A stretch of 64,000 nt of DNA from Candidatus Marisimplicoccus framensis. GTDB lineage: Bacteria > Bacteroidota > Bacteroidia > Flavobacteriales > Flavobacteriaceae. The stretch spans positions 1,046,403 through 1,110,402 of the forward strand of contig CAJIZN010000001.1 in NCBI GenBank assembly GCA_905182065.1, read 5' to 3'. The stretch's first letter is position 1; every line of letters begins with the position of its first letter. The notes below the pieces were generated by a model. The model made no database searches. It was not told the DNA's origin and was given only the letters and a program-made list of their open reading frames with translations. A program made the position numbers and the translations under genes. Positions 1-64,000 of the stretch are shown here, piece after piece.

Positions 1-2
1 TT

Positions 3-176
3 CAATTCTTGATTTTAGGTATCATATTTATTATACAAGCTTTAGTTATATTCTTTACCGTTTCTCTTATTTCAAATAAAATAACAGCTTTATTAAAAGT
101 AGATACTCATTCAAATAGTATAACTTATATTAAATCTTTTGTTTTCATCATCATTGGCCTTGTGATTTTATTATAA
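3..176 (+). CDS. C-terminal fragment of a LysE/RhtB-family-like membrane transporter (truncated by window edge)
   Basis: Frame 3 is open from the window edge: QFLILGIIFIIQALVIFFTVSLISNKITALL...IKSFVFIIIGLVILL*, resembling the terminal TM helices of LysE-type exporters. Confidence 0.5.
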   Translation, partial: QFLILGIIFIIQALVIFFTVSLISNKITALLKVDTHSNSITYIKSFVFIIIGLVILL

Positions 177-196
177 TTAGACTAGATATAAATTTG

Positions 197-204
197 TATA
201 TTTG
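197..204 (+). promoter_or_regulatory. Bacteroidota -7 promoter box TATATTTG upstream of guaB
   Basis: Matches the TAnnTTTG consensus, 29 nt before the ATG at 234. Confidence 0.5.
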
Positions 205-233
205 CATGCAATTAGTTGATAATTAATTGCGAT

Positions 234-1709
234 ATGATAAAATCAAAATTTGTTGGAGAAGGTTTAACCTACGAAGACGTACTCCTAGTGCCTTCATACT
301 CTAAAATTATTCCCTCAGAAGTTTCTCTTAAATCAAAGTTTAGCAAGAACATTAAGCTTAATGTACCTATTGTATCAGCTGCTATGGATACAGTTACTGA
401 AAGTAAAATGGCAATTGCTATGGCTAGTGAAGGTGGTATTGGGGTTATTCATAAAAACATGTCTATAGATGAGCAAGCCAATGAAGTTCGATTAGTTAAA
501 AGAGCAGAGTCAGGTATGATAATTGATCCGGTAACACTTGATGCTAATTCATTAGTTATTGATGCAAAAAATAACATGAAAAAATATAAAATTGGTGGCA
601 TCCCAATAGTTTCAAAAACTGGAAAATTGATTGGAATTGTTACTAATAGAGATTTAAGATTTGAGAAAGATAATTCTAAAAAGTTGTCTGAGGTAATGAC
701 TACTAAAAATCTTATAACTGCCAAAGCTGGAACTTCAATGTCTCAAGCAGAAGATATTTTACAAACTCATAAGATTGAAAAATTACCTGTAGTTGATTCA
801 AAAGGAATACTTATTGGATTAATAACATTTAGAGATATAAACAAACATTCTGAAAAACCAACTTCAAATAAAGATAAACTAGGAAGGTTAATCGTATCTG
901 CTGCTATAGGTACTGATAAAGATTTCTTAGTTAGAGCTGAAAAACTTATTAAATCTGGTGTTGATGCTCTTGTTGTTGATACTGCTCATGCTCATTCTAG
1001 TAGAGTAGGGGATGTTTTAAAGAATCTTAAAGATTCTTTCGATGATGTAGACATAGTAGTGGGGAATATTGCTACAGCTGAAGCTGCAAATTATTTAAAG
1101 GATATTGGTGCAGATGGAATTAAAGTTGGAATTGGTCCTGGTTCTATATGTACAACTAGAATAGTAGCTGGGGTTGGTTATCCTCAGTTATCGGCTATTT
1201 TAGAAGTTTCTGAAGCTCTAAAAAACTCAAATATACCACTGATTGGAGATGGAGGTATTAGGTATACAGGAGATATTTCAAAAGCAATTGCTGCTGGAGC
1301 TGATTCTGTAATGCTTGGTTCTCTTCTTGCTGGGACTGAAGAGTCTCCTGGTGATACAATAATATATGATGGTAGGAAATTTAAAACCTACAGAGGAATG
1401 GGGTCAGTTGAAGCTATGCAAAGGGGCAGTAAGGATAGATATTTTCAATCTGAGGAGTCTGATGAGAAAAAATTAGTTCCCGAGGGAATAGTTGGAAGAG
1501 TTCCATATAAAGGCCAGATAAATGAAAGTATACATCAATTTACTGGTGGACTTCGTTCAGGTATGGGTTATTGTGGGTCAAAAGATATTAAAACATTGAA
1601 AAAAACATCAAAATTTGTAAAAATTACTGGTTCTGGTATTAGAGAAAGTCATCCTCACAATGTTTCAATAACAAAAGAAGCACCAAATTATAGTCCTCCT
1701 AAATTATAA
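234..1709 (+). CDS. guaB: IMP dehydrogenase (ATG at 234 preferred over TTG at 216)
   Basis: [17 protein letters not shown]-domain region, [20 protein letters not shown] active-site loop, [17 protein letters not shown]. Confidence 0.97.
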
Positions 1710-1712
1710 TCT

Positions 1713-2552
1713 TTGAAAAGGTTCATTTTAATACTTATAATTTTATTTTCAACAGCTAGCTGTAGTAATTTATCTAATAATAATTCTAATGACCTTGTGG
1801 CAAGAGCAGGTGAAAATTTTTTATATGAAAATGATCTACCTAGATTTGAGTCTGAGGATGATAGTATTAGAAAGTTTATGAATTTTATTGAGTCTTGGGC
1901 AAAGGAAAAAGTCCTTTACGACCTCTCTTTAGTAAACCTTTCTCAGTCAAAGAAGAATCAAATTGATAAACTTGTAAATAATTATAAAGTAGATTTATAT
2001 ATAAATTCTTATAAAGATTTAATTGTCAATACTAGAATTGACTCAGTGGTAACAAATGTCCAAATAGACTCTTTCTATAATCTTTATAATAGCTCTTTTA
2101 AATTGAATGAAAATCTTCTTAAGTATAGGTATGTGAAGGTTCCTAATGATAATATTAATCTAGCTAGAATCAGTAGTAATATCAAAAGATTAACTAATGT
2201 GGATAGAGAATTTTTAGATTCACTTAATTTTCAATTTGCTGATTTAAAATTAAATGATTCTTTATGGTTTACAGAAAGAGATGTTATTTCTTCAATAGGG
2301 TTTATTAATCAACAGAATAAATCTAGATATTTTCTTAAAAATAGATTGTTTACAATTGAAGATTCGCAATATGTCAACTTTTTTATTGTTAAGGATATAC
2401 TTAAATCAGGAAATATTCCTCCATTATCTTATCTTTATGAAAGAATAAAATCAACAATTATTAATCAAAGAAAATTAACTTTACTGCAAAGTCTAAATGA
2501 AGAAATTCTAAATGATGCACTTAAATCAAAGAAATATGAAACTTATAAATAG
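1713..2552 (+). CDS. Lipoprotein, probably a SurA/PpiC-like periplasmic chaperone relative
   Basis: Lipobox-like N terminus (LILFSTASCSN), located directly upstream of a surA-like gene, helical periplasmic-type sequence; TTG start. Confidence 0.55.
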   Translation: MKRFILILIILFSTASCSNLSNNNSNDLVARAGENFLYENDLPRFESEDDSIRKFMNFIESWAKEKVLYDLSLVNLSQSKKNQIDKLVNNYKVDLYINSYKDLIVNTRIDSVVTNVQIDSFYNLYNSSFKLNENLLKYRYVKVPNDNINLARISSNIKRLTNVDREFLDSLNFQFADLKLNDSLWFTERDVISSIGFINQQNKSRYFLKNRLFTIEDSQYVNFFIVKDILKSGNIPPLSYLYERIKSTIINQRKLTLLQSLNEEILNDALKSKKYETYK

Positions 2553-3882
2553 TCTATTTTTATTATTGGCTTTTCAATTATCTTTCTCTCAGGAAAAAAT
2601 CAAGATTGATGGAATATCATCAGTAATTGGTGATTTTATAATACTAGATTCTGATATTGATAAGGTTTTGATTGACATGGAATCTCAGGGGATTTCAACT
2701 AGAGGTGTCTCAAAATGTCAATTACTAGGGAAATTAATGGAGGATAAGCTTTATGCCCATCATGCAATTCAAGATAGTTTAGAATTATCAGACAACGAGA
2801 TATATGACTATGTTGATAGACAACTGGAATATTTCACTGAACAACTTGGTGGAATTGAAAAAGTTTTAGAGTTCTACAAGAAAAAAGATGAAATTACTTT
2901 TAGGGATGAATTATTTGAAATAAATAAAACTCAAAGGCTATCAGAAATGATGCAAGAAACTATTGTTGAAAAAGTTGAAATAACTCCAGAGGAAGTAAGA
3001 CAATTTTTTCAATCGATTCCAATAATTGATTTACCAATATTTGGAACTGAACTAGAGATAGCACAAATTATTATAGAACCTAAGGTTTCTGAAGAGGAAA
3101 ATCAACGAATTATTGATCAGTTAAAGCTTTTTAGAGAAGATATTCTTGAGGGTGGTATGAGCTTTGCTTCAAAGGCACTTTTATACTCGCAAGATCCTGG
3201 TTCTAGAAGTAAAGGTGGCAGATATACATTAAATAGAAAAAAACCTAGAATGGCCAAAGAATTTAGGGATGTAGCCTTTAGTCTTCGTGAAGATGAAATA
3301 TCTGAACCTTTTAAAACAGATTTCGGATGGCATATTCTAGCTGTTGATAAAATTAGAGGTCAAGAAATTGATATTAGACATATTTTATTGATTCCAAAAA
3401 TTTCAAATGAAGAATTAAAATCTGCCAAAGAAAAAGTTGATAATCTTAGAGAAAGAATATTTAATAATGAAATCACATTTTCAGATGCAGCACTAAGATT
3501 CTCTGATGAAAAACAAACTAGATTAAATGGTGGTGTTATTATTAATCCAAGTACTAATGATACTAGGTTTGAGCTTACAAAAATGGATCCTCTATTATAT
3601 TCACAAGTAAAAGATCTTGATGATAATGAAATGAGCATGCCTCTATTAGATAATTCTGATAACAGTGTTTCTAAATATAAAATTCTAAAAATAACAAATA
3701 GATTTGATGAGCATAAAGCTAATTTTTCTCAAGACTATGTTAAAATTAAAGAATTAGCTCTTACTGAGAAACAACTAAAGAGAATCAAAAAGTGGATGGA
3801 AGAAAAAATAGAGGAGACATTTGTTAATATTAATTCAGATAGTACTTATTGTAATTTTGCCTATAATTGGACTAAAGATTAA
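2536..3882 (+). CDS. surA: Peptidylprolyl isomerase, SurA family
   Basis: Signal peptide MKLINSLFLLLAFQLSFSQ, two parvulin-like domains (FGWHILAVDKIRGQEIDIRHILL). ATG at 2536 preferred over 2512. Confidence 0.85.
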   Translation: MKLINSLFLLLAFQLSFSQEKIKIDGISSVIGDFIILDSDIDKVLIDMESQGISTRGVSKCQLLGKLMEDKLYAHHAIQDSLELSDNEIYDYVDRQLEYFTEQLGGIEKVLEFYKKKDEITFRDELFEINKTQRLSEMMQETIVEKVEITPEEVRQFFQSIPIIDLPIFGTELEIAQIIIEPKVSEEENQRIIDQLKLFREDILEGGMSFASKALLYSQDPGSRSKGGRYTLNRKKPRMAKEFRDVAFSLREDEISEPFKTDFGWHILAVDKIRGQEIDIRHILLIPKISNEELKSAKEKVDNLRERIFNNEITFSDAALRFSDEKQTRLNGGVIINPSTNDTRFELTKMDPLLYSQVKDLDDNEMSMPLLDNSDNSVSKYKILKITNRFDEHKANFSQDYVKIKELALTEKQLKRIKKWMEEKIEETFVNINSDSTYCNFAYNWTKD

Positions 3883-4326
3883 CTATTTAAAATACTTTTT
3901 TGGAACGTAAAGCATTCCAAAGCATTCTCCATCTTCTTTATTTATGTTCTTATGGTGTGCTTTGTGTGCTCTTCTAACGCCTTTAGCATATTTATTATCT
4001 ATATTTCTAAATATTTTAAACCTTTGATGAATAAATATATCATGTACAATAAAATATGCTAATCCATATAAACCAATTCCTACAGCAATAGGAAGACCTA
4101 GCCAAAAACCTTGTCCCCAAAGAACTACAAATGATGCACTTAGAAATGCATAGAAGAAAAAGAATAAGTCATTTCTTTCAAACCAAGATTTATGATCTTT
4201 TTTGTGGTGATCTTTATGAAGAATCCAAAGGGGTCCATGCATTAAATATTTATGATTAAACCATGCTGTAAACTCTGTTATAAGAAATGTTATTATTAAA
4301 GTAGAAATCCAAATAATTATATCCAT
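3883..4326 (-). CDS. crtZ: Beta-carotene hydroxylase (fatty acid hydroxylase superfamily)
   Basis: Histidine clusters HKYLMHGPLWILHKDHHKKDH and HDIFIHQRF..RRAHKAHHK; overlaps crtB. Confidence 0.88.
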   Translation of the reverse strand: MDIIIWISTLIITFLITEFTAWFNHKYLMHGPLWILHKDHHKKDHKSWFERNDLFFFFYAFLSASFVVLWGQGFWLGLPIAVGIGLYGLAYFIVHDIFIHQRFKIFRNIDNKYAKGVRRAHKAHHKNINKEDGECFGMLYVPKKYFK

Positions 4327-5165
4327 TGAATAAGATTTAGTTGATACTTAACATAAGAACGTGCAATTACAATAAACTTTTGGAAATTATGAATTCTGAT
4401 CCTTTTTTTAACAATATTTTCAGAAGATGTTCTTTTTAGTTTTTTGAGTAGTTTACTATAATACCTGTAAGCTATATAAACTGCAAACTTTGAGTTTTTT
4501 GGCAGTTTTGCAATTCCTTTAATAGCATTCATAAAGTCTTTTTCAATTTCTAAAATAATTTCTTTTTTAGATTTATCATTAAAATTATTCATATCTATAT
4601 TGGGAAAATATACTCTATTTAAAATTTTGGCGTCATCTCTTAAATCTCTTAAAAAGTTAACCTTTTGAAATGCTGATCCTAATGAAATTGCAAATGGACT
4701 AAGCTGATTATATGACTCTTCAGATCCTTTGACAAAAACTTTCAAACACATTAAGCCAACAACATCTGCAGATCCATAAATATATTTTTTATATTCTTCA
4801 ACTGTATTATATTCCTTTTTTTCTAAATCCATCTTCATGCTATCTAGGAATGAATTTATAAGTTCATGAGGGATTGAGTATTTATTGACAGTATACTGAA
4901 ATGAATTAAGAATTGGATTTAAACTAATTTTGTTCTTTATACTCCTCCATAGCTCTATTTCAAAATCTTCCAATAATTCTTTTTTAGGGAATCCGTGAAA
5001 AGTATCCACTATCTCATCAGCAAGTCTTACAAATCCATATATATTGAATATATCTTGTCTTATTGTCTTTGAAAGAAGGTTACTTGAAAAGTAAAAAGAT
5101 GTGCTATATCTTTTTATTACAAGCCTACTACAATCATTTGAAACTTTATCGAAGATTGATTTCAT
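4317..5165 (-). CDS. crtB: Phytoene synthase (squalene/phytoene synthase family)
   Basis: YGFVRLADEIVDTFHG (DxxxD) and KVNFLRDLRDDAKILNRVYFP motifs. Confidence 0.93.
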   Translation of the reverse strand: MKSIFDKVSNDCSRLVIKRYSTSFYFSSNLLSKTIRQDIFNIYGFVRLADEIVDTFHGFPKKELLEDFEIELWRSIKNKISLNPILNSFQYTVNKYSIPHELINSFLDSMKMDLEKKEYNTVEEYKKYIYGSADVVGLMCLKVFVKGSEESYNQLSPFAISLGSAFQKVNFLRDLRDDAKILNRVYFPNIDMNNFNDKSKKEIILEIEKDFMNAIKGIAKLPKNSKFAVYIAYRYYSKLLKKLKRTSSENIVKKRIRIHNFQKFIVIARSYVKYQLNLIQWI

Positions 5166-5169
5166 ACTA

Positions 5170-5177
5170 CAAAAATA
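5170..5177 (-). promoter_or_regulatory. -7 box TATTTTTG for crtB
   Basis: Reverse complement of CAAAAATA at 5170-5177; only 4 nt before the crtB ATG (5165). Confidence 0.5.
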
Positions 5178-5200
5178 AGTAAAAAGAGTAAATCAATTCA

Positions 5201-5208
5201 TATCTTTG
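5201..5208 (+). promoter_or_regulatory. -7 box TATCTTTG for the 5213 gene
   Basis: TAnnTTTG match, 4 nt before the ATG at 5213. Confidence 0.5.
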
Positions 5209-5212
5209 ATAA

Positions 5213-5989
5213 ATGGACAAAACTTTAATTTATCACTACACATCACTTTCACATCTAATTGAGATTTTTAGAGTGGGAAAGCTCTTTACATCTCAAACTG
5301 AGAAGATGTTGAAAGTAAAAAAACCAGGTCTTTGGTTTACAACAAATTCAAAATGGGAATATTCTGCATTTAAGAGATTTAATGATGGGAAAAAAGAGTT
5401 TGATCTAAATACTCCTGAGGAATTTGAAAAGTATATTGGCTGTGCTAGAATAGTTACAAATCTAAATTCTCTATTTGTAACTTTTGCAAAATATAAACAT
5501 AAGTCAAAAGTTAATCCATTATTATGGGATAAAATGGCTGAAATAGGTAAATCAAAAGGAGCTGACCCAGCAGAATGGTATGCTACATTTACTCCCATGA
5601 GTATAAATAATCTAGATATTGAAATATATGAAAATGGAGAATGGTATAATCTTAAGAAAGAGGGGGGTGAGTTTGACTCAGATTTATTTAATAGAAATCT
5701 AGAAAAAACTTTTGTGTTTAAGCAAGGTAAGGAGATGGAGGAAAAAATGTTAAAAGAACACCAAGCTAATCAACCAAAATCGGATACTGTTACTGAGGAC
5801 ATAGAATCAACTCCAGTAGCTGAGAAAAATATTATCGAGGAGAAACCTGTTAAGGAGGCTACTGTAGAGGAGAAACCTGTTAAGGAAGCGACTGTAGAGG
5901 AGAAACCTGTTAAGGAAGCGACTGTAGAGGAGAAGCCTAAATCAAAAGGAATATTTTCAGGTATTAAAAGTTTATTTAGTAAAAAGTAA
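5213..5989 (+). CDS. Uncharacterised protein: N-terminal YHYTS-type domain, acidic/proline repeat linker, basic C-terminal tail
   Basis: Full-length ORF with promoter box; N-term LIYHYTSLSHLIEIFRVGKL...PGLWFTTNSKWEYSAF; three EEKPVKEATV repeats; C-term KSKGIFSGIKSLFSKK. Confidence 0.75.
   Translation: MDKTLIYHYTSLSHLIEIFRVGKLFTSQTEKMLKVKKPGLWFTTNSKWEYSAFKRFNDGKKEFDLNTPEEFEKYIGCARIVTNLNSLFVTFAKYKHKSKVNPLLWDKMAEIGKSKGADPAEWYATFTPMSINNLDIEIYENGEWYNLKKEGGEFDSDLFNRNLEKTFVFKQGKEMEEKMLKEHQANQPKSDTVTEDIESTPVAEKNIIEEKPVKEATVEEKPVKEATVEEKPVKEATVEEKPKSKGIFSGIKSLFSKK
5837..5939 (+). repeat. 30-bp in-frame tandem repeat (about 3.4 copies) encoding EEKPVKEATV
   Basis: gaggagaaacctgttaaggargckactgta at 5837-5866, 5867-5896 and 5897-5926, plus a partial copy. 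Confidence 0.95.
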
Positions 5990-6133
5990 ACTTTTCTTTT
6001 AAAGATGAGTTAAAGAAAAATCTAAAATATCTTTAATACGTATTTTTTCCTGAATTCACTGAAGAGGATATGCATATACTTTTGTCTTCATAAATACTCA
6101 TATCAAGGTTTTGTGAATCCAAAAATCTAATTG

Positions 6134-6217
6134 TGCCTACGACTGGACTCGAACCAGCACGAGCATAAGCCCACTACCCCCTCAAGGTAGCGTGTATACC
6201 AATTTCACCACGTAGGC
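6134..6217 (-). tRNA. tRNA-Leu (anticodon GAG)
   Basis: Reverse complement GCCTACGTGGTGAAATTGGTATACACGCTACCTTGAGGGGGTAGTG...GGTTCGAGTCCAGTCGTAGGCA; acceptor stem GCCTACG/CGTAGGC, loop TTGAGGG, class II variable arm. Confidence 0.95.
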
Positions 6218-6234
6218 AATAAAAAAATGGGTAG

Positions 6235-6307
6235 TGACCTGGCTGGGGCTCGAACCCAGGACCCTCTCCTTAAAAGGGAGATGCTCTACCAACTGAGCTA
6301 CCAGGTC
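6235..6307 (-). tRNA. tRNA-Lys (anticodon TTT)
   Basis: Reverse complement GACCTGGTAGCTCAGTTGGTAGAGCATCTCCCTTTTAAGGAGAGGGTCCTGGGTTCGAGCCCCAGCCAGGTCA; loop CTTTTAA. Confidence 0.96.
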
Positions 6308-6319
6308 TAAAAAAGAGAG

Positions 6320-6349
6320 CAAATATACTTTTAAATATTCATTATTCAA
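6320..6349 (-). promoter_or_regulatory. Promoter of the tRNA-Lys/tRNA-Leu pair (-7 TATATTTG; -33 TTG)
   Basis: CAAATATA at 6320-6327 and CAA at 6347-6349 (plus strand) give TTG-N19-TATATTTG on the minus strand, 12 nt before tRNA-Lys. Confidence 0.55.
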
Positions 6350-6385
6350 TGATCATTTTATCATAAATTTGTTAAGTAAAACAAA

Positions 6386-6913
6386 ATGTTGAATACAATT
6401 TTTTTAATTGGATATATGGGAGCTGGTAAATCTGCTATTGGAAAATCTCTGTCTAAAAATAATGGTTATAAATTCTATGATTTAGATAAATATATTGAAG
6501 AAAAGGAGGGGAGGAAAATTTCTGAAATTTTCAATCATAATAATGAGGTATACTTTAGAAAGATTGAAAACAGTTATCTAAAAGAAATTTCCTTGATTAA
6601 AGAGAATAAGATAATCTCAACGGGAGGGGGAACTCCTTGCTTCCAGAATAATTTTGAAATAATTGATAATTTACCAAATTCACTTTCAGTTTACTTAAAA
6701 GCTAGTGTTGAAACTCTTACGGCGAGATTAAAAGACTCTATTGAAGAGCGTCCTTTAATATCACATTTACAAGACCCACTTCAATTAAATGAATTTATTA
6801 CAAAACATCTTTTTGAAAGAAGCTTTTACTATGAAAAGTCAAAATTTAAAGTTAAAACTGATGGCTTAGATATTAATACTATTGTTAATTTGATAGGCAA
6901 ACTATCAACTTAA
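6386..6913 (+). CDS. aroK: Shikimate kinase
   Basis: Walker A GYMGAGKSAIGK, FYDLDKYIEEKEGRKISEIF, STGGGTPC. Confidence 0.93.
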   Translation: MLNTIFLIGYMGAGKSAIGKSLSKNNGYKFYDLDKYIEEKEGRKISEIFNHNNEVYFRKIENSYLKEISLIKENKIISTGGGTPCFQNNFEIIDNLPNSLSVYLKASVETLTARLKDSIEERPLISHLQDPLQLNEFITKHLFERSFYYEKSKFKVKTDGLDINTIVNLIGKLST

Positions 6914-7402
6914 ATAAACACTTAATCTACCCTTTTTATCAATTATCACATCTACATGTTCGTTTACAGATGTAGAAAGACTTAAACCTGAGTAATCAAT
7001 CTTTACTGGAAACATTGTCTGATCTCTATTTATTATAACGGAAGTTTTTATTTTAGAAGGGTTGTAAAGCATAAGGTCACTAATTACCATCTGAAGTGTT
7101 TTACCAGTTTGTGATACATCTCCTACTATAATTATAGACTCATTTAAAACATCAAATTTACTATTATATGCTATTGATCCATTATTAATTATTACATCAA
7201 TTAAAACAATCTTTATATCTGAAATTTTATTTATATGGTCTATTAATTTTTGAGATATTAATTTACCATTATCTGAAATACCAAATAAGATAATTTTTGA
7301 TTGATCTATATTATCTTCTAATATCTCTAAACCAATTCTTTGAATTTTATTTTCAATATCAGAGTTGTCTAAAATTAAGTTTTGAACAGCAAGTTTTTTC
7401 AT
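6905..7402 (-). CDS. Phosphoribosyltransferase (PyrR-like)
   Basis: IIIVGDVSQTGKTLQMVISDL resembles the PRPP-binding loop; overall PRT-fold pattern. Confidence 0.7.
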   Translation of the reverse strand: MKKLAVQNLILDNSDIENKIQRIGLEILEDNIDQSKIILFGISDNGKLISQKLIDHINKISDIKIVLIDVIINNGSIAYNSKFDVLNESIIIVGDVSQTGKTLQMVISDLMLYNPSKIKTSVIINRDQTMFPVKIDYSGLSLSTSVNEHVDVIIDKKGRLSVYLS

Positions 7403-7436
7403 ATTAATACTCTTTTAAATAAATAAAGTAAAGTTG

Positions 7437-7444
7437 TATCTTTG
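7437..7444 (+). promoter_or_regulatory. -7 box TATCTTTG for the 7454 gene
   Basis: TAnnTTTG, 9 nt before ATG. Confidence 0.5.
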
Positions 7445-7453
7445 CACTAAATT

Positions 7454-8329
7454 ATGAAGAAAAAACTATTTTTTCTAGTTCCAGTTTTTTTATTATTTCT
7501 TCAATGTAAGAAAGAGGACACCTCTCCAACATACACAATAAGAGATTATAGTGAGCAAGTTATCGTTGATCAAGACTTATTGGAATCCTACTTAAAGACA
7601 CATACTTATAATTATGAAGATTTTAATAATGAATCTGATGTTAATATTAAGTTAGATACTATATCGAACAATAATTCCTCAAGACTTACACTGTTTGAAC
7701 AGGCTAAGATCAAAACAGTTGATGTAACTAACTCTGAGGGTCAGGTTACTTCTCACAATCTATACTACATTATTGCTCGTGAAGGCTCGAATGAGAATCC
7801 TTCAGTTGCAGACTCTGTATATGTTTCATATGATGGAACACTTATTGATGGAAATACATTTGATAATCGTAAGTTTCCCATTTGGATTGATTTAGCAAAT
7901 TCTCTACAAGGATTTAGAGAAGGAGTTTCAGAACTTAGAACTGGAAAATTTACAGAAAATTCAAATGGAACTATTGATTATAGTTCTTTTGGTGTTGGTT
8001 TATTTTTTATTCCCTCAGGTATAGGTTATTTTGAAAATATAAGTTCAGGTATACCTGAATATTCTCCCCTAATTTTTACTGTTAAACTAATGACTCATAC
8101 AGATACAGATCATGATAATGATGGTATACTATCAATTTTTGAGGATATAGATGGAGATAATAAACCATTTGGAGATGATACAGATGGGGACAACCTATGG
8201 AATATGTACGATGTTGATGACGATGGAGATGGGATTCTTACTGTAAATGAAATAGATAAAAACAATGATTCTATAATAGATGATACTAATAATGACGGTA
8301 TACCTGACTATTTAGATCCAGATAACTAA
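7454..8329 (+). CDS. FKBP-type peptidylprolyl isomerase-like lipoprotein with Asp-rich calcium-binding-type C-terminal repeats
   Basis: Lipobox LLFLQCKK; DSVYVSYDGTLIDGNTFD...GFREGVSEL...FIPSGIGY (FKBP); DTDHDNDGILSIFEDIDGDN...DVDDDGDGI...NNDGIPDYLDPDN tail. Confidence 0.85.
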   Translation: MKKKLFFLVPVFLLFLQCKKEDTSPTYTIRDYSEQVIVDQDLLESYLKTHTYNYEDFNNESDVNIKLDTISNNNSSRLTLFEQAKIKTVDVTNSEGQVTSHNLYYIIAREGSNENPSVADSVYVSYDGTLIDGNTFDNRKFPIWIDLANSLQGFREGVSELRTGKFTENSNGTIDYSSFGVGLFFIPSGIGYFENISSGIPEYSPLIFTVKLMTHTDTDHDNDGILSIFEDIDGDNKPFGDDTDGDNLWNMYDVDDDGDGILTVNEIDKNNDSIIDDTNNDGIPDYLDPDN

Positions 8330-8994
8330 TTATTCTTCTTTTTAAACAAACCATAAGGAATATCATAAGATAGATTTAATGATAACTTATTTGTAGTTAG
8401 ATCAACATTAGCATTTTCAAGTTCAACACCATTTGCGTTAATAATTAAAATCTCCTTATTGTTAAGTCCTCTCTCATATCTTAAACCTAAGCTTAATGAT
8501 CTAAATTTAACTCTAGATCCAATTAGTAAGCTTAATGTATATTTATCTTTAATTTCTTCTAAATCAAAGTTACTTGAGTTTGAAAGGCTATATTTAAATG
8601 AAGGTCCGGCAAATACACTTATTGGTCCTAAAACTTTATATCCAAATATTATAGGTACTTGAATATCAGTAGATTTGTATGAATGTTCTGCAATATTAAT
8701 TGATTGGTCTAAAATAGAATTTCCTTCGAAAGCAGTTGCATTTTTAGATTTTGAAAAAATTAGATTTAATTCTGGTCTAATATAGAAAGTAATTAAATCA
8801 ATCTCAGTAAAAACCCCAAATTGAAAACCAGTTGAATTTTTAATATCAAGGTTGTAATTATCAATTTTGTTTTTAATGTTTTCAATTGCACCAAAGTTAT
8901 CATCATTCAAACCAAAGTTAACACCTAAATTACCTTGAGCTGTAAGAGAAGATGAGAATAATATAAATAATAAGAATAAAATAGTTTTTCTCAT
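8326..8994 (-). CDS. PorT-family outer membrane beta-barrel protein
   Basis: Signal peptide MRKTILFLLFILFSSSLTAQG; alternating beta-strand pattern GFQFGVFTEIDLITFYIRPELNLIFSK. Confidence 0.8.
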   Translation of the reverse strand: MRKTILFLLFILFSSSLTAQGNLGVNFGLNDDNFGAIENIKNKIDNYNLDIKNSTGFQFGVFTEIDLITFYIRPELNLIFSKSKNATAFEGNSILDQSINIAEHSYKSTDIQVPIIFGYKVLGPISVFAGPSFKYSLSNSSNFDLEEIKDKYTLSLLIGSRVKFRSLSLGLRYERGLNNKEILIINANGVELENANVDLTTNKLSLNLSYDIPYGLFKKKNN

Positions 8995-9024
8995 AACAAT
9001 AAAGAGCAATAATTATGCCACTGA

Positions 9025-9978
9025 TTACTTTCTTTTAAGAACATCAACTGCTGAATTATAAATAGATGAGCTATTCAACCCATATTTATTCATAAGTTCG
9101 GATGGAGGACCAGATTCACCAAAAGTATCCTTTGTACCAACAAACTCTTGAGGTGAAGGTAGTTTTGTTACAAGTAATCTAGAAATACTTTCACCTAAAC
9201 CACCGTAAATATTATGTTCTTCTGCTGAAACAAGACATCCTGTTTTTGAAACTGACTTTAGTATAATGTCTTCATCTAGGGGTTTAATAGTATGGATATT
9301 TATTATTTCAGCATTTATTCCATTTTCAGCTAATTTTTCTGAAGCTTTAATTGCCTCCCATACCAAATGTCCAGTAGCAACAATGGTTACATCATTTCCC
9401 TCTTTTAACATTAAACCTTTTCCAATTTTAAATTTCTCAGACGAGTTTGTAAAATTTGCAACTTTAGGTCTTCCAAATCTTAAATAAACAGGACCATCAA
9501 AATTTGAAATTTCAATTGTTGCAGATTTTGTTTGGTTAAAATCACAAGTATTAATTACTGTCATTCCAGGTAACATTTTCATTAGACCAATATCCTCAAG
9601 GATCTGATGAGTTGCCCCATCTTCTCCAAGTGTTATTCCAGCATGAGAAGCACATATCTTAACATTTTTATTAGAGTAAGCAACTGATTGTCGAATTTGG
9701 TCATAAACTCTTCCTGTTGAAAAATTAGCAAATGTTCCAGTAAATGGTATTTTTCCACCAGTTGCAAGACCAGCTGCAAGACCAATCATATTTGCTTCTG
9801 CAATTCCTGTTTGAAAAAATCTTTCAGGATTTTCTTCAGCAAAAACATTCATTTTTAATGAACCAGTTAGATCAGCACATAATGCTACTACATTATCATT
9901 AGATCTACCTAATTCAGTTAGGCCTTCTCCAAAACCTGACCTTGTATCTTTATCTCCTTGATTTATAATTTTTTCCAT
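9025..9978 (-). CDS. Transketolase, C-terminal subunit
   Basis: FFQTGIAEANMIGLAAGLATGGKIPFTGTFANF, VYLRFGRPKV, DTFGESGPPSELMNKYGL. Confidence 0.92.
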   Translation of the reverse strand: MEKIINQGDKDTRSGFGEGLTELGRSNDNVVALCADLTGSLKMNVFAEENPERFFQTGIAEANMIGLAAGLATGGKIPFTGTFANFSTGRVYDQIRQSVAYSNKNVKICASHAGITLGEDGATHQILEDIGLMKMLPGMTVINTCDFNQTKSATIEISNFDGPVYLRFGRPKVANFTNSSEKFKIGKGLMLKEGNDVTIVATGHLVWEAIKASEKLAENGINAEIINIHTIKPLDEDIILKSVSKTGCLVSAEEHNIYGGLGESISRLLVTKLPSPQEFVGTKDTFGESGPPSELMNKYGLNSSSIYNSAVDVLKRK

Positions 9979-9979
9979 A

Positions 9980-10807
9980 TTAATAGTCTCCTAGAGTTTC
10001 AGGGTTTTGATTAAGTGCAACTTCTAATTGTTCATCATTTGGAGCTTTACCGTGCCATTCATGAGTATGCATCATAAAGTCAACACCATTTCCCATTACT
10101 GTTTTCATTAATATAACAATAGGTTCACCTTTTTTAGAATTTTCCTTAGCTAAACTAAGTGTTGAATAAACTTCATCAAGAGAATTTCCATTTTCCATTT
10201 CTAGAACTTTCCATCCAAAAGATTCAAATTTTGATTTTAAGTCACCAATATCTAAAACATCCTTTGTTGAACCATCTATTTGTTGTCCGTTATAATCAAC
10301 AGTAACAATAATATTATCAACTTTTTTTGCTGCTGCAAACATAAATGCTTCCCAATTTTGACCTTCCTGAAGTTCACCATCACCAGTTAAAACATATACA
10401 AGAGAGTCATCATTATTAAGTTTTTTGGATAACGCGATACCAAGCCCTACTGAAACACCTTGACCAAGAGACCCAGAAGAAATATTTATACCAGGTAAAT
10501 TATCATGATTAGTCGGATGCCCTTGAAGTCTAGAATCAATTTTTCTGAAAGTATCTAGTTCATCAACTTTAAAATAACCTGACCTAGCAAGAGTACTATA
10601 ATAAACAGGTGATATGTGTCCATTAGATAAAATGAACATGTCATTTGAGTCACTGTTATTATCTACTTTTAAAACTCTTTTATATAACGTAACAAAAAAT
10701 TCAACGCAACCTAGTGAGCCACCTGGATGTCCAGAATTAACCGTATGAACCATTCTTAATATATCTCTTCTAACCTGCGTTACTAGCTTATTTAAATCTA
10801 CATCCAT
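9980..10807 (-). CDS. Transketolase, N-terminal (TPP-binding) subunit
   Basis: HTVNSGHPGGSLGCVEFFVTLY, SSGSLGQGVSVGLGIALS, GDGELQEGQNWEAFMFAA. Confidence 0.93.
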   Translation of the reverse strand: MDVDLNKLVTQVRRDILRMVHTVNSGHPGGSLGCVEFFVTLYKRVLKVDNNSDSNDMFILSNGHISPVYYSTLARSGYFKVDELDTFRKIDSRLQGHPTNHDNLPGINISSGSLGQGVSVGLGIALSKKLNNDDSLVYVLTGDGELQEGQNWEAFMFAAAKKVDNIIVTVDYNGQQIDGSTKDVLDIGDLKSKFESFGWKVLEMENGNSLDEVYSTLSLAKENSKKGEPIVILMKTVMGNGVDFMMHTHEWHGKAPNDEQLEVALNQNPETLGDY

Positions 10808-10918
10808 ATATTGGTAAATGTATAATTAAACATATGAGAATCAAAACTCTTTAAATTCTTTTTATCATAAATTATATAGAAATAATTAACAATCTATTTA
10901 CGATGTTAATTTCTTTAC

Positions 10919-10926
10919 TAATTTTG
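10919..10926 (+). promoter_or_regulatory. -7 box TAATTTTG for the LptF/LptG-family gene
   Basis: TAnnTTTG, 5 nt before the ATG at 10932. Confidence 0.45.
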
Positions 10927-10931
10927 AGTTA

Positions 10932-11999
10932 ATGAAGATTATAGATAAGTATATAATCAAGAAATATCTGAGTACTTTTTTTGTAATGTTTGGTTTATTT
11001 ATTCCAATTGGAATAATGGTTGACTTTGCAGAAAAAATAGATAAATTTAGAGAAAACGAAGTCCCAGGAGATTTAATATTAAGTTATTACATAGATTTTG
11101 TTTGGTATTTTGGTAGTCAACTTTACCCTGTTTTTCTTTTTTTAGCAGTTATTTTCTTTACCTCTAGATTAGCTACCAATACAGAGATAACAGCTATACT
11201 TTCCTCGGGTCTTTCTTTTCAAAGATTCTCAAAACCATATTTTATATCTACTTCTTTAATTGTTGTCTTTGCTCTTATAGCAGGTATGTTTATAGTTCCT
11301 AAATCAAATCAAAATTTTAATGAATTTATTTCAGAGAATATTAAATCAGAAGAAAAAAGAAAAACTTCTAGATTATTTAAACAGATAAATGACATTGAGT
11401 ATATATATGTTAGCAGTTATGATCCTTCAAGGAAAAGAGGTTTAAACTTTACTTTAGAAAACTTTGACGGAAATGAGTTAAGACATAAAATAACTGCAAC
11501 AACAATTAGATGGGATGACTCAATTTTTAGATTAACAAATTATGTTAAGAGATCAATAATTAACGATCAAGAGATTATAAAAAGAGTAACAAGATTAGAT
11601 ACTATATTAGATTTTGATATTGATGATTTAGCTCCATTAAACTATGTAGCCGAAACTTTAAATTTCTTTGAATTAAATGAACTAATTCGATATGAAAAAA
11701 AAGCTGGTTCTCCTTTAATTAACTCTCATCTTTTAGTACGCCATAAAAGATATACAATACCTCTTTCTTGTTTTATTTTAACCTTAATAGCTATTTCTGT
11801 TTCTTCTTTTAAAAGAAGGGGAGGAACTGGCAGTAATCTTGCTATTGGTGTTTCTCTTGGATTTCTCTTTATATTTCTTGATAAAATTTTTAGTGTATTA
11901 GTAATTAAATCTAACTTTTCTCCTGCAATAGCATCCTGGGGAATACTCTTAATATTTCTTATAATTGCTGTTTTATTATTAAAAAAAGCAATTAGATAA
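10932..11999 (+). CDS. LptF/LptG-family LPS export permease
   Basis: MKIIDKYIIKKYLSTFFVMFGLFIPIGIMVDFAEK; RHKRYTIPLSCFILTLIAISVSSFKRRGGTGSNLAIG. Confidence 0.9.
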   Translation: MKIIDKYIIKKYLSTFFVMFGLFIPIGIMVDFAEKIDKFRENEVPGDLILSYYIDFVWYFGSQLYPVFLFLAVIFFTSRLATNTEITAILSSGLSFQRFSKPYFISTSLIVVFALIAGMFIVPKSNQNFNEFISENIKSEEKRKTSRLFKQINDIEYIYVSSYDPSRKRGLNFTLENFDGNELRHKITATTIRWDDSIFRLTNYVKRSIINDQEIIKRVTRLDTILDFDIDDLAPLNYVAETLNFFELNELIRYEKKAGSPLINSHLLVRHKRYTIPLSCFILTLIAISVSSFKRRGGTGSNLAIGVSLGFLFIFLDKIFSVLVIKSNFSPAIASWGILLIFLIIAVLLLKKAIR

Positions 12000-12036
12000 A
12001 TTCTATTTTTAAACTATATTTACATAAATTTTAACT

Positions 12037-12990
12037 ATGGAGTTTTTAGAATTTGAAGTTCCTGTAAAAGAAATTTTAGATCAAATTGAAAAGTGTAAGT
12101 CAATTGAAAATGAAAGTGATGTTGATATAACAAAAACTTACAATCTTCTTCAAAAAAAATTAGTTGAGGCCAAAAAAGATATATATGGTAATCTTTCTTC
12201 ATGGCAAAAAGTTCAATTATCACGTCATCCTAATAGACCTTATACATTAGACTATATTAACAATATTTGTGGTGACTCATTTCTTGAACTTCACGGTGAT
12301 AGAAATGTTAGTGACGATAAGGCTATGATTGGAGGTCTTGGTAAAATTGATAATCAATCTTTTATGTTTATCGGTACCCAAAAAGGTTATAACACTAAGA
12401 CTAGACAATATAGAAATTTTGGTATGGCTAATCCTGAAGGTTATAGAAAAGCTCTTAGATTAATGAGACAAGCTGAAAAATTTAATATTCCAATTGTAAC
12501 ATTAATTGATACTCCTGGTGCCTTTCCTGGACTAGAAGCAGAAGAAAGAGGTCAAGGTGAAGCCATTGCTAGAAACATATATGAGATGATGAATATTAAA
12601 GTTCCTATCATATGTATAGTCATAGGAGAAGGAGCTTCTGGTGGAGCTTTAGGTATAGGTGTTGGTGATAAGATTTTGATGCTTGAAAATACTTGGTATT
12701 CTGTTATTTCTCCCGAATCTTGTTCATCTATACTTTGGAGAAGCTGGGAACATAAAGAAGCTGCTGCAGATGCTTTAAAGCTTACAGCTAAAGATATGCT
12801 TAAAAATAAACTGATTGATAAAATTATTGATGAACCACTTGGAGGTGCACATTATAATCCCACAGAAACATTCCAATCAGTGAAAGAAAATATTTTATTT
12901 TTTAATAAGAAAATAAATTCATTATCAAGAAATAAAATGATTGAAGTTAGAAGAAAAAAGTTCACAAAGATTGGCAACTTCAAAGGTTAA
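12037..12990 (+). CDS. accA: Acetyl-CoA carboxylase carboxyltransferase subunit alpha
   Basis: [67 protein letters not shown]. Confidence 0.96.
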
Positions 12991-12995
12991 TATCA

Positions 12996-13073
12996 GTATT
13001 AACAAATCTCCTTAGTTATTAACAAATTTCTTGTTTAAACTTTTAATTAATATCATTTAAAGATTATGATATT
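12996..13073. promoter_or_regulatory. Repeat-rich intergenic region upstream of dnaB (20-bp-spaced direct repeats plus an 8-bp inverted repeat)
   Basis: TATTAACAAATCTC at 12997-13010 and TATTAACAAATTTC at 13017-13030; AATATCAT (13049-13056) / ATGATATT (13066-13073). Confidence 0.45.
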
Positions 13074-13102
13074 TAAAAATCCATTTTACATACATTTACT
13101 AA

Positions 13103-14608
13103 ATGGAGAAAAGGAATCCACTTAAAATTTATGAAACCGAAAATCAGTCTGTAGTTAACCTTTCTGATGGTAGAATTCCACCACAGGCAATTGATCTTGA
13201 AGAGGCTGTGCTTGGTGCAATGCTGATTGATGAAAAAGGGGTTAATGAAATTATTGAATTATTATCTCCAGAAGTTTTTTATAAAAAGTCTCACCAGTTA
13301 ATATATGAGTCTATTGAGAGACTTTTTAGAGAATCTGAACCGATTGATTTATTAACTGTTTCAGCAGATTTAAAAAAGAATAAAAATTTTGAATCATCAG
13401 GAGGAGATTTTTATTTAATTAGTCTTTCTCAAAAGGTGTCATCTTCTGCTCATATTGAATTTCACTCTCGAATTATACTTCAAAAATACATTCAAAGGAA
13501 ATTAATCACAATTTCTAGTGAAATTATTCAAAAGTCATATAGTGAAACTACTGATGTTATGGATCTTTTAGATGAGGCTGAATCAAAACTTTATGATGTT
13601 GCACAAGGTAATATTAAAACATCAACAGAATCTGCTCAAAACCTTGTGATTAGAGCAAAAAATAGAATTGAAGAAATTGCTAAGCAAGACGGTCTTAGTG
13701 GGGTATCAACAGGTTTTGAAAAACTAGACATACTTACTTCTGGTTGGCAGCCAAGTGATCTTGTTATTATTGCAGCAAGACCTGGTATGGGTAAAACTGC
13801 TTTAGCACTTTCTATGGCAAGAAATATCTCTGTTAAACAAAATATTCCTGTTGCTTTCTTTTCACTTGAGATGTCTTCTGTTCAGCTTATTACTAGATTA
13901 ATATCATCTGAAACAGGTTTGTCGTCAGATAAGCTTAGAACAGGGAAACTAGCTGATCATGAATGGCAACAACTTAATATTAAAGTCTCAGATCTTGAAT
14001 CAGCTCCACTATATATTGACGATAGTCCTTCTTTAACAATTTTTGAATTAAGAGCTAAAGCAAGAAGACTTGCTTCTTCCCATGGAATTAAACTTATTAT
14101 AATCGATTATTTACAGTTAATGAATATTGGTTCTTCCAATAAAGCTGGAAATAGGGAACAAGAAATCTCAACTATTTCGAGGAATTTAAAAGCCTTAGCC
14201 AAAGAGCTTGACATTCCCGTTATTGCTTTGTCTCAGCTTTCAAGAGCTGTTGAAACAAGAGGTGGGACTAAAAGACCTATTTTATCTGATCTTAGAGAGT
14301 CGGGTGCTATAGAGCAAGATGCAGATATTGTATCCTTTCTTTATAGACCTGAATACTATGGTATTAATGAATGGGATGATGAAATGAAGACTCCATCTGA
14401 AGGTCAAGGTGAATTTATTGTTGCAAAACATAGAAATGGAGCCTTAGATTCAATAAAGCTAAGATTCGTTGCTAATCTAGGAAAATTCGAAGATCTTGGT
14501 GGTTTTGATTCTCCATTTGAGTTTCAGTCTAAACTAAACTCTGAAAATAAATTAAGTGACTTTAGTGAACCTAGTAATAAAGATGAAGATGAAGATATTC
14601 CCTTTTAA
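13103..14608 (+). CDS. dnaB: Replicative DNA helicase
   Basis: GRIPPQAIDLEEAVLGAMLID, VIIAARPGMGKTALALSMARN, LIIIDYLQLM, LRESGAIEQDADIV. Confidence 0.97.
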   Translation: MEKRNPLKIYETENQSVVNLSDGRIPPQAIDLEEAVLGAMLIDEKGVNEIIELLSPEVFYKKSHQLIYESIERLFRESEPIDLLTVSADLKKNKNFESSGGDFYLISLSQKVSSSAHIEFHSRIILQKYIQRKLITISSEIIQKSYSETTDVMDLLDEAESKLYDVAQGNIKTSTESAQNLVIRAKNRIEEIAKQDGLSGVSTGFEKLDILTSGWQPSDLVIIAARPGMGKTALALSMARNISVKQNIPVAFFSLEMSSVQLITRLISSETGLSSDKLRTGKLADHEWQQLNIKVSDLESAPLYIDDSPSLTIFELRAKARRLASSHGIKLIIIDYLQLMNIGSSNKAGNREQEISTISRNLKALAKELDIPVIALSQLSRAVETRGGTKRPILSDLRESGAIEQDADIVSFLYRPEYYGINEWDDEMKTPSEGQGEFIVAKHRNGALDSIKLRFVANLGKFEDLGGFDSPFEFQSKLNSENKLSDFSEPSNKDEDEDIPF

Positions 14609-14648
14609 AAATAATAACCTATAATTACTCTAAAATTAAGTTTAAAGC

Positions 14649-14677
14649 AAAAAAAAAGTCCCAATAGGGACTTTTTT
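14649..14677. terminator. Bidirectional intrinsic terminator between dnaB and csp copy 1
   Basis: A-tract, GTCCC-AATA-GGGAC hairpin (14658-14671), T-tract. Confidence 0.85.
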
Positions 14678-14695
14678 ATATTGTAATAGGGAAAT

Positions 14696-14887
14696 TTAGA
14701 TAACTTTTACGTTAACAGCATTTAAACCTTTATTACCTTCTTTTAATTCAAATTCTACTTTATCTCCCTCTGTAATCCTGTCAATAAGACCTGAAACATG
14801 AACGAAATGTTCTGTATCGTTATCATCTTCTTTAATAAAACCAAATCCTTTGGCCTCGTTGAAGAATTTTACTAATCCTGTACTCAT
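14696..14887 (-). CDS. Cold-shock protein (CspA family), copy 1
   Basis: MSTGLVKFFNEAKGFGFIKEDDNDTEHFVHVSGL: RNP1 KGFGFI and RNP2-type HFVHVS. Confidence 0.95.
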   Translation of the reverse strand: MSTGLVKFFNEAKGFGFIKEDDNDTEHFVHVSGLIDRITEGDKVEFELKEGNKGLNAVNVKVI

Positions 14888-14939
14888 ATTTTAATTTTTA
14901 TAAATTTTAGCGAAAATACTCTAAAATTAAGTTTAAAGC

Positions 14940-14968
14940 AAAAAAAAAGTCCCAATAGGGACTTTTTT
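14940..14968. terminator. Duplicated intrinsic terminator between csp copies
   Basis: Same A-tract/GTCCC-AATA-GGGAC/T-tract hairpin, 291 bp after the first. Confidence 0.85.
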
Positions 14969-14986
14969 ATATTGTAATAGGGAAAT

Positions 14987-15178
14987 TTAGATAACTTTTA
15001 CGTTAATAGCATTTAAACCTTTATTACCTTCTTTTAATTCAAATTCTACTTTATCTCCCTCTGTTACCCTGTCAATAAGACCTGAAACATGAACGAAATG
15101 TTCTGTATCGTTATCATCTTCTTTAATAAAACCATATCCTTTGGCCTCGTTGAAGAATTTTACTAATCCTGTACTCAT
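14987..15178 (-). CDS. Cold-shock protein (CspA family), copy 2
   Basis: 63 aa, differs from copy 1 only at F/Y (KGYGFI), I/V (DRVTEG) and V/I (NAINVKVI). Confidence 0.95.
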   Translation of the reverse strand: MSTGLVKFFNEAKGYGFIKEDDNDTEHFVHVSGLIDRVTEGDKVEFELKEGNKGLNAINVKVI

Positions 15179-15247
15179 ATTTTAATTTTTAATAATTTTA
15201 GCGAAATTACTCTAAAATTTTAATAAATCAATTTAATTTTAAATTAT

Positions 15248-16328
15248 TTAACGGTTTAGTAGAAAAGACTTTAGGAAATCATTGATATCTCCATTTAATA
15301 TATTATCGATATTTCCAGATTCAAATCCTGTTCTTACATCCTTTACAATTTTATATGGATGTAGCACATAATTTCTAATTTGTGATCCCCATTCAATTTT
15401 TTTCTTTGAATCTTCTATCTTTTTTTTCTCTTCATTGTTTTTTTGAATTTCAATTTCATAAAGCTGAGATTTAAGAAGCATTAAAGCTTTTTCTTTATTA
15501 TCTAGTTGGGATCTTGTTTCAGAATTTGCAATAGTAATACCAGTAGGCTTATGTTTTAGTCTAACTGCTGTTTCAATTTTATTTACACTTTGACCACCAG
15601 CTCCCCCTGATCTCATTGTGTCCCATGATAAATCTGAAGGATTAATTGTGATATCAATTGTATCATCTACAAGTGGATAAACATATACTGAAGCAAATGA
15701 TGTATGTCTTTTTGCATTACTATCAAAGGGAGAAATCCTCACAAGCCTATGTACTCCATTTTCTCCTTTTAACCAACCAAATGCATATTCACCGTCAATT
15801 TGAATTGTTGCAGTCTTAATTCCTGCAACATCCCCTGATTGATTATTAAGTTCTTTAATCTTAAAATTATTTTTCTCTCCCCACATTAAATACATCCTCA
15901 TAAGCATCTCAGCCCAATCACAAGATTCTGTACCACCTGCGCCAGCAGTTATTTGAAGTATAGCACTCATAGAGTCTTCCTTCTTACTTAACATCATTTT
16001 GAATTCAACATCCTCAACTGAAATAAGTAATTCTTCAAAAGATTTATTTATTTCATCTACGCTAACCTCATTATTAATAAGAAATTCGCTTAAAACGATT
16101 AAATCATCATATTGAGTGTTTAGATTTAAGAAGTCAGATAACTGTTTCTTTAAGTTTTGAATTTTCTTAACAGTATGTTGAGCTTCTTTCGGATTTGACC
16201 AGAAGTCAGCAGCTGACGACTCTTTTTCTAGACTAATTAGAGTCTTTTCTTTTGATTCAGCGTCAAAGATACCCCCTTAACGTATCAATACGATTCCTAA
16301 CTGCTTTAATATTTTCTTTTGAAAACAT
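15248..16328 (-). CDS. prfB: Peptide chain release factor 2 with programmed +1 ribosomal frameshift
   Basis: Main frame ([14 protein letters not shown]) extends upstream through [17 protein letters not shown]...; frame 0 starts at ATG 16328: [21 protein letters not shown], then TGA; shift at CTTTGAC. Length minus 1 is 1080 nt (360 codons). Confidence 0.95.
16262..16277 (-). promoter_or_regulatory. RF2 programmed frameshift site: AGGGGG TAT CTT TGA C
   Basis: Internal SD-like AGGGGG (16272-16277) 3 nt upstream of slippery CTT-TGA-C (16262-16268). Confidence 0.94.
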
Positions 16329-16386
16329 GCCTTAAATTAATTATATGAATTGAAAAAAAAAAATTATATTTCTAAAAAAATTAGTT

Positions 16387-18753
16387 ATGAAAAAATTACT
16401 TCTATCAATAATTCTTGTTTCCAGCTTTTCTTTCTCACAAGAAACAGACTATGAGGGTTTTATGAATTTTTCCTATAATGACGATTCAGGTAAAATAATT
16501 TTAGAAATTAAAAATTTAGATAGTGAGTTTATGTATATAAATTCATTAAGTAGGGGAGTAGGAAATAATGATTTAGGTCTAGATAGAGGACAGTTAGGTA
16601 ATTCTAGAGTTGTTTATTTTACTAAAAGAGGGAATAAAATTTTATTAATTCAGCCTAATTTAAGATATGTTTCGAACTCATCTAATTATCTTGAAAATAA
16701 AGCTGTTGAGGAAGCTTTTGCGAGATCTGTTTTATTTGGCTTTGATATAATTGAAAAATCTAATGATTCATATAAAATTGATATTACATCTTTTTTAATA
16801 AGTGATGCTCATGGAGTTTCTCAAAGGCTAAAATATTCTAATTCTGGCTCTTACACTCTAAATAAGTCTATGTCTGCTATTGATTTAGATAGAACAAAAG
16901 CATTTCCTAAAAACATTGAATTTGATGTTCTACTAACATTCACAGGAAACCCATCAGGAAATTTAGTCAGAAGTGTTACTCCCACAGCTTCTAATTTGAC
17001 TGTTAATCAACACCATTCATTTGTTGAACTACCTGATAATAATTATAAAAAGAGAAAGTTTGATCCTAGAAGTGGAAGTAATCCTTTTATAGTTTATGAT
17101 TATTCAACACCTATAGATGAAAAGTTAGAACAAAGATTTATTGTTAGGCATAGATTGAATAAAAAGTATCCTAAACAAGAAATCAGTGAGCCTTTAGATC
17201 CAATAGTTTATTACATTGATAATGGCACACCAGAACCAGTTAAAACTGCTTTAATTGAGGGGGGTAATTGGTGGAACCAGGCATTTGAGAGTGCTGGATA
17301 CAAAGATGCATTTAGAATTGAGGTTTTACCTGAGGATGCAGATCCAATGGATGTTAGGTATAATTTAATCCAGTGGATTCATAGATCAACTAGAGGATGG
17401 AGCTATGGAGCAAGTATAGTAGACCCTAGAACTGGGGAAATTATCAAAGGTCAAGTTAGTCTTGGAAGTCTAAGAGTAAGACAGGACTATATGATATTAA
17501 GTGGTTTAATTGATAATCCTAATGATATCGAAAACAAAGCACTTATTAAAGAGACTTCTCTTGATCGAATTAGACAGTTGTCTGCTCATGAGATTGGCCA
17601 TACTCTAGGTTTTGCTCATAATTATATATCTAGTGCTAATAATAGATCCTCAGTTATGGATTACCCTCATCCTAAAATAGATATTATAGATGGTGATATC
17701 AATATAGATAATGCATATTCAAAAAATATTGGTGATTGGGATAAGGTAACTGTGAGATATGCATATACTGATTTTCAAGAAAATGAAAATGAAGAGATTA
17801 AGTTAAACCAGATTATAGAAGAGGCAGTTAATAAAGGTTTGTATTTCCTTAGTGATTCTGATTCTAGACCAGTTGGAAGTGCAAATCCATTTTCTCACCT
17901 TTGGGATAATGGGGAATTTCCTTATAAAGAATTAAACAAACTTTTAGAAGTTCGTGATTTAGCATTAAAGAATATTGATTTAGAAAATCTTATCGATGGA
18001 GAGCCTTATGATAGAATAGAAGATATCTTAGTCCCTATATATATGTTACATAGATATCAGATAGAGTCAACAGCTAAAGCTATTGGAGGTGTTGATTATC
18101 TTTATTTTGTTAAGAATTTAAATAATGATAAAGTAAAATTTGTTAATAGTAAATTACAGAAAGAGTCACTTGAATCTTTATTGAATGTTTTAAATCCAAA
18201 AAATTTAGTATTGCCTGATAATCTAATTGAGATTCTATCTCCTAGATCATTTAGAAATCCTAGAACAAGAGAAAACTTTGAATCAAACACTGGTGTTACA
18301 TTTGACTATATTAATGCTTCAAGCTCTGTAATTAATCACACATTAACTTTTCTGATTAACCCTGAAAGAATCAATAGGATTTATCAACAGAATATGTTTG
18401 GAGAAAATATTTTAAAGCTTGAGGATTATCTGTCAATTATTTCTAATTCTATCTTTAGTAATAAAAAAATGAGTCTTTATGAGAGCTCTATTAATAATAA
18501 CACATCATCACTTTTTCTAGATCATCTATTTTTAGCATTTAATAATAGTAAGACTAATGATCTTTCAAAGTCATTAATACTATCTAGTATATTGAATACT
18601 AAGGAAAAATTATCAAGTGATTTAAACAATTACAATGCTTTCTTGGTAAATAAAATTAATGGGTTTCTTGATAATCCTGATAAATATAAACCGATTGAAA
18701 AAACTAAGATCCCTGATGGTTCTCCAATTGGAAATTTTTCATGTGATTACTAG
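16387..18753 (+). CDS. Secreted zinc-dependent metalloprotease (DUF5117/DUF4953-like)
   Basis: Signal peptide; [12 protein letters not shown] (HExxHxxGxxH); SVMDYPHP Met-turn-like motif. Confidence 0.87.
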
Positions 18754-18763
18754 TTTTTTTCTG

Positions 18764-18771
18764 TAAATTTG
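18764..18771 (+). promoter_or_regulatory. -7 box TAAATTTG upstream of the 18792-21093 gene pair
   Basis: TAnnTTTG, 20 nt before the ATG at 18792. Confidence 0.5.
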
Positions 18772-18791
18772 TTCTTTATTTTATTCATATA

Positions 18792-19832
18792 ATGTCCCAC
18801 GAAAATAAAGCTTATAATAATATTCTCGAACTTATTGGTAATACACCTCTAATTAAGCTTAATACATTAACTAAAGACTTTCCAGGTTCATATTTTACAA
18901 AATATGAAGGTTTTAATCCTGGACATTCAAACAAAGACAGAATAGCTCTTCACATTATTAATCAGGCAGAAAAAAAAGGATTACTAAATAAAGGAAGTAC
19001 TATAATTGAAACTACTTCTGGTAACACCGGATTTAGTTTAGCTATGGTATCTCTTCTCAAAGGATATAAATGTATTCTTGCAGTTAGTTCAAAGGCATCT
19101 AAGGATAAGATTAATATGATGAAATGCCTTGGTGCTGATATATATGTTTGCCCTTCAAATGTTGATTCAGATGATCCTCGATCATATTATGAAGTTGCAA
19201 AAAGACTTAGTACTGAGATTGAAAATTCTGTTTATATAAATCAATATTTTAATGAATTAAACGTTGAAGCTCATTATCAAACTACTGGTCCAGAAATTTG
19301 GAATCAAACAAATGGAAAAATTACTCATTTAATTGCTTGTAGTGGAACAGGTGGAACAATATCGGGTATAGGTCGTTTCTTGAAGGAAAAAAATAGTAAA
19401 ATAAAAATAATTGGTGTAGATGCTTATGGTTCAATACTTAAAAAATATCATGAGACTGGAAAAATTGATAAAAAAGAAATCTATTCATATAGAATAGAAG
19501 GGTTAGGTAAAAATATTGTCCCTTCAGCTACTGATTTCAAAATTATTGATAAGTTTGTTAAAGTCACTGATTCAGATAGCGCTCATATGGCAAGAGAGAT
19601 TACACTAAAAGAAGGATTATTTGTTGGATATACATCTGGTGCTGCTTTTCAAGCAATCAACATCCTAAATGAAGAAAAGGAATTTAAATCTGATAGTTAT
19701 GTTGTAGCTGTATTTCCTGATCATGGATCAAGATATTTAAGTAAGATTTATTCAGATGAATGGATGAACAATCAAGGCTTTTACGATAGTAGCTTCTATC
19801 AACCTAAAAAAAACTCAATTAACTATATATAA
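18792..19832 (+). CDS. PLP-dependent cysteine-synthase-family enzyme (candidate cysteate synthase)
   Basis: [23 protein letters not shown] (PLP lysine), [30 protein letters not shown]. Confidence 0.9.
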
Positions 19833-19836
19833 TATT

Positions 19837-21093
19837 ATGCAAGATTTATTTGAAAAAATATATAAAAATAAAGGTCCATTAGGAAAGTGGGCATCAATTG
19901 CTGAAGGCTACTTTGCTTTTCCAAAATTAGAAGGTCCAATATCTAATAGAATGAAATTTAATGGTAAAGAGGTTATAACATGGAGTGTTAATGATTATTT
20001 GGGTCTAGCTAATCATCCTGAAGTTAGAAAGGCTGATGCTGATGCAGCTAAAGACTATGGGAGCGCATATCCAATGGGTGCTCGTTTGATGTCTGGACAT
20101 ACTAACTTACATGAGAAATTAGAATTAGAATTAGCAGAATTTACTTCCAAGGAATCAGCCTATCTCTTAAATTTTGGATATCAGGGGATTTTATCTACAA
20201 TAGATTCGCTTGTTTCGAAGAATGATATTATTGTATACGATATTGATGCACATGCTTGTATTGTTGACGGCGTAAGACTTCACTTAGGTAAAAGGTTTAC
20301 TTATCAGCATAATGATATGCAAAGTCTTGAAAAAAATCTTGAGAGAGCAACGAAAATGGCAGAACAAACTGGTGGTGGAATTTTAGTTATTTCAGAAGGT
20401 GTTTTTGGCATGAGAGGTGAGCAAGGTAAGCTAAAGGAAATCGTTGAAATGAAAAATAAATTTCAATTTAGATTATTAGTTGATGATGCACATGGTTTTG
20501 GAACTCTTGGAAAAACTGGTGCTGGAACTGGAGAGGAACAGGGTGTGCAGGATCAAATTGATGTTTATTTTGCAACTTTTGCTAAATCAATGGCATCAAC
20601 AGGTGCTTTTATTTCAGGTGATACTGAAATAATTGGTTATTTAAAATATAACATGCGTTCACAGATGTTTGCTAAATCTCTTCAAATACAATTGGTTATA
20701 GGTGCACTAAAAAGACTTGAGTTACTTAAAACTAAACCTGAACTAAAAAATAAGTTATGGGAAAATGTTAATATGCTTCAATCTGGCTTAAAAAAAGGTG
20801 GTTTTGATATTGGTTCTACTCAGAGCTGTGTTACACCTGTATATCTTGAGGGAAGTGTACCTGAAGCTATGGCATTAGTTAGAGATCTTCGAGAAAATTA
20901 TCAAATATTCTGTTCAATTGTTGTGTATCCAGTTATACCAAAAGGTCTAATTCTTTTAAGACTAATCCCAACATCATCTCATAATGAAGATGATATAAAT
21001 GAAACTCTTGATGCATTTGCTTCTATTCGAGAAAAGCTTGAATCAGGAATCTATAAAAGAGCTCCTGAAGGTGTTGGAAAATCTATTGATTAG
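19837..21093 (+). CDS. Alpha-oxoamine synthase family enzyme (serine palmitoyltransferase / AONS-like)
   Basis: WSVNDYLGLANHPEV, YPMGARLMSGHTNLHEKLE, DDAHGFGTLGKTGAG, ATFAKSMASTGAFISG (PLP lysine). Confidence 0.92.
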   Translation: MQDLFEKIYKNKGPLGKWASIAEGYFAFPKLEGPISNRMKFNGKEVITWSVNDYLGLANHPEVRKADADAAKDYGSAYPMGARLMSGHTNLHEKLELELAEFTSKESAYLLNFGYQGILSTIDSLVSKNDIIVYDIDAHACIVDGVRLHLGKRFTYQHNDMQSLEKNLERATKMAEQTGGGILVISEGVFGMRGEQGKLKEIVEMKNKFQFRLLVDDAHGFGTLGKTGAGTGEEQGVQDQIDVYFATFAKSMASTGAFISGDTEIIGYLKYNMRSQMFAKSLQIQLVIGALKRLELLKTKPELKNKLWENVNMLQSGLKKGGFDIGSTQSCVTPVYLEGSVPEAMALVRDLRENYQIFCSIVVYPVIPKGLILLRLIPTSSHNEDDINETLDAFASIREKLESGIYKRAPEGVGKSID

Positions 21094-22218
21094 TCATTAT
21101 CATTTAACATAACAGGCATTACAAGCATTGTTATGGTTTCTTTAGACTCACCACCCTCATTCAATGGTCTTATTATTCCAGCTCTATTTGGATGAGACAT
21201 AGAAAGAGTAATCATATCAGATTCTAAGTTATTTAACATCTCAATCAAAAATTTAGAATTAAATCCAATCTGAATATCATCACCTGAATATTGACATTCT
21301 AAGGTTTTCATCAGCCTTATTGCTAAAATCAAAGTCTTCAGCACTAATATTTAATAAAGTACCGGCAAGTTTAATTCGAATTTGATTAGTAGTTTTATTA
21401 GAAAATATACTAACTCTTCTTACTGAGTTTAGAAATAATTGTCTATCAATTGTTAAAACATTTGGATTGTCTTTTGGAATAACAGCCTCATAGTTTGGAA
21501 ATTTACCATCAATTAATCTACATGTTATAGAAGATTTATCAAATATAAATTTTGCATTTGATTCATTATGTTGAATTACAAGTTCCGAGCTTTCGGTTTG
21601 AAGTATCCCTTTTAAAATTTGAAGAGGTTTCTTTGGCATAATAAACTCTGATACTTCACTTGCTGTATATTCTGAAGTCTCAAACTTTACTAATTTGTGT
21701 GCATCGGTAGCTACAAACCTTAATGAATCACTGTTAAATTGAAAGAAAACACCATTCATAACTGGTCTTAAATCATCAGTTCCTGATGCAAATATTGTCG
21801 AATTTATTGCATTTCCGAGGTCATAACCTTTTATCTTAGTTTCATGTGCATCCAATATTTCAATTTGCTTAGGAAATTCATCTCCCTTTAAATAAGCTAG
21901 TGAATACTTTCCGTTACTAGCACTTATCTCTATCGTGTTATTATCTGTTTTACTAAAGGTTAATGGTTGTTCTGAAAATGTCTTCAAAATATCTGTTAAC
22001 AGCTTTGCTGATATGGCAATTTTGTCTACGGAAGTTGATTCAATTTCAATTTCTGAAGTCATGGTTGATTCAAGATCTGAGGAACTTAAAGTAAGTTTGT
22101 TATTGTTTATTTCAAACAAAAAATTATCAAGAATTGGCAGAGTATTAGTAGAATTAATAACCCCACCTAAAATTTGAATCTCTTTATAAAGTAGAGAAGA
22201 TGAAACAATAAAATTCAT
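21090..22218 (-). CDS. dnaN: DNA polymerase III beta clamp, split by a single-base frameshift near 21305-21308
   Basis: MNFIVSSSLLYKEIQILGGVINSTNTLPILDNFLFEI ... AEDFDFSNKADE | LECQYSGDDIQIGFNSKFLIEMLNNL ... TMLVMPVMLND. Removing one A restores 376 codons. Confidence 0.93.
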
Positions 22219-22229
22219 ATGTTTTTTTT

Positions 22230-22237
22230 CAAATATA
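22230..22237 (-). promoter_or_regulatory. -7 box TATATTTG for dnaN
   Basis: CAAATATA on plus strand, 11 nt before the ATG at 22218. Confidence 0.5.
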
Positions 22238-22296
22238 TTTAATTGAAACAATATTTCTTAGTATAACTTATAAAAGTTATCTACTAGATACAAACA

Positions 22297-23124
22297 CTAA
22301 AAATATACGCTAACGACATCTCTATAATTTAACCCAAAAAGCGAACTAGCACTTCCAACTGTCTGAGGATTACTTTTGTATATACTCAATTGAAGGTATC
22401 CTAGATTATTAAATAAAGCAATTTTCTTTCCATCTTCCTCTCTGTCTTTTTTTTCTAAAGTAAAGTCTATTGCATCTGAGTAATTTTTATGAATTTTTGA
22501 AAACTTAACACTTCTAGCATTTATAGTAAATTCCCTTGTCTTTGATATTTCTTTAAAAAGTTTCTCAGTGATGTTAGTGACAACATTCCCATAGTTGTCA
22601 ATATAGATTACGCTACCAATTATTTGACTTTGTTCTTTATTTACAACTGGTCTTAAATTAGTGATTTCTTTAATCTTATTTATTTCATTTCCCACAACAT
22701 TTAGAGGTCCTGATCTATGAATGTGTGCAGCAACTTTTACAAATAAATCATCTGCTGAAATTTTATAATTATAATTACTATGTAGATTAATTTCAACAAT
22801 TTGTTCTGGTTTTTTATCCTTAAATATTAATGAAAAAACACCATTGTCTGCTCCGATGAAATAACATCCATCATACATTATTGCTATATGTTTGTTTTCT
22901 GGAGTTAATTCGGAGTCAACACTCAATATGTGAATAGTTCCTCGTGGAAAATTATTAAATGCTCCTTCAAGAACATAGCCTGCCTCTGAGAGATTAAAAG
23001 GACTTATCTTATGTGATATATCTATTATATTAATTTCATTTATATCACTGATTAATTTAGCTTTTAATGAGCTAACAAAGTAGTCTTTATTCCCATAATC
23101 AGTTGTTAATGTTATGATAGACAT
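22297..23124 (-). CDS. SAM hydroxide adenosyltransferase / SAM hydrolase family protein (DUF62-type)
   Basis: ITLTTDYGNKDYFVSSLKAKL, VDSELTPENKHIAI, GADNGVFSLIF, YIDNYGNVVTNIT. Confidence 0.88.
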   Translation of the reverse strand: MSIITLTTDYGNKDYFVSSLKAKLISDINEINIIDISHKISPFNLSEAGYVLEGAFNNFPRGTIHILSVDSELTPENKHIAIMYDGCYFIGADNGVFSLIFKDKKPEQIVEINLHSNYNYKISADDLFVKVAAHIHRSGPLNVVGNEINKIKEITNLRPVVNKEQSQIIGSVIYIDNYGNVVTNITEKLFKEISKTREFTINARSVKFSKIHKNYSDAIDFTLEKKDREEDGKKIALFNNLGYLQLSIYKSNPQTVGSASSLFGLNYRDVVSVYF

Positions 23125-23202
23125 TTGATTAAATAAACTTTATAAAATTTATGTAAATTTGAATCAAATAATCTACTATAACAAATTTTTAAATACAATC
23201 TA

Positions 23203-24138
23203 TTGAGTGATCTCCAATTTGAATTAACCGACGTTGACCCACAATACTTCTTTTCAAGAGATAATTTAAATTCTTTAAAATCAAGTTTTCCCAAAATTAA
23301 ACTAGTTCAGCGAGGACAAACTATTAAAGCTCTTGGTGAAAAAAATGAATTAAAGGATTTTGATAAAAAATTTAGAAGTTTACTGAAATATTATTCAGAG
23401 TATAATTCAATAGATCCTAACGTAATAAATGATATAGTTGTAAAGGATGTAAAGTTTAATGGTGATCAACCCTCGCTGATACTTTATGGTGTTTCAGGTA
23501 AGCCTATTCTTGCTAAAACTGTTAATCAAAAAAAACTTTATAAATCATTGTCAACAAACGATTTGATATTTGCTATAGGACCGGCTGGGACAGGTAAGAC
23601 ATACACTGGAGTAGCAATGGCTGTAAAAGCTCTAAAAGAAAAAGAAATTAAAAAGATTATTTTGACTAGGCCAGCAGTTGAAGCTGGAGAAAATTTAGGA
23701 TATCTTCCTGGAGATTTAAAAGAAAAGCTCGATCCTTACATGCAGCCTTTGTACGATGCGTTAAGTGATATGATACCATTTAGCAAACTTGAAAAACTCT
23801 TAGAGGATAGAACAATTGAAATTGCTCCTCTTGCATTTATGAGAGGAAGAACTTTAGATAACGCATTTGTTATTCTGGATGAAGCTCAAAACACTACACC
23901 TGCTCAAATGAAAATGTTTCTGACTCGAATGGGTGTGAGTGCAAAATTTATGGTAACAGGTGATCCTGGTCAAGTTGATTTGCCTAGAAAAGAAAATTCT
24001 GGATTAAAAGATGCAATTAAAATACTCTCAAACAAAAAAGGTATTAAGATTATTTATCTTGATGATAAGGATGTTATTAGACACCCTATTGTTAAAAAAG
24101 TTATTGATGCATATAATCAAATTGAAAAAGATTCATAG
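23203..24138 (+). CDS. phoH: PhoH family ATPase (TTG start)
   Basis: FAIGPAGTGKTYTGVAMAVKAL, EAGENLGYLPGDLKEKLDPYMQPLYDAL, VILDEAQNTTPAQMKMFLTRMG. Confidence 0.95.
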   Translation: MSDLQFELTDVDPQYFFSRDNLNSLKSSFPKIKLVQRGQTIKALGEKNELKDFDKKFRSLLKYYSEYNSIDPNVINDIVVKDVKFNGDQPSLILYGVSGKPILAKTVNQKKLYKSLSTNDLIFAIGPAGTGKTYTGVAMAVKALKEKEIKKIILTRPAVEAGENLGYLPGDLKEKLDPYMQPLYDALSDMIPFSKLEKLLEDRTIEIAPLAFMRGRTLDNAFVILDEAQNTTPAQMKMFLTRMGVSAKFMVTGDPGQVDLPRKENSGLKDAIKILSNKKGIKIIYLDDKDVIRHPIVKKVIDAYNQIEKDS

Positions 24139-25079
24139 TGAATAATATTTATAAAACTGATTTTAATTTCCCAGGTCAAACTTCTAAATACGAAGGAAAA
24201 GTAAGAGACGTTTATACTATTGAGGATGAAATCATTATTTTGATAGCTTCTGACAGGATATCAGCATTTGACATAGTAATGCCCAGACCAATCCCTAATA
24301 AAGGACAAGTATTAAACCAGATATCCCTTGAAATGTTAAACTCAACTAAGGACATTGTTGATAATTGGCTTATTTCTTCACCTGACCCTAATGTTTCAAT
24401 TGGTCGTAAACTTAACCCAATTAAGATTGAGATGGTAATCAGAGGATATTTGACTGGACACTCTGATAGGCTTTATAAATCTGGTGAAAGAAGTATTTGT
24501 GGTGTCTCATTACCTTCAGGACTTTCTTCCAATCAAAAATTTGAAATGCCAATAATTACTCCAAGTACTAAAGCTGAATTTGGTCATGATGAAGATATTT
24601 CAAAGTCTGATATTCTAAAACAAGGTATACTCTCCATTGATCAATACGAAGAAATTGAGGAAGTAACATATAAGTTGTTTTCAAGAGGAACAAAAATTGC
24701 AAAAGAAAGAGGTTTATTATTAGTGGATACTAAATATGAATTTGGTTACGATAAAAATAATAAGCTCTACTTGATAGATGAAATACACACACCTGATTCC
24801 TCTAGATATTTTTACATGGATACTTATAAAACTGATTTTGATAATGGAGTGACACCAAAACAATTATCTAAAGAATTTTTTAGGCAATGGTTGATTAAAA
24901 ATAATTTTCAGGGAAAAGAAAATGAGAATTTACCTGAAATCTCAGATGAAATTATTAATGAAGTTTCAGATAGGTATATCGAATTATTTAACATAATCAC
25001 TGGTAATAATTTTAAACCCCGAGTTTCTACTAATGTTTTAGAGGACGTAGAGAAAAATATATTAAACTATCTTATCTAG
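24138..25079 (+). CDS. purC: Phosphoribosylaminoimidazolesuccinocarboxamide synthase
   Basis: YEGKVRDVYTIED, IASDRISAFDIVMP, VIRGYLTGHSDRLY, DEIHTPDSSRYF. Confidence 0.95.
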   Translation: MNNIYKTDFNFPGQTSKYEGKVRDVYTIEDEIIILIASDRISAFDIVMPRPIPNKGQVLNQISLEMLNSTKDIVDNWLISSPDPNVSIGRKLNPIKIEMVIRGYLTGHSDRLYKSGERSICGVSLPSGLSSNQKFEMPIITPSTKAEFGHDEDISKSDILKQGILSIDQYEEIEEVTYKLFSRGTKIAKERGLLLVDTKYEFGYDKNNKLYLIDEIHTPDSSRYFYMDTYKTDFDNGVTPKQLSKEFFRQWLIKNNFQGKENENLPEISDEIINEVSDRYIELFNIITGNNFKPRVSTNVLEDVEKNILNYLI

Positions 25080-26619
25080 TTGTACTCTGAAGATAGAATC
25101 CCAATAAAAGTTTCTATTCCCTTTATATAATTCTAATAGTTTAATATTTTCATTTGGACTATGTTGATTATTATCCTTATTTACAGTTGGAACTCCAACT
25201 GCCGGAATATTGAGTATGTTAACAAATGGTGAAATTGGAACAGACCCACCACTAGTTCTTTTTAAAACTGGTTTTACATCCAAATGTTTTTAGTTAAAGT
25301 ATGTAGATAGCCAATCTTCCTAAATCACTATCAATTTCAGTTCTAAATGCTGGATATGAAACACTAGAATTAAATTTTACAATTTTATCATATTTCATTC
25401 TCTCCTCTTTTGAAGGTTCATGATCTAAAACTTCATATATCCAAGACTTTCAATATGTTTTTTTATTAGATCATTGAAGTCTGTAACCATCAGATTCAAT
25501 GACTAGTCTAACATCTATTTCTGCAATACATTCAGATGGAATTATTGTTCTAGCTTCAGATCCAACCCAACCTGCTCTTATTCCTCTTACATTTAATGAT
25601 GGGAATTGAAGAGATTCTTGATATGTGCATTACCAACTAGACTCTGCTTTTTTAAATTGCATTTTAGCACGCATTATTTTCTTCATTGTCTGGAACATCA
25701 TCTAAATACTTTCATTACTTCATCTGTATAGTCTGAATTCCATCATAGTAGCCTTTAATTTTAACAATCCCATTTTCATCTTTCATTGAGGATAATATAT
25801 TTGACATTCGAAAGACTAGGATTAGGTGCATAATTTCCAAAATGTCCACTATGCTGGGGTACAACGGGTCCATATGTTTTTAAGAGTGATTTGAGGATAT
25901 CCCTCTATTTCCAAAATTTAATGTTGGTAGATCTGATTGATGTTGAGGTCCATCAAATATTAGGAGAGCATCACTTTTGAGGAGTTCTCTATATTTTTTA
26001 ACGGCGTGAGGGTAGACTTGGTGAGCCCTTTTCTTCTTCAAAATCCATTACTAACTTTATATTAAATTTTTGATCAATATTATTCAAGTTCATAAATTTT
26101 ATTGCTTGAATTAACATCATCACAGGTCCTTTAGCATCAGAAGAGGATCTAGCAAAGATTCTTATATCATTTTCTTCTAAGGTATCATAACTGATATTTT
26201 TTAATTTACTTGAATCATAGTCTTGTAAAGTTGCCGTTTTCTTTTAGTTTATAAACTGGGGTAAATGGATTCTCCTGATTCCATTTACTTAAATCTACTG
26301 GTTGACCATCAAGGTGAAGATAGATGAGAATTGTTTTATAATCATCGTTTATATGTTTGGAAGCAAGAAGAAGAGGAATAGTCTCAGTATCTAATTTTTC
26401 AATTTTAAATTCTAAAGATTCAAACTTATTTTCTGTCCAATTAATTAATTTATCTGATATCAGATCTAAAATTTGCATCATTAGGATAAGAAAGGAATTC
26501 AATAAATTCATCAATATTATTAAGTCGCTTGTTCTAATACTTCATCCGTGATATTCTCTTTGACCATATAAAGGAAGTGTTAGAATGATTGATAAAAATA
26601 TAATCTTAAATAGTTTCAT
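25062..26619 (-). pseudogene. M20-family dipeptidase/deacetylase, shattered by about a dozen frameshifts (real pseudogene or local sequence error)
   Basis: Minus-strand reading across frames: signal peptide MKLFKIIFLSIILTLPLYGQ; DKLINWTENKFESLEF; YLHLDGQPVDLSKW; ARSSSDAKGPVMMLIQ; MDFEEEKGSPSLPS; IFDGPQHQSDLPTLNFGNRG; HSGHFGNYAPNPSL; LKRTSGGSVPISPFV; NQHSPNENI. Confidence 0.88.
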
Positions 26620-26649
26620 ATGACTTGATTTAACTTAATAATAATTGAT

Positions 26650-27526
26650 TCAACTCTCTTGATTATTGTAAACATTAACTGGGTTTGTATACTTCTTTAA
26701 CCATGTTATTTGTCTTTTAGCATAGTTTCTGGTATTCTGTTTTATTTTTTCAACTGCTTGAGTGTATGTTAATTTATCATCAAAATAACTAAAAAATTCC
26801 TTGTAACCAACTGTATTCAAGGTATTTAATTCCTTAAAATCTTTTAATTTAAAAGCTTCTTCTTCTAAACCTTCTTTTATCATTATATCTACTCTATTAT
26901 TAATTCTTTTATATAGTTTTTCTCTATCGCTTTCAATAATTAGTACATGACTTTTAAAGACTCTCTGTTTTTCTTTTTTAGTCCTTTGAGATGAGAACTT
27001 TTTACCTGTTAATTCAATCACCTCTAGAGCTCTAATTATCCTGTTAACATTTCTTAAATCAACTTCTTCATAATACTCAGGATCAAGTTTTTTAAGTTTA
27101 TTTTGAATGACTTTCTATACCTCCTGACTTGAAATCAGCAATAATATTATTTCTCATATTCAATGGTACATCTGGAAAATCATCAATACCAAACATAATT
27201 GAATCTGCATATAATCCAGATCCTCCAACTAGGATTAGATTGTCTTTTTCCTTAAATAAATCATTTATTACTGTGATCGCCTCTTTTTCATATTTACCAA
27301 CATTATATAGATCATGGATGCTTTTATTGTGAATAAAATGGTGTTTTACTTCTTTTAATTGAGAATTTGAGGGTGGGGAAGTGCCAATTTTTAACTCTTT
27401 ATAAAATTGTCTTGAATCACATGAGACAATATCCGTGTTAAATTTTTTGGCTATTTCTAAACTTAAATCAGTTTTACCAACTCCAGTAGGGCCAGCAATA
27501 TAAATTAAGTTTTTATTTTTCCTCAT
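26650..27526 (-). CDS. miaA: tRNA dimethylallyltransferase, split by a single-base insertion near 27108
   Basis: LIYIAGPTGVGKTDLSLEIA, DSRQFYKELKIGTSPPS ... GGIES[L]QNKLKKLDPEYYEEVDLRNVNRIIRALEVIELTGK; removing one base gives 292 codons. Confidence 0.92.
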
Positions 27527-28334
27527 CTAGATGTGAACCACATTCATGACAATATATTGCAGCATCTTTATGTTTACTATTCATGCACTCTGCACATACT
27601 CTAGTATTAACATCTACATTTTTCTTTCTTTGAGCCATCTCTGCAGAGATTATTCCAGTTGGGACAGCTATGACTCCATACCCAAGAATCATGAGTATAG
27701 AAGCTACAAATTTACCCATTCCTGTTAAAGGAACTATGTCACCATAACCAACAGTTGATATTGTGCTAATACACCAATAAATACTTTCTGGAATATTATC
27801 AAAACCTGCCTCAGGTCCTTCAATAATGTACATAAGAGTTCCAAAAACAATACACATTATCAATACAAAAAGTAGAAAAATTATAATTTTTGCTCTACTA
27901 ACGAGAAGTGACCTTACCAGGAAAGTAGATTCTCCTATATATCTTGAAATATGGAGAACTCGAAAGATTCTCAAAATTCTAAGAGCTCTAATTGCCATCA
28001 AAGCCTCTACAGGTGCTCCAACAAAAATTAATGCTATATACTTAGGAATAGTAGCGAGAAAATCAATTATTCCATAAAAACTAAAAATATAATTTTTAGG
28101 ATGATGAATAGAGATAATCCTTAGTATATATTCAATAGTAAATAAAATGGTAATAATCCATTCGGCAATATTAAAAATTTCAGAATATTTATTATTTATC
28201 CAGCCAACAGTCTCTAGTGCAACTAGAATTACACTAATAATTATAACTATAATTAGTCCAATATCAAAGATCTTACCCTCTGGTGTATCAGCTTCGTAAA
28301 TTATATCATGTATTTTCTGACGAGTTTTATTCAA
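27513..28334 (-). CDS. Voltage-gated potassium channel-type ion transporter with C-terminal zinc ribbon
   Basis: RALRILRIFRVLHISRY (S4-like), STISTVGYGDIVPLT selectivity filter, CAECMNSKHKDAAIYCHECGSHL. Confidence 0.92.
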   Translation of the reverse strand: MNKTRQKIHDIIYEADTPEGKIFDIGLIIVIIISVILVALETVGWINNKYSEIFNIAEWIITILFTIEYILRIISIHHPKNYIFSFYGIIDFLATIPKYIALIFVGAPVEALMAIRALRILRIFRVLHISRYIGESTFLVRSLLVSRAKIIIFLLFVLIMCIVFGTLMYIIEGPEAGFDNIPESIYWCISTISTVGYGDIVPLTGMGKFVASILMILGYGVIAVPTGIISAEMAQRKKNVDVNTRVCAECMNSKHKDAAIYCHECGSHLDEEK

Positions 28335-29454
28335 TGTCTGAAAATTTATAAATTTCGCTCAAAGTTAGTAGTTTTTTATATTTCTTTTGAAAAATTAATC
28401 TATAGACATAGTTTTTAACCTTATTTGACTCATCTACTTTAACTAACCTAGAGTTTAACTTTTGTTCGGTATTAATGTTATTAAATAGATCAAAATAACC
28501 GTAACCAGTGAATTTTTCATTTTTAAAAAAAATAAAACTTTTATCATTTTCATTTTTACCATTAAATGTGATGATGAAATCTTTTAGTTTAGAAATGATA
28601 TCAGGCTTTTCAGTTTTATGAAATATTTTTGGATCTATATTATTATTAATTTTTGGTTTTAAAGATCTTATCTCATTTAACGCCTTGATAACACTGATGC
28701 TAATATTACCTGTCTTGTGAACTTTTATAGATTTAAAATTATTTTGAACATATTTTGGAATAAACTTTTTACTCGTAAATAGTTTTACAACTTTGTTTTT
28801 TATATCCTTACTGTAATCAATATAGATCAACTTTTTATGTTTATTGTATATATAAAAAACACCAACTTCATTATTTAAATTTTCAATAGTGTCTTTAAAA
28901 AGTGAATTCATACTCTCACCAGGAAACTCAACTATACTTTTCTTAATTATATTTTGTTTTATATCCTTTTCCAATAAGATTTTAAAAAGTTCTACTGTGG
29001 CTAAAGCATCTCCACTAGCTCTATGCCTATCTTTTAATGGAATTCCAAGACTTCTTGAGAGTCTTCCTAATTTATAAGATTCTTGATCTGGAAGTAATTC
29101 TTGAGATAGTATAACAGTACACAATGACTTCATGGAAAATTCATATCCAAGTCTTTTAAATTCTAATTGTAAGATTCTATAATCAAATTGGGCATTGTGA
29201 GCAACTAATATTGAATCTGAGGTTATTTCTACTACTCTTTTAGCTATCTCATGAAATTTTGGAGCTGTTTTAACCATTTTTGAGGTTATACCAGTAAGTT
29301 TTTCTACATATGGGTGAATATCCCTTTGAGGGTTAACCAGGCTTATAAATTGATCTTTAATTGAAGTTCCGTCAAATTTATACGCTGCAACTTCAATTAT
29401 TGACTCTTCATTAAACTTTCCTCCAGTACTTTCTATATCAACGATTGTATACAT
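28327..29454 (-). CDS. DnaQ-like 3'-5' exonuclease with degenerate GIY-YIG-like C-terminal region
   Basis: YTIVDIESTGG (ExoI), LVAHNAQFDYRIL (ExoII), HRASGDALATVELF (ExoIII); then GVFYIYNKHKKLIYIDYSKDIKNKV. Confidence 0.85.
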   Translation of the reverse strand: MYTIVDIESTGGKFNEESIIEVAAYKFDGTSIKDQFISLVNPQRDIHPYVEKLTGITSKMVKTAPKFHEIAKRVVEITSDSILVAHNAQFDYRILQLEFKRLGYEFSMKSLCTVILSQELLPDQESYKLGRLSRSLGIPLKDRHRASGDALATVELFKILLEKDIKQNIIKKSIVEFPGESMNSLFKDTIENLNNEVGVFYIYNKHKKLIYIDYSKDIKNKVVKLFTSKKFIPKYVQNNFKSIKVHKTGNISISVIKALNEIRSLKPKINNNIDPKIFHKTEKPDIISKLKDFIITFNGKNENDKSFIFFKNEKFTGYGYFDLFNNINTEQKLNSRLVKVDESNKVKNYVYRLIFQKKYKKLLTLSEIYKFSDIE

Positions 29455-30104
29455 TAATAATTTCTTTTTCCAAAAATTCTACTTCCAACTCTTATCATAT
29501 TTGATCCATTTTGAATAGCTAATAAATAATCATCACTCATTCCAATTGAAAGAATTTTAAAATTTGAATCAATAGTTTTCATTTTTTTAAATAGTTTTTC
29601 TATTTCTTTAAACTCGGTGTTTATAAGTTCTTTATCATCTGTAAACGTTGCCATACCCATTAATCCTAGGATATTAATATTATTAAGTTTTTTTACTTCA
29701 TCGTAAAAAGAATCTAGCTCATCAATATTTAATCCAAATTTTGTTTCTTCCTTTGATATTTTAATCTGAATTAAACAATCAATTGATTTATCATGTTTTT
29801 TTCCATTTTTATCAATCTCATTTGCTAATGATAATCTATCAAGAGAATGAATTAAAGAAATAAATTCTGAAATGTATTTTACTTTATTTTTTTGAAGATG
29901 GCCAATCATATGCCATTCGATGTCTTTGGGTAATTTATTGAATTTATCTACAATTTCTTGAACTCTGTTTTCACCAAATTTTTTCTGACCTTGATTATAG
30001 GCTTCGTTAATATCCTCAATACTTCTTGTCTTAGATACAGCAATTAATTCCGCTTTATCTTTTATTTCGTTATTGATTATTGAGATTTGTTGTTTTATAC
30101 TCAT
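29454..30104 (-). CDS. YggS/PROSC-family PLP homeostasis protein
   Basis: MSIKQQISIINNEIKDKAELIAVSKTRSIEDI, GENRVQEIVDKF, WHMIGHLQKNKVK, LGLMGMATFTDD, SIGMSDDYLLAIQNGSNMIRVGSRIFG. Confidence 0.93.
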   Translation of the reverse strand: MSIKQQISIINNEIKDKAELIAVSKTRSIEDINEAYNQGQKKFGENRVQEIVDKFNKLPKDIEWHMIGHLQKNKVKYISEFISLIHSLDRLSLANEIDKNGKKHDKSIDCLIQIKISKEETKFGLNIDELDSFYDEVKKLNNINILGLMGMATFTDDKELINTEFKEIEKLFKKMKTIDSNFKILSIGMSDDYLLAIQNGSNMIRVGSRIFGKRNY

Positions 30105-31058
30105 AATTGACTCATTATCTCTTCTGCAACTTCGAGAGCTCATAAGACCATCATTTAAACTTACTTTGGATTCTGATTTATTCTTAATAGAATATAGGAA
30201 ATCATTTAGCTCAGCTTCAATAGAGTTGATTTCTTCTATTTCAGGTGTTTCAAAAAATATTACTTTTTCCTCACCGATGTTATTCTTTATTACTAATGAT
30301 TCTTCGCTGTCATTGCTATTTTTATCTCTGATTTTCACAACCTGAAAGTTTTTTTCTAAGAAATTTATTGAAACATATGCATCTTCTTGAAAAACTCTAG
30401 TTTTTCTCATTTTCTTTAGTGAGATTCTACTAGAAGTTAGATTAGCTATACAGCCATTCTCAAATTCAATTCTAGCATTAGCAATATCAGGTGTTGAGCT
30501 AATTATTGATACTCCAGAAGCATCAATTTTTTTTACTTTAGATTTATTAATATTTAATATAATATCTATGTCATGAATCATTAAATCCATTATAACTGAA
30601 ACATCAGTTCCTCTTGGATTGAAATCAGATAGTCTGTGAGACTCTATAAATTTCGGTTTGTTAATAAATTCTCTACATGAAATGAAAGCCTGGTTATATC
30701 TCTCGACAAATCCCACTTGACCAATTATATTTTTCTCTTCAGCAAGTTTTTTAATTATTCTAGCTTCTTTAGAGTTGGTAGTTAATGGTTTTTCAACAAA
30801 AATATGAATACCATTCTTTATACATTTTTGTGCAATTTCAAAATGAGTAGTTGTAGGAGACACAATCACAGCAGCATCGATAGAGTTTATTAATGCATTC
30901 AGGTCTTTAAAGAAAACATAACCTTTTTCTGAGGCTAATTTTTCTGAATTAGATACATCAGTATCATGAAACCCAACAAGGTCAAAATCTGAAGTGCTAA
31001 GTATATTGAGATGTATCTTTCCAAGATGACCAGCTCCAATTACACCAACCTTTATCAT
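30101..31058 (-). CDS. Gfo/Idh/MocA-family oxidoreductase, with 1-nt frameshift near 30140 that fuses it to YggS in the ORF track
   Basis: MIKVGVIGAGHLGKIHLNIL, IHIFVEKPLTTNSKEARII, VMDLMIHDIDIIL. Deleting one base gives DGLMALEVAEEIMSQL* ending in ATGA overlap with yggS; 319 codons. Confidence 0.88.
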
Positions 31059-31116
31059 TTGATAAAAATACAATCTTCTTTTGGAATTATCGAGTATTAA
31101 TTTAATATTAGTGGGA

Positions 31117-31758
31117 GTGGAAGATAACTTCAAGTTTAAAGGTAGAAGAAGAATACTTGCTTTAGAGCTAGAGAAAAAAGGTATAACTGATAACAAGATT
31201 CTTGATTCTATTAAGAATATCCCTAGACATTTATTTGTAGATCCAGGACTCTCAGAACAGGCATATTTAGATAAGGCTTTACCAATAGAAAATAATCAAA
31301 CAATTTCACAGCCTTTTACGGTTGCACTCCAAACTCAACTCTTAGATTTGAATGAAGGATATAAAGTACTTGAAATAGGAACCGGTTCAGGTTACCAAAC
31401 TTCAATTCTAAATCATCTTAAACTTGATATTTACACAATTGAGAGGAATCACAATTTATTTAGAACAACGACTAAGCTCTTTAATAAATTAAAAATTTAT
31501 CCAAAGAAATTTGTCTACGGTGATGGATATAATGGGTTAAAAGATGATTCACCTTTTGATGGAATAATAGTAACAGCTGGTTCTCCAATAGTTCCAAAAA
31601 AATTATTGTCCCAATTAAAAGTAGGGGGGAAGATGATTATCCCAATTGGTGAGGAAACTCAAGTTATGACTAGGATTACTAGGGTTGGTGAAAGTGAATT
31701 TAAGAAAGAGACTTATGGTAATTTTAAATTTGTGCCAATGCTAGAGAATAAAGATTAA
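31117..31758 (+). CDS. pcm: Protein-L-isoaspartate O-methyltransferase (GTG at 31117 plausible; track start is TTG 31081)
   Basis: IPRHLFVDPGLSEQAYLDKALPIENNQTISQPFTVALQT, VLEIGTGSGYQTSIL. Confidence 0.9.
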   Translation: MEDNFKFKGRRRILALELEKKGITDNKILDSIKNIPRHLFVDPGLSEQAYLDKALPIENNQTISQPFTVALQTQLLDLNEGYKVLEIGTGSGYQTSILNHLKLDIYTIERNHNLFRTTTKLFNKLKIYPKKFVYGDGYNGLKDDSPFDGIIVTAGSPIVPKKLLSQLKVGGKMIIPIGEETQVMTRITRVGESEFKKETYGNFKFVPMLENKD

Positions 31759-32213
31759 GTATTAAAATCTTTCTTAATTCTTTTTAATGTTATTTTACTT
31801 TCTCTGTCTTTTATTACATCTCGTTTATCGAATTCTCTTTTACCTTTTGCTACTGAAACATTCAATTTTGCCATTCCTTTTTTGCTCAGGAATAGGGAAG
31901 TGGCAACAACTGTAATACCAACATCTATTACTTGTTTTTCAATTTTTTTTAATTCTTGTCTGTTTAAAAGTAATTTTCTTCTTCTTTTTGGATCATAGTT
32001 TGTCTCACTTGAATTTTCATATAAATCAATATGCATGTTAACTACAAAAAGCTCATTCCCCTCAAATTCACAATATGCATTATTTAAAGATGCCTTAGAA
32101 TTTCTAATGGATTTAATCTCATTACCAGTTAAAACTATCCCACAAGTATACTTATCCAGTAAGGAATAATCATACTTTGCTTTCTTATTATTTATATTAA
32201 CTGAACTATTCAT
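31755..32213 (-). CDS. smpB: SsrA-binding protein
   Basis: NNKKAKYDYSLLDKYTCGIVLTGNEIKSIRNSKASLNNAYCEF, SLFLSKKGMAKLNVSVAKGKREFDKRD. Confidence 0.95.
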   Translation of the reverse strand: MNSSVNINNKKAKYDYSLLDKYTCGIVLTGNEIKSIRNSKASLNNAYCEFEGNELFVVNMHIDLYENSSETNYDPKRRRKLLLNRQELKKIEKQVIDVGITVVATSLFLSKKGMAKLNVSVAKGKREFDKRDVIKDRESKITLKRIKKDFNT

Positions 32214-32274
32214 ATTACAAAATTACGAATTTGATTAAGTTCTTTAGCAATTATTTTTCTGTTTATCTTTTTTA

Positions 32275-32282
32275 TAATTTTG
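32275..32282 (+). promoter_or_regulatory. -7 box TAATTTTG
   Basis: TAnnTTTG, 5 nt before the ATG at 32288. Confidence 0.45.
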
Positions 32283-32287
32283 TTTTT

Positions 32288-32526
32288 ATGAGAGACTTAA
32301 ACATTAGGATAAAACAGAAATTTAATGAAGTGATTCCGTTTGATGAAAAGGGGACTACTTGGGCATCATTTCTTAATATATTAATTACATCAAAAGAACC
32401 AGAAGATGTAATGAAATATTTGGGGTTTATGAAGCTGAAGAAATTGATGCAATGATTGATGATTTAAGTTCGTTTACAGAGATTAGAATAGATTTGCTTG
32501 AAGATATGATGTGGGGAAAGTCTTGA
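32288..32526 (+). CDS. Small conserved-looking acidic protein, frameshifted (about 79 aa if one T is restored)
   Basis: MRDLNIRIKQKFNEVIPFDEKGTTWASFLNILITSKEPEDVMKYLG(F)YEAEEIDAMIDDLSSFTEIRIDLLEDMMWGKS*; a -1 shift at TTGGGGTTT. Confidence 0.65.
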
Positions 32527-32665
32527 TTTAAAATTGTATGTAACTGAGATTTAATTTTGTCTAATATTCAACTATAGAAATTGTTTATAACTAGTTGATT
32601 TATATAATAGAAAACAAATAAACTAGAGTGTCTATTTTATTAATTTAGCACTTTAATAACCTCTA

Positions 32666-33940
32666 ATGAATAATCAAGAACAAATATTCAACCTAATAAA
32701 TGAAGAGAAAAACAGACAGTTAGGTGGTCTAGAACTAATAGCTTCAGAAAATTTTACGAGTGAAAATGTAATGAAGGCAACTGGCTCAATACTTACAAAT
32801 AAATATGCTGAGGGATATCCAGGTAAAAGATATTATGGAGGATGTGAGGTAGTAGATAAAATAGAAACTATTGCTATTGATAGACTTAAAAGTTTATTCA
32901 ATGTTGAATATGCTAATGTTCAACCTCATTCAGGATCTCAAGCAAATACTGCTGTATTTGATGCTTTTTTAAAACCCGGCGATAAAATTCTTGGATTAGA
33001 CTTATCTCACGGAGGTCATTTAACTCACGGATCTAATGTTAATTTTTCAGGAAAGATATATAACTCTAGTTTTTATGGAGTAACTAAGGAAGGAATTTTT
33101 GATTATGATGAAATACTACAAAGAGCAAAAGAAGTTAAGCCAAAGCTTTTAATTGTAGGAGCTTCAGCATATTCTAGAGATATAAATTTTAAAAAATTTA
33201 GAGAAATTGCTGATGAAGTTGGAGCTTTTCTTCATGCAGATATCGCTCATCCTTCTGGACTTATTGCTAAGGGGTTTTTAAGCGATCCTGTTCCTCACTG
33301 TCATGTTATAACTTCAACAACTCACAAAACATTAAGAGGCCCTAGAGGTGGTATAATGATGATGGGTAAAGATTTTGATAATCCATTTGGACTTAAATTG
33401 AAAAATGGAAATCTTAAAAAAATGTCTTCACTACTAGATTCAGCAATATTTCCTGGAAACCAAGGAGGTCCTTTAGAACATGTAATAGCTGCTAAAGCAA
33501 TTGCATTTGGAGAAGCATTAGACCCAGTATTTGAGAAATACATCAATCAAGTAATAATAAACGCTAATAGACTTTCAAATAGTCTCTCTGACTTAGGTTA
33601 CAACATTGTCTCTGGTGGAACTGATAATCATTTATTGTTAATTGACTTAAGAAATAAAAATATTACTGGAAAGGATGCTGAAAGAGTTCTTGGTTTATCA
33701 AAAATTACTGTAAACAAAAATATGGTTCCTTTTGATGATCAATCACCATTTGTAACAAGTGGAATTAGAATTGGTACTCCTGCTATTACTACTAGAGGTC
33801 TAGTAGAGGCTGATATGGATTTTGTTGCTGAATCAATTGATTCTTCAATTAAATCCCATTTAGATGATAAAATGTTAAGTGAAATTGGAAAGAAGGTTGA
33901 ATCATATATGATTGAAAGACCTTTATTTACTAATTCTTAG
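32666..33940 (+). CDS. glyA: Serine hydroxymethyltransferase
   Basis: [47 protein letters not shown]. Confidence 0.97.
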
Positions 33941-34946
33941 AATAAACTTTTACTTCAAAAATTTTATTCCAATTTTTACCTGTAACAAACAATTTACCTT
34001 TGTTGTATGCTATGCCGTTCATTACATCAAGATCTGCTTTTTGCAGAACTTTATCTCTTAAACCTGAGAAGTCAATTACATTTTCAACTATTCCATTAGA
34101 GGGATTAATAACTATTACAACATCACGATTTTGCTGATATGTATTTGCATATATTTTCCCATCTATATATTCTAGTTCATTAATGTTTTTAATTCTAGAC
34201 TTATCTGTCATAACATCAATAAAATCAATCTCTTCAAGAGTATTAGGATCTAATTTCCATATCTTACTTGTTCCATCAGATTTATAGATATAATTACCAT
34301 CATTACATAAACCCCATCCTTCTTGACTATTTCCATAGTTGAATGTTCCGATATTATTTAACTCTAGATCATAAATAAACCCAATTCTATTTTTCCAAGT
34401 TAATTGATAGATTTTATCATTTAATACGGTTAATCCTTCTCCAAAATATTCATACTCTAGATTAATCATATTAATGATTTCTCCAGTATTAAAATTTATT
34501 TTTCTTAAGGATGATTTTCCATTTAAACCAGTACTTTCAAATAAAAAGTTTTCATATATCTCAAGACCTTGTGTGTAGGCCTTTTGATCATGATTAAATT
34601 CATTTATAATATCATAAGTCATTAACTTTGGTTTAATATTTGAATAGATATCAAATTTTTTATTTAATGATATTTTTTTTCCATTAGAGTATATATCAAC
34701 CTTAGCAAGGTTTTCTCCAACTTTATTATTATTTAGTTTAATTTGATTCTCAATCTTAATATTATTTAAAAAGTAATCTATCGAATCAATTACTTTATTA
34801 TTTGTAGAGGTAATATTTAAGGAAATATCATCACCTAAAGAAATTGAATTATTAGTGGAGTTAATCTGAATTTTAAAACCTCCACTTTTATCTGAGTTAC
34901 AATTGAAAACTAATAATAATACCAAAAAAACAATACTATGTTTCAT
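33930..34946 (-). CDS. Glutaminyl-peptide cyclotransferase-like lipoprotein
   Basis: Lipobox [73 protein letters not shown]. Confidence 0.85.
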
Positions 34947-34980
34947 GAATTAAATTTATTACTAATATATTTAATAAATA

Positions 34981-35776
34981 ATGAGTAAAGTAATTTTAAT
35001 TACAGGAACATCCTCTGGGCTTTGGAAAATCAATAGCCGAAAAACTTCACTCTTTAGGACATATTGTTATTGGTACTTCAAGAAATGCAGATAATATAAA
35101 ATCTGACTATTTAACAATGAGTCTTAATATAAACGACTACGAAATGTCTAAGCAGCTTATTGCTGAGATAGTTAGCAATCATGGTAAAATAGATATATTA
35201 ATAAATAATGCAGGAATTAATATCACTGGACCTATAGAATCAATGAAGATCTCGGACATGAAGAAAGTCTTTGAAACTAATTTTTTTAGTCATTTGAATG
35301 TTATTCAATCTGTACTTCCAGGTATGAGACTAAATCGATCAGGTATAATAATTAATATAACTTCTATAGCTGGTTATCTTGGTTTACCATTTTGGGGTGC
35401 TTATTGTGCCTCCAAAGCTTCTTTTAATATAATTGCAGAAAGTTTAAATATTGAATTGAAAAAATTTAATATTAATGTTGTAAATATTGCTCCAGGAGAT
35501 TATAAAACTGAAATTTTAAGCAACAGGGTTGATTCTAATATAGCTAATACTTCTCCTTATCACAAAGAATATAGTAGGGTAATTAATAGTGTTAATGGTA
35601 AAATGGAACATGGAAGAGATCCTAATGAAGTAGCTGATTTAGTATTGAAAATTATTAAACAAAAGAATCCTAAAATTAATTACCTTGTTGGTGGTTTTCT
35701 AGAAAAGAAAATTACTTTGAAAAGTTTATTTCCTGATAAATTTTTCCAAAAAATTATTATGAAACTTTACAATTAA
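34981..35776 (+). CDS. Short-chain dehydrogenase/reductase with 1-nt frameshift near 35017-35019
   Basis: MSKVILITGTSSG[F]GKSIAEKLHSLGHIVIGTSRN ... ILINNAGINITGP ... YCASKASFNIIAESL; 265 codons after removing one G. Confidence 0.9.
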
Positions 35777-35782
35777 AAACTT

Positions 35783-36436
35783 ATGAAATTTTTTATAGAT
35801 ACTGCTAATTTAGATCAAATTAAAGATGCTCAAGACCTTGGTATTCTTGATGGAGTAACAACTAATCCCTCATTAATGGCAAAGGAAGGAATTACAGGAA
35901 GTGAAAACATAATCAATCATTACATGAAGATATGTGAAATTGTTGATGGTGATGTTTCTGCAGAAGTTATATCCGTAGATTATGACGGTATTATTAAAGA
36001 AGGGGAAGCACTTGCATCTCTTCATGATCAAATAGTAATAAAAGTACCAATGATAGAAGATGGAATCAAAGCAATAAGATATTTCAGTGACAAAGGACTT
36101 AAAACTAATTGTACACTTGTTTTTTCTTCAGGTCAAGCTCTTCTAGCTGCAAAAGCTGGAGCTACTTATGTATCTCCTTTTATTGGGAGACTTGATGATA
36201 TTTCTACAGACGGACTAGATCTAATATCTGATATTAGAGACATTTATGATAATTATGCATATGAAACACAGATTTTAGCTGCATCCATAAGACATACTAT
36301 GCATATAATTGATTGTGCAAAGATTGGTGCAGATGTTATTACAAGCCCTTTATCTGCAATTAAGGGTTTATTGAAACATCCTTTAACAGATAGTGGATTG
36401 GAGAAGTTTCTTAGTGATTATAAGAAAGGAAACTAA
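35783..36436 (+). CDS. Transaldolase / fructose-6-phosphate aldolase family
   Basis: [79 protein letters not shown]. Confidence 0.95.
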
Positions 36437-37836
36437 TTTTTTTCTAAAATCTTTTCAATATCATTTGTGAAAAGATTACTAAAGCCATCTATAATCTTTA
36501 CTTTTTCATCAGTTACTATTGTCTTATTTAGGAATGTTAAAACCCAGTCTTTACTTGAACTCTCAAAGTCTTTAAAAGAAAATTGGTTGGATAAATCAAG
36601 ATTTAATATATTTTGTGCCTGGCTTACCATATCAGTATATGGTTGAATACATATTCCAACAAACCTATATTGAGGATACTGTTGTTTGAGTTCTTCAACT
36701 CTTCGTATCGTCCTTCTATAGTGATTCATTTGAGTTTGAGACCAAAAATATATAAACGTTTTAGATCCTATAAATTCTTCACTACTAGAAGTTATATTAC
36801 CATTAAAATCAAGAATATTTACTTCAGGTAAAACATTACCTTTTTTCATTTTTTCAATGTCATTGTAAAGCTTAGTAATCTCATCTAGATATCTATTAGA
36901 TGTATTTACATATGTGTAGTAATCTATAAACTCATCATGTAAATCATTATTTTTAAAATTTAAGATTTCTTCAATTGCGGTAGCTCTAGCGAGATTATTT
37001 TTTAAATAAGGGTCATTAATTTGAGAATCAATAATTAAGAGTTTTTTGATATTAAAATCAGTATTGTTTTTTGCATAGGAATAAACCTCACCACTATCTA
37101 ATGTCTTCTCATTAAAAAAGTTCATTAGATACGTTACATAAGGTTCAAATAGAGATAGCTCTGAGTCATTTAAGTTAACTTCATCTCTGTAGCTAAAGAA
37201 TTCTTCTCTTTCTTCTTTTGACCATTCTCTACCTCTTAAAAGAGCGTATCGTTCAAGTTTATTGTAATAATTATATTTTATTGAAGCTTTTGTTATATTT
37301 CGTCCTAGATTTCTTTGATTTACACTTTTATTAAAAAGCTCCCAAATATCTTCCTTTTCATCCATTAAAGAGTCAATAACTATCTTATAATCAGAGCTTT
37401 CTTGATTGTATATTTGTGAAAGAAAGTCATTTTCATAATCATTTAGATTAGACATATCAACTAAAAAATTATTTTTGGACGAACCTCTTCCACTAAAGGA
37501 TAATGACTCCTTGAAATCCTCTACATTAACTCTTATCCATAAACTATCTCCATTTTCAATAATTATATATTGATTCTCTGGGATGTGTTCAATTCTATAG
37601 ACTCCAGGTTGTATATTTTCAAGATTTTTAAAAAATTTATTTTCGGAATTAAGTTCAATTGAATCAATTTTGATATTATTATAATAGAAATTAACATAGT
37701 TTGAAGAAGGGTTAATTATTTCACCTCCTAAGAAAAAATTATCTCTAGAATTCTTAATGTTACAGGAGTTAGAAAAAAATAAAATTATAGCAAGTATAAT
37801 TAGTTTTAGAAATTTCAACTTGTTATTTTTGCGCAT
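36433..37836 (-). CDS. Lipoprotein with TlpA/thioredoxin-like fold lacking a CxxC motif
   Basis: Lipobox [11 protein letters not shown]4369-like N-term; [39 protein letters not shown]. Confidence 0.7.
37824..37831 (+). promoter_or_regulatory. -7 box TATTTTTG for the ABC-F gene
   Basis: TAnnTTTG, 9 nt before the ATG at 37841. Confidence 0.45.
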
Positions 37837-37840
37837 ATTT

Positions 37841-39463
37841 ATGTTATCTGTATCTAATTTATCGCTTCAATTTGGTAAGAGAATTCTCTTTGATGAAGTA
37901 AATATAACTTTTTCTCCTGGAAACTGTTATGGTATTATAGGTGCTAATGGTGCAGGTAAATCAACATTTCTAAAGATTTTATCTAAAGATCTTGAAGCAA
38001 ATACTGGTTCAGTTTTTCTAGAACCAGGAAAGAGACTATCAGTTCTTGAACAAAATCATAACAGGTATGATGAAAACACTGTAATTGAAACTATAATCCT
38101 GGGAAATCAAAAACTGTTTGACCTAAAGAGCGAGATTGATTCAATTTATGCTAAAGAAGACTTTTCTGATAAAGATGCAGATAGGGTAGGTGAACTTCAG
38201 GTTTCCTTTGAGGAAATGAATGGTTGGAATGCTGAGGCTGATGCTGCAATTTTACTTTCTAGCCTAGGAATTAAAGAAGATGTTCATCATAATCAAATGA
38301 GCGATCTTGATCAAAAAGTTAAAGTTAAAGTTCTTCTAGCTCAGTGTCTTTTTGGCAACCCTGACGTTTTAATAATGGATGAACCTACAAACGACCTTGA
38401 TTATAATACTGTTGAATGGCTTACAAATTTTATTAATGAGTTTGAAAATACAGTAATAGTAGTTTCCCATGATAGATTTTTTTTAGATGCTGTTTGTACT
38501 CATACTTCTGACATTGACTTTAGTAAAATAAATCACTTTTCAGGTAACTATACTTTTTGGCAACAGTCTAGTCAATTAGCTGCAAGACAAAAACTTCAGC
38601 AAAACAAAAAATCTGAAGATAAGAAGAAAGAATTACAAGAATTTATTTCTAGATTCTCTGCTAATGTTGCTAAATCAAAACAAGCTACAGCAAGAAAGAA
38701 GATGATTCAAAAGCTTAATATTGAGGAAATTAGACCTTCTAGTAGAAGATATCCAGCTATTATATTTGATCAAGATAGAGATGCAGGAGATCAAATTTTG
38801 GAACTTAAATCTTTGTCTTATGAAAAAGACGGTGAAATATATTTTAAAGATATAAGCTTCAATTTAAACAAAGGAGAGAAAGTTTTAATTGTATCAAAGA
38901 ATTCTAGATCAATCAACTTATTTTATGATTGTATTTCTGGAAGTCTTGACCAAACCTCTGGCACATATAATTGGGGGGTAACTACTTCATCTGGCTATTT
39001 ACCAATGGATAATCACTCTCATTTTGATAAAAAGATCTCTTTAGTAGATTGGTTAAGACAATGGTCCAACAACGATGAAGAAAGAGAAGAGTTGTTTATC
39101 AGGAGCTTCCTTGGTAGAATGTTGTTTGGAGGTGATGAAGCACTTAAATCTTGTACTGTATTATCTGGAGGAGAAAAAGTTAGATGTATGCTCTCAAAAA
39201 TAATGATGGGCAAGCCTAATGTCTTACTTATTGATGAACCAACAAACCATCTTGATTTAGAGGCTATAACTGCCTTCAATAATTCTTTAATAAACTTTAA
39301 AGGAACTGTATTATTAAGCACTAATGATAGAGCTTTTGCACAATCTGTAGCTAATAGAATTATTGAAATTACTCCAAACGGAATTATTGATAGTTATCTT
39401 CCTTTCAATGAATATATTGTTAATGAAAAGGTTTTATCATCAAGAGAGAAACTTTACAAATAA
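37841..39463 (+). CDS. ABC-F family ATP-binding protein
   Basis: GIIGANGAGKSTFLKIL, MDEPTNDLDYNTVEWL, VSHDRFFLDAVC, second ABC LSGGEKVRCMLSKIMMGKPNVLLIDEPTNHLDLEAI. ATG at 37841 preferred over the ORF-track start. Confidence 0.94.
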   Translation: MLSVSNLSLQFGKRILFDEVNITFSPGNCYGIIGANGAGKSTFLKILSKDLEANTGSVFLEPGKRLSVLEQNHNRYDENTVIETIILGNQKLFDLKSEIDSIYAKEDFSDKDADRVGELQVSFEEMNGWNAEADAAILLSSLGIKEDVHHNQMSDLDQKVKVKVLLAQCLFGNPDVLIMDEPTNDLDYNTVEWLTNFINEFENTVIVVSHDRFFLDAVCTHTSDIDFSKINHFSGNYTFWQQSSQLAARQKLQQNKKSEDKKKELQEFISRFSANVAKSKQATARKKMIQKLNIEEIRPSSRRYPAIIFDQDRDAGDQILELKSLSYEKDGEIYFKDISFNLNKGEKVLIVSKNSRSINLFYDCISGSLDQTSGTYNWGVTTSSGYLPMDNHSHFDKKISLVDWLRQWSNNDEEREELFIRSFLGRMLFGGDEALKSCTVLSGGEKVRCMLSKIMMGKPNVLLIDEPTNHLDLEAITAFNNSLINFKGTVLLSTNDRAFAQSVANRIIEITPNGIIDSYLPFNEYIVNEKVLSSREKLYK

Positions 39464-39464
39464 T

Positions 39465-41873
39465 CTATTTATCTCTAATAACAGCACCAAGGTCTGTTTT
39501 GTATTTATCTGACAACTTTAACATGATTTTATCTATGAGCTTATCAGTTAGGGTTTTTTTAGAATCATTGAAAATAAAGCTCACAGCAAAAGATTTCTTA
39601 TCATCTCCTATATTTTTTCCTTTAAATTCATCAAAGAGATTAACATCTTTCAATATTTTATTTTCTAATTTGAATGCTAGCTCCTTTATGGCTTCAAAAG
39701 TAATATTATCATCTAAGATCATAGACAAGTCTCTTCTAGAAGAAGGAAACTTTGATGATTCTTGAAATTTAACATTTAAAGATTTAAATTTTATGACATC
39801 AAGATCCAGATTTAATAGATGAACTTTATCATCTATTGAAAATCCTTTAGTATAATTTGAGTTTAATTCACCTATGAACCCAATATTATTTTTATTGTTA
39901 AATATGGTAAGTTTATATTCAAATAATTCATCATTAGTCACTTCATATTTAATATTTAAAATATTTAATTGATTTAATAAATTCTCAGCAACTCCTTTTA
40001 AATAATAGAAATTACTTTTAGAAAATTCAGAAATCCAGTTTTCATTAAATATTTTTCCAGTAACTGTTACATTTAATCTTTTGTTCTCAATATAATTATT
40101 ATCATTTATTGAATAAGTATTTCCAATTTCAAATATCTTCAGATTTTTATTTTGTCTATTAATATTGTGTTTAATAGTTTCTAAGGTATTTGGTATTAGA
40201 GAAACTCTTAGATTCGACAGCTCAGTTCCTTGAGGATTTAAAAGGTTTACAGCTTTATCATTAAATTTTTCGTTAATACTGGGAGAACATATAGAATTAT
40301 TAATAATCTCATTAAATCCAATTCCGACAAGATTATCACTTATAAAAGATTCGGTTTTATTAATCTTATTTTTACCTATTTCAGGGATTGACATAGAAAT
40401 TTTTGATTCTACATGAATATTATTAAAGCCATATACACGTAAAATTTCTTCAATAACATCAATTTCTCTATATACGTCATGTCTGTAATTTGGTGCTACT
40501 ATATTCAATCCATCCTCAGTGTTTCCTTTAATTTCAAAGTCTAGTGAACTAAGAATTTTAGTTATAGTTTCTTTATCTAACTTTTGACCAGTAATACTAT
40601 CTATTCTATTATACCTTAGATGAATATCCTTCTTATCTAACTTTAAATTGTCTTCAATTAAAATTTCTGATATATTGGCTTCTGCATTTATTTGTTTTAT
40701 TAAAATTGACGCTCTTTTTAATGCATATAATACTTTATCTGGATCTACACCCCTTTCATATCTATATGAAGCATCTGTGAATAGTTGATGTCTTTTAGAT
40801 GATTTTCTTATGGGTATAGAATTAAAAATGGCAGATTCTAAAAATAAGTTAGTTGTTGAGTTTGAAACACCAGATTCATGACCACCATATATTCCAGCTA
40901 AACAAAGGGGGGTGTTATTTGAGCAAATCATTAAATCATCACTATCTAAATTAATAATGTTTTCATCAAGAGTTTTAAACTTAGTATTTGACTTTAATGA
41001 TTTTACATTTATATTTTCAATTTTATCTAAATCAAAAGCATGAAGAGGTTGTCCTATTTCATGCATTACAAAATTTGTAATGTCTACAATATTATTAATA
41101 GGTTTTAATCCAATTGATTTTAATTTATTTTGTAATTCTTTAGATGAAGGACCGACTTTAATATTTTTTATTATTAGACCTGAATAATATGGACATTTAT
41201 CAGTGTCTTGGACACTAATTTTGAACTCTTCATCAATTTTTACTGATTCAAAATTATTAATACTTGGAAGAGTAATCTTACTTTTTAAAGATTTGAAATC
41301 ATAATATGCTTTTAAATCTCTAGCTACTCCATAATGTGACATTGCATCAGACCTATTAGGTGTAAGACCAATTTCAATAATATTGTCATTTTCTACTTTA
41401 AACACTTCGTTTATGGGTCTTCCTGGTTTAATATTGCTATCGAGAATCATTATACCATCGTGAGATTCACCTAAACCAATTTCATCCTCAGCACAAACCA
41501 TTCCATTACTAACAACCCCTCTTATTTTTGATTTTTTAATTTTTATCTCAATCCCATCATTAGTATAAATTTTTGATCCAACTTTTGCTACAGGTACAAT
41601 TTGTCCTTCTTTTATATTTGGAGCACCACAAACAATTTCAGAGATTTCGTTATTACCTAGATCAATAGATGTTACTTTTAATCTATCTGCATTAGGATGT
41701 TTTTCACATTTTAAAACTTTTCCTGCTACTACACCATTTAGCCCTCCTTTAACTGATTCAAATGGTAAAAGCTTTTCAACTTCTAAGCCAAGATTAGTTA
41801 ATATGTCAGATATTTCTTCAGGCTTAGAGTTTGTTTGAAGATATTCTTTAAGCCAATTGATTGATATTTTCAC
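39465..41873 (-). CDS. pheT: Phenylalanyl-tRNA synthetase beta subunit (GTG start)
   Basis: MKISINWLKEYLQTN, EKHPNADRLKVTSIDLG, GLTPNRSDAMSHYGVARDLKA, FTDASYRYERGVDPD. Confidence 0.96.
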   Translation of the reverse strand: MKISINWLKEYLQTNSKPEEISDILTNLGLEVEKLLPFESVKGGLNGVVAGKVLKCEKHPNADRLKVTSIDLGNNEISEIVCGAPNIKEGQIVPVAKVGSKIYTNDGIEIKIKKSKIRGVVSNGMVCAEDEIGLGESHDGIMILDSNIKPGRPINEVFKVENDNIIEIGLTPNRSDAMSHYGVARDLKAYYDFKSLKSKITLPSINNFESVKIDEEFKISVQDTDKCPYYSGLIIKNIKVGPSSKELQNKLKSIGLKPINNIVDITNFVMHEIGQPLHAFDLDKIENINVKSLKSNTKFKTLDENIINLDSDDLMICSNNTPLCLAGIYGGHESGVSNSTTNLFLESAIFNSIPIRKSSKRHQLFTDASYRYERGVDPDKVLYALKRASILIKQINAEANISEILIEDNLKLDKKDIHLRYNRIDSITGQKLDKETITKILSSLDFEIKGNTEDGLNIVAPNYRHDVYREIDVIEEILRVYGFNNIHVESKISMSIPEIGKNKINKTESFISDNLVGIGFNEIINNSICSPSINEKFNDKAVNLLNPQGTELSNLRVSLIPNTLETIKHNINRQNKNLKIFEIGNTYSINDNNYIENKRLNVTVTGKIFNENWISEFSKSNFYYLKGVAENLLNQLNILNIKYEVTNDELFEYKLTIFNNKNNIGFIGELNSNYTKGFSIDDKVHLLNLDLDVIKFKSLNVKFQESSKFPSSRRDLSMILDDNITFEAIKELAFKLENKILKDVNLFDEFKGKNIGDDKKSFAVSFIFNDSKKTLTDKLIDKIMLKLSDKYKTDLGAVIRDK

Positions 41874-41902
41874 AGGATTTATTTAATAGCAAATATAATT
41901 AA

Positions 41903-44008
41903 TCAGCTAATATATCGCCATAAATTTTTTGAATTTGAAGAAGTTGAAATTTCATGCCTAATAGGATAATTCTCTTTTTTTATCAGTCTTGGATCACTCT
42001 CTAATAATTCATATGCAGATTTCCGTGCATTATTTAATATCTCAGAATCATATATTATATCAGCTAATTTAAATTTAAGAACTCCACTTTGTCTTGTTCC
42101 CATCATGTCTCCAGGTCCTCTTAATTTTAAGTCTACCTCTGCTAATTTAAATCCATCACTAACATTAACCATAGTGTCTACTCTTATTTTTGATTCCTCC
42201 GAAAGTTTGTCCTTTGTCATCAATACACAATAACTTTCTTCATTTCCTCTTCCAACCCTTCCTCTTAACTGATGCAATTGAGAAAGTCCAAACCTTTCAG
42301 CACTTTCAATAACCATAACTGATGCATTAGGCACATTAACACCAACCTCAATAACTGTTGTAGAAACTAGAATTTGAGTTTCTTTATTGATAAACCTATT
42401 CATTTCAAAGTCTTTATCCTTTGATTTCATTTTACCGTGAACTATACTAACCTGGAAATCTGGTCTTGGAAACTCTCTTACAATACTTTCATAACCATCC
42501 ATAAGATCTTTATAATCAAGCTTTTCAGACTCGTTAATTAATGGGTAGACTAAATAGACTTGTCTTCCTCTAGTTATTTGATCTCTTAGAAACTTAAATA
42601 CACTTAATCTATTTTTATCATATTTATGTACTGTTTTTGTTGTAATCCTACCTGGTGGTAATTCCTTTATTGAAGATATATCCAAATCACCATATAAGCT
42701 CATAGCTAATGTTCTTGGAATTGGAGTTGCTGTCATTACTAGAACGTGTGGAGCTGGTGTATTCTTTTTCCAAAGTTTAGCTCTTTGAGCAACTCCAAAT
42801 CTATGTTGTTCATCTACAATACTAAGACCTAAATTTTTAAATTGAACTATGTCTTCAAGAATTGCATGTGTTCCAACTAAAATTTTGGTTTTACCAGACA
42901 ATAAATCTCTATGTATTAATTTTCTGTCTTTTGCTTTAACTGAACCAGTTAGTAAATCGATTTTCACGTCTAATTCAGAAAGGAGTTCCATAATTGACTT
43001 GAAGTGTTGATTTGCCAGTATTTCAGTTGGAGCAAGTATACAAGATTGAAAACCGTTATCAATAGCAATTAACATAACCATTAATGAAACTATAGTTTTT
43101 CCAGAACCTACATCCCCCTGTAACAATCTATTCATTTGTTTCCCATCTCTAAAATCATTTCTTATTTCTTTTATTACCTTTTTTTGATCTCCAGTTAGTT
43201 CAAATGGTAAATTATTTTTATAAAATTCATTAAGATGATCTCCTACCTTTTCAAATTTAAATCCATTTAATTTTTGAATTCTTTCATTCTTTGAAAGCTG
43301 AAAACCAAGTTGATTAAAAAATAATTCTTCAAATTTTAGTCTTTTAGTAGATCCAGAAAGTAATTCTTGAGACTCAGGTAAGTGAATATTAACGATAGCT
43401 TTATATCTATCAATAAGATTATATTTATTTAAAATATTATAAGATAAATTTTCTTTGATTTGATTTTGAAGAGAGTTTAAAAGATTATAAATTATTTTAA
43501 CAAAATACTTTTGAGTAACACCCTCGTTAACAAGTTTCTCAGTAGATGAGTATATACCATGAAGTCTTCTAGGTATATTCCTGTTAAAACTATCTTTAGT
43601 TTTAATTTCTGGATGAGCTATTGAAGGATTATTGCCAAACCAGCTAAGTTTACCATAAATTACATATTCTTCATTAGTTTTTATAGATTCCTCAACCCAG
43701 TTAAATCCTCGATACCAAATTAGGTCAACTTTTCCTGTATCATCATAAAACTCACAATTCAATCTATTTCTAAACCTAACTTTAGTTCTTTTAACAGATT
43801 TTATTTTACCAACTATTTGAACTTCTGATTGATTTTTAGGAAGTTCATTTATTTTAAAAAATCTAGACCTGTCAATATATCTGTACGGATAAAAATCAAT
43901 AAGATCTTTTACTGTTTTAAGATTTAATTCTTCACTAAGTAATTTTGATCTCGCAGGACCTATACCTTTAATAAATTCAATTGATTGATTTAAAATATCA
44001 TTATTCAC
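41903..44008 (-). CDS. recG: ATP-dependent DNA helicase RecG
   Basis: RLLQGDVGSGKTIVSLMVMLIA, VDEQHRFGVAQRAKLW, MTATPIPRTLAMSLYGDLD, QLRGRVGRGNEESYC. Confidence 0.97.
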   Translation of the reverse strand: MNNDILNQSIEFIKGIGPARSKLLSEELNLKTVKDLIDFYPYRYIDRSRFFKINELPKNQSEVQIVGKIKSVKRTKVRFRNRLNCEFYDDTGKVDLIWYRGFNWVEESIKTNEEYVIYGKLSWFGNNPSIAHPEIKTKDSFNRNIPRRLHGIYSSTEKLVNEGVTQKYFVKIIYNLLNSLQNQIKENLSYNILNKYNLIDRYKAIVNIHLPESQELLSGSTKRLKFEELFFNQLGFQLSKNERIQKLNGFKFEKVGDHLNEFYKNNLPFELTGDQKKVIKEIRNDFRDGKQMNRLLQGDVGSGKTIVSLMVMLIAIDNGFQSCILAPTEILANQHFKSIMELLSELDVKIDLLTGSVKAKDRKLIHRDLLSGKTKILVGTHAILEDIVQFKNLGLSIVDEQHRFGVAQRAKLWKKNTPAPHVLVMTATPIPRTLAMSLYGDLDISSIKELPPGRITTKTVHKYDKNRLSVFKFLRDQITRGRQVYLVYPLINESEKLDYKDLMDGYESIVREFPRPDFQVSIVHGKMKSKDKDFEMNRFINKETQILVSTTVIEVGVNVPNASVMVIESAERFGLSQLHQLRGRVGRGNEESYCVLMTKDKLSEESKIRVDTMVNVSDGFKLAEVDLKLRGPGDMMGTRQSGVLKFKLADIIYDSEILNNARKSAYELLESDPRLIKKENYPIRHEISTSSNSKNLWRYIS

Positions 44009-45248
44009 TATCTAAAAAATCTAATGCTAAATTAGTCATAACCTTAACACCAAGGAGCATTGAGCTGTCATCAATAAAAAAATCTGGAGTGTGATGAGGA
44101 GGTGCTTTTCGGGTTTCATTGGTATTATATCCACCTAACTCAAATATAAATCCTGGAATTTCATTTAAATAATACGCATAGTCTTCTGCTAATGTTTTAG
44201 CCTTATTTAATATGACATTATTATTTCCAGCAGTATTTTTTAGAGATGGAAGCATTTTTTCCATTAATTCAGGATTATTATATGTAATGTCTGCTCCATC
44301 AACTATTTCAATAATTGCATTTCCTCCATAAGATTCGGCAATTCCTTCTGCAAGTTCTTTCATTCTTTTTTTAATATGATCTCTCATATCATAATCTAGT
44401 GATCTAATAGTTCCAACAAGATTAACCTCATTAGGTATAATGTTAAACCTATTTCCACCTTCAATTATACCAAATGAAATTACTGCTGGCTCATTTGTTA
44501 AGTTTGATTCTCTAGATATAATAGTTTGAAAAGAATTTATTATTTGGGATGTTATTACAATTGGGTCAACTCCTAGCCATGGAGTACCGCCATGAGATTG
44601 ACTTCCTATAACCTTAACGGTAAACCTTGAAGAGGAGGCAAAGAAACCTCTAGGTTTATAATAAACTTTGTTCATAGGTAACATTGAGCTAATGTGAAGT
44701 CCAAAAATTGCATCTACATCAGGATTCTTTAAAACACCTTCTTTTATCATCATTCTAGCACCTCCTTCTTCTCCTGGAGGAGGACCTTCTTCTGCACCTT
44801 GAAAAATAAATTTCACAGTCCCATTAAAATTTCTATTTTTTGATAGTATTTCTGCTGTTGCCATAAGGATTGACATGTGACTATCATGACCACATGCATG
44901 CATCACTCCATCATTTACAGATTGAAAGGGTAAGTTGTTGTTTTCTGTTATTGGAAGTGCATCCATATCAGCTCTTAAAGCAACTACTTTTCCTTTATTT
45001 TTTCCTTCAAGAATACCAACCACACCATTTACACCAACATTTCTTGTCACTGAAATACCTAGAGACTCAAGGTGTTTAGCTATAACTTCAGAAGTTTTAA
45101 ATTCTCTATTTGAAACTTCAGGATATTTATGAAATTCATGCCTCCATGAAATTAATTTTTCCTCAATATCAGTGATTTGAGTCTCTATTGTTTGGGAATA
45201 TGAAAATTGAGTAATTAGTATAAAAAAAATAAATGATAAATTCTTCAT
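44001..45248 (-). CDS. M20 family amidohydrolase (secreted)
   Basis: Signal peptide; WRHEFHKYPEVSNREFKTS, ALRADMDALPI, MHACGHDSHMSILMATAEIL, FIFQGAEEGPPPGEEGGARMM. Confidence 0.92.
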   Translation of the reverse strand: MKNLSFIFFILITQFSYSQTIETQITDIEEKLISWRHEFHKYPEVSNREFKTSEVIAKHLESLGISVTRNVGVNGVVGILEGKNKGKVVALRADMDALPITENNNLPFQSVNDGVMHACGHDSHMSILMATAEILSKNRNFNGTVKFIFQGAEEGPPPGEEGGARMMIKEGVLKNPDVDAIFGLHISSMLPMNKVYYKPRGFFASSSRFTVKVIGSQSHGGTPWLGVDPIVITSQIINSFQTIISRESNLTNEPAVISFGIIEGGNRFNIIPNEVNLVGTIRSLDYDMRDHIKKRMKELAEGIAESYGGNAIIEIVDGADITYNNPELMEKMLPSLKNTAGNNNVILNKAKTLAEDYAYYLNEIPGFIFELGGYNTNETRKAPPHHTPDFFIDDSSMLLGVKVMTNLALDFLDSE

Positions 45249-45312
45249 AAGTATTGATTTAATTAATGATTTATCAGCAATTAAAATTCATTAATTACTT
45301 AAATTTATAACA

Positions 45313-47554
45313 ATGTTAGAAGATAACAAATCTTATCTAAAAGATCTTAACGAAGCTCAACTAAATGCAGTGATTAAAACTGATGGACCCTCAATGGTTA
45401 TTGCGGGTGCTGGATCAGGAAAAACTAGAGTTCTAACCTATAAAATTGTTCATCTTGTAAACAATGGTGTTGACCCATTTGAAATTTTAGCTTTGACATT
45501 TACTAATAAAGCTGCAAGAGAGATGAAGCTCAGAATATCATCTATGATTGGCGAGAGTGAATCAAAGAATATATGGATGGGAACATTTCACTCTGTTTTT
45601 GCTAAAATTTTAAGATTTGAAGCTCATAAAATAGGTTTTACATCAGACTTTACAATTTATGATGTTCAAGACTCAGAAAGACTTATATCTTCAATTATTA
45701 AAGAAAAAAACTTAGATAAAGACGTTTACAGAACTAAATCAATTAGGAACAGAATATCATCATTAAAAAATAATTTTATAACTGTAACTGGATATTTTTC
45801 AAACAGTGAATTGGTTGACTCAGATAATATTTCAAGAAAACCTGAAACCGGGAATATTTACAAAGAATATAACGAGAGATTAGTTAAATCTAATTCTATG
45901 GATTTTGATGATTTATTAATGAAAACTAATGAATTGTTAAACAATCATCCAGAAGTATTAGCAAAATATCAAGAAAAGTTCAAGTATATTCTTGTAGATG
46001 AATATCAAGACACCAACAATTCTCAGTACCTAATTGTAAAGTCATTATCAGATAAATATCAAAATATTTGTGTTGTTGGTGATGATGCTCAAAGTATCTA
46101 TTCATTTAGAGGTGCTAATATCAATAATATCATAAATTTTAGAAATGATTATGATAGTGTTGAAATATTTAGACTTGAACAAAACTATAGATCAACAAAA
46201 AATATTGTTAATGCTGCAAATTCAGTAATTGATCACAATAAAAATAAAATTGACAAAGAAGTTTGGACTGATAACGATTTTGGAGATAGACTTGAAATTT
46301 CATCAAATCAGTCAGATATTGGAGAGGCTAGGGGACTATGTCAAAAAATCACATCTCTTAACAATACAAGCTTTTCAGATATTGCTATTCTTTACAGAAC
46401 CAATGCTCAATCAAGACCAATTGAAGATTCCTTAAGGTTAAACAAAATACCTTATCAAATTTTTGGAGGCGTATCATTTTATAATAGAAAAGAAATTAAA
46501 GATGTTTTAGCTTATTTAAGAGTTATCATTAATAGTAGTGATGAAGAAAGCTTAAAAAGAGTAATAAACTATCCTGCAAGAGGAATAGGTCAAGTAACAA
46601 TTAATAAAATAATTTTAGCTGCTCAAAAATATAAATTAACATTATATGAGACTATTAAAAAACATAAAGAACTGTCGATTGACTTTTCAAGTTCTGTTTC
46701 AATAAAACTTCAAAATTTTATTGATCTTATAGATGTTTTAAAAATAGAAAATCAAAAATTAAATGCTTTTGACTTAACTAAAGAGGTTATTGATAAGGTA
46801 AGAATCATAGATGACTTAAAAAAGGATGAATCACCTGAGGGTATTTCAAGAATTGAGAATGTTCAAGAATTATTAAATGGTATTAGAGATTTTATAGAAG
46901 ATCAAAAAGAGCTTGTTGAATCAAATGATAACTTATCTGAATTTTTATCTACTGTTTCTTTATCAACTGATTTTGATAATAATAATCCTGATGAAGATAA
47001 AGTGTCGTTAATGACACTTCATCTTTCTAAAGGGCTAGAATTTAAGCATGTGTTTATTGTTGGTTTAGAAGAGGATTTATTTCCATCTGCACTTAGCTAT
47101 AATACAAGATCGGAACTAGAAGAAGAAAGGAGATTATTCTATGTTGGTATTACTAGAGCTAAGGAAAATCTTTATTTGTCCTACGCTAATTCAAGATATA
47201 GATGGGGTAAGTTAATTTACTGTGAGGAAAGCAGGTTTTTAAATGAAATTGATAAAGAATTTGTTAAAGTTATTAAGCCTAACAATTTCAAGCCGTCAAT
47301 TTCAGATTATCCTAAAAAAAATATTATATATAATTCTAATTCGAATTTAAAAAGAATTTCAAAAAACACCTCTATAAATACAAATATCAAAATTAATGTA
47401 TCAATTGGAGATAATGTTACTCATGAAAAGTTTGGTTTGGGTCAATGTCATTAACATTGAAGGAAACGGAAATGACACAAAAGCTACTGTTAAGTTTAAG
47501 AAATTTGGTGAAAAGAACTTACTCCTTAGATTTGCAAAACTAAATAAAGTATAA
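45313..47554 (+). CDS. pcrA: UvrD/PcrA-type DNA helicase with 1-nt frameshift near 47446
   Basis: MVIAGAGSGKTRVLTYKI, LVDEYQDTNNSQY, GDDAQSIYSFRGA, LMTLHLSKGLEFKHVFI. Tail ...THEKFGLGQ | VINIEGNGNDTKATVKFKKFGEKNLLLRFAKLNKV*; 747 codons after removing one T. Confidence 0.94.
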
Positions 47555-47559
47555 AAAAA

Positions 47560-47589
47560 AACGTAACCGAAAAAAGATCCGGTTACGTT
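47560..47589. terminator. Bidirectional hairpin between convergent pcrA and ompA-like genes
   Basis: AACGTAACCG ... CGGTTACGTT perfect 10-bp stem, A-rich on one side and T-rich on the other. Confidence 0.8.
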
Positions 47590-47614
47590 ATATTTTAACT
47601 AATCAATAATTTAT

Positions 47615-48538
47615 TTAGTCAGGTTTGTTTTCTGAGTTAATAGTATTGCTAGGTCCTGTTGCAGGAACATTCATAGACATCCCTTCTTCAATCAAATTAG
47701 CAAACTGGTCTAACTTAGGAAGTACTATAATTCTAGTTCTTCTATTTCTTGCTCTAGTTACACTTGAGTCATTATCAGCAATTGGCATGTGGAAACTTCT
47801 TCCTGAAGCAACTAGTTTAGTTGGATCAACTCCATACTCATTCTCAAGAATTCTTACTACAGATGTAGCTCTTTTAACAGATAAATCCCAATTGTCAACA
47901 ATACCAGGAATAGTTTCAGAAGCTTTTTCTTGATCTATACGTAAATTGTCAGTATGACCCTCTACCATAAACTCAAGATCTGGCTTATCACTAATAACTT
48001 TAGCAATTTTTTCTAAAACATTTCTTGCTCTAGTTGTAACTGTAAAGCTACCACTATTAAATAGTAACTTGTCTGAAATAGATACGTATACAACACCTTT
48101 TTCTACGTTAATTTCAATGTCATCATCACTAAGTGTTCCTAATGAACTTTTGAAACTTTGAACAAGTGCTAAAGTTACAGAATCTCTTCTGGTAACTGCA
48201 TCTTGCATTCTAGTGATGACAAGGTCTTTTTCTTTAATGCTTTCAAGAGATCTCTCAAGGTTATCAGCACCCTTTTGTGTTAGGGTAGTTAGATTACCAA
48301 TGTTATTAATCAAATCTTGATTATTAGCTCTTAAAAACTTATTTTGTTCAGATAATGCATTCAACCTTTCTGATGATGCAGAAAGCTGAGTTTCTGTTGC
48401 ACCAAGTTTAGAAGTTGCGCTATCTAAAAGTTCTTTTGTATTTTGTTGAAGACTTTCTAAGTCAGAGTATCTCTTTTGAGAGACACATGATGACAAAAGT
48501 AAACCTACAACACCTATAATTATTATATTCTTTTTCAT
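47615..48538 (-). CDS. OmpA-family lipoprotein
   Basis: Lipobox GLLLSSCVSQ; LLFNSGSFTVTTRARNVLEKIAKVI, FMVEGHTDN, RNRRTRIIVLP. Confidence 0.92.
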   Translation of the reverse strand: MKKNIIIIGVVGLLLSSCVSQKRYSDLESLQQNTKELLDSATSKLGATETQLSASSERLNALSEQNKFLRANNQDLINNIGNLTTLTQKGADNLERSLESIKEKDLVITRMQDAVTRRDSVTLALVQSFKSSLGTLSDDDIEINVEKGVVYVSISDKLLFNSGSFTVTTRARNVLEKIAKVISDKPDLEFMVEGHTDNLRIDQEKASETIPGIVDNWDLSVKRATSVVRILENEYGVDPTKLVASGRSFHMPIADNDSSVTRARNRRTRIIVLPKLDQFANLIEEGMSMNVPATGPSNTINSENKPD

Positions 48539-48602
48539 TTCAAAAATGTTGGTTATTAATTAGTCAGCTACAAACTTAATATTTTTATAGTAAATTACTG
48601 TA

Positions 48603-49586
48603 TTACAATTGAAAGAATTTTTTCTTACCTAAAATAAAATAGTTAAACACTATACTATTGATTTTAAAATAATTAGGTTGATTAATTGAGTTATTTCTAT
48701 CTCTCAAAATTGATTTGAGTGAATAAAAATATCCAATATGAGCTTTGTAGACTGATATGAAATTAGAAAACTCACCTTGAAATAAAAATTTATAAGAGGC
48801 TATTATGTCTAGTATTAATCTAATAAAAAGAGTACTTAAAAGACTTTTTAAAGGAAGGTTCTTAGTCAACATAATCAAAGAATTTCTATAGTTAAGATAT
48901 GTTTTTCTTGAGTTCTTCTTAATTGTTGCAGCTCCTACATGAAATACTTTAGATGAGGTTACAGAATAAGAATTATAACCTTGATTAAATGCTCTCCAGC
49001 ATAAATCAATTTCTTCCATATGAGCAAAGAAACTCTTATCAAAACCTCCAATTTTGTAAAAAATCTTTTTGGAAATAAAAAAACATGCTCCAGAAGCCCA
49101 AAATACTTTAGAATCATTGTACTGACCGATATCTTTTTCTAGAGTATTAAAAATCCTACCCCTACAAAATGGATATCCATATTTGTCAATAAATCCTCCT
49201 GAAGCTCCAGCATATTCAAAATATTCAGTATTATTAACATCAAGGATGGTGGGTTGAATAATTGATTCAGGGTGTTTTTTAATTTTCTTTCTTATAGGAT
49301 CTAACCAATTTTCAGTAACAAGAATATCATTATTAATTATACACACATATTCTTCTTCTACCTCTTTTAGTCCTATATTATATCCCTCGGCAAACCCATA
49401 GTTTTTATCTAGTGATATAACCTTTACTTCTGTATAATTATTCCTTACATACAAAACAGACTCATCAGATGAATTATTATCAATTATATAAATAGTAGAA
49501 TTATCAGAGTTTAATATAATCTCATTAAGATATTTTCTTAAAAGATCTAAACCATTCCAGTTAAGAATAACAATTCCAATTTTCAT
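48603..49586 (-). CDS. Family 2 glycosyltransferase
   Basis: IVILNWNGLDLLRKYLNEI, NYGFAEGYNIGLKEV, CIINNDI, FFAHMEEIDLCWRAFNQGY. Confidence 0.92.
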   Translation of the reverse strand: MKIGIVILNWNGLDLLRKYLNEIILNSDNSTIYIIDNNSSDESVLYVRNNYTEVKVISLDKNYGFAEGYNIGLKEVEEEYVCIINNDILVTENWLDPIRKKIKKHPESIIQPTILDVNNTEYFEYAGASGGFIDKYGYPFCRGRIFNTLEKDIGQYNDSKVFWASGACFFISKKIFYKIGGFDKSFFAHMEEIDLCWRAFNQGYNSYSVTSSKVFHVGAATIKKNSRKTYLNYRNSLIMLTKNLPLKSLLSTLFIRLILDIIASYKFLFQGEFSNFISVYKAHIGYFYSLKSILRDRNNSINQPNYFKINSIVFNYFILGKKKFFQL

Positions 49587-50026
49587 TTTGAATAATTAGT
49601 TAAATCTTTTTCTTGTTTATAATCATTAGTTTTTTCATTGAATTTGAAGTAATAATTTTCAAGTCCATTTGTTAATACAATCCACTTGCTCTTCAATTCT
49701 ATATTATACCTCATCACTTGATCAAAATGATTATTATTAATTTTAATTTCTGATGATTTACATTCAACTAATATCTCAACTTCACCAATAGAGTTATAAA
49801 CGACAATATCATATCTTTTTTGAACCTTGTTGATATAAAACACTTTTTCACAGTTTATGTGAGATGCTTGATAATCTCTTGAAATAATATATTTTATGAA
49901 ATTTTGTCTAACCCATTCCTCAGGTGTTAAGATAATCCACTTCTTTCTTATTTCATCAAAAATGACATTATTCTTGTTTTCTTTTTTAATTTTAAACTCG
50001 AATAAAGGAAGATTTAGTTTTTTCAT
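49583..50026 (-). CDS. Stand-alone HsdR-N-like domain protein (PD-(D/E)xK-like)
   Basis: RYDIVVYNSIGEVEILVECKSSEIKI gives D...ExK pattern; length only 147 aa. Confidence 0.75.
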   Translation of the reverse strand: MKKLNLPLFEFKIKKENKNNVIFDEIRKKWIILTPEEWVRQNFIKYIISRDYQASHINCEKVFYINKVQKRYDIVVYNSIGEVEILVECKSSEIKINNNHFDQVMRYNIELKSKWIVLTNGLENYYFKFNEKTNDYKQEKDLTNYSK

Positions 50027-50037
50027 CTAAATAAATA

Positions 50038-51048
50038 ATGACAGAATATAATAAATTAATTAATGATGTAAACAATGGTAAATTTTCACCTATATATTTA
50101 ATTCATGGTGAAGAGAATTATTTCATTAATAATATTATAGAAAACATTACTAGAAATGTCATTAACGAAACATCAGCTGATTTTGATTTAAAAAAAATAT
50201 ATGGAAAAAAATCAGATGAAAGTCAAGAAAATGATATAATAGATTTTGTAAAAAGATTTCCTTTGAGTGGTGATTATAATTTACTTATAGCTAAAGATTC
50301 TAAAAATATTTCTACAGATTTTAAAAATATAATCTCATATATAGAAAATAATAACCCTAAAACAATTTTAGTTTTATCATTTACTAATAATGTTGATAAA
50401 AGAAAAAAAATATATAAATCATCCCTAAAAAATGGCGTTGTCTTTGAATCAAAAAAAATATACGATAATCAAGTATATAACTGGATTCAGGAACAGTGTA
50501 AATCTAAATCATTAAATCTTCATCCAAATTCTATAAAAATAATAGAAGATTTCACTGGAAATGATCTTTCTCAAATAGATAATGAATTAGAAAAGCTAAA
50601 ACTAAACTCAAATAAAGATGAGATAATAAGACCTGAGGAAGTTGAAAGTATAATTGGTTTTAGTAAAGATTATAACTTCTTTGAGCTAACAAAGGTAATT
50701 GGGAAAAACAATTATAAAAAATCACTAGAATTAGTCTCCTACATGTCAAAAAATACTAAAAAATATCCATTACCCTTAATTATTGGAACAGTCTATACAT
50801 TCTTTAATAAGTTATTTATCTATCATTCTATCGAAAATAAAAATGAAGCCTCTAAAGTTTTAGGTATAAATCCATATTTTATAAATGAGTACAGAGAGGC
50901 TTCAGTCGTTTTTTCGATGAAACGTATATCAAAAATTTTTGGATATCTACTTGAGGCAGATAAAAGAACTAAAGGAATAGAGTTTGATAATAATGATCAA
51001 ATAGGAATTCTAAATGATTTAGTCTATAAAATATTTAAATCAAATTAA
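50038..51048 (+). CDS. holA: DNA polymerase III subunit delta
   Basis: [59 protein letters not shown]. Confidence 0.88.
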
Positions 51049-53440
51049 CTTTTTGTATTTACTAGGGTTTGCTTCATTCATAACAGTATAAACTTCTTCA
51101 AATATATCTTCAAATGAAGGTTTACTAATATAGTCACCATCAGATCCGTATGGCTGGCCTATGCTCTTTAGCAGTTACTAAACATGGCTTACTGTCTAAG
51201 TGCTCATAAATATCTTGACTATTTAATAATTCTTGTAGAATAAAACTAGATCCTCCTCCTGGAACATCCTCATCAATTATCATCAATCTATTAGTCTTAA
51301 TTATACTTTTGGAAATATTTTTTGATAAATCAAAAGGAATTAAACTTTGCAGATCTATTACTTCACAGTCTATATTGAAATTTTGTATTTCTTTAGCAAC
51401 TTTATTAACTATATTGACCGTTGATCCGTAAGACACAAGAGTGATATCATTTCCCTCCTTAAGAACTTCAATTTCTCCAAGTGGCGTTTTAAACTCTCCA
51501 TAATTTATTGGGAGCTTTTCTTTAGTTCTATAACCGTTTAAGGGTTCAATAACTACAGCTGGTTGATCAATATCTAACAGAGAGTTGTAAAAACCTGCAG
51601 CTTTAGTCATATTTCTTGGAGTTAACACAAATATTCCTCTTAAAAAATTTAAAATACCACCTAAAGGTGATCCTGAATGCCATATTCCTTCAAGTCTATG
51701 GCCTCTAGTTCTAACTATTAAGGGAGCTTTTTGACCTCCATGAGTTCTAAAAGTTAATGTAGCAAGATCATCACTTAAGATCTGTAAGGCATATAAAATA
51801 TAATCTAGATATTGAATTTCAGCAATAGGTCTTAAACCTCTCATTGACATTCCAATACCCTGTCCAACAATAGTTGATTCTCTAATACCTGTATCAAATA
51901 CTCTATTCTTCCCATATTTTTTTTGAAGACCTTCTAATCCTTGATTAACATCTCCAATCATTCCAACATCCTCACCAAAAATGAATATTCTATTATTTTT
52001 TTCTAGAAGTTTGTCAAAATTATCTCTAATAATTATTCTTCCATCTACCAATTCATTATCATCAGAGTATATTGGTTTAGAATTATCAATTTCTTTAAGT
52101 ACATCAAAATTAATTGAATATAAATTAGAAGAATATTTTTCTGAAAGAATATTCATATACTTATTCTTCCAGTTAACAAGCTTATTTCTGTCATCTGATT
52201 CACCAGGTTCTAATTTATATGTGATCCTCCTACATATTTTTATTATCTCTGAGAAATTATCATCATCTACATCATTAAACATGTCATTCAGCTTATCTTT
52301 ATTTATCGTGATACTTAAGCTATTTATTGTTTCTATTAAATCTGATTTAGCTTCTTTTATAGGTCTTAAATAAAGATCCCAAGCCAATCTTTTTTCTTCT
52401 TTAACGTAATTTGAAATCTCTTTCTTGATATTGTCTAGTTTTTTCTTTGAAGACAATTTGTTATTAATAATCCACTCTTCAAATTTTTTATTACAGTCAT
52501 TATCAGACTCCCATTTAAGCCTTTCTTCAGTTTTATATCTTTCATGAGACCCTGAAGTAGAGTGTCCAAGAGGTTGAGTCAATTCAGTCACATGTATAAT
52601 TACTGGAATATGGTGATCTCTAGCTATTCTCTCAGCATATGAATATGTTTTAATCAATGATTGATAATCCCATCCTTTAACTTCAAGTATTTCGATTCCA
52701 GAAGATTCAGATGTAACTTTAAACCCAGATAAGGCTTTAGATATACTTTCCTTAGTTGTATGATCTTTATTGTGTACTGATATGCCATAATCATCATCCC
52801 ATATACTTATAACTGCAGGTATTTGAAGTACACCGCAAGCATTAACTGCTTCAAAAAAAACACCTTGACTAGTACTAGCATTTCCAATTGTTCCCCAAAC
52901 TATTTCATTACCATTATTTGAAAATTTCTGTGAGTTATTAACTGTATTATCTCTATATATCTTTGAAGCTAAACCTAATCCAACAAGTCTAGACATTTGA
53001 CTTGCAGTTGGGGAAATATCAGATATATGATTCTTATGTTTTGTTTGATCTATCCAATTATCATTCTCATCAATAGTATGAGTTAAGAAATGACCTGACA
53101 TTTGTCTACCTCCAGACATTCTTTCATAAACTTTATCTGGATGACCATAAAGTGCAGAAAAAATTTCTCTACCAGTAAGTAAATCTTGTGATAATAATAA
53201 TGTTTGATCTCTATAGTATCCTGATCTAAAATCGCCATTTTTAAAAAAATGACTCATTACGATTTGTGGTAATTCTTTTCCATCACCAAAAATTCCAAAT
53301 TTTCCTTTTCCTTGAAGAACTTCACGTCTTCCTTGAACGCTAATTTCACGACTTAAGGATACTGTCCTGTAATCTTCTAATACTTTTTCCTTAAATTTTT
53401 TTAAGCTAATCTCCTCTTTTGTAGAACTAGATATACTCAT
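51040..53440 (-). CDS. Fused alpha/beta dehydrogenase E1 component (2-oxoacid dehydrogenase), 1-nt frameshift near 51151
   Basis: [79 protein letters not shown]. Tail restored as [41 protein letters not shown]; 800 codons. Confidence 0.92.
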
Positions 53441-53448
53441 AGGGACTG

Positions 53449-53456
53449 CAAATTTA
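53449..53456 (-). promoter_or_regulatory. -7 box TAAATTTG for the E1 gene
   Basis: CAAATTTA on plus strand, 8 nt before the ATG at 53440. Confidence 0.5.
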
Positions 53457-53477
53457 CAAATAATTAAATGAACTTAA

Positions 53478-56258
53478 TCACAACCACCTTCTAGAGAATA
53501 GCTTACCTATAGATTCTAGGTTATATGAAACAATAAATCTAATATTATTATAGTATCTATAGTCATTTAGTTCAAAGCCATTAGTAGAACTTATCGGTAA
53601 ATAAAGTTCAAAGAAATCAGGAAGTAAATTAAGTCTTAATCCGCTACCATAAAAATATCTAGATTCACCTATATTGTCTTTAAGCATTCCTAGGTCTAGA
53701 TAACCTTCAATCCATTTCCAAATCCCAATATTTAAGTTTGTTGTTAGCATGAAATTATTAGTTGTAGGTTCTTCAAAGAATGATTTAAAACCTCCGCCTG
53801 CCATTATAAATTGCTGACTTAATAAACCTGAACTCTCAGATCTTCCAAGATAATTATCTAAAAATAAATAACCACCAGACCTTCCAAGATTATATTTAAA
53901 ATTATTAAATCGATCATTGTTCCAGAAAAACTTTCCAAGAAATACTCTAGCTTGAAATTGTCTATTCCCTTTAAGAAGTTTTCTGTAGTCAAATTCTAAA
54001 TTTATCTTACCAAAATTATTTGAAAACTCTGTGTTAACTGACGTTTTTAGATATTTAATTATCCCTGTATCAGAATAATAATAACCTAGATTGTAAATTG
54101 AATACTTGTCTAATAAATTATCATTCTTTAAATTATTTTCTTTATTTACATTAAACATAGAGAATGTAACAGATTTCCTGATTTTAGATCTTAGGTTGTT
54201 ATTATTTCTAAAGTTTATTCTTATGGAAGGTGAAAAAACCTGATATCTTAAATTTTCCTGGTAATGATTAGTAGTATAGAATAAATTAAAAATTGTAGAA
54301 TAATTATTTTTAACTTCATTATTTAATTGGTATTTAAAGTTAAATGAACCTACTAAAGTTTTTTCTTTTGATGCATATTGAGTAAATACTTCATAGCTAA
54401 GTGGCTTATTTTTTACTCCTTTATTTAAAATATTAAAACCAGGTGAAATACCATCATACAAATTGTAAGTAATTTCAGGTCTTAGATAAAGAGTTTTAAA
54501 TTTAGGATTCTCAAGATCACCTATAAACTTTACTTTTAGTGGTTTTAAATTACTGTTAGACTTAGTATAGATCCAATTATTGTTTCTATTTGACTCAGGA
54601 ATTGTTATATCAGGATTTATAGCAACATAATCATAATCAAGTTTAGGAAGTTCTATTCTTTTATATTCTTCAAAAAATCTAGTTTCAATAATTGAATCGT
54701 TTTTTAAAAAGCCGACAGAGTAGGGGATTAAAATATTATTTTTCTCATAAACTTCTATCTCATTTTTATTAATTCTTTTAATCTTTAAATCAATTGATTG
54801 TCTTTTGCCAATATAATCCTGAACAAACCAAGTTAAGTCGACATTTGAGTAATTTATAAAGAGATTATTTAGTTCTTCTCTTGTTCTTAAAGTATTAACA
54901 CTTCTAACTAGGTCTTTAAAATTCTTTTCTCCTATAATTTCTTCAATGTATATTAAACCTAGTCCAGAGTGATAAGGTGAAGCAATTTCTTCATTTATTC
55001 TAGTTAAATATTCACTTGATTGATCATCTATTTGATGAAGATTTAACCTTTGTACGTACTCAGAATAATTTAAAAACAAATCGTTAAAATCAATTTTAGA
55101 TATTTCATAATTTTTCAGTAAACTAATCCCGGCTAGTTTACCTAAAAATTTCACATTTGGATAGAAATCATTAATATATTTATTTAAAAGAAAAATCTCT
55201 AAACCATTGTATATCCAGTGAGATTCTCTCTTATTTAAATTTATCTTTTGATTCAAATAATTAATTACAAATGATTTTAAAAATATTATTTCTTCTAAAA
55301 ATTCATCAGAAAAAGGACTTATAAAACTTGGTAATTCATTAAATCCATAAAAGGGGTTTGATTCGTAATCTATTCTAGGAACAAGAAGTTTATTATAATT
55401 ATTATCATTAAAGTAATTAGTGATAAAGTTAATTACTCTATTAACTTTTATTTCCGAGTCTAGAGGTGAAGATATCTCGAATACATCAGTTTCTACTTCA
55501 TATTTAAAATCCTCAAATTTTTTATAATCATCTTGAGTAAGTAGGTTAACTCTTACATCTTTTATTTGTGAACCTGAAAGGAAAACTGTCTTAATATTAT
55601 CTGTTAATTCAGTTTTATCTTTGATTAGATTTGAAAATAAATAAAGTTCTTTATCAAAAGATATTTTAAGCTTATAGCCCGATTTTTCTAGAGACTGATC
55701 ATCAAGATTTAAATTACTTTGATTATACCATTTAGAATTAGATATGTTTGAGAATACAATCAGCCAATTCTTTAAATAGAAATCATCATCATCATAACCG
55801 TGTCCAGTGAATTTAGAATCAGGTAATTTTACAGAATAGTATATTTCAATTTCAATTGATTCATCTTTAGAAATAGGTTTTTTAAGATTAACCTTAATGA
55901 TATCTGAAGAGTTATTAGACCTCTCCCATGTTTCAATATCATTTGACTTGATATTATTAATTAAAGTTGAACCTCTTTGTTTTTTTTGAGCAAATGAAAA
56001 GCTTCTTGAGTATTCATCAGAAATTCTTTTTGCAAGCTTAGTTGTGTTATCTATATAAGAGTTTGACCAGTCTTCAAGATATATTTCTTTTAATAAAATA
56101 TTAGAAGTGTTCTTAAATTTCATTACTTGATAAATCTCAATTGTTTTATCTTCTGAATTAAGTTTAGCATCAATATTATAAGAGTTTATGTTCTGACCAA
56201 AACTACTAATTGGAATAATTAATATTGTTGATATGAAAAGGTTGAAATAAATTCTCAT
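53478..56258 (-). CDS. Large secreted M1/gluzincin-like protein with apparently degenerate zinc site and C-terminal beta-barrel-like region
   Basis: Signal peptide; M1-like beta N-domain; EEIIFLKSF...SHWIYNGLEIFLLNKY in place of HExxH...W..EG; C-terminal barrel-like strands. Confidence 0.65.
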   Translation of the reverse strand: MRIYFNLFISTILIIPISSFGQNINSYNIDAKLNSEDKTIEIYQVMKFKNTSNILLKEIYLEDWSNSYIDNTTKLAKRISDEYSRSFSFAQKKQRGSTLINNIKSNDIETWERSNNSSDIIKVNLKKPISKDESIEIEIYYSVKLPDSKFTGHGYDDDDFYLKNWLIVFSNISNSKWYNQSNLNLDDQSLEKSGYKLKISFDKELYLFSNLIKDKTELTDNIKTVFLSGSQIKDVRVNLLTQDDYKKFEDFKYEVETDVFEISSPLDSEIKVNRVINFITNYFNDNNYNKLLVPRIDYESNPFYGFNELPSFISPFSDEFLEEIIFLKSFVINYLNQKINLNKRESHWIYNGLEIFLLNKYINDFYPNVKFLGKLAGISLLKNYEISKIDFNDLFLNYSEYVQRLNLHQIDDQSSEYLTRINEEIASPYHSGLGLIYIEEIIGEKNFKDLVRSVNTLRTREELNNLFINYSNVDLTWFVQDYIGKRQSIDLKIKRINKNEIEVYEKNNILIPYSVGFLKNDSIIETRFFEEYKRIELPKLDYDYVAINPDITIPESNRNNNWIYTKSNSNLKPLKVKFIGDLENPKFKTLYLRPEITYNLYDGISPGFNILNKGVKNKPLSYEVFTQYASKEKTLVGSFNFKYQLNNEVKNNYSTIFNLFYTTNHYQENLRYQVFSPSIRINFRNNNNLRSKIRKSVTFSMFNVNKENNLKNDNLLDKYSIYNLGYYYSDTGIIKYLKTSVNTEFSNNFGKINLEFDYRKLLKGNRQFQARVFLGKFFWNNDRFNNFKYNLGRSGGYLFLDNYLGRSESSGLLSQQFIMAGGGFKSFFEEPTTNNFMLTTNLNIGIWKWIEGYLDLGMLKDNIGESRYFYGSGLRLNLLPDFFELYLPISSTNGFELNDYRYYNNIRFIVSYNLESIGKLFSRRWL

Positions 56259-59080
56259 TAATAAAATTCTTTAGAAAGAAACTTTGCAGTATAACCTTTA
56301 TCGTTATTGATTATTTCCTTAGGAGTCCCGCTATCAAGTAAATTACCGCCTTTTTTTCCACCTTCGGGTCCTATATCAATTATGTAGTCAACTTGTTTTA
56401 TTACATCTAAATTATGTTCTATAATAATTATTGTATTCCCTTTATTAACAAGTTGGTTTAAAACATCTAAAAGAACTCTAATATCTTCAAAATGTAACCC
56501 TGTGGTTGGTTCATCTAGAATATAAATTGTTTTACCCGTATCTTTTTTAGATAACTCGCTTGCAAGTTTTATCCTTTGAGATTCTCCACCAGATAATGTT
56601 GTTGAGGGTTGGCCAAGTGTTACATAACCCAAACCAACACTTTCAATAGCTTTTAATTTATTATATATCTTAGGGATAGAAGTAAAGAAGTCTAGAGATT
56701 TTGACACACTCATATCTAATATATCTGAAATTGATTTACCCTTATATCTAACTTCTAGAGTTTCTCTGTTAAACCTTTTGCCATTGCAAACTTCACACTC
56801 AACAAAAACATCTGGCAAGAAGTTCATTTCAATTAATCTCATTCCTCCTCCTTTACAATTTTCACATCTACCACCTGAAACATTAAAACTAAACCTACCT
56901 GGCTTATATCCTCTAATTTTTGCTTCAACTGTATCTGAGAATAATTTTCTTATCTCACTGTATACTCCAGTATATGTAGCGGGATTACTTCTTGGTGTCC
57001 TTCCTATTTGTTGCTGATTTACCTCTACTACTTTGTCAACATGCTCAACTCCATCAATTTTTTTAAATTCTAGTGGAGATTTAACAGAGTTATAAATTTT
57101 AGAATTTAAAATTGGATATAATGTCTCATTTATTAGTGAAGATTTACCACTACCTGAAACTCCAGTAACAGCAATCATTTTTCCAAGAGGAAATTCTACA
57201 TTTAAATTTTTCAAGTTATTGCCCTTACATCCATATAACTTTATATTATTCCCATTACCAGATCTAATTTTTTTAGGTATTTCAATTTTTTTAACGTCAT
57301 TTAAATAATCCGCAGTAATTGTTTTAGCTTTTTTAATATCTTCTGGAGAACCTTCATATATTATATCACCTCCATTGATACCAGCAAATGGACCTAAGTC
57401 TATAATATGGTCAGAGCTCATTATCATTTCTTTATCGTGTTCAACTACAATGACTGAATTTCCAGAGTCTCTTAGTTTTTTTAATGAATCAATTAATTTC
57501 AAATTATCCTTTTGGTGAAGTCCAATGCTAGGCTCATCTAATATATAAAGTACTCCTACTAACTGAGATCCTACTTGTGTAGCTAATCTTACTCTTTGTG
57601 CTTCTCCTCCTGATAATGATCTTGATGATCTTGATAGCGACAAATATTCAAGCCCTACATCAATTAAAAACTGTATTCGGATTAATATTTCTTTAGTTAT
57701 TTCTTCTGATATCTTGATTTCTTTTTCAGATAATTTTTTATTTAACTTTTCGAACCATTCTTTAAGTTCTGAGAGATCCATTTCGCTTAAATCAAATATA
57801 TTTTTATCATTTATTCTAAATGATCTTGATTCAACTTTTAATCTACTTCCTAAACAAGATTTACAATTTTTTATATCAACAAATTTTAGTGCCCATCTTC
57901 TTAGGCTCTTTGATTCATCATTATTTATCTGATCACGAATAAATGACTCAATCCCCATATAATCAATCTCATACTGTCTTTTTACACCTAAATCTTTTGA
58001 ATTAACTACAAAACTTTGTTTACCACCATTCAATATAAAATTCAAACCATCTTCTGGTATTTTTTTAATAGGATCACTTAGTGAAAAATTATAGTATTTT
58101 GATATTAACTCAATCTGTTTATATATCCATGAATTATCTTTTTTACCTATTGGTAGAATACCACCATTATTAATTGAAACTGAGTTATCAGGAATTAGTT
58201 TTTTAATATTTATCTCATATTCAGTTCCTAAACCATTACAACTCTCACACATTCCTTTGGGGGAGTTAAAAGAAAAAGTATTAGGTTCAGGCTTGGGATA
58301 TGAAATTCCTGATTTAGGGCACATTAAATTCCTACTGAAATATTCAGGTTTTCCAGAATCTGAATCTAAAATAAAAATTGTATCATTCCCATATTTCATT
58401 GCTATTTTAATAGATTCTGAAAGAACTCTTTTTGACTCAAAATCATCTTTTACGGACAAATTATCAACTACTAAACTAATATCATGGGTTTTATATCTGT
58501 CAAGTTTCATCCCTCTTTTGATATCAACAATATCACCATCAACTATAACTTTGGAAAAACCCTGCTTTGTGAAATTTTCAAATAAATCTCTATAATGACC
58601 TTTTCTAGATCTAATAATAGGTGCAAGAATAATTATTCTTTGATTAAGAAACTTCTCACATATTAACTTAATTATTTCTTCGTCAGTGTTTTTAACCATC
58701 TTTAAGTTGGATGAGTAACTGAAAGCAATTCCAATTCTAGCATATAATAATCGTATAAAGTCATATATGTCAGTTACTGTTCCTACTGTAGATCTTGGGT
58801 TTTTACTGGTGGTTTTTTGTTCAATTGCTATTACAGGGGACAATCCTTCAATTTTTTCAACATCTGGTCGTTCGTAGTTTCCAACAAATTGTCTAATATA
58901 TGCAGAGAATGTCTCCATATATCTTCTTTGCCCTTCAGCATGAATTGTATCAAAAGCGAGTGAAGATTTACCACTACCTGATAAACCGGTAATAACAACG
59001 AGCTTATCTCTAGGAATCTCTAGGTCTAGATTTCTAAGATTATGAACTTTAGCTCCCTCAATTTGAATTGTGTTATTCAA
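56258..59080 (-). CDS. uvrA: Excinuclease ABC subunit A
   Basis: [80 protein letters not shown], zinc-finger cysteines. Confidence 0.98.
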
Positions 59081-59089
59081 TTAAATAAT

Positions 59090-60778
59090 TTATTTTAAAA
59101 TTTCACCATAATCATCTCCTCTAAAATCAGCACCAGTTGAAACATTTCCTTTCTCATCTATAAAAATTGCATCAACTGCACCTATTGATGATCTTGGAGA
59201 CATACCTCCTGTTTCCATTTGAATGGGTAGTGAAATAACAAAATAGTTTTTAGATTTCAATATAGAGTCTTTCACTTTATCTAGACCACCTTCTTCGAAA
59301 ATTACTACGTCAGGTAACCACTGATGATGAAATCTTGGAGCGTTTACTGCATCTTGAATATCCATATCAAACTCATATACATTAAGTATTGTTTGGAGTA
59401 CAGAGGTTATAATTGTAGATCCACCAGGAGTCCCAACTATTAGTGATGGTTTATTATTCTTCAAAACTATTGTTGGAGTCATTGAGCTTAGCATTCTTTT
59501 TCCTGCTTTAATAGAGTTTGCTTCGCTACCAATTAATCCATAAAAATTTGGATATCCTGGTTTAGAACTAAAATCATCCATTTCATTATTTAAGAAAAAC
59601 CCCCCTTCTTCAACAAACACTTTAGATCCATAACTATTATTTAATGTCGTAGTTACAGATACTGAGTTTCCATATTTATCTATTATTGAGTAATGAGTTG
59701 TTTCATCACTTTCATTGATAATTATATTTCCATGTTTTACTTCAGATGATGGAGTTGCTTTATCCCAAGAAAAGTTTTTCATTCTCTCATTTACATAATT
59801 TTTATCAATAAGTTCATAAACAGGAAGATTCATAAAATCAGGATCACCCATAAAATGACTTCTGTCTGCATACGCTCTTCTTTCTAGTTCTACCATTAAT
59901 TGAACAGCCTCAACAGAATTATGTCCAAAACTTTTAATATCGTAATCTTCAATAGATTTAAGTATCTGTCCAATTAAGATACCTCCACTTGAAGGTAAAG
60001 ACATTGATATGACCTCAAGGTCTTTATATTTAAATTTCACTGGATCTCTCCAAACTGATTTATAATTTTTTAAATCATCAACAGTCATTATCCCACCAGA
60101 TTTTTTAACATCTCTAACTATCATGTCAGCTATTTCACCTTCATAAAAAGCTTTAGGACCAAATTCTGAAATCTTTTTAAGTGTTTCAGCAAACTTTATG
60201 TTTTTGATGGTATCACCTTCAAAATATCTCTTCGAATAAAGAGATTCATTACCGTTAATCTTTATAAAATCTTCAAGCTTTCCGGTTAAAGAGTTTGATT
60301 GTTTCTCTGTTACTACATATCCATTATTTGAAAGATCAATAGCAGGTCTAAAAAGTTCTTCTATTGGAAGAGAGCCAAACTTAGAATGTATTTCAAAAAT
60401 TGCAGAAATTGATCCTGGAACTCCTACAGCAGCACCTCCAAGAGTACTCATGTCAGGTATAACATTACCATCTATATCAAGATACATGTCTTTATAAGCG
60501 CTTCCTGGAGCCATCTCTCTGAAATCGAGGGTTCCACTTGAACCATCTTGATCTCTATACACAAAGAATCCACCACCACCAATATTTCCTGCGGTTGGAT
60601 GAACAACAGCTAGTGCTAGATGTGTTGCAATCATAGCGTCATATGCATTACCACCATTTTTCATTATTTCCAACCCTATTTGAGTTGCTTCTTTTCTAGC
60701 TGAAACAACAGCTGGTTGATAAACTTCAGCGCAGCTAAAAACAAAAAAAGAGAAAACAATTAGAATAATATTTTTCAT
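59090..60778 (-). CDS. ggt: Gamma-glutamyltransferase
   Basis: AVVHPTAGNIGGGGFFVYRD, LDFREMAPG, DETTHYSIIDKYGNSVSVTTTLN (nucleophile Thr), SSMTPTIVLKNNKPSLIVGTPGG. Confidence 0.95.
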   Translation of the reverse strand: MKNIILIVFSFFVFSCAEVYQPAVVSARKEATQIGLEIMKNGGNAYDAMIATHLALAVVHPTAGNIGGGGFFVYRDQDGSSGTLDFREMAPGSAYKDMYLDIDGNVIPDMSTLGGAAVGVPGSISAIFEIHSKFGSLPIEELFRPAIDLSNNGYVVTEKQSNSLTGKLEDFIKINGNESLYSKRYFEGDTIKNIKFAETLKKISEFGPKAFYEGEIADMIVRDVKKSGGIMTVDDLKNYKSVWRDPVKFKYKDLEVISMSLPSSGGILIGQILKSIEDYDIKSFGHNSVEAVQLMVELERRAYADRSHFMGDPDFMNLPVYELIDKNYVNERMKNFSWDKATPSSEVKHGNIIINESDETTHYSIIDKYGNSVSVTTTLNNSYGSKVFVEEGGFFLNNEMDDFSSKPGYPNFYGLIGSEANSIKAGKRMLSSMTPTIVLKNNKPSLIVGTPGGSTIITSVLQTILNVYEFDMDIQDAVNAPRFHHQWLPDVVIFEEGGLDKVKDSILKSKNYFVISLPIQMETGGMSPRSSIGAVDAIFIDEKGNVSTGADFRGDDYGEILK

Positions 60779-60822
60779 AATAAAATTTCGTGTAATTTAC
60801 AATTTATATATTTACATTTCAT

Positions 60823-62211
60823 ATGACTTTAATAAAAAATATATCGGGTTTTAGAGGAACTATTGGAGGTCAAAATAATGATAATTTAACCCCTATTGAT
60901 ATAGTATCATCCATAGCAGCTTTTTCAAGATTAATAAAAGAAAATAATCCCAGTTTGTCTAATTTAACTGTAATGACTGGAAGGGATGGAAGAAAGTCAG
61001 GGGAGCTTATTCAAAGCCTGGTAAATTCAGTTTTTGCTTCAATGGGTATTAATGTAATTGACACAGGATTATCAACTACACCGACTTTATGCTGGGGAGT
61101 TTTAAATAATGAATCTGTTGCAGGATTAATGATTACTGCAAGTCACAATCCAGAAGAATATAATGGATTAAAGTTTTTTAATTCTAATGGTGAGTTTTTA
61201 TCAAGAGAGGATGTAGAAAAGCTTATTGAATATTCTGAATCTCAAAATCATAATTTCATTGCTAATGAATCTTTAGGTGAGGTAAATAAATATACTAAGC
61301 TTATTAATGATCACATAGAAGGAATTATTAATCTAGATATTTTACCACTTAAAAAAATAAAGGAACTTGATCTATTTGTAGTAGCTGATGTAATCAATTC
61401 AACTGGTTCAATAGCGTTACCTAAACTTCTTGAGAAATTAAATGTTAGATATAAGATAATTAATGCAGAAATAGAGGGTGTTTTCAATCATACTCCTGAA
61501 CCACTTTCAGAAAACTTAAAAGGATTAAGTGAAGAAATAATTAAGAGTAATGCTGATTTTGGTATAGCCGTTGACCCAGATGTTGATCGTCTTGTTTTCT
61601 TTGATGAAAATGGAAAAATTCTTGGTGAAGAATATACTCAAGTTTTTTGTTCAGATTTTGTTCTTTCAGTTAATAATGGTGATACTGTTTCAACACTTTC
61701 TTCATCAAACGCTTTGAAAGATCTTACTAAATCCTATAATTCAAATTATCATGTTACTCCAGTGGGCGAAATGAATGTAGTTAAGAAGATGAAAGAAATA
61801 AATTCAGTTGTTGGAGGAGAAGGTGGAGGTGGAATAATTTATCCTGAATTACATTATGGGAGAGATGCGCTAGTTGGAATTGCACTTTTTCTAGGATTAC
61901 TTGTAAACAAAAAATGTAAAGTATCAGCTCTTAAAAATGATTATCCAGAATATTTTATGAAAAAACTTAAAGTTTCTTTAAAGGACAATAATATTATAGA
62001 TAATATATTCAAAGAAATCGTAAATAGATATTCAGATTTAAATCCTAATACTGAAGATGGAGTTAGAATTGATTTTCCTGATGGTTGGGTTCATATGAGA
62101 AAATCTAATACTGAACCAATAGTTAGAATTTTTTCAGAATCAAATGATCAAAAAAAGGCAGACAGTTTAGCTCTAAATATTGAAAAAGAGATAAAATCCT
62201 TAGGTAAGTAG
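60823..62211 (+). CDS. glmM: Phosphoglucosamine mutase / phosphomannomutase family
   Basis: SGFRGTIGG, MITASHNPEEYNGLKFF (catalytic Ser), AVDPDVDRLVFFDE, VGGEGGGGIIYPELHYGRDA, RKSNTEPIVRIFSE. Confidence 0.88.
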   Translation: MTLIKNISGFRGTIGGQNNDNLTPIDIVSSIAAFSRLIKENNPSLSNLTVMTGRDGRKSGELIQSLVNSVFASMGINVIDTGLSTTPTLCWGVLNNESVAGLMITASHNPEEYNGLKFFNSNGEFLSREDVEKLIEYSESQNHNFIANESLGEVNKYTKLINDHIEGIINLDILPLKKIKELDLFVVADVINSTGSIALPKLLEKLNVRYKIINAEIEGVFNHTPEPLSENLKGLSEEIIKSNADFGIAVDPDVDRLVFFDENGKILGEEYTQVFCSDFVLSVNNGDTVSTLSSSNALKDLTKSYNSNYHVTPVGEMNVVKKMKEINSVVGGEGGGGIIYPELHYGRDALVGIALFLGLLVNKKCKVSALKNDYPEYFMKKLKVSLKDNNIIDNIFKEIVNRYSDLNPNTEDGVRIDFPDGWVHMRKSNTEPIVRIFSESNDQKKADSLALNIEKEIKSLGK

Positions 62212-63063
62212 ATGCTTAAACCTATTGTGAGTCCAAAAATACTGAGAAGGATCTTTATAGATTTGTTTTTCCAGTAAGCTTAAAAATTGATTTGTAATGC
62301 TGTATTCAGTTTCTTTTTGACCAACAATCTCAGTAAATTTTGTTTTGTAAAACCCACGACTAGTTCTCGTTATATCAGCAAAAACAACAGCTAAATTATA
62401 ATCCTTAGAAAACCTTTCTGCACCAGTAAAGATTGGAACTTTATGACCAAGAAACTTGTTTATATATGACTTTCCAACTTTTCTTGGTGATTGATCAGCA
62501 GCAAAACCAAATAAGTGGTATTTGTCGATATCTAAATTCTTCATAAATTCTTTAATATGATACCTTGAAACAAGAAATGCTTTATGCTTTCTTCTTATTT
62601 TTTTGAATAATCTTTCGAAGTACTTATTTGACATAGGTGTGTATATACCATATCCATTGCCTTTTGTGTTATATCCAATTGAAAGCAGCCATTCAAAGTT
62701 TGAATAATGTCCGCAAATAAGAATAATATTTTTATTTTTTTTCTGAATTTTTTTTAATACCTCAATATTATCATAAGTATATCTTTCTTTCATTTGTTCT
62801 TCATTCATTCCATACGCTTTTATGCTCTCAATGCTAATATCAGCAAAATGATTATAGAATTTCTTTTCAATAAGATCTAGCTCTTTCAATGTTTTATTAG
62901 GAAAAGCAAGACTTAAATTTCTCTTGACAGTCTTTAATCTATACTTAAATACCTTGTGAAGAAGGAATGAAATAAAATCAGAAATCTTGTAAATAATTCT
63001 AAATGGAAGTAAAGAAATAAATTTAATTAAGGGAAATGATATTAAATAAATTAATAAATGCAA
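62200..63063 (-). CDS. Lysophospholipid / lipid A acyltransferase (LpxL/HtrB family)
   Basis: NIILICGHYSNFEWLLSIGY (HxxxxE-type), FAADQSPRKVGKSYINKFLGHKVPIFTGAERFSK, DPSQYFWTHNRFKH. Confidence 0.92.
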   Translation of the reverse strand: MHLLIYLISFPLIKFISLLPFRIIYKISDFISFLLHKVFKYRLKTVKRNLSLAFPNKTLKELDLIEKKFYNHFADISIESIKAYGMNEEQMKERYTYDNIEVLKKIQKKNKNIILICGHYSNFEWLLSIGYNTKGNGYGIYTPMSNKYFERLFKKIRRKHKAFLVSRYHIKEFMKNLDIDKYHLFGFAADQSPRKVGKSYINKFLGHKVPIFTGAERFSKDYNLAVVFADITRTSRGFYKTKFTEIVGQKETEYSITNQFLSLLEKQIYKDPSQYFWTHNRFKHLLT

Positions 63064-63066
63064 CTA

Positions 63067-64000
63067 TCAGTCGTTTAATGATAATGCAAATTTAATTTTT
63101 TCTTCGAGATCGTTACCTTTTAAGTTTTTGCCAATAACTAAACCTTCATTATTTATAAGGTATGACTGTGGAATAGCTCTGATGCTATATCTTCTTGCTA
63201 TTGGGTCGTTCCAGAAGTTTAAATTTGAAATTTGAGTCCATGGTAGGTTATCATCCTCTACAGCTTGTTCCCATTGTTCTTGAGTTCTATCAAGAGATAC
63301 TCCTATAATATTAAATCCAGAATCTTTGTAAGATTTATATAATCTTACCAAGTTTGGATTTTCAACTCTACATGGTCTACACCAAGCAGCCCAAAAGTCT
63401 AGTAAAGTTACGGAGTGCTTTGATACTTCTTCACTTAAAGTAACATTAGAACCAGTTAAACTAGGTCCAGTAAAGTCAGGAGCTGGTTCACCAACTTCAA
63501 TAGGATCAGAGTATTGAACTAGAAGATCAGCAATGTTCTTGCCTACATCACTTACTTTAATTCTATTTGAGAGACTTTCATAAACATCTATGATGCTATC
63601 TTTATTTACTTTATTTTCAACCATAAACACTTCCAAAAGAAGCCCCGACATGTAAGAGTCTAAATTATCTGTAATAAAATCCCACTCATATAGAAGAACT
63701 TCTTGTTGTATTTTATTATAATCCTTTTCTAATTCCGATGCAGTCTCTACATCTCCATTCATTATAGCATCTTGAGCTGCAAAAGAAATACTATTCATGT
63801 TATCAACTAATGATTTAGTCTCTATTTTGTATTTAATAAAGTCATCATTTGATTTAGACCCATAAACATTAGATTTTGTAATGCTATCCTTGTAAAGGTC
63901 AGCATTGATTGTTCCATTTTCTAAAATTGTTAGAACATAACCATTGACACCCTCAACCTGCATGTAGCTTATTTGAGGAGTTGCTGACATACCTTTAAAA
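63067..64000 (-). CDS. TlpA-like thioredoxin-domain protein (DUF4369-type N terminus), truncated at the window edge
   Basis: VTLLDFWAAWCRPCRVENPNLVRLYKSYKD (WCxxC); frame stays open upstream of 63990 to the window end. Confidence 0.88.
   Translation of the reverse strand, partial: FKGMSATPQISYMQVEGVNGYVLTILENGTINADLYKDSITKSNVYGSKSNDDFIKYKIETKSLVDNMNSISFAAQDAIMNGDVETASELEKDYNKIQQEVLLYEWDFITDNLDSYMSGLLLEVFMVENKVNKDSIIDVYESLSNRIKVSDVGKNIADLLVQYSDPIEVGEPAPDFTGPSLTGSNVTLSEEVSKHSVTLLDFWAAWCRPCRVENPNLVRLYKSYKDSGFNIIGVSLDRTQEQWEQAVEDDNLPWTQISNLNFWNDPIARRYSIRAIPQSYLINNEGLVIGKNLKGNDLEEKIKFALSLND

Follow-up and report, generated by a model that had tools for sequence, protein, structure and literature searches.

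A candidate mRNA hairpin flush with the SD at the prfB +1 frameshift site of Bacteroidia

The prfB gene in a 64,000-nucleotide stretch of Candidatus Marisimplicoccus framensis DNA (the window) probably bears a functional RF2 frameshift cassette in which a short mRNA hairpin, located just upstream of the SD, stimulates the forward slip as a second element on the 5' side; we place the probability of this reading at roughly 0.7. Most likely, the hairpin would promote +1 slippage, either through stacking on the SD:anti-SD duplex or through the pull that its refolding exerts on the mRNA. We also lean, if only slightly, towards a broader proposal, that the cassettes of Bacteroidia, Alphaproteobacteria and Enterobacterales hold an overlooked, SD-flush 5' hairpin stimulator, which in many Flavobacteriaceae has replaced the SD and may support an SD-independent shift driven by structure within the mRNA. 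As a textbook case of +1 recoding, the RF2 frameshift has a set of recognized cis elements, to which a conserved, position-locked hairpin would add one.

Results

The whole prfB gene occupies positions 16328-15248 of the minus strand, and its elements are collected in Table 1. Start codon, slippery codon CTT (16268-16266), in-frame TGA and the following C (16262) lie where the original prediction had put them, and its arithmetic is sound, as 1081 nt minus 1 give 360 codons including the stop, i.e. a protein of 359 residues. In the +1 frame, the preceding stop is at 16279 and the first ATG, GTG or TTG at 15997, so that a mechanically called ORF comprises 249 residues and is exactly 110 residues short, again as claimed. 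The accompanying statement that any automatic annotation would lose these residues was wrong, however: in RefSeq, the CDS of E. coli prfB consists of two pieces and carries the note 'programmed frameshift', and RefSeq-derived prfB CDS records span the site.

Table 1. Elements of the prfB cassette in the window. Site positions are counted relative to the P-site codon CTT.
Feature	Coordinates	Strand	Description	Basis
prfB ORF0	16263..16328	-	ATG 16328, 21 codons, in-frame TGA 16265-16263	Sequence and translation
prfB ORF1 (+1 frame)	15248..16264	-	From GAC 16264-16262 through the stop at 15248; yields a 359-residue RF2 when joined to ORF0	Fusion translation, TIGR00020, Pfam, 1gqe
Candidate upstream hairpin CGUA-UUGA-UACG	16281..16292	-	-24 to -13	Clade folding, codon retention, class-wide tests
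SD-like AAGGGGG	16272..16278	-	-10 to -4; hexamer AGGGGG 16277-16272, three bases before CTT	
Slippery CTTT	16265..16268	-	tRNA-Leu would move from CUU (16268-16266) to UUU (16267-16265)	Sequence; kept in relatives
TGA-C	16262..16265	-	A-site weak stop recognized by RF2, sensing the RF2 level	Sequence; mechanism per PMC8710568, PMC12421855

The conceptual fusion protein scored 483.5 bits against the NCBIfam RF2 model TIGR00020, in a match that spans residues 8-356 and with them the junction, compared to 415.8 bits for the truncated 249-residue ORF alone. Both the PCRF and the RF-1 domain of Pfam are present. In an alignment of the kind that the original prediction had proposed as a check, the fusion followed E. 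coli RF2 (1gqe) over residues 7-355 through the junction LRGYLD, the N-terminal domain aligning in the shifted frame. A pseudogene or sequencing error, to which the interrupted frame taken alone might point, can be dismissed, as the same site is present in all near relatives, this is the sole prfB in the genome (1.23 Mb in two contigs, ~88% complete, with one prfA) and the frame bears no interruption besides the frameshift TGA. An error in the base count, which had been named as a way to refute the frameshift, is likewise very unlikely since the near relatives keep the site.

The frameshift context AGGGGG-TAT-CTT-TGA-C, embedded in TTAAGGGGGTATCTTTGACG, occurs as a 16-base motif once within the window and is identical in the nearest relatives (~20), which are marine uncultured Flavobacteriaceae-type genomes such as MED-G11. 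The genome's own 16S tail (GGAAUACCUCCUUUC / GGAATACCTCCTTTC) retains an anti-SD matching the prfB SD, with a predicted duplex energy of about -12.7 kcal/mol. Together with the RF2 family match over the junction, the conservation in relatives supports the original prediction of an intact programmed +1 frameshift. The sequence data thus support a functional RF2 autoregulatory site of the classical kind, already known to be common in Bacteroidia, where 72% of 726 prfB genes are reported to carry the frameshift (PMC8710568). In the established mechanism, RF2 scarcity causes ribosomes to pause at UGA and slip (PMC8710568, PMC12421855). As a side observation, the 16S 3' end of the window's genus (tail of L003; G000, G189) reads GGAAUACCUCC, while the other Flavobacteriaceae checked have GGAACACCUCC; with the prfB sequence AAGGGGGUAU of the window's genus, GGAAUACCUCC could form 10 contiguous pairs.

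The original reading therefore stood as to the frameshift and overstated the annotation loss; it also overlooked the hairpin that immediately precedes the SD. In the window, the stem may be extended by an outer pair, A16294-U16279, beyond a U16293/U16280 mismatch. With -1.1 kcal/mol, it is the weakest of its clade and inconspicuous when evaluated alone (z = -0.15). Most members of the clade have an extended form, AACGUA-UUGA-UACGUU (about -4 kcal/mol), ending at -11, and most near relatives reach -4 to -6 kcal/mol. In one relative (L008), both arms have changed together, yielding AGCGCA-UUGA-UGCGUU. The codons that make up the arms are rare in the AT-rich RF2 genes of this clade, in which AGA accounts for 80% of 207 Arg codons, CGT for 3.4% and CGC for 0%, and in which ACG (Thr) and GCG (Ala) are used at 4.5% and 3.4%, respectively. 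Codon -24 is CGT or CGC and codon -15 is ACG or GCG, combined as CGT:ACG or CGC:GCG, in 21 of 21 clade members, although these are kin and do not represent 21 independent events. It is this retention of rare codons across the clade that supports the window's weak copy.

We compared about 240 relatives overall, including 195 distinct frameshift loci from Flavobacteriaceae, which fell into 118 sites with and 77 sites without an SD. The SD-containing sites bear CGC..GCG or CGT..ACG at -24..-22/-15..-13, and their predicted stems end on the 3' side at -11 (70 of 118) or at -13 (41 of 118). In most of the SD-less sites, a predicted hairpin takes up the stretch that the SD would fill (-23 to -6, or -17 to -3), with stems such as GCCUU..AAGGC or GCCUA..UAGGC (-23..-19/-10..-6), GUCUAG..UUAGAC, CGUCUUGG..CUGAGACG or AGCGCC-UUGA-GGCGCU. 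In the commonest SD-less type, the predicted SD:anti-SD energy drops from about -12 to about -2.6 kcal/mol, and the presence of an SD is linked on the tree to an RCG codon at -15 (LR = 76). Loss or change of the anti-SD as a cause of SD-less sites was rejected where testable, as the recovered 16S tails keep CCUCC (15 of 32 genomes lacked a match). Five Flavobacteriaceae loci (L101, L103, L106, L131, L190) contain CTTTGAC with neither an SD nor a clear hairpin, reading CTA/TTA AAC CAN TAT CTT TGA C.

The hairpin is structurally conserved, sits at an exact position, constrains codon choice and is absent from frameshift-free prfB. Under a synonymous-codon null, folding of SD-containing and SD-less sites gave z = -14 and z = -22, respectively. 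Folding energy of the SD-less region from -27 to -4 averages -5.64 kcal/mol; none of 212 windows taken downstream in the same genes is as low (minimum -5.28). At the homologous positions of frameshift-free prfB genes from the same family (n = 27), the average is about -1.1 kcal/mol. The difference between frameshift and frameshift-free genes is significant both for SD-containing (-33..-10; p = 1e-8) and for SD-less sites (-27..-4; p = 4e-10), with p values that ignore phylogeny. An early energy test on -36..-13, which left out the outer pairs at -12/-11, had been weak for this reason; the later test was extended to -10. RCG is found at -15 in one of the 27 frameshift-free genes, a set in which one locus, L161, looks mis-sorted. 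This locus was sorted by script as frameshift-free, yet it reads CGCCTTGACAAACTTAGGCACTATCTTTGAC, an SD-less frameshift site with a hairpin.

Phylogeny-aware analysis on the gene tree revealed correlated change at -22/-15 in SD-containing sites (p = 0.0023) and at -19/-10 and -22/-7 in SD-less sites (p = 0.0056 and 0.014, respectively); three control pairs gave p = 0.43-0.99. In alignment shuffles, covariation was positive but moderate, 17 of 500 and 2 of 500 shuffles reaching the observed score, with the other counts unremarkable. When arms were exchanged between taxa in a set of 40 sites from other families of Bacteroidia, folding became weaker (p = 4e-5). Moreover, in 25 of 26 SD-containing Bacteroidia sites outside Flavobacteriaceae, the 3' arm ends exactly at -11, flush with AAGGRGG at -10 to -4; 300 synonymous recodings placed the end there in a mean of 5.8 and a maximum of 10 of 26 sites. 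Compensatory changes in these sequences thus support the predicted pairing, the case being strong for position and codon choice and moderate for covariation.

These results bear on a simpler, in our estimate unlikely, explanation, according to which prfB has a plain classical RF2 frameshift whose upstream bases are kept merely to avoid a competing SD-like sequence 5' of the SD, with the pairing being incidental. The weakness of the window's own stem would fit such a scenario. SD avoidance does not, however, predict that one arm matches the other or that paired positions change together, nor does it predict a 3' end fixed at -11 or a hairpin in SD-less sites.

Outside Flavobacteriaceae, where the named records are few and limited to one per genus, stems ending at -11 are predicted in several lineages. 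Parabacteroides and Bacteroides have AGCGC/GCGCU-type stems, Enterobacteriaceae a GGAACG/CGUUCU stem or a variant thereof, and Alphaproteobacteria (Shinella, Sinorhizobium, Tistrella, Methylobacterium) stems of 7-8 bp with differing sequences. The hairpin was absent in the records checked from Bacilli (Listeria, Priestia, Paenibacillus), Fusobacterium and Acinetobacter, and in 19 sites from other classes of the phylum; a universal hairpin is therefore not supported. A phylum-wide pattern with too strict a downstream spacing returned two matches, both spurious. Its absence from these taxa, together with some Flavobacteriaceae sites (AAC CAN) that lack SD and hairpin alike, shows that the hairpin is not a general requirement.

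Discussion

The cassette resembles other bacterial prfB +1 frameshift sites in its AGGGGG-TAT-CTT-TGA-C core, the RF2 fusion, the single gene copy and the combination of an SD with a weak TGA-C; it differs in having a hairpin directly before the SD and in that many relatives carry a hairpin in place of the SD. The surveys cited here describe only the SD, the slippery sequence and the stop (PMC12421855, PMC3711429). We came across no open-access paper that mentions a natural hairpin upstream of the SD of prfB; it has apparently gone unreported.

Bacteroidia ribosomes sequester their anti-SD on the 30S platform, and for Flavobacterium johnsoniae further cis or trans elements have been hypothesized (PMC8710568). 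The F. johnsoniae prfB belongs to the same class and retains the frameshift in the face of an occluded anti-SD, and a published primer spells the same hairpin, but the cis elements were left unnamed and the word 'hairpin' does not appear in that paper (PMC8710568). One of the proteins hiding the anti-SD in F. johnsoniae is bS21 (PMC8710568), which the window's own genome also encodes. If true, the stimulatory role proposed here would offer an answer to how Bacteroidia with a hidden anti-SD run a supposedly SD-dependent frameshift, and this question could be addressed with available F. johnsoniae strains and ribosome-profiling data.

With the last base of the stem at -11, and with -10 available as the first position of the SD:anti-SD duplex, end-to-end stacking of the helices is conceivable and would stabilize a pairing that ribosomes of Bacteroidia otherwise conceal. 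We therefore suggest that, with an SD present, coaxial stacking of the hairpin on this duplex may help to free the sequestered anti-SD. Where the SD has been lost, the hairpin might take over the role of the duplex and, as it refolds at the mRNA exit, draw the mRNA along by one base. Two known systems lend plausibility to this idea. An engineered upstream hairpin at CUUUGA provided ~60% of SD stimulation in 70S translation (PMC6321510); as envisaged here, an upstream intra-mRNA duplex stimulated +1 slippage at an RF2 slippery site, albeit with an artificial 12-bp stem vs the natural stems of 3-8 bp. Similarly, a 5' stem-loop of T4 gene 60, forming at the mRNA exit, has been proposed to pull the mRNA forward (PMC5009743), although there the ribosome bypasses a long coding gap and does not slip by a single base.

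The hairpin may also be real and serve another purpose, either as an insulator preventing the SD from pairing with CCUU further upstream, or as a roadblock, slowing the following ribosome or altering mRNA decay, which we consider still less probable than SD avoidance. SD-containing Flavobacteriaceae sites often have CCUU at -22..-19, which could pair with AAGG of the SD, and upstream stem-loops have been proposed as insulators in luteoviruses (PMC5009743). The SD-less hairpin, however, sits where the SD duplex would be, a placement that fits a stimulator better than an insulator. We favor a stimulatory hairpin. Counting against a need for it, short RF2 cassettes without the upstream stretch shift well in E. 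coli reporters.

Viral contigs searched as a source of prfB gave 57 motif matches, none of which was RF2. Four Prevotella Lak phage records (MK250020, MK250022, MK250024, MK250025) contain an RF2 homologue ~52% identical to the window's RF2. Just downstream of prfB, the minus strand carries tandem 63-codon cold-shock-protein genes (14696-14887 and 14987-15178) that differ at 4 of 192 bases. The two genes share an AT-rich leader, TTTTAGAGTA(A/T)TTTCGCTAAAA (minus strand, about 14890-14940 and 15180-15225), which holds an inverted repeat (TTTTAG..CTAAAA) and may represent a 5'-UTR element.
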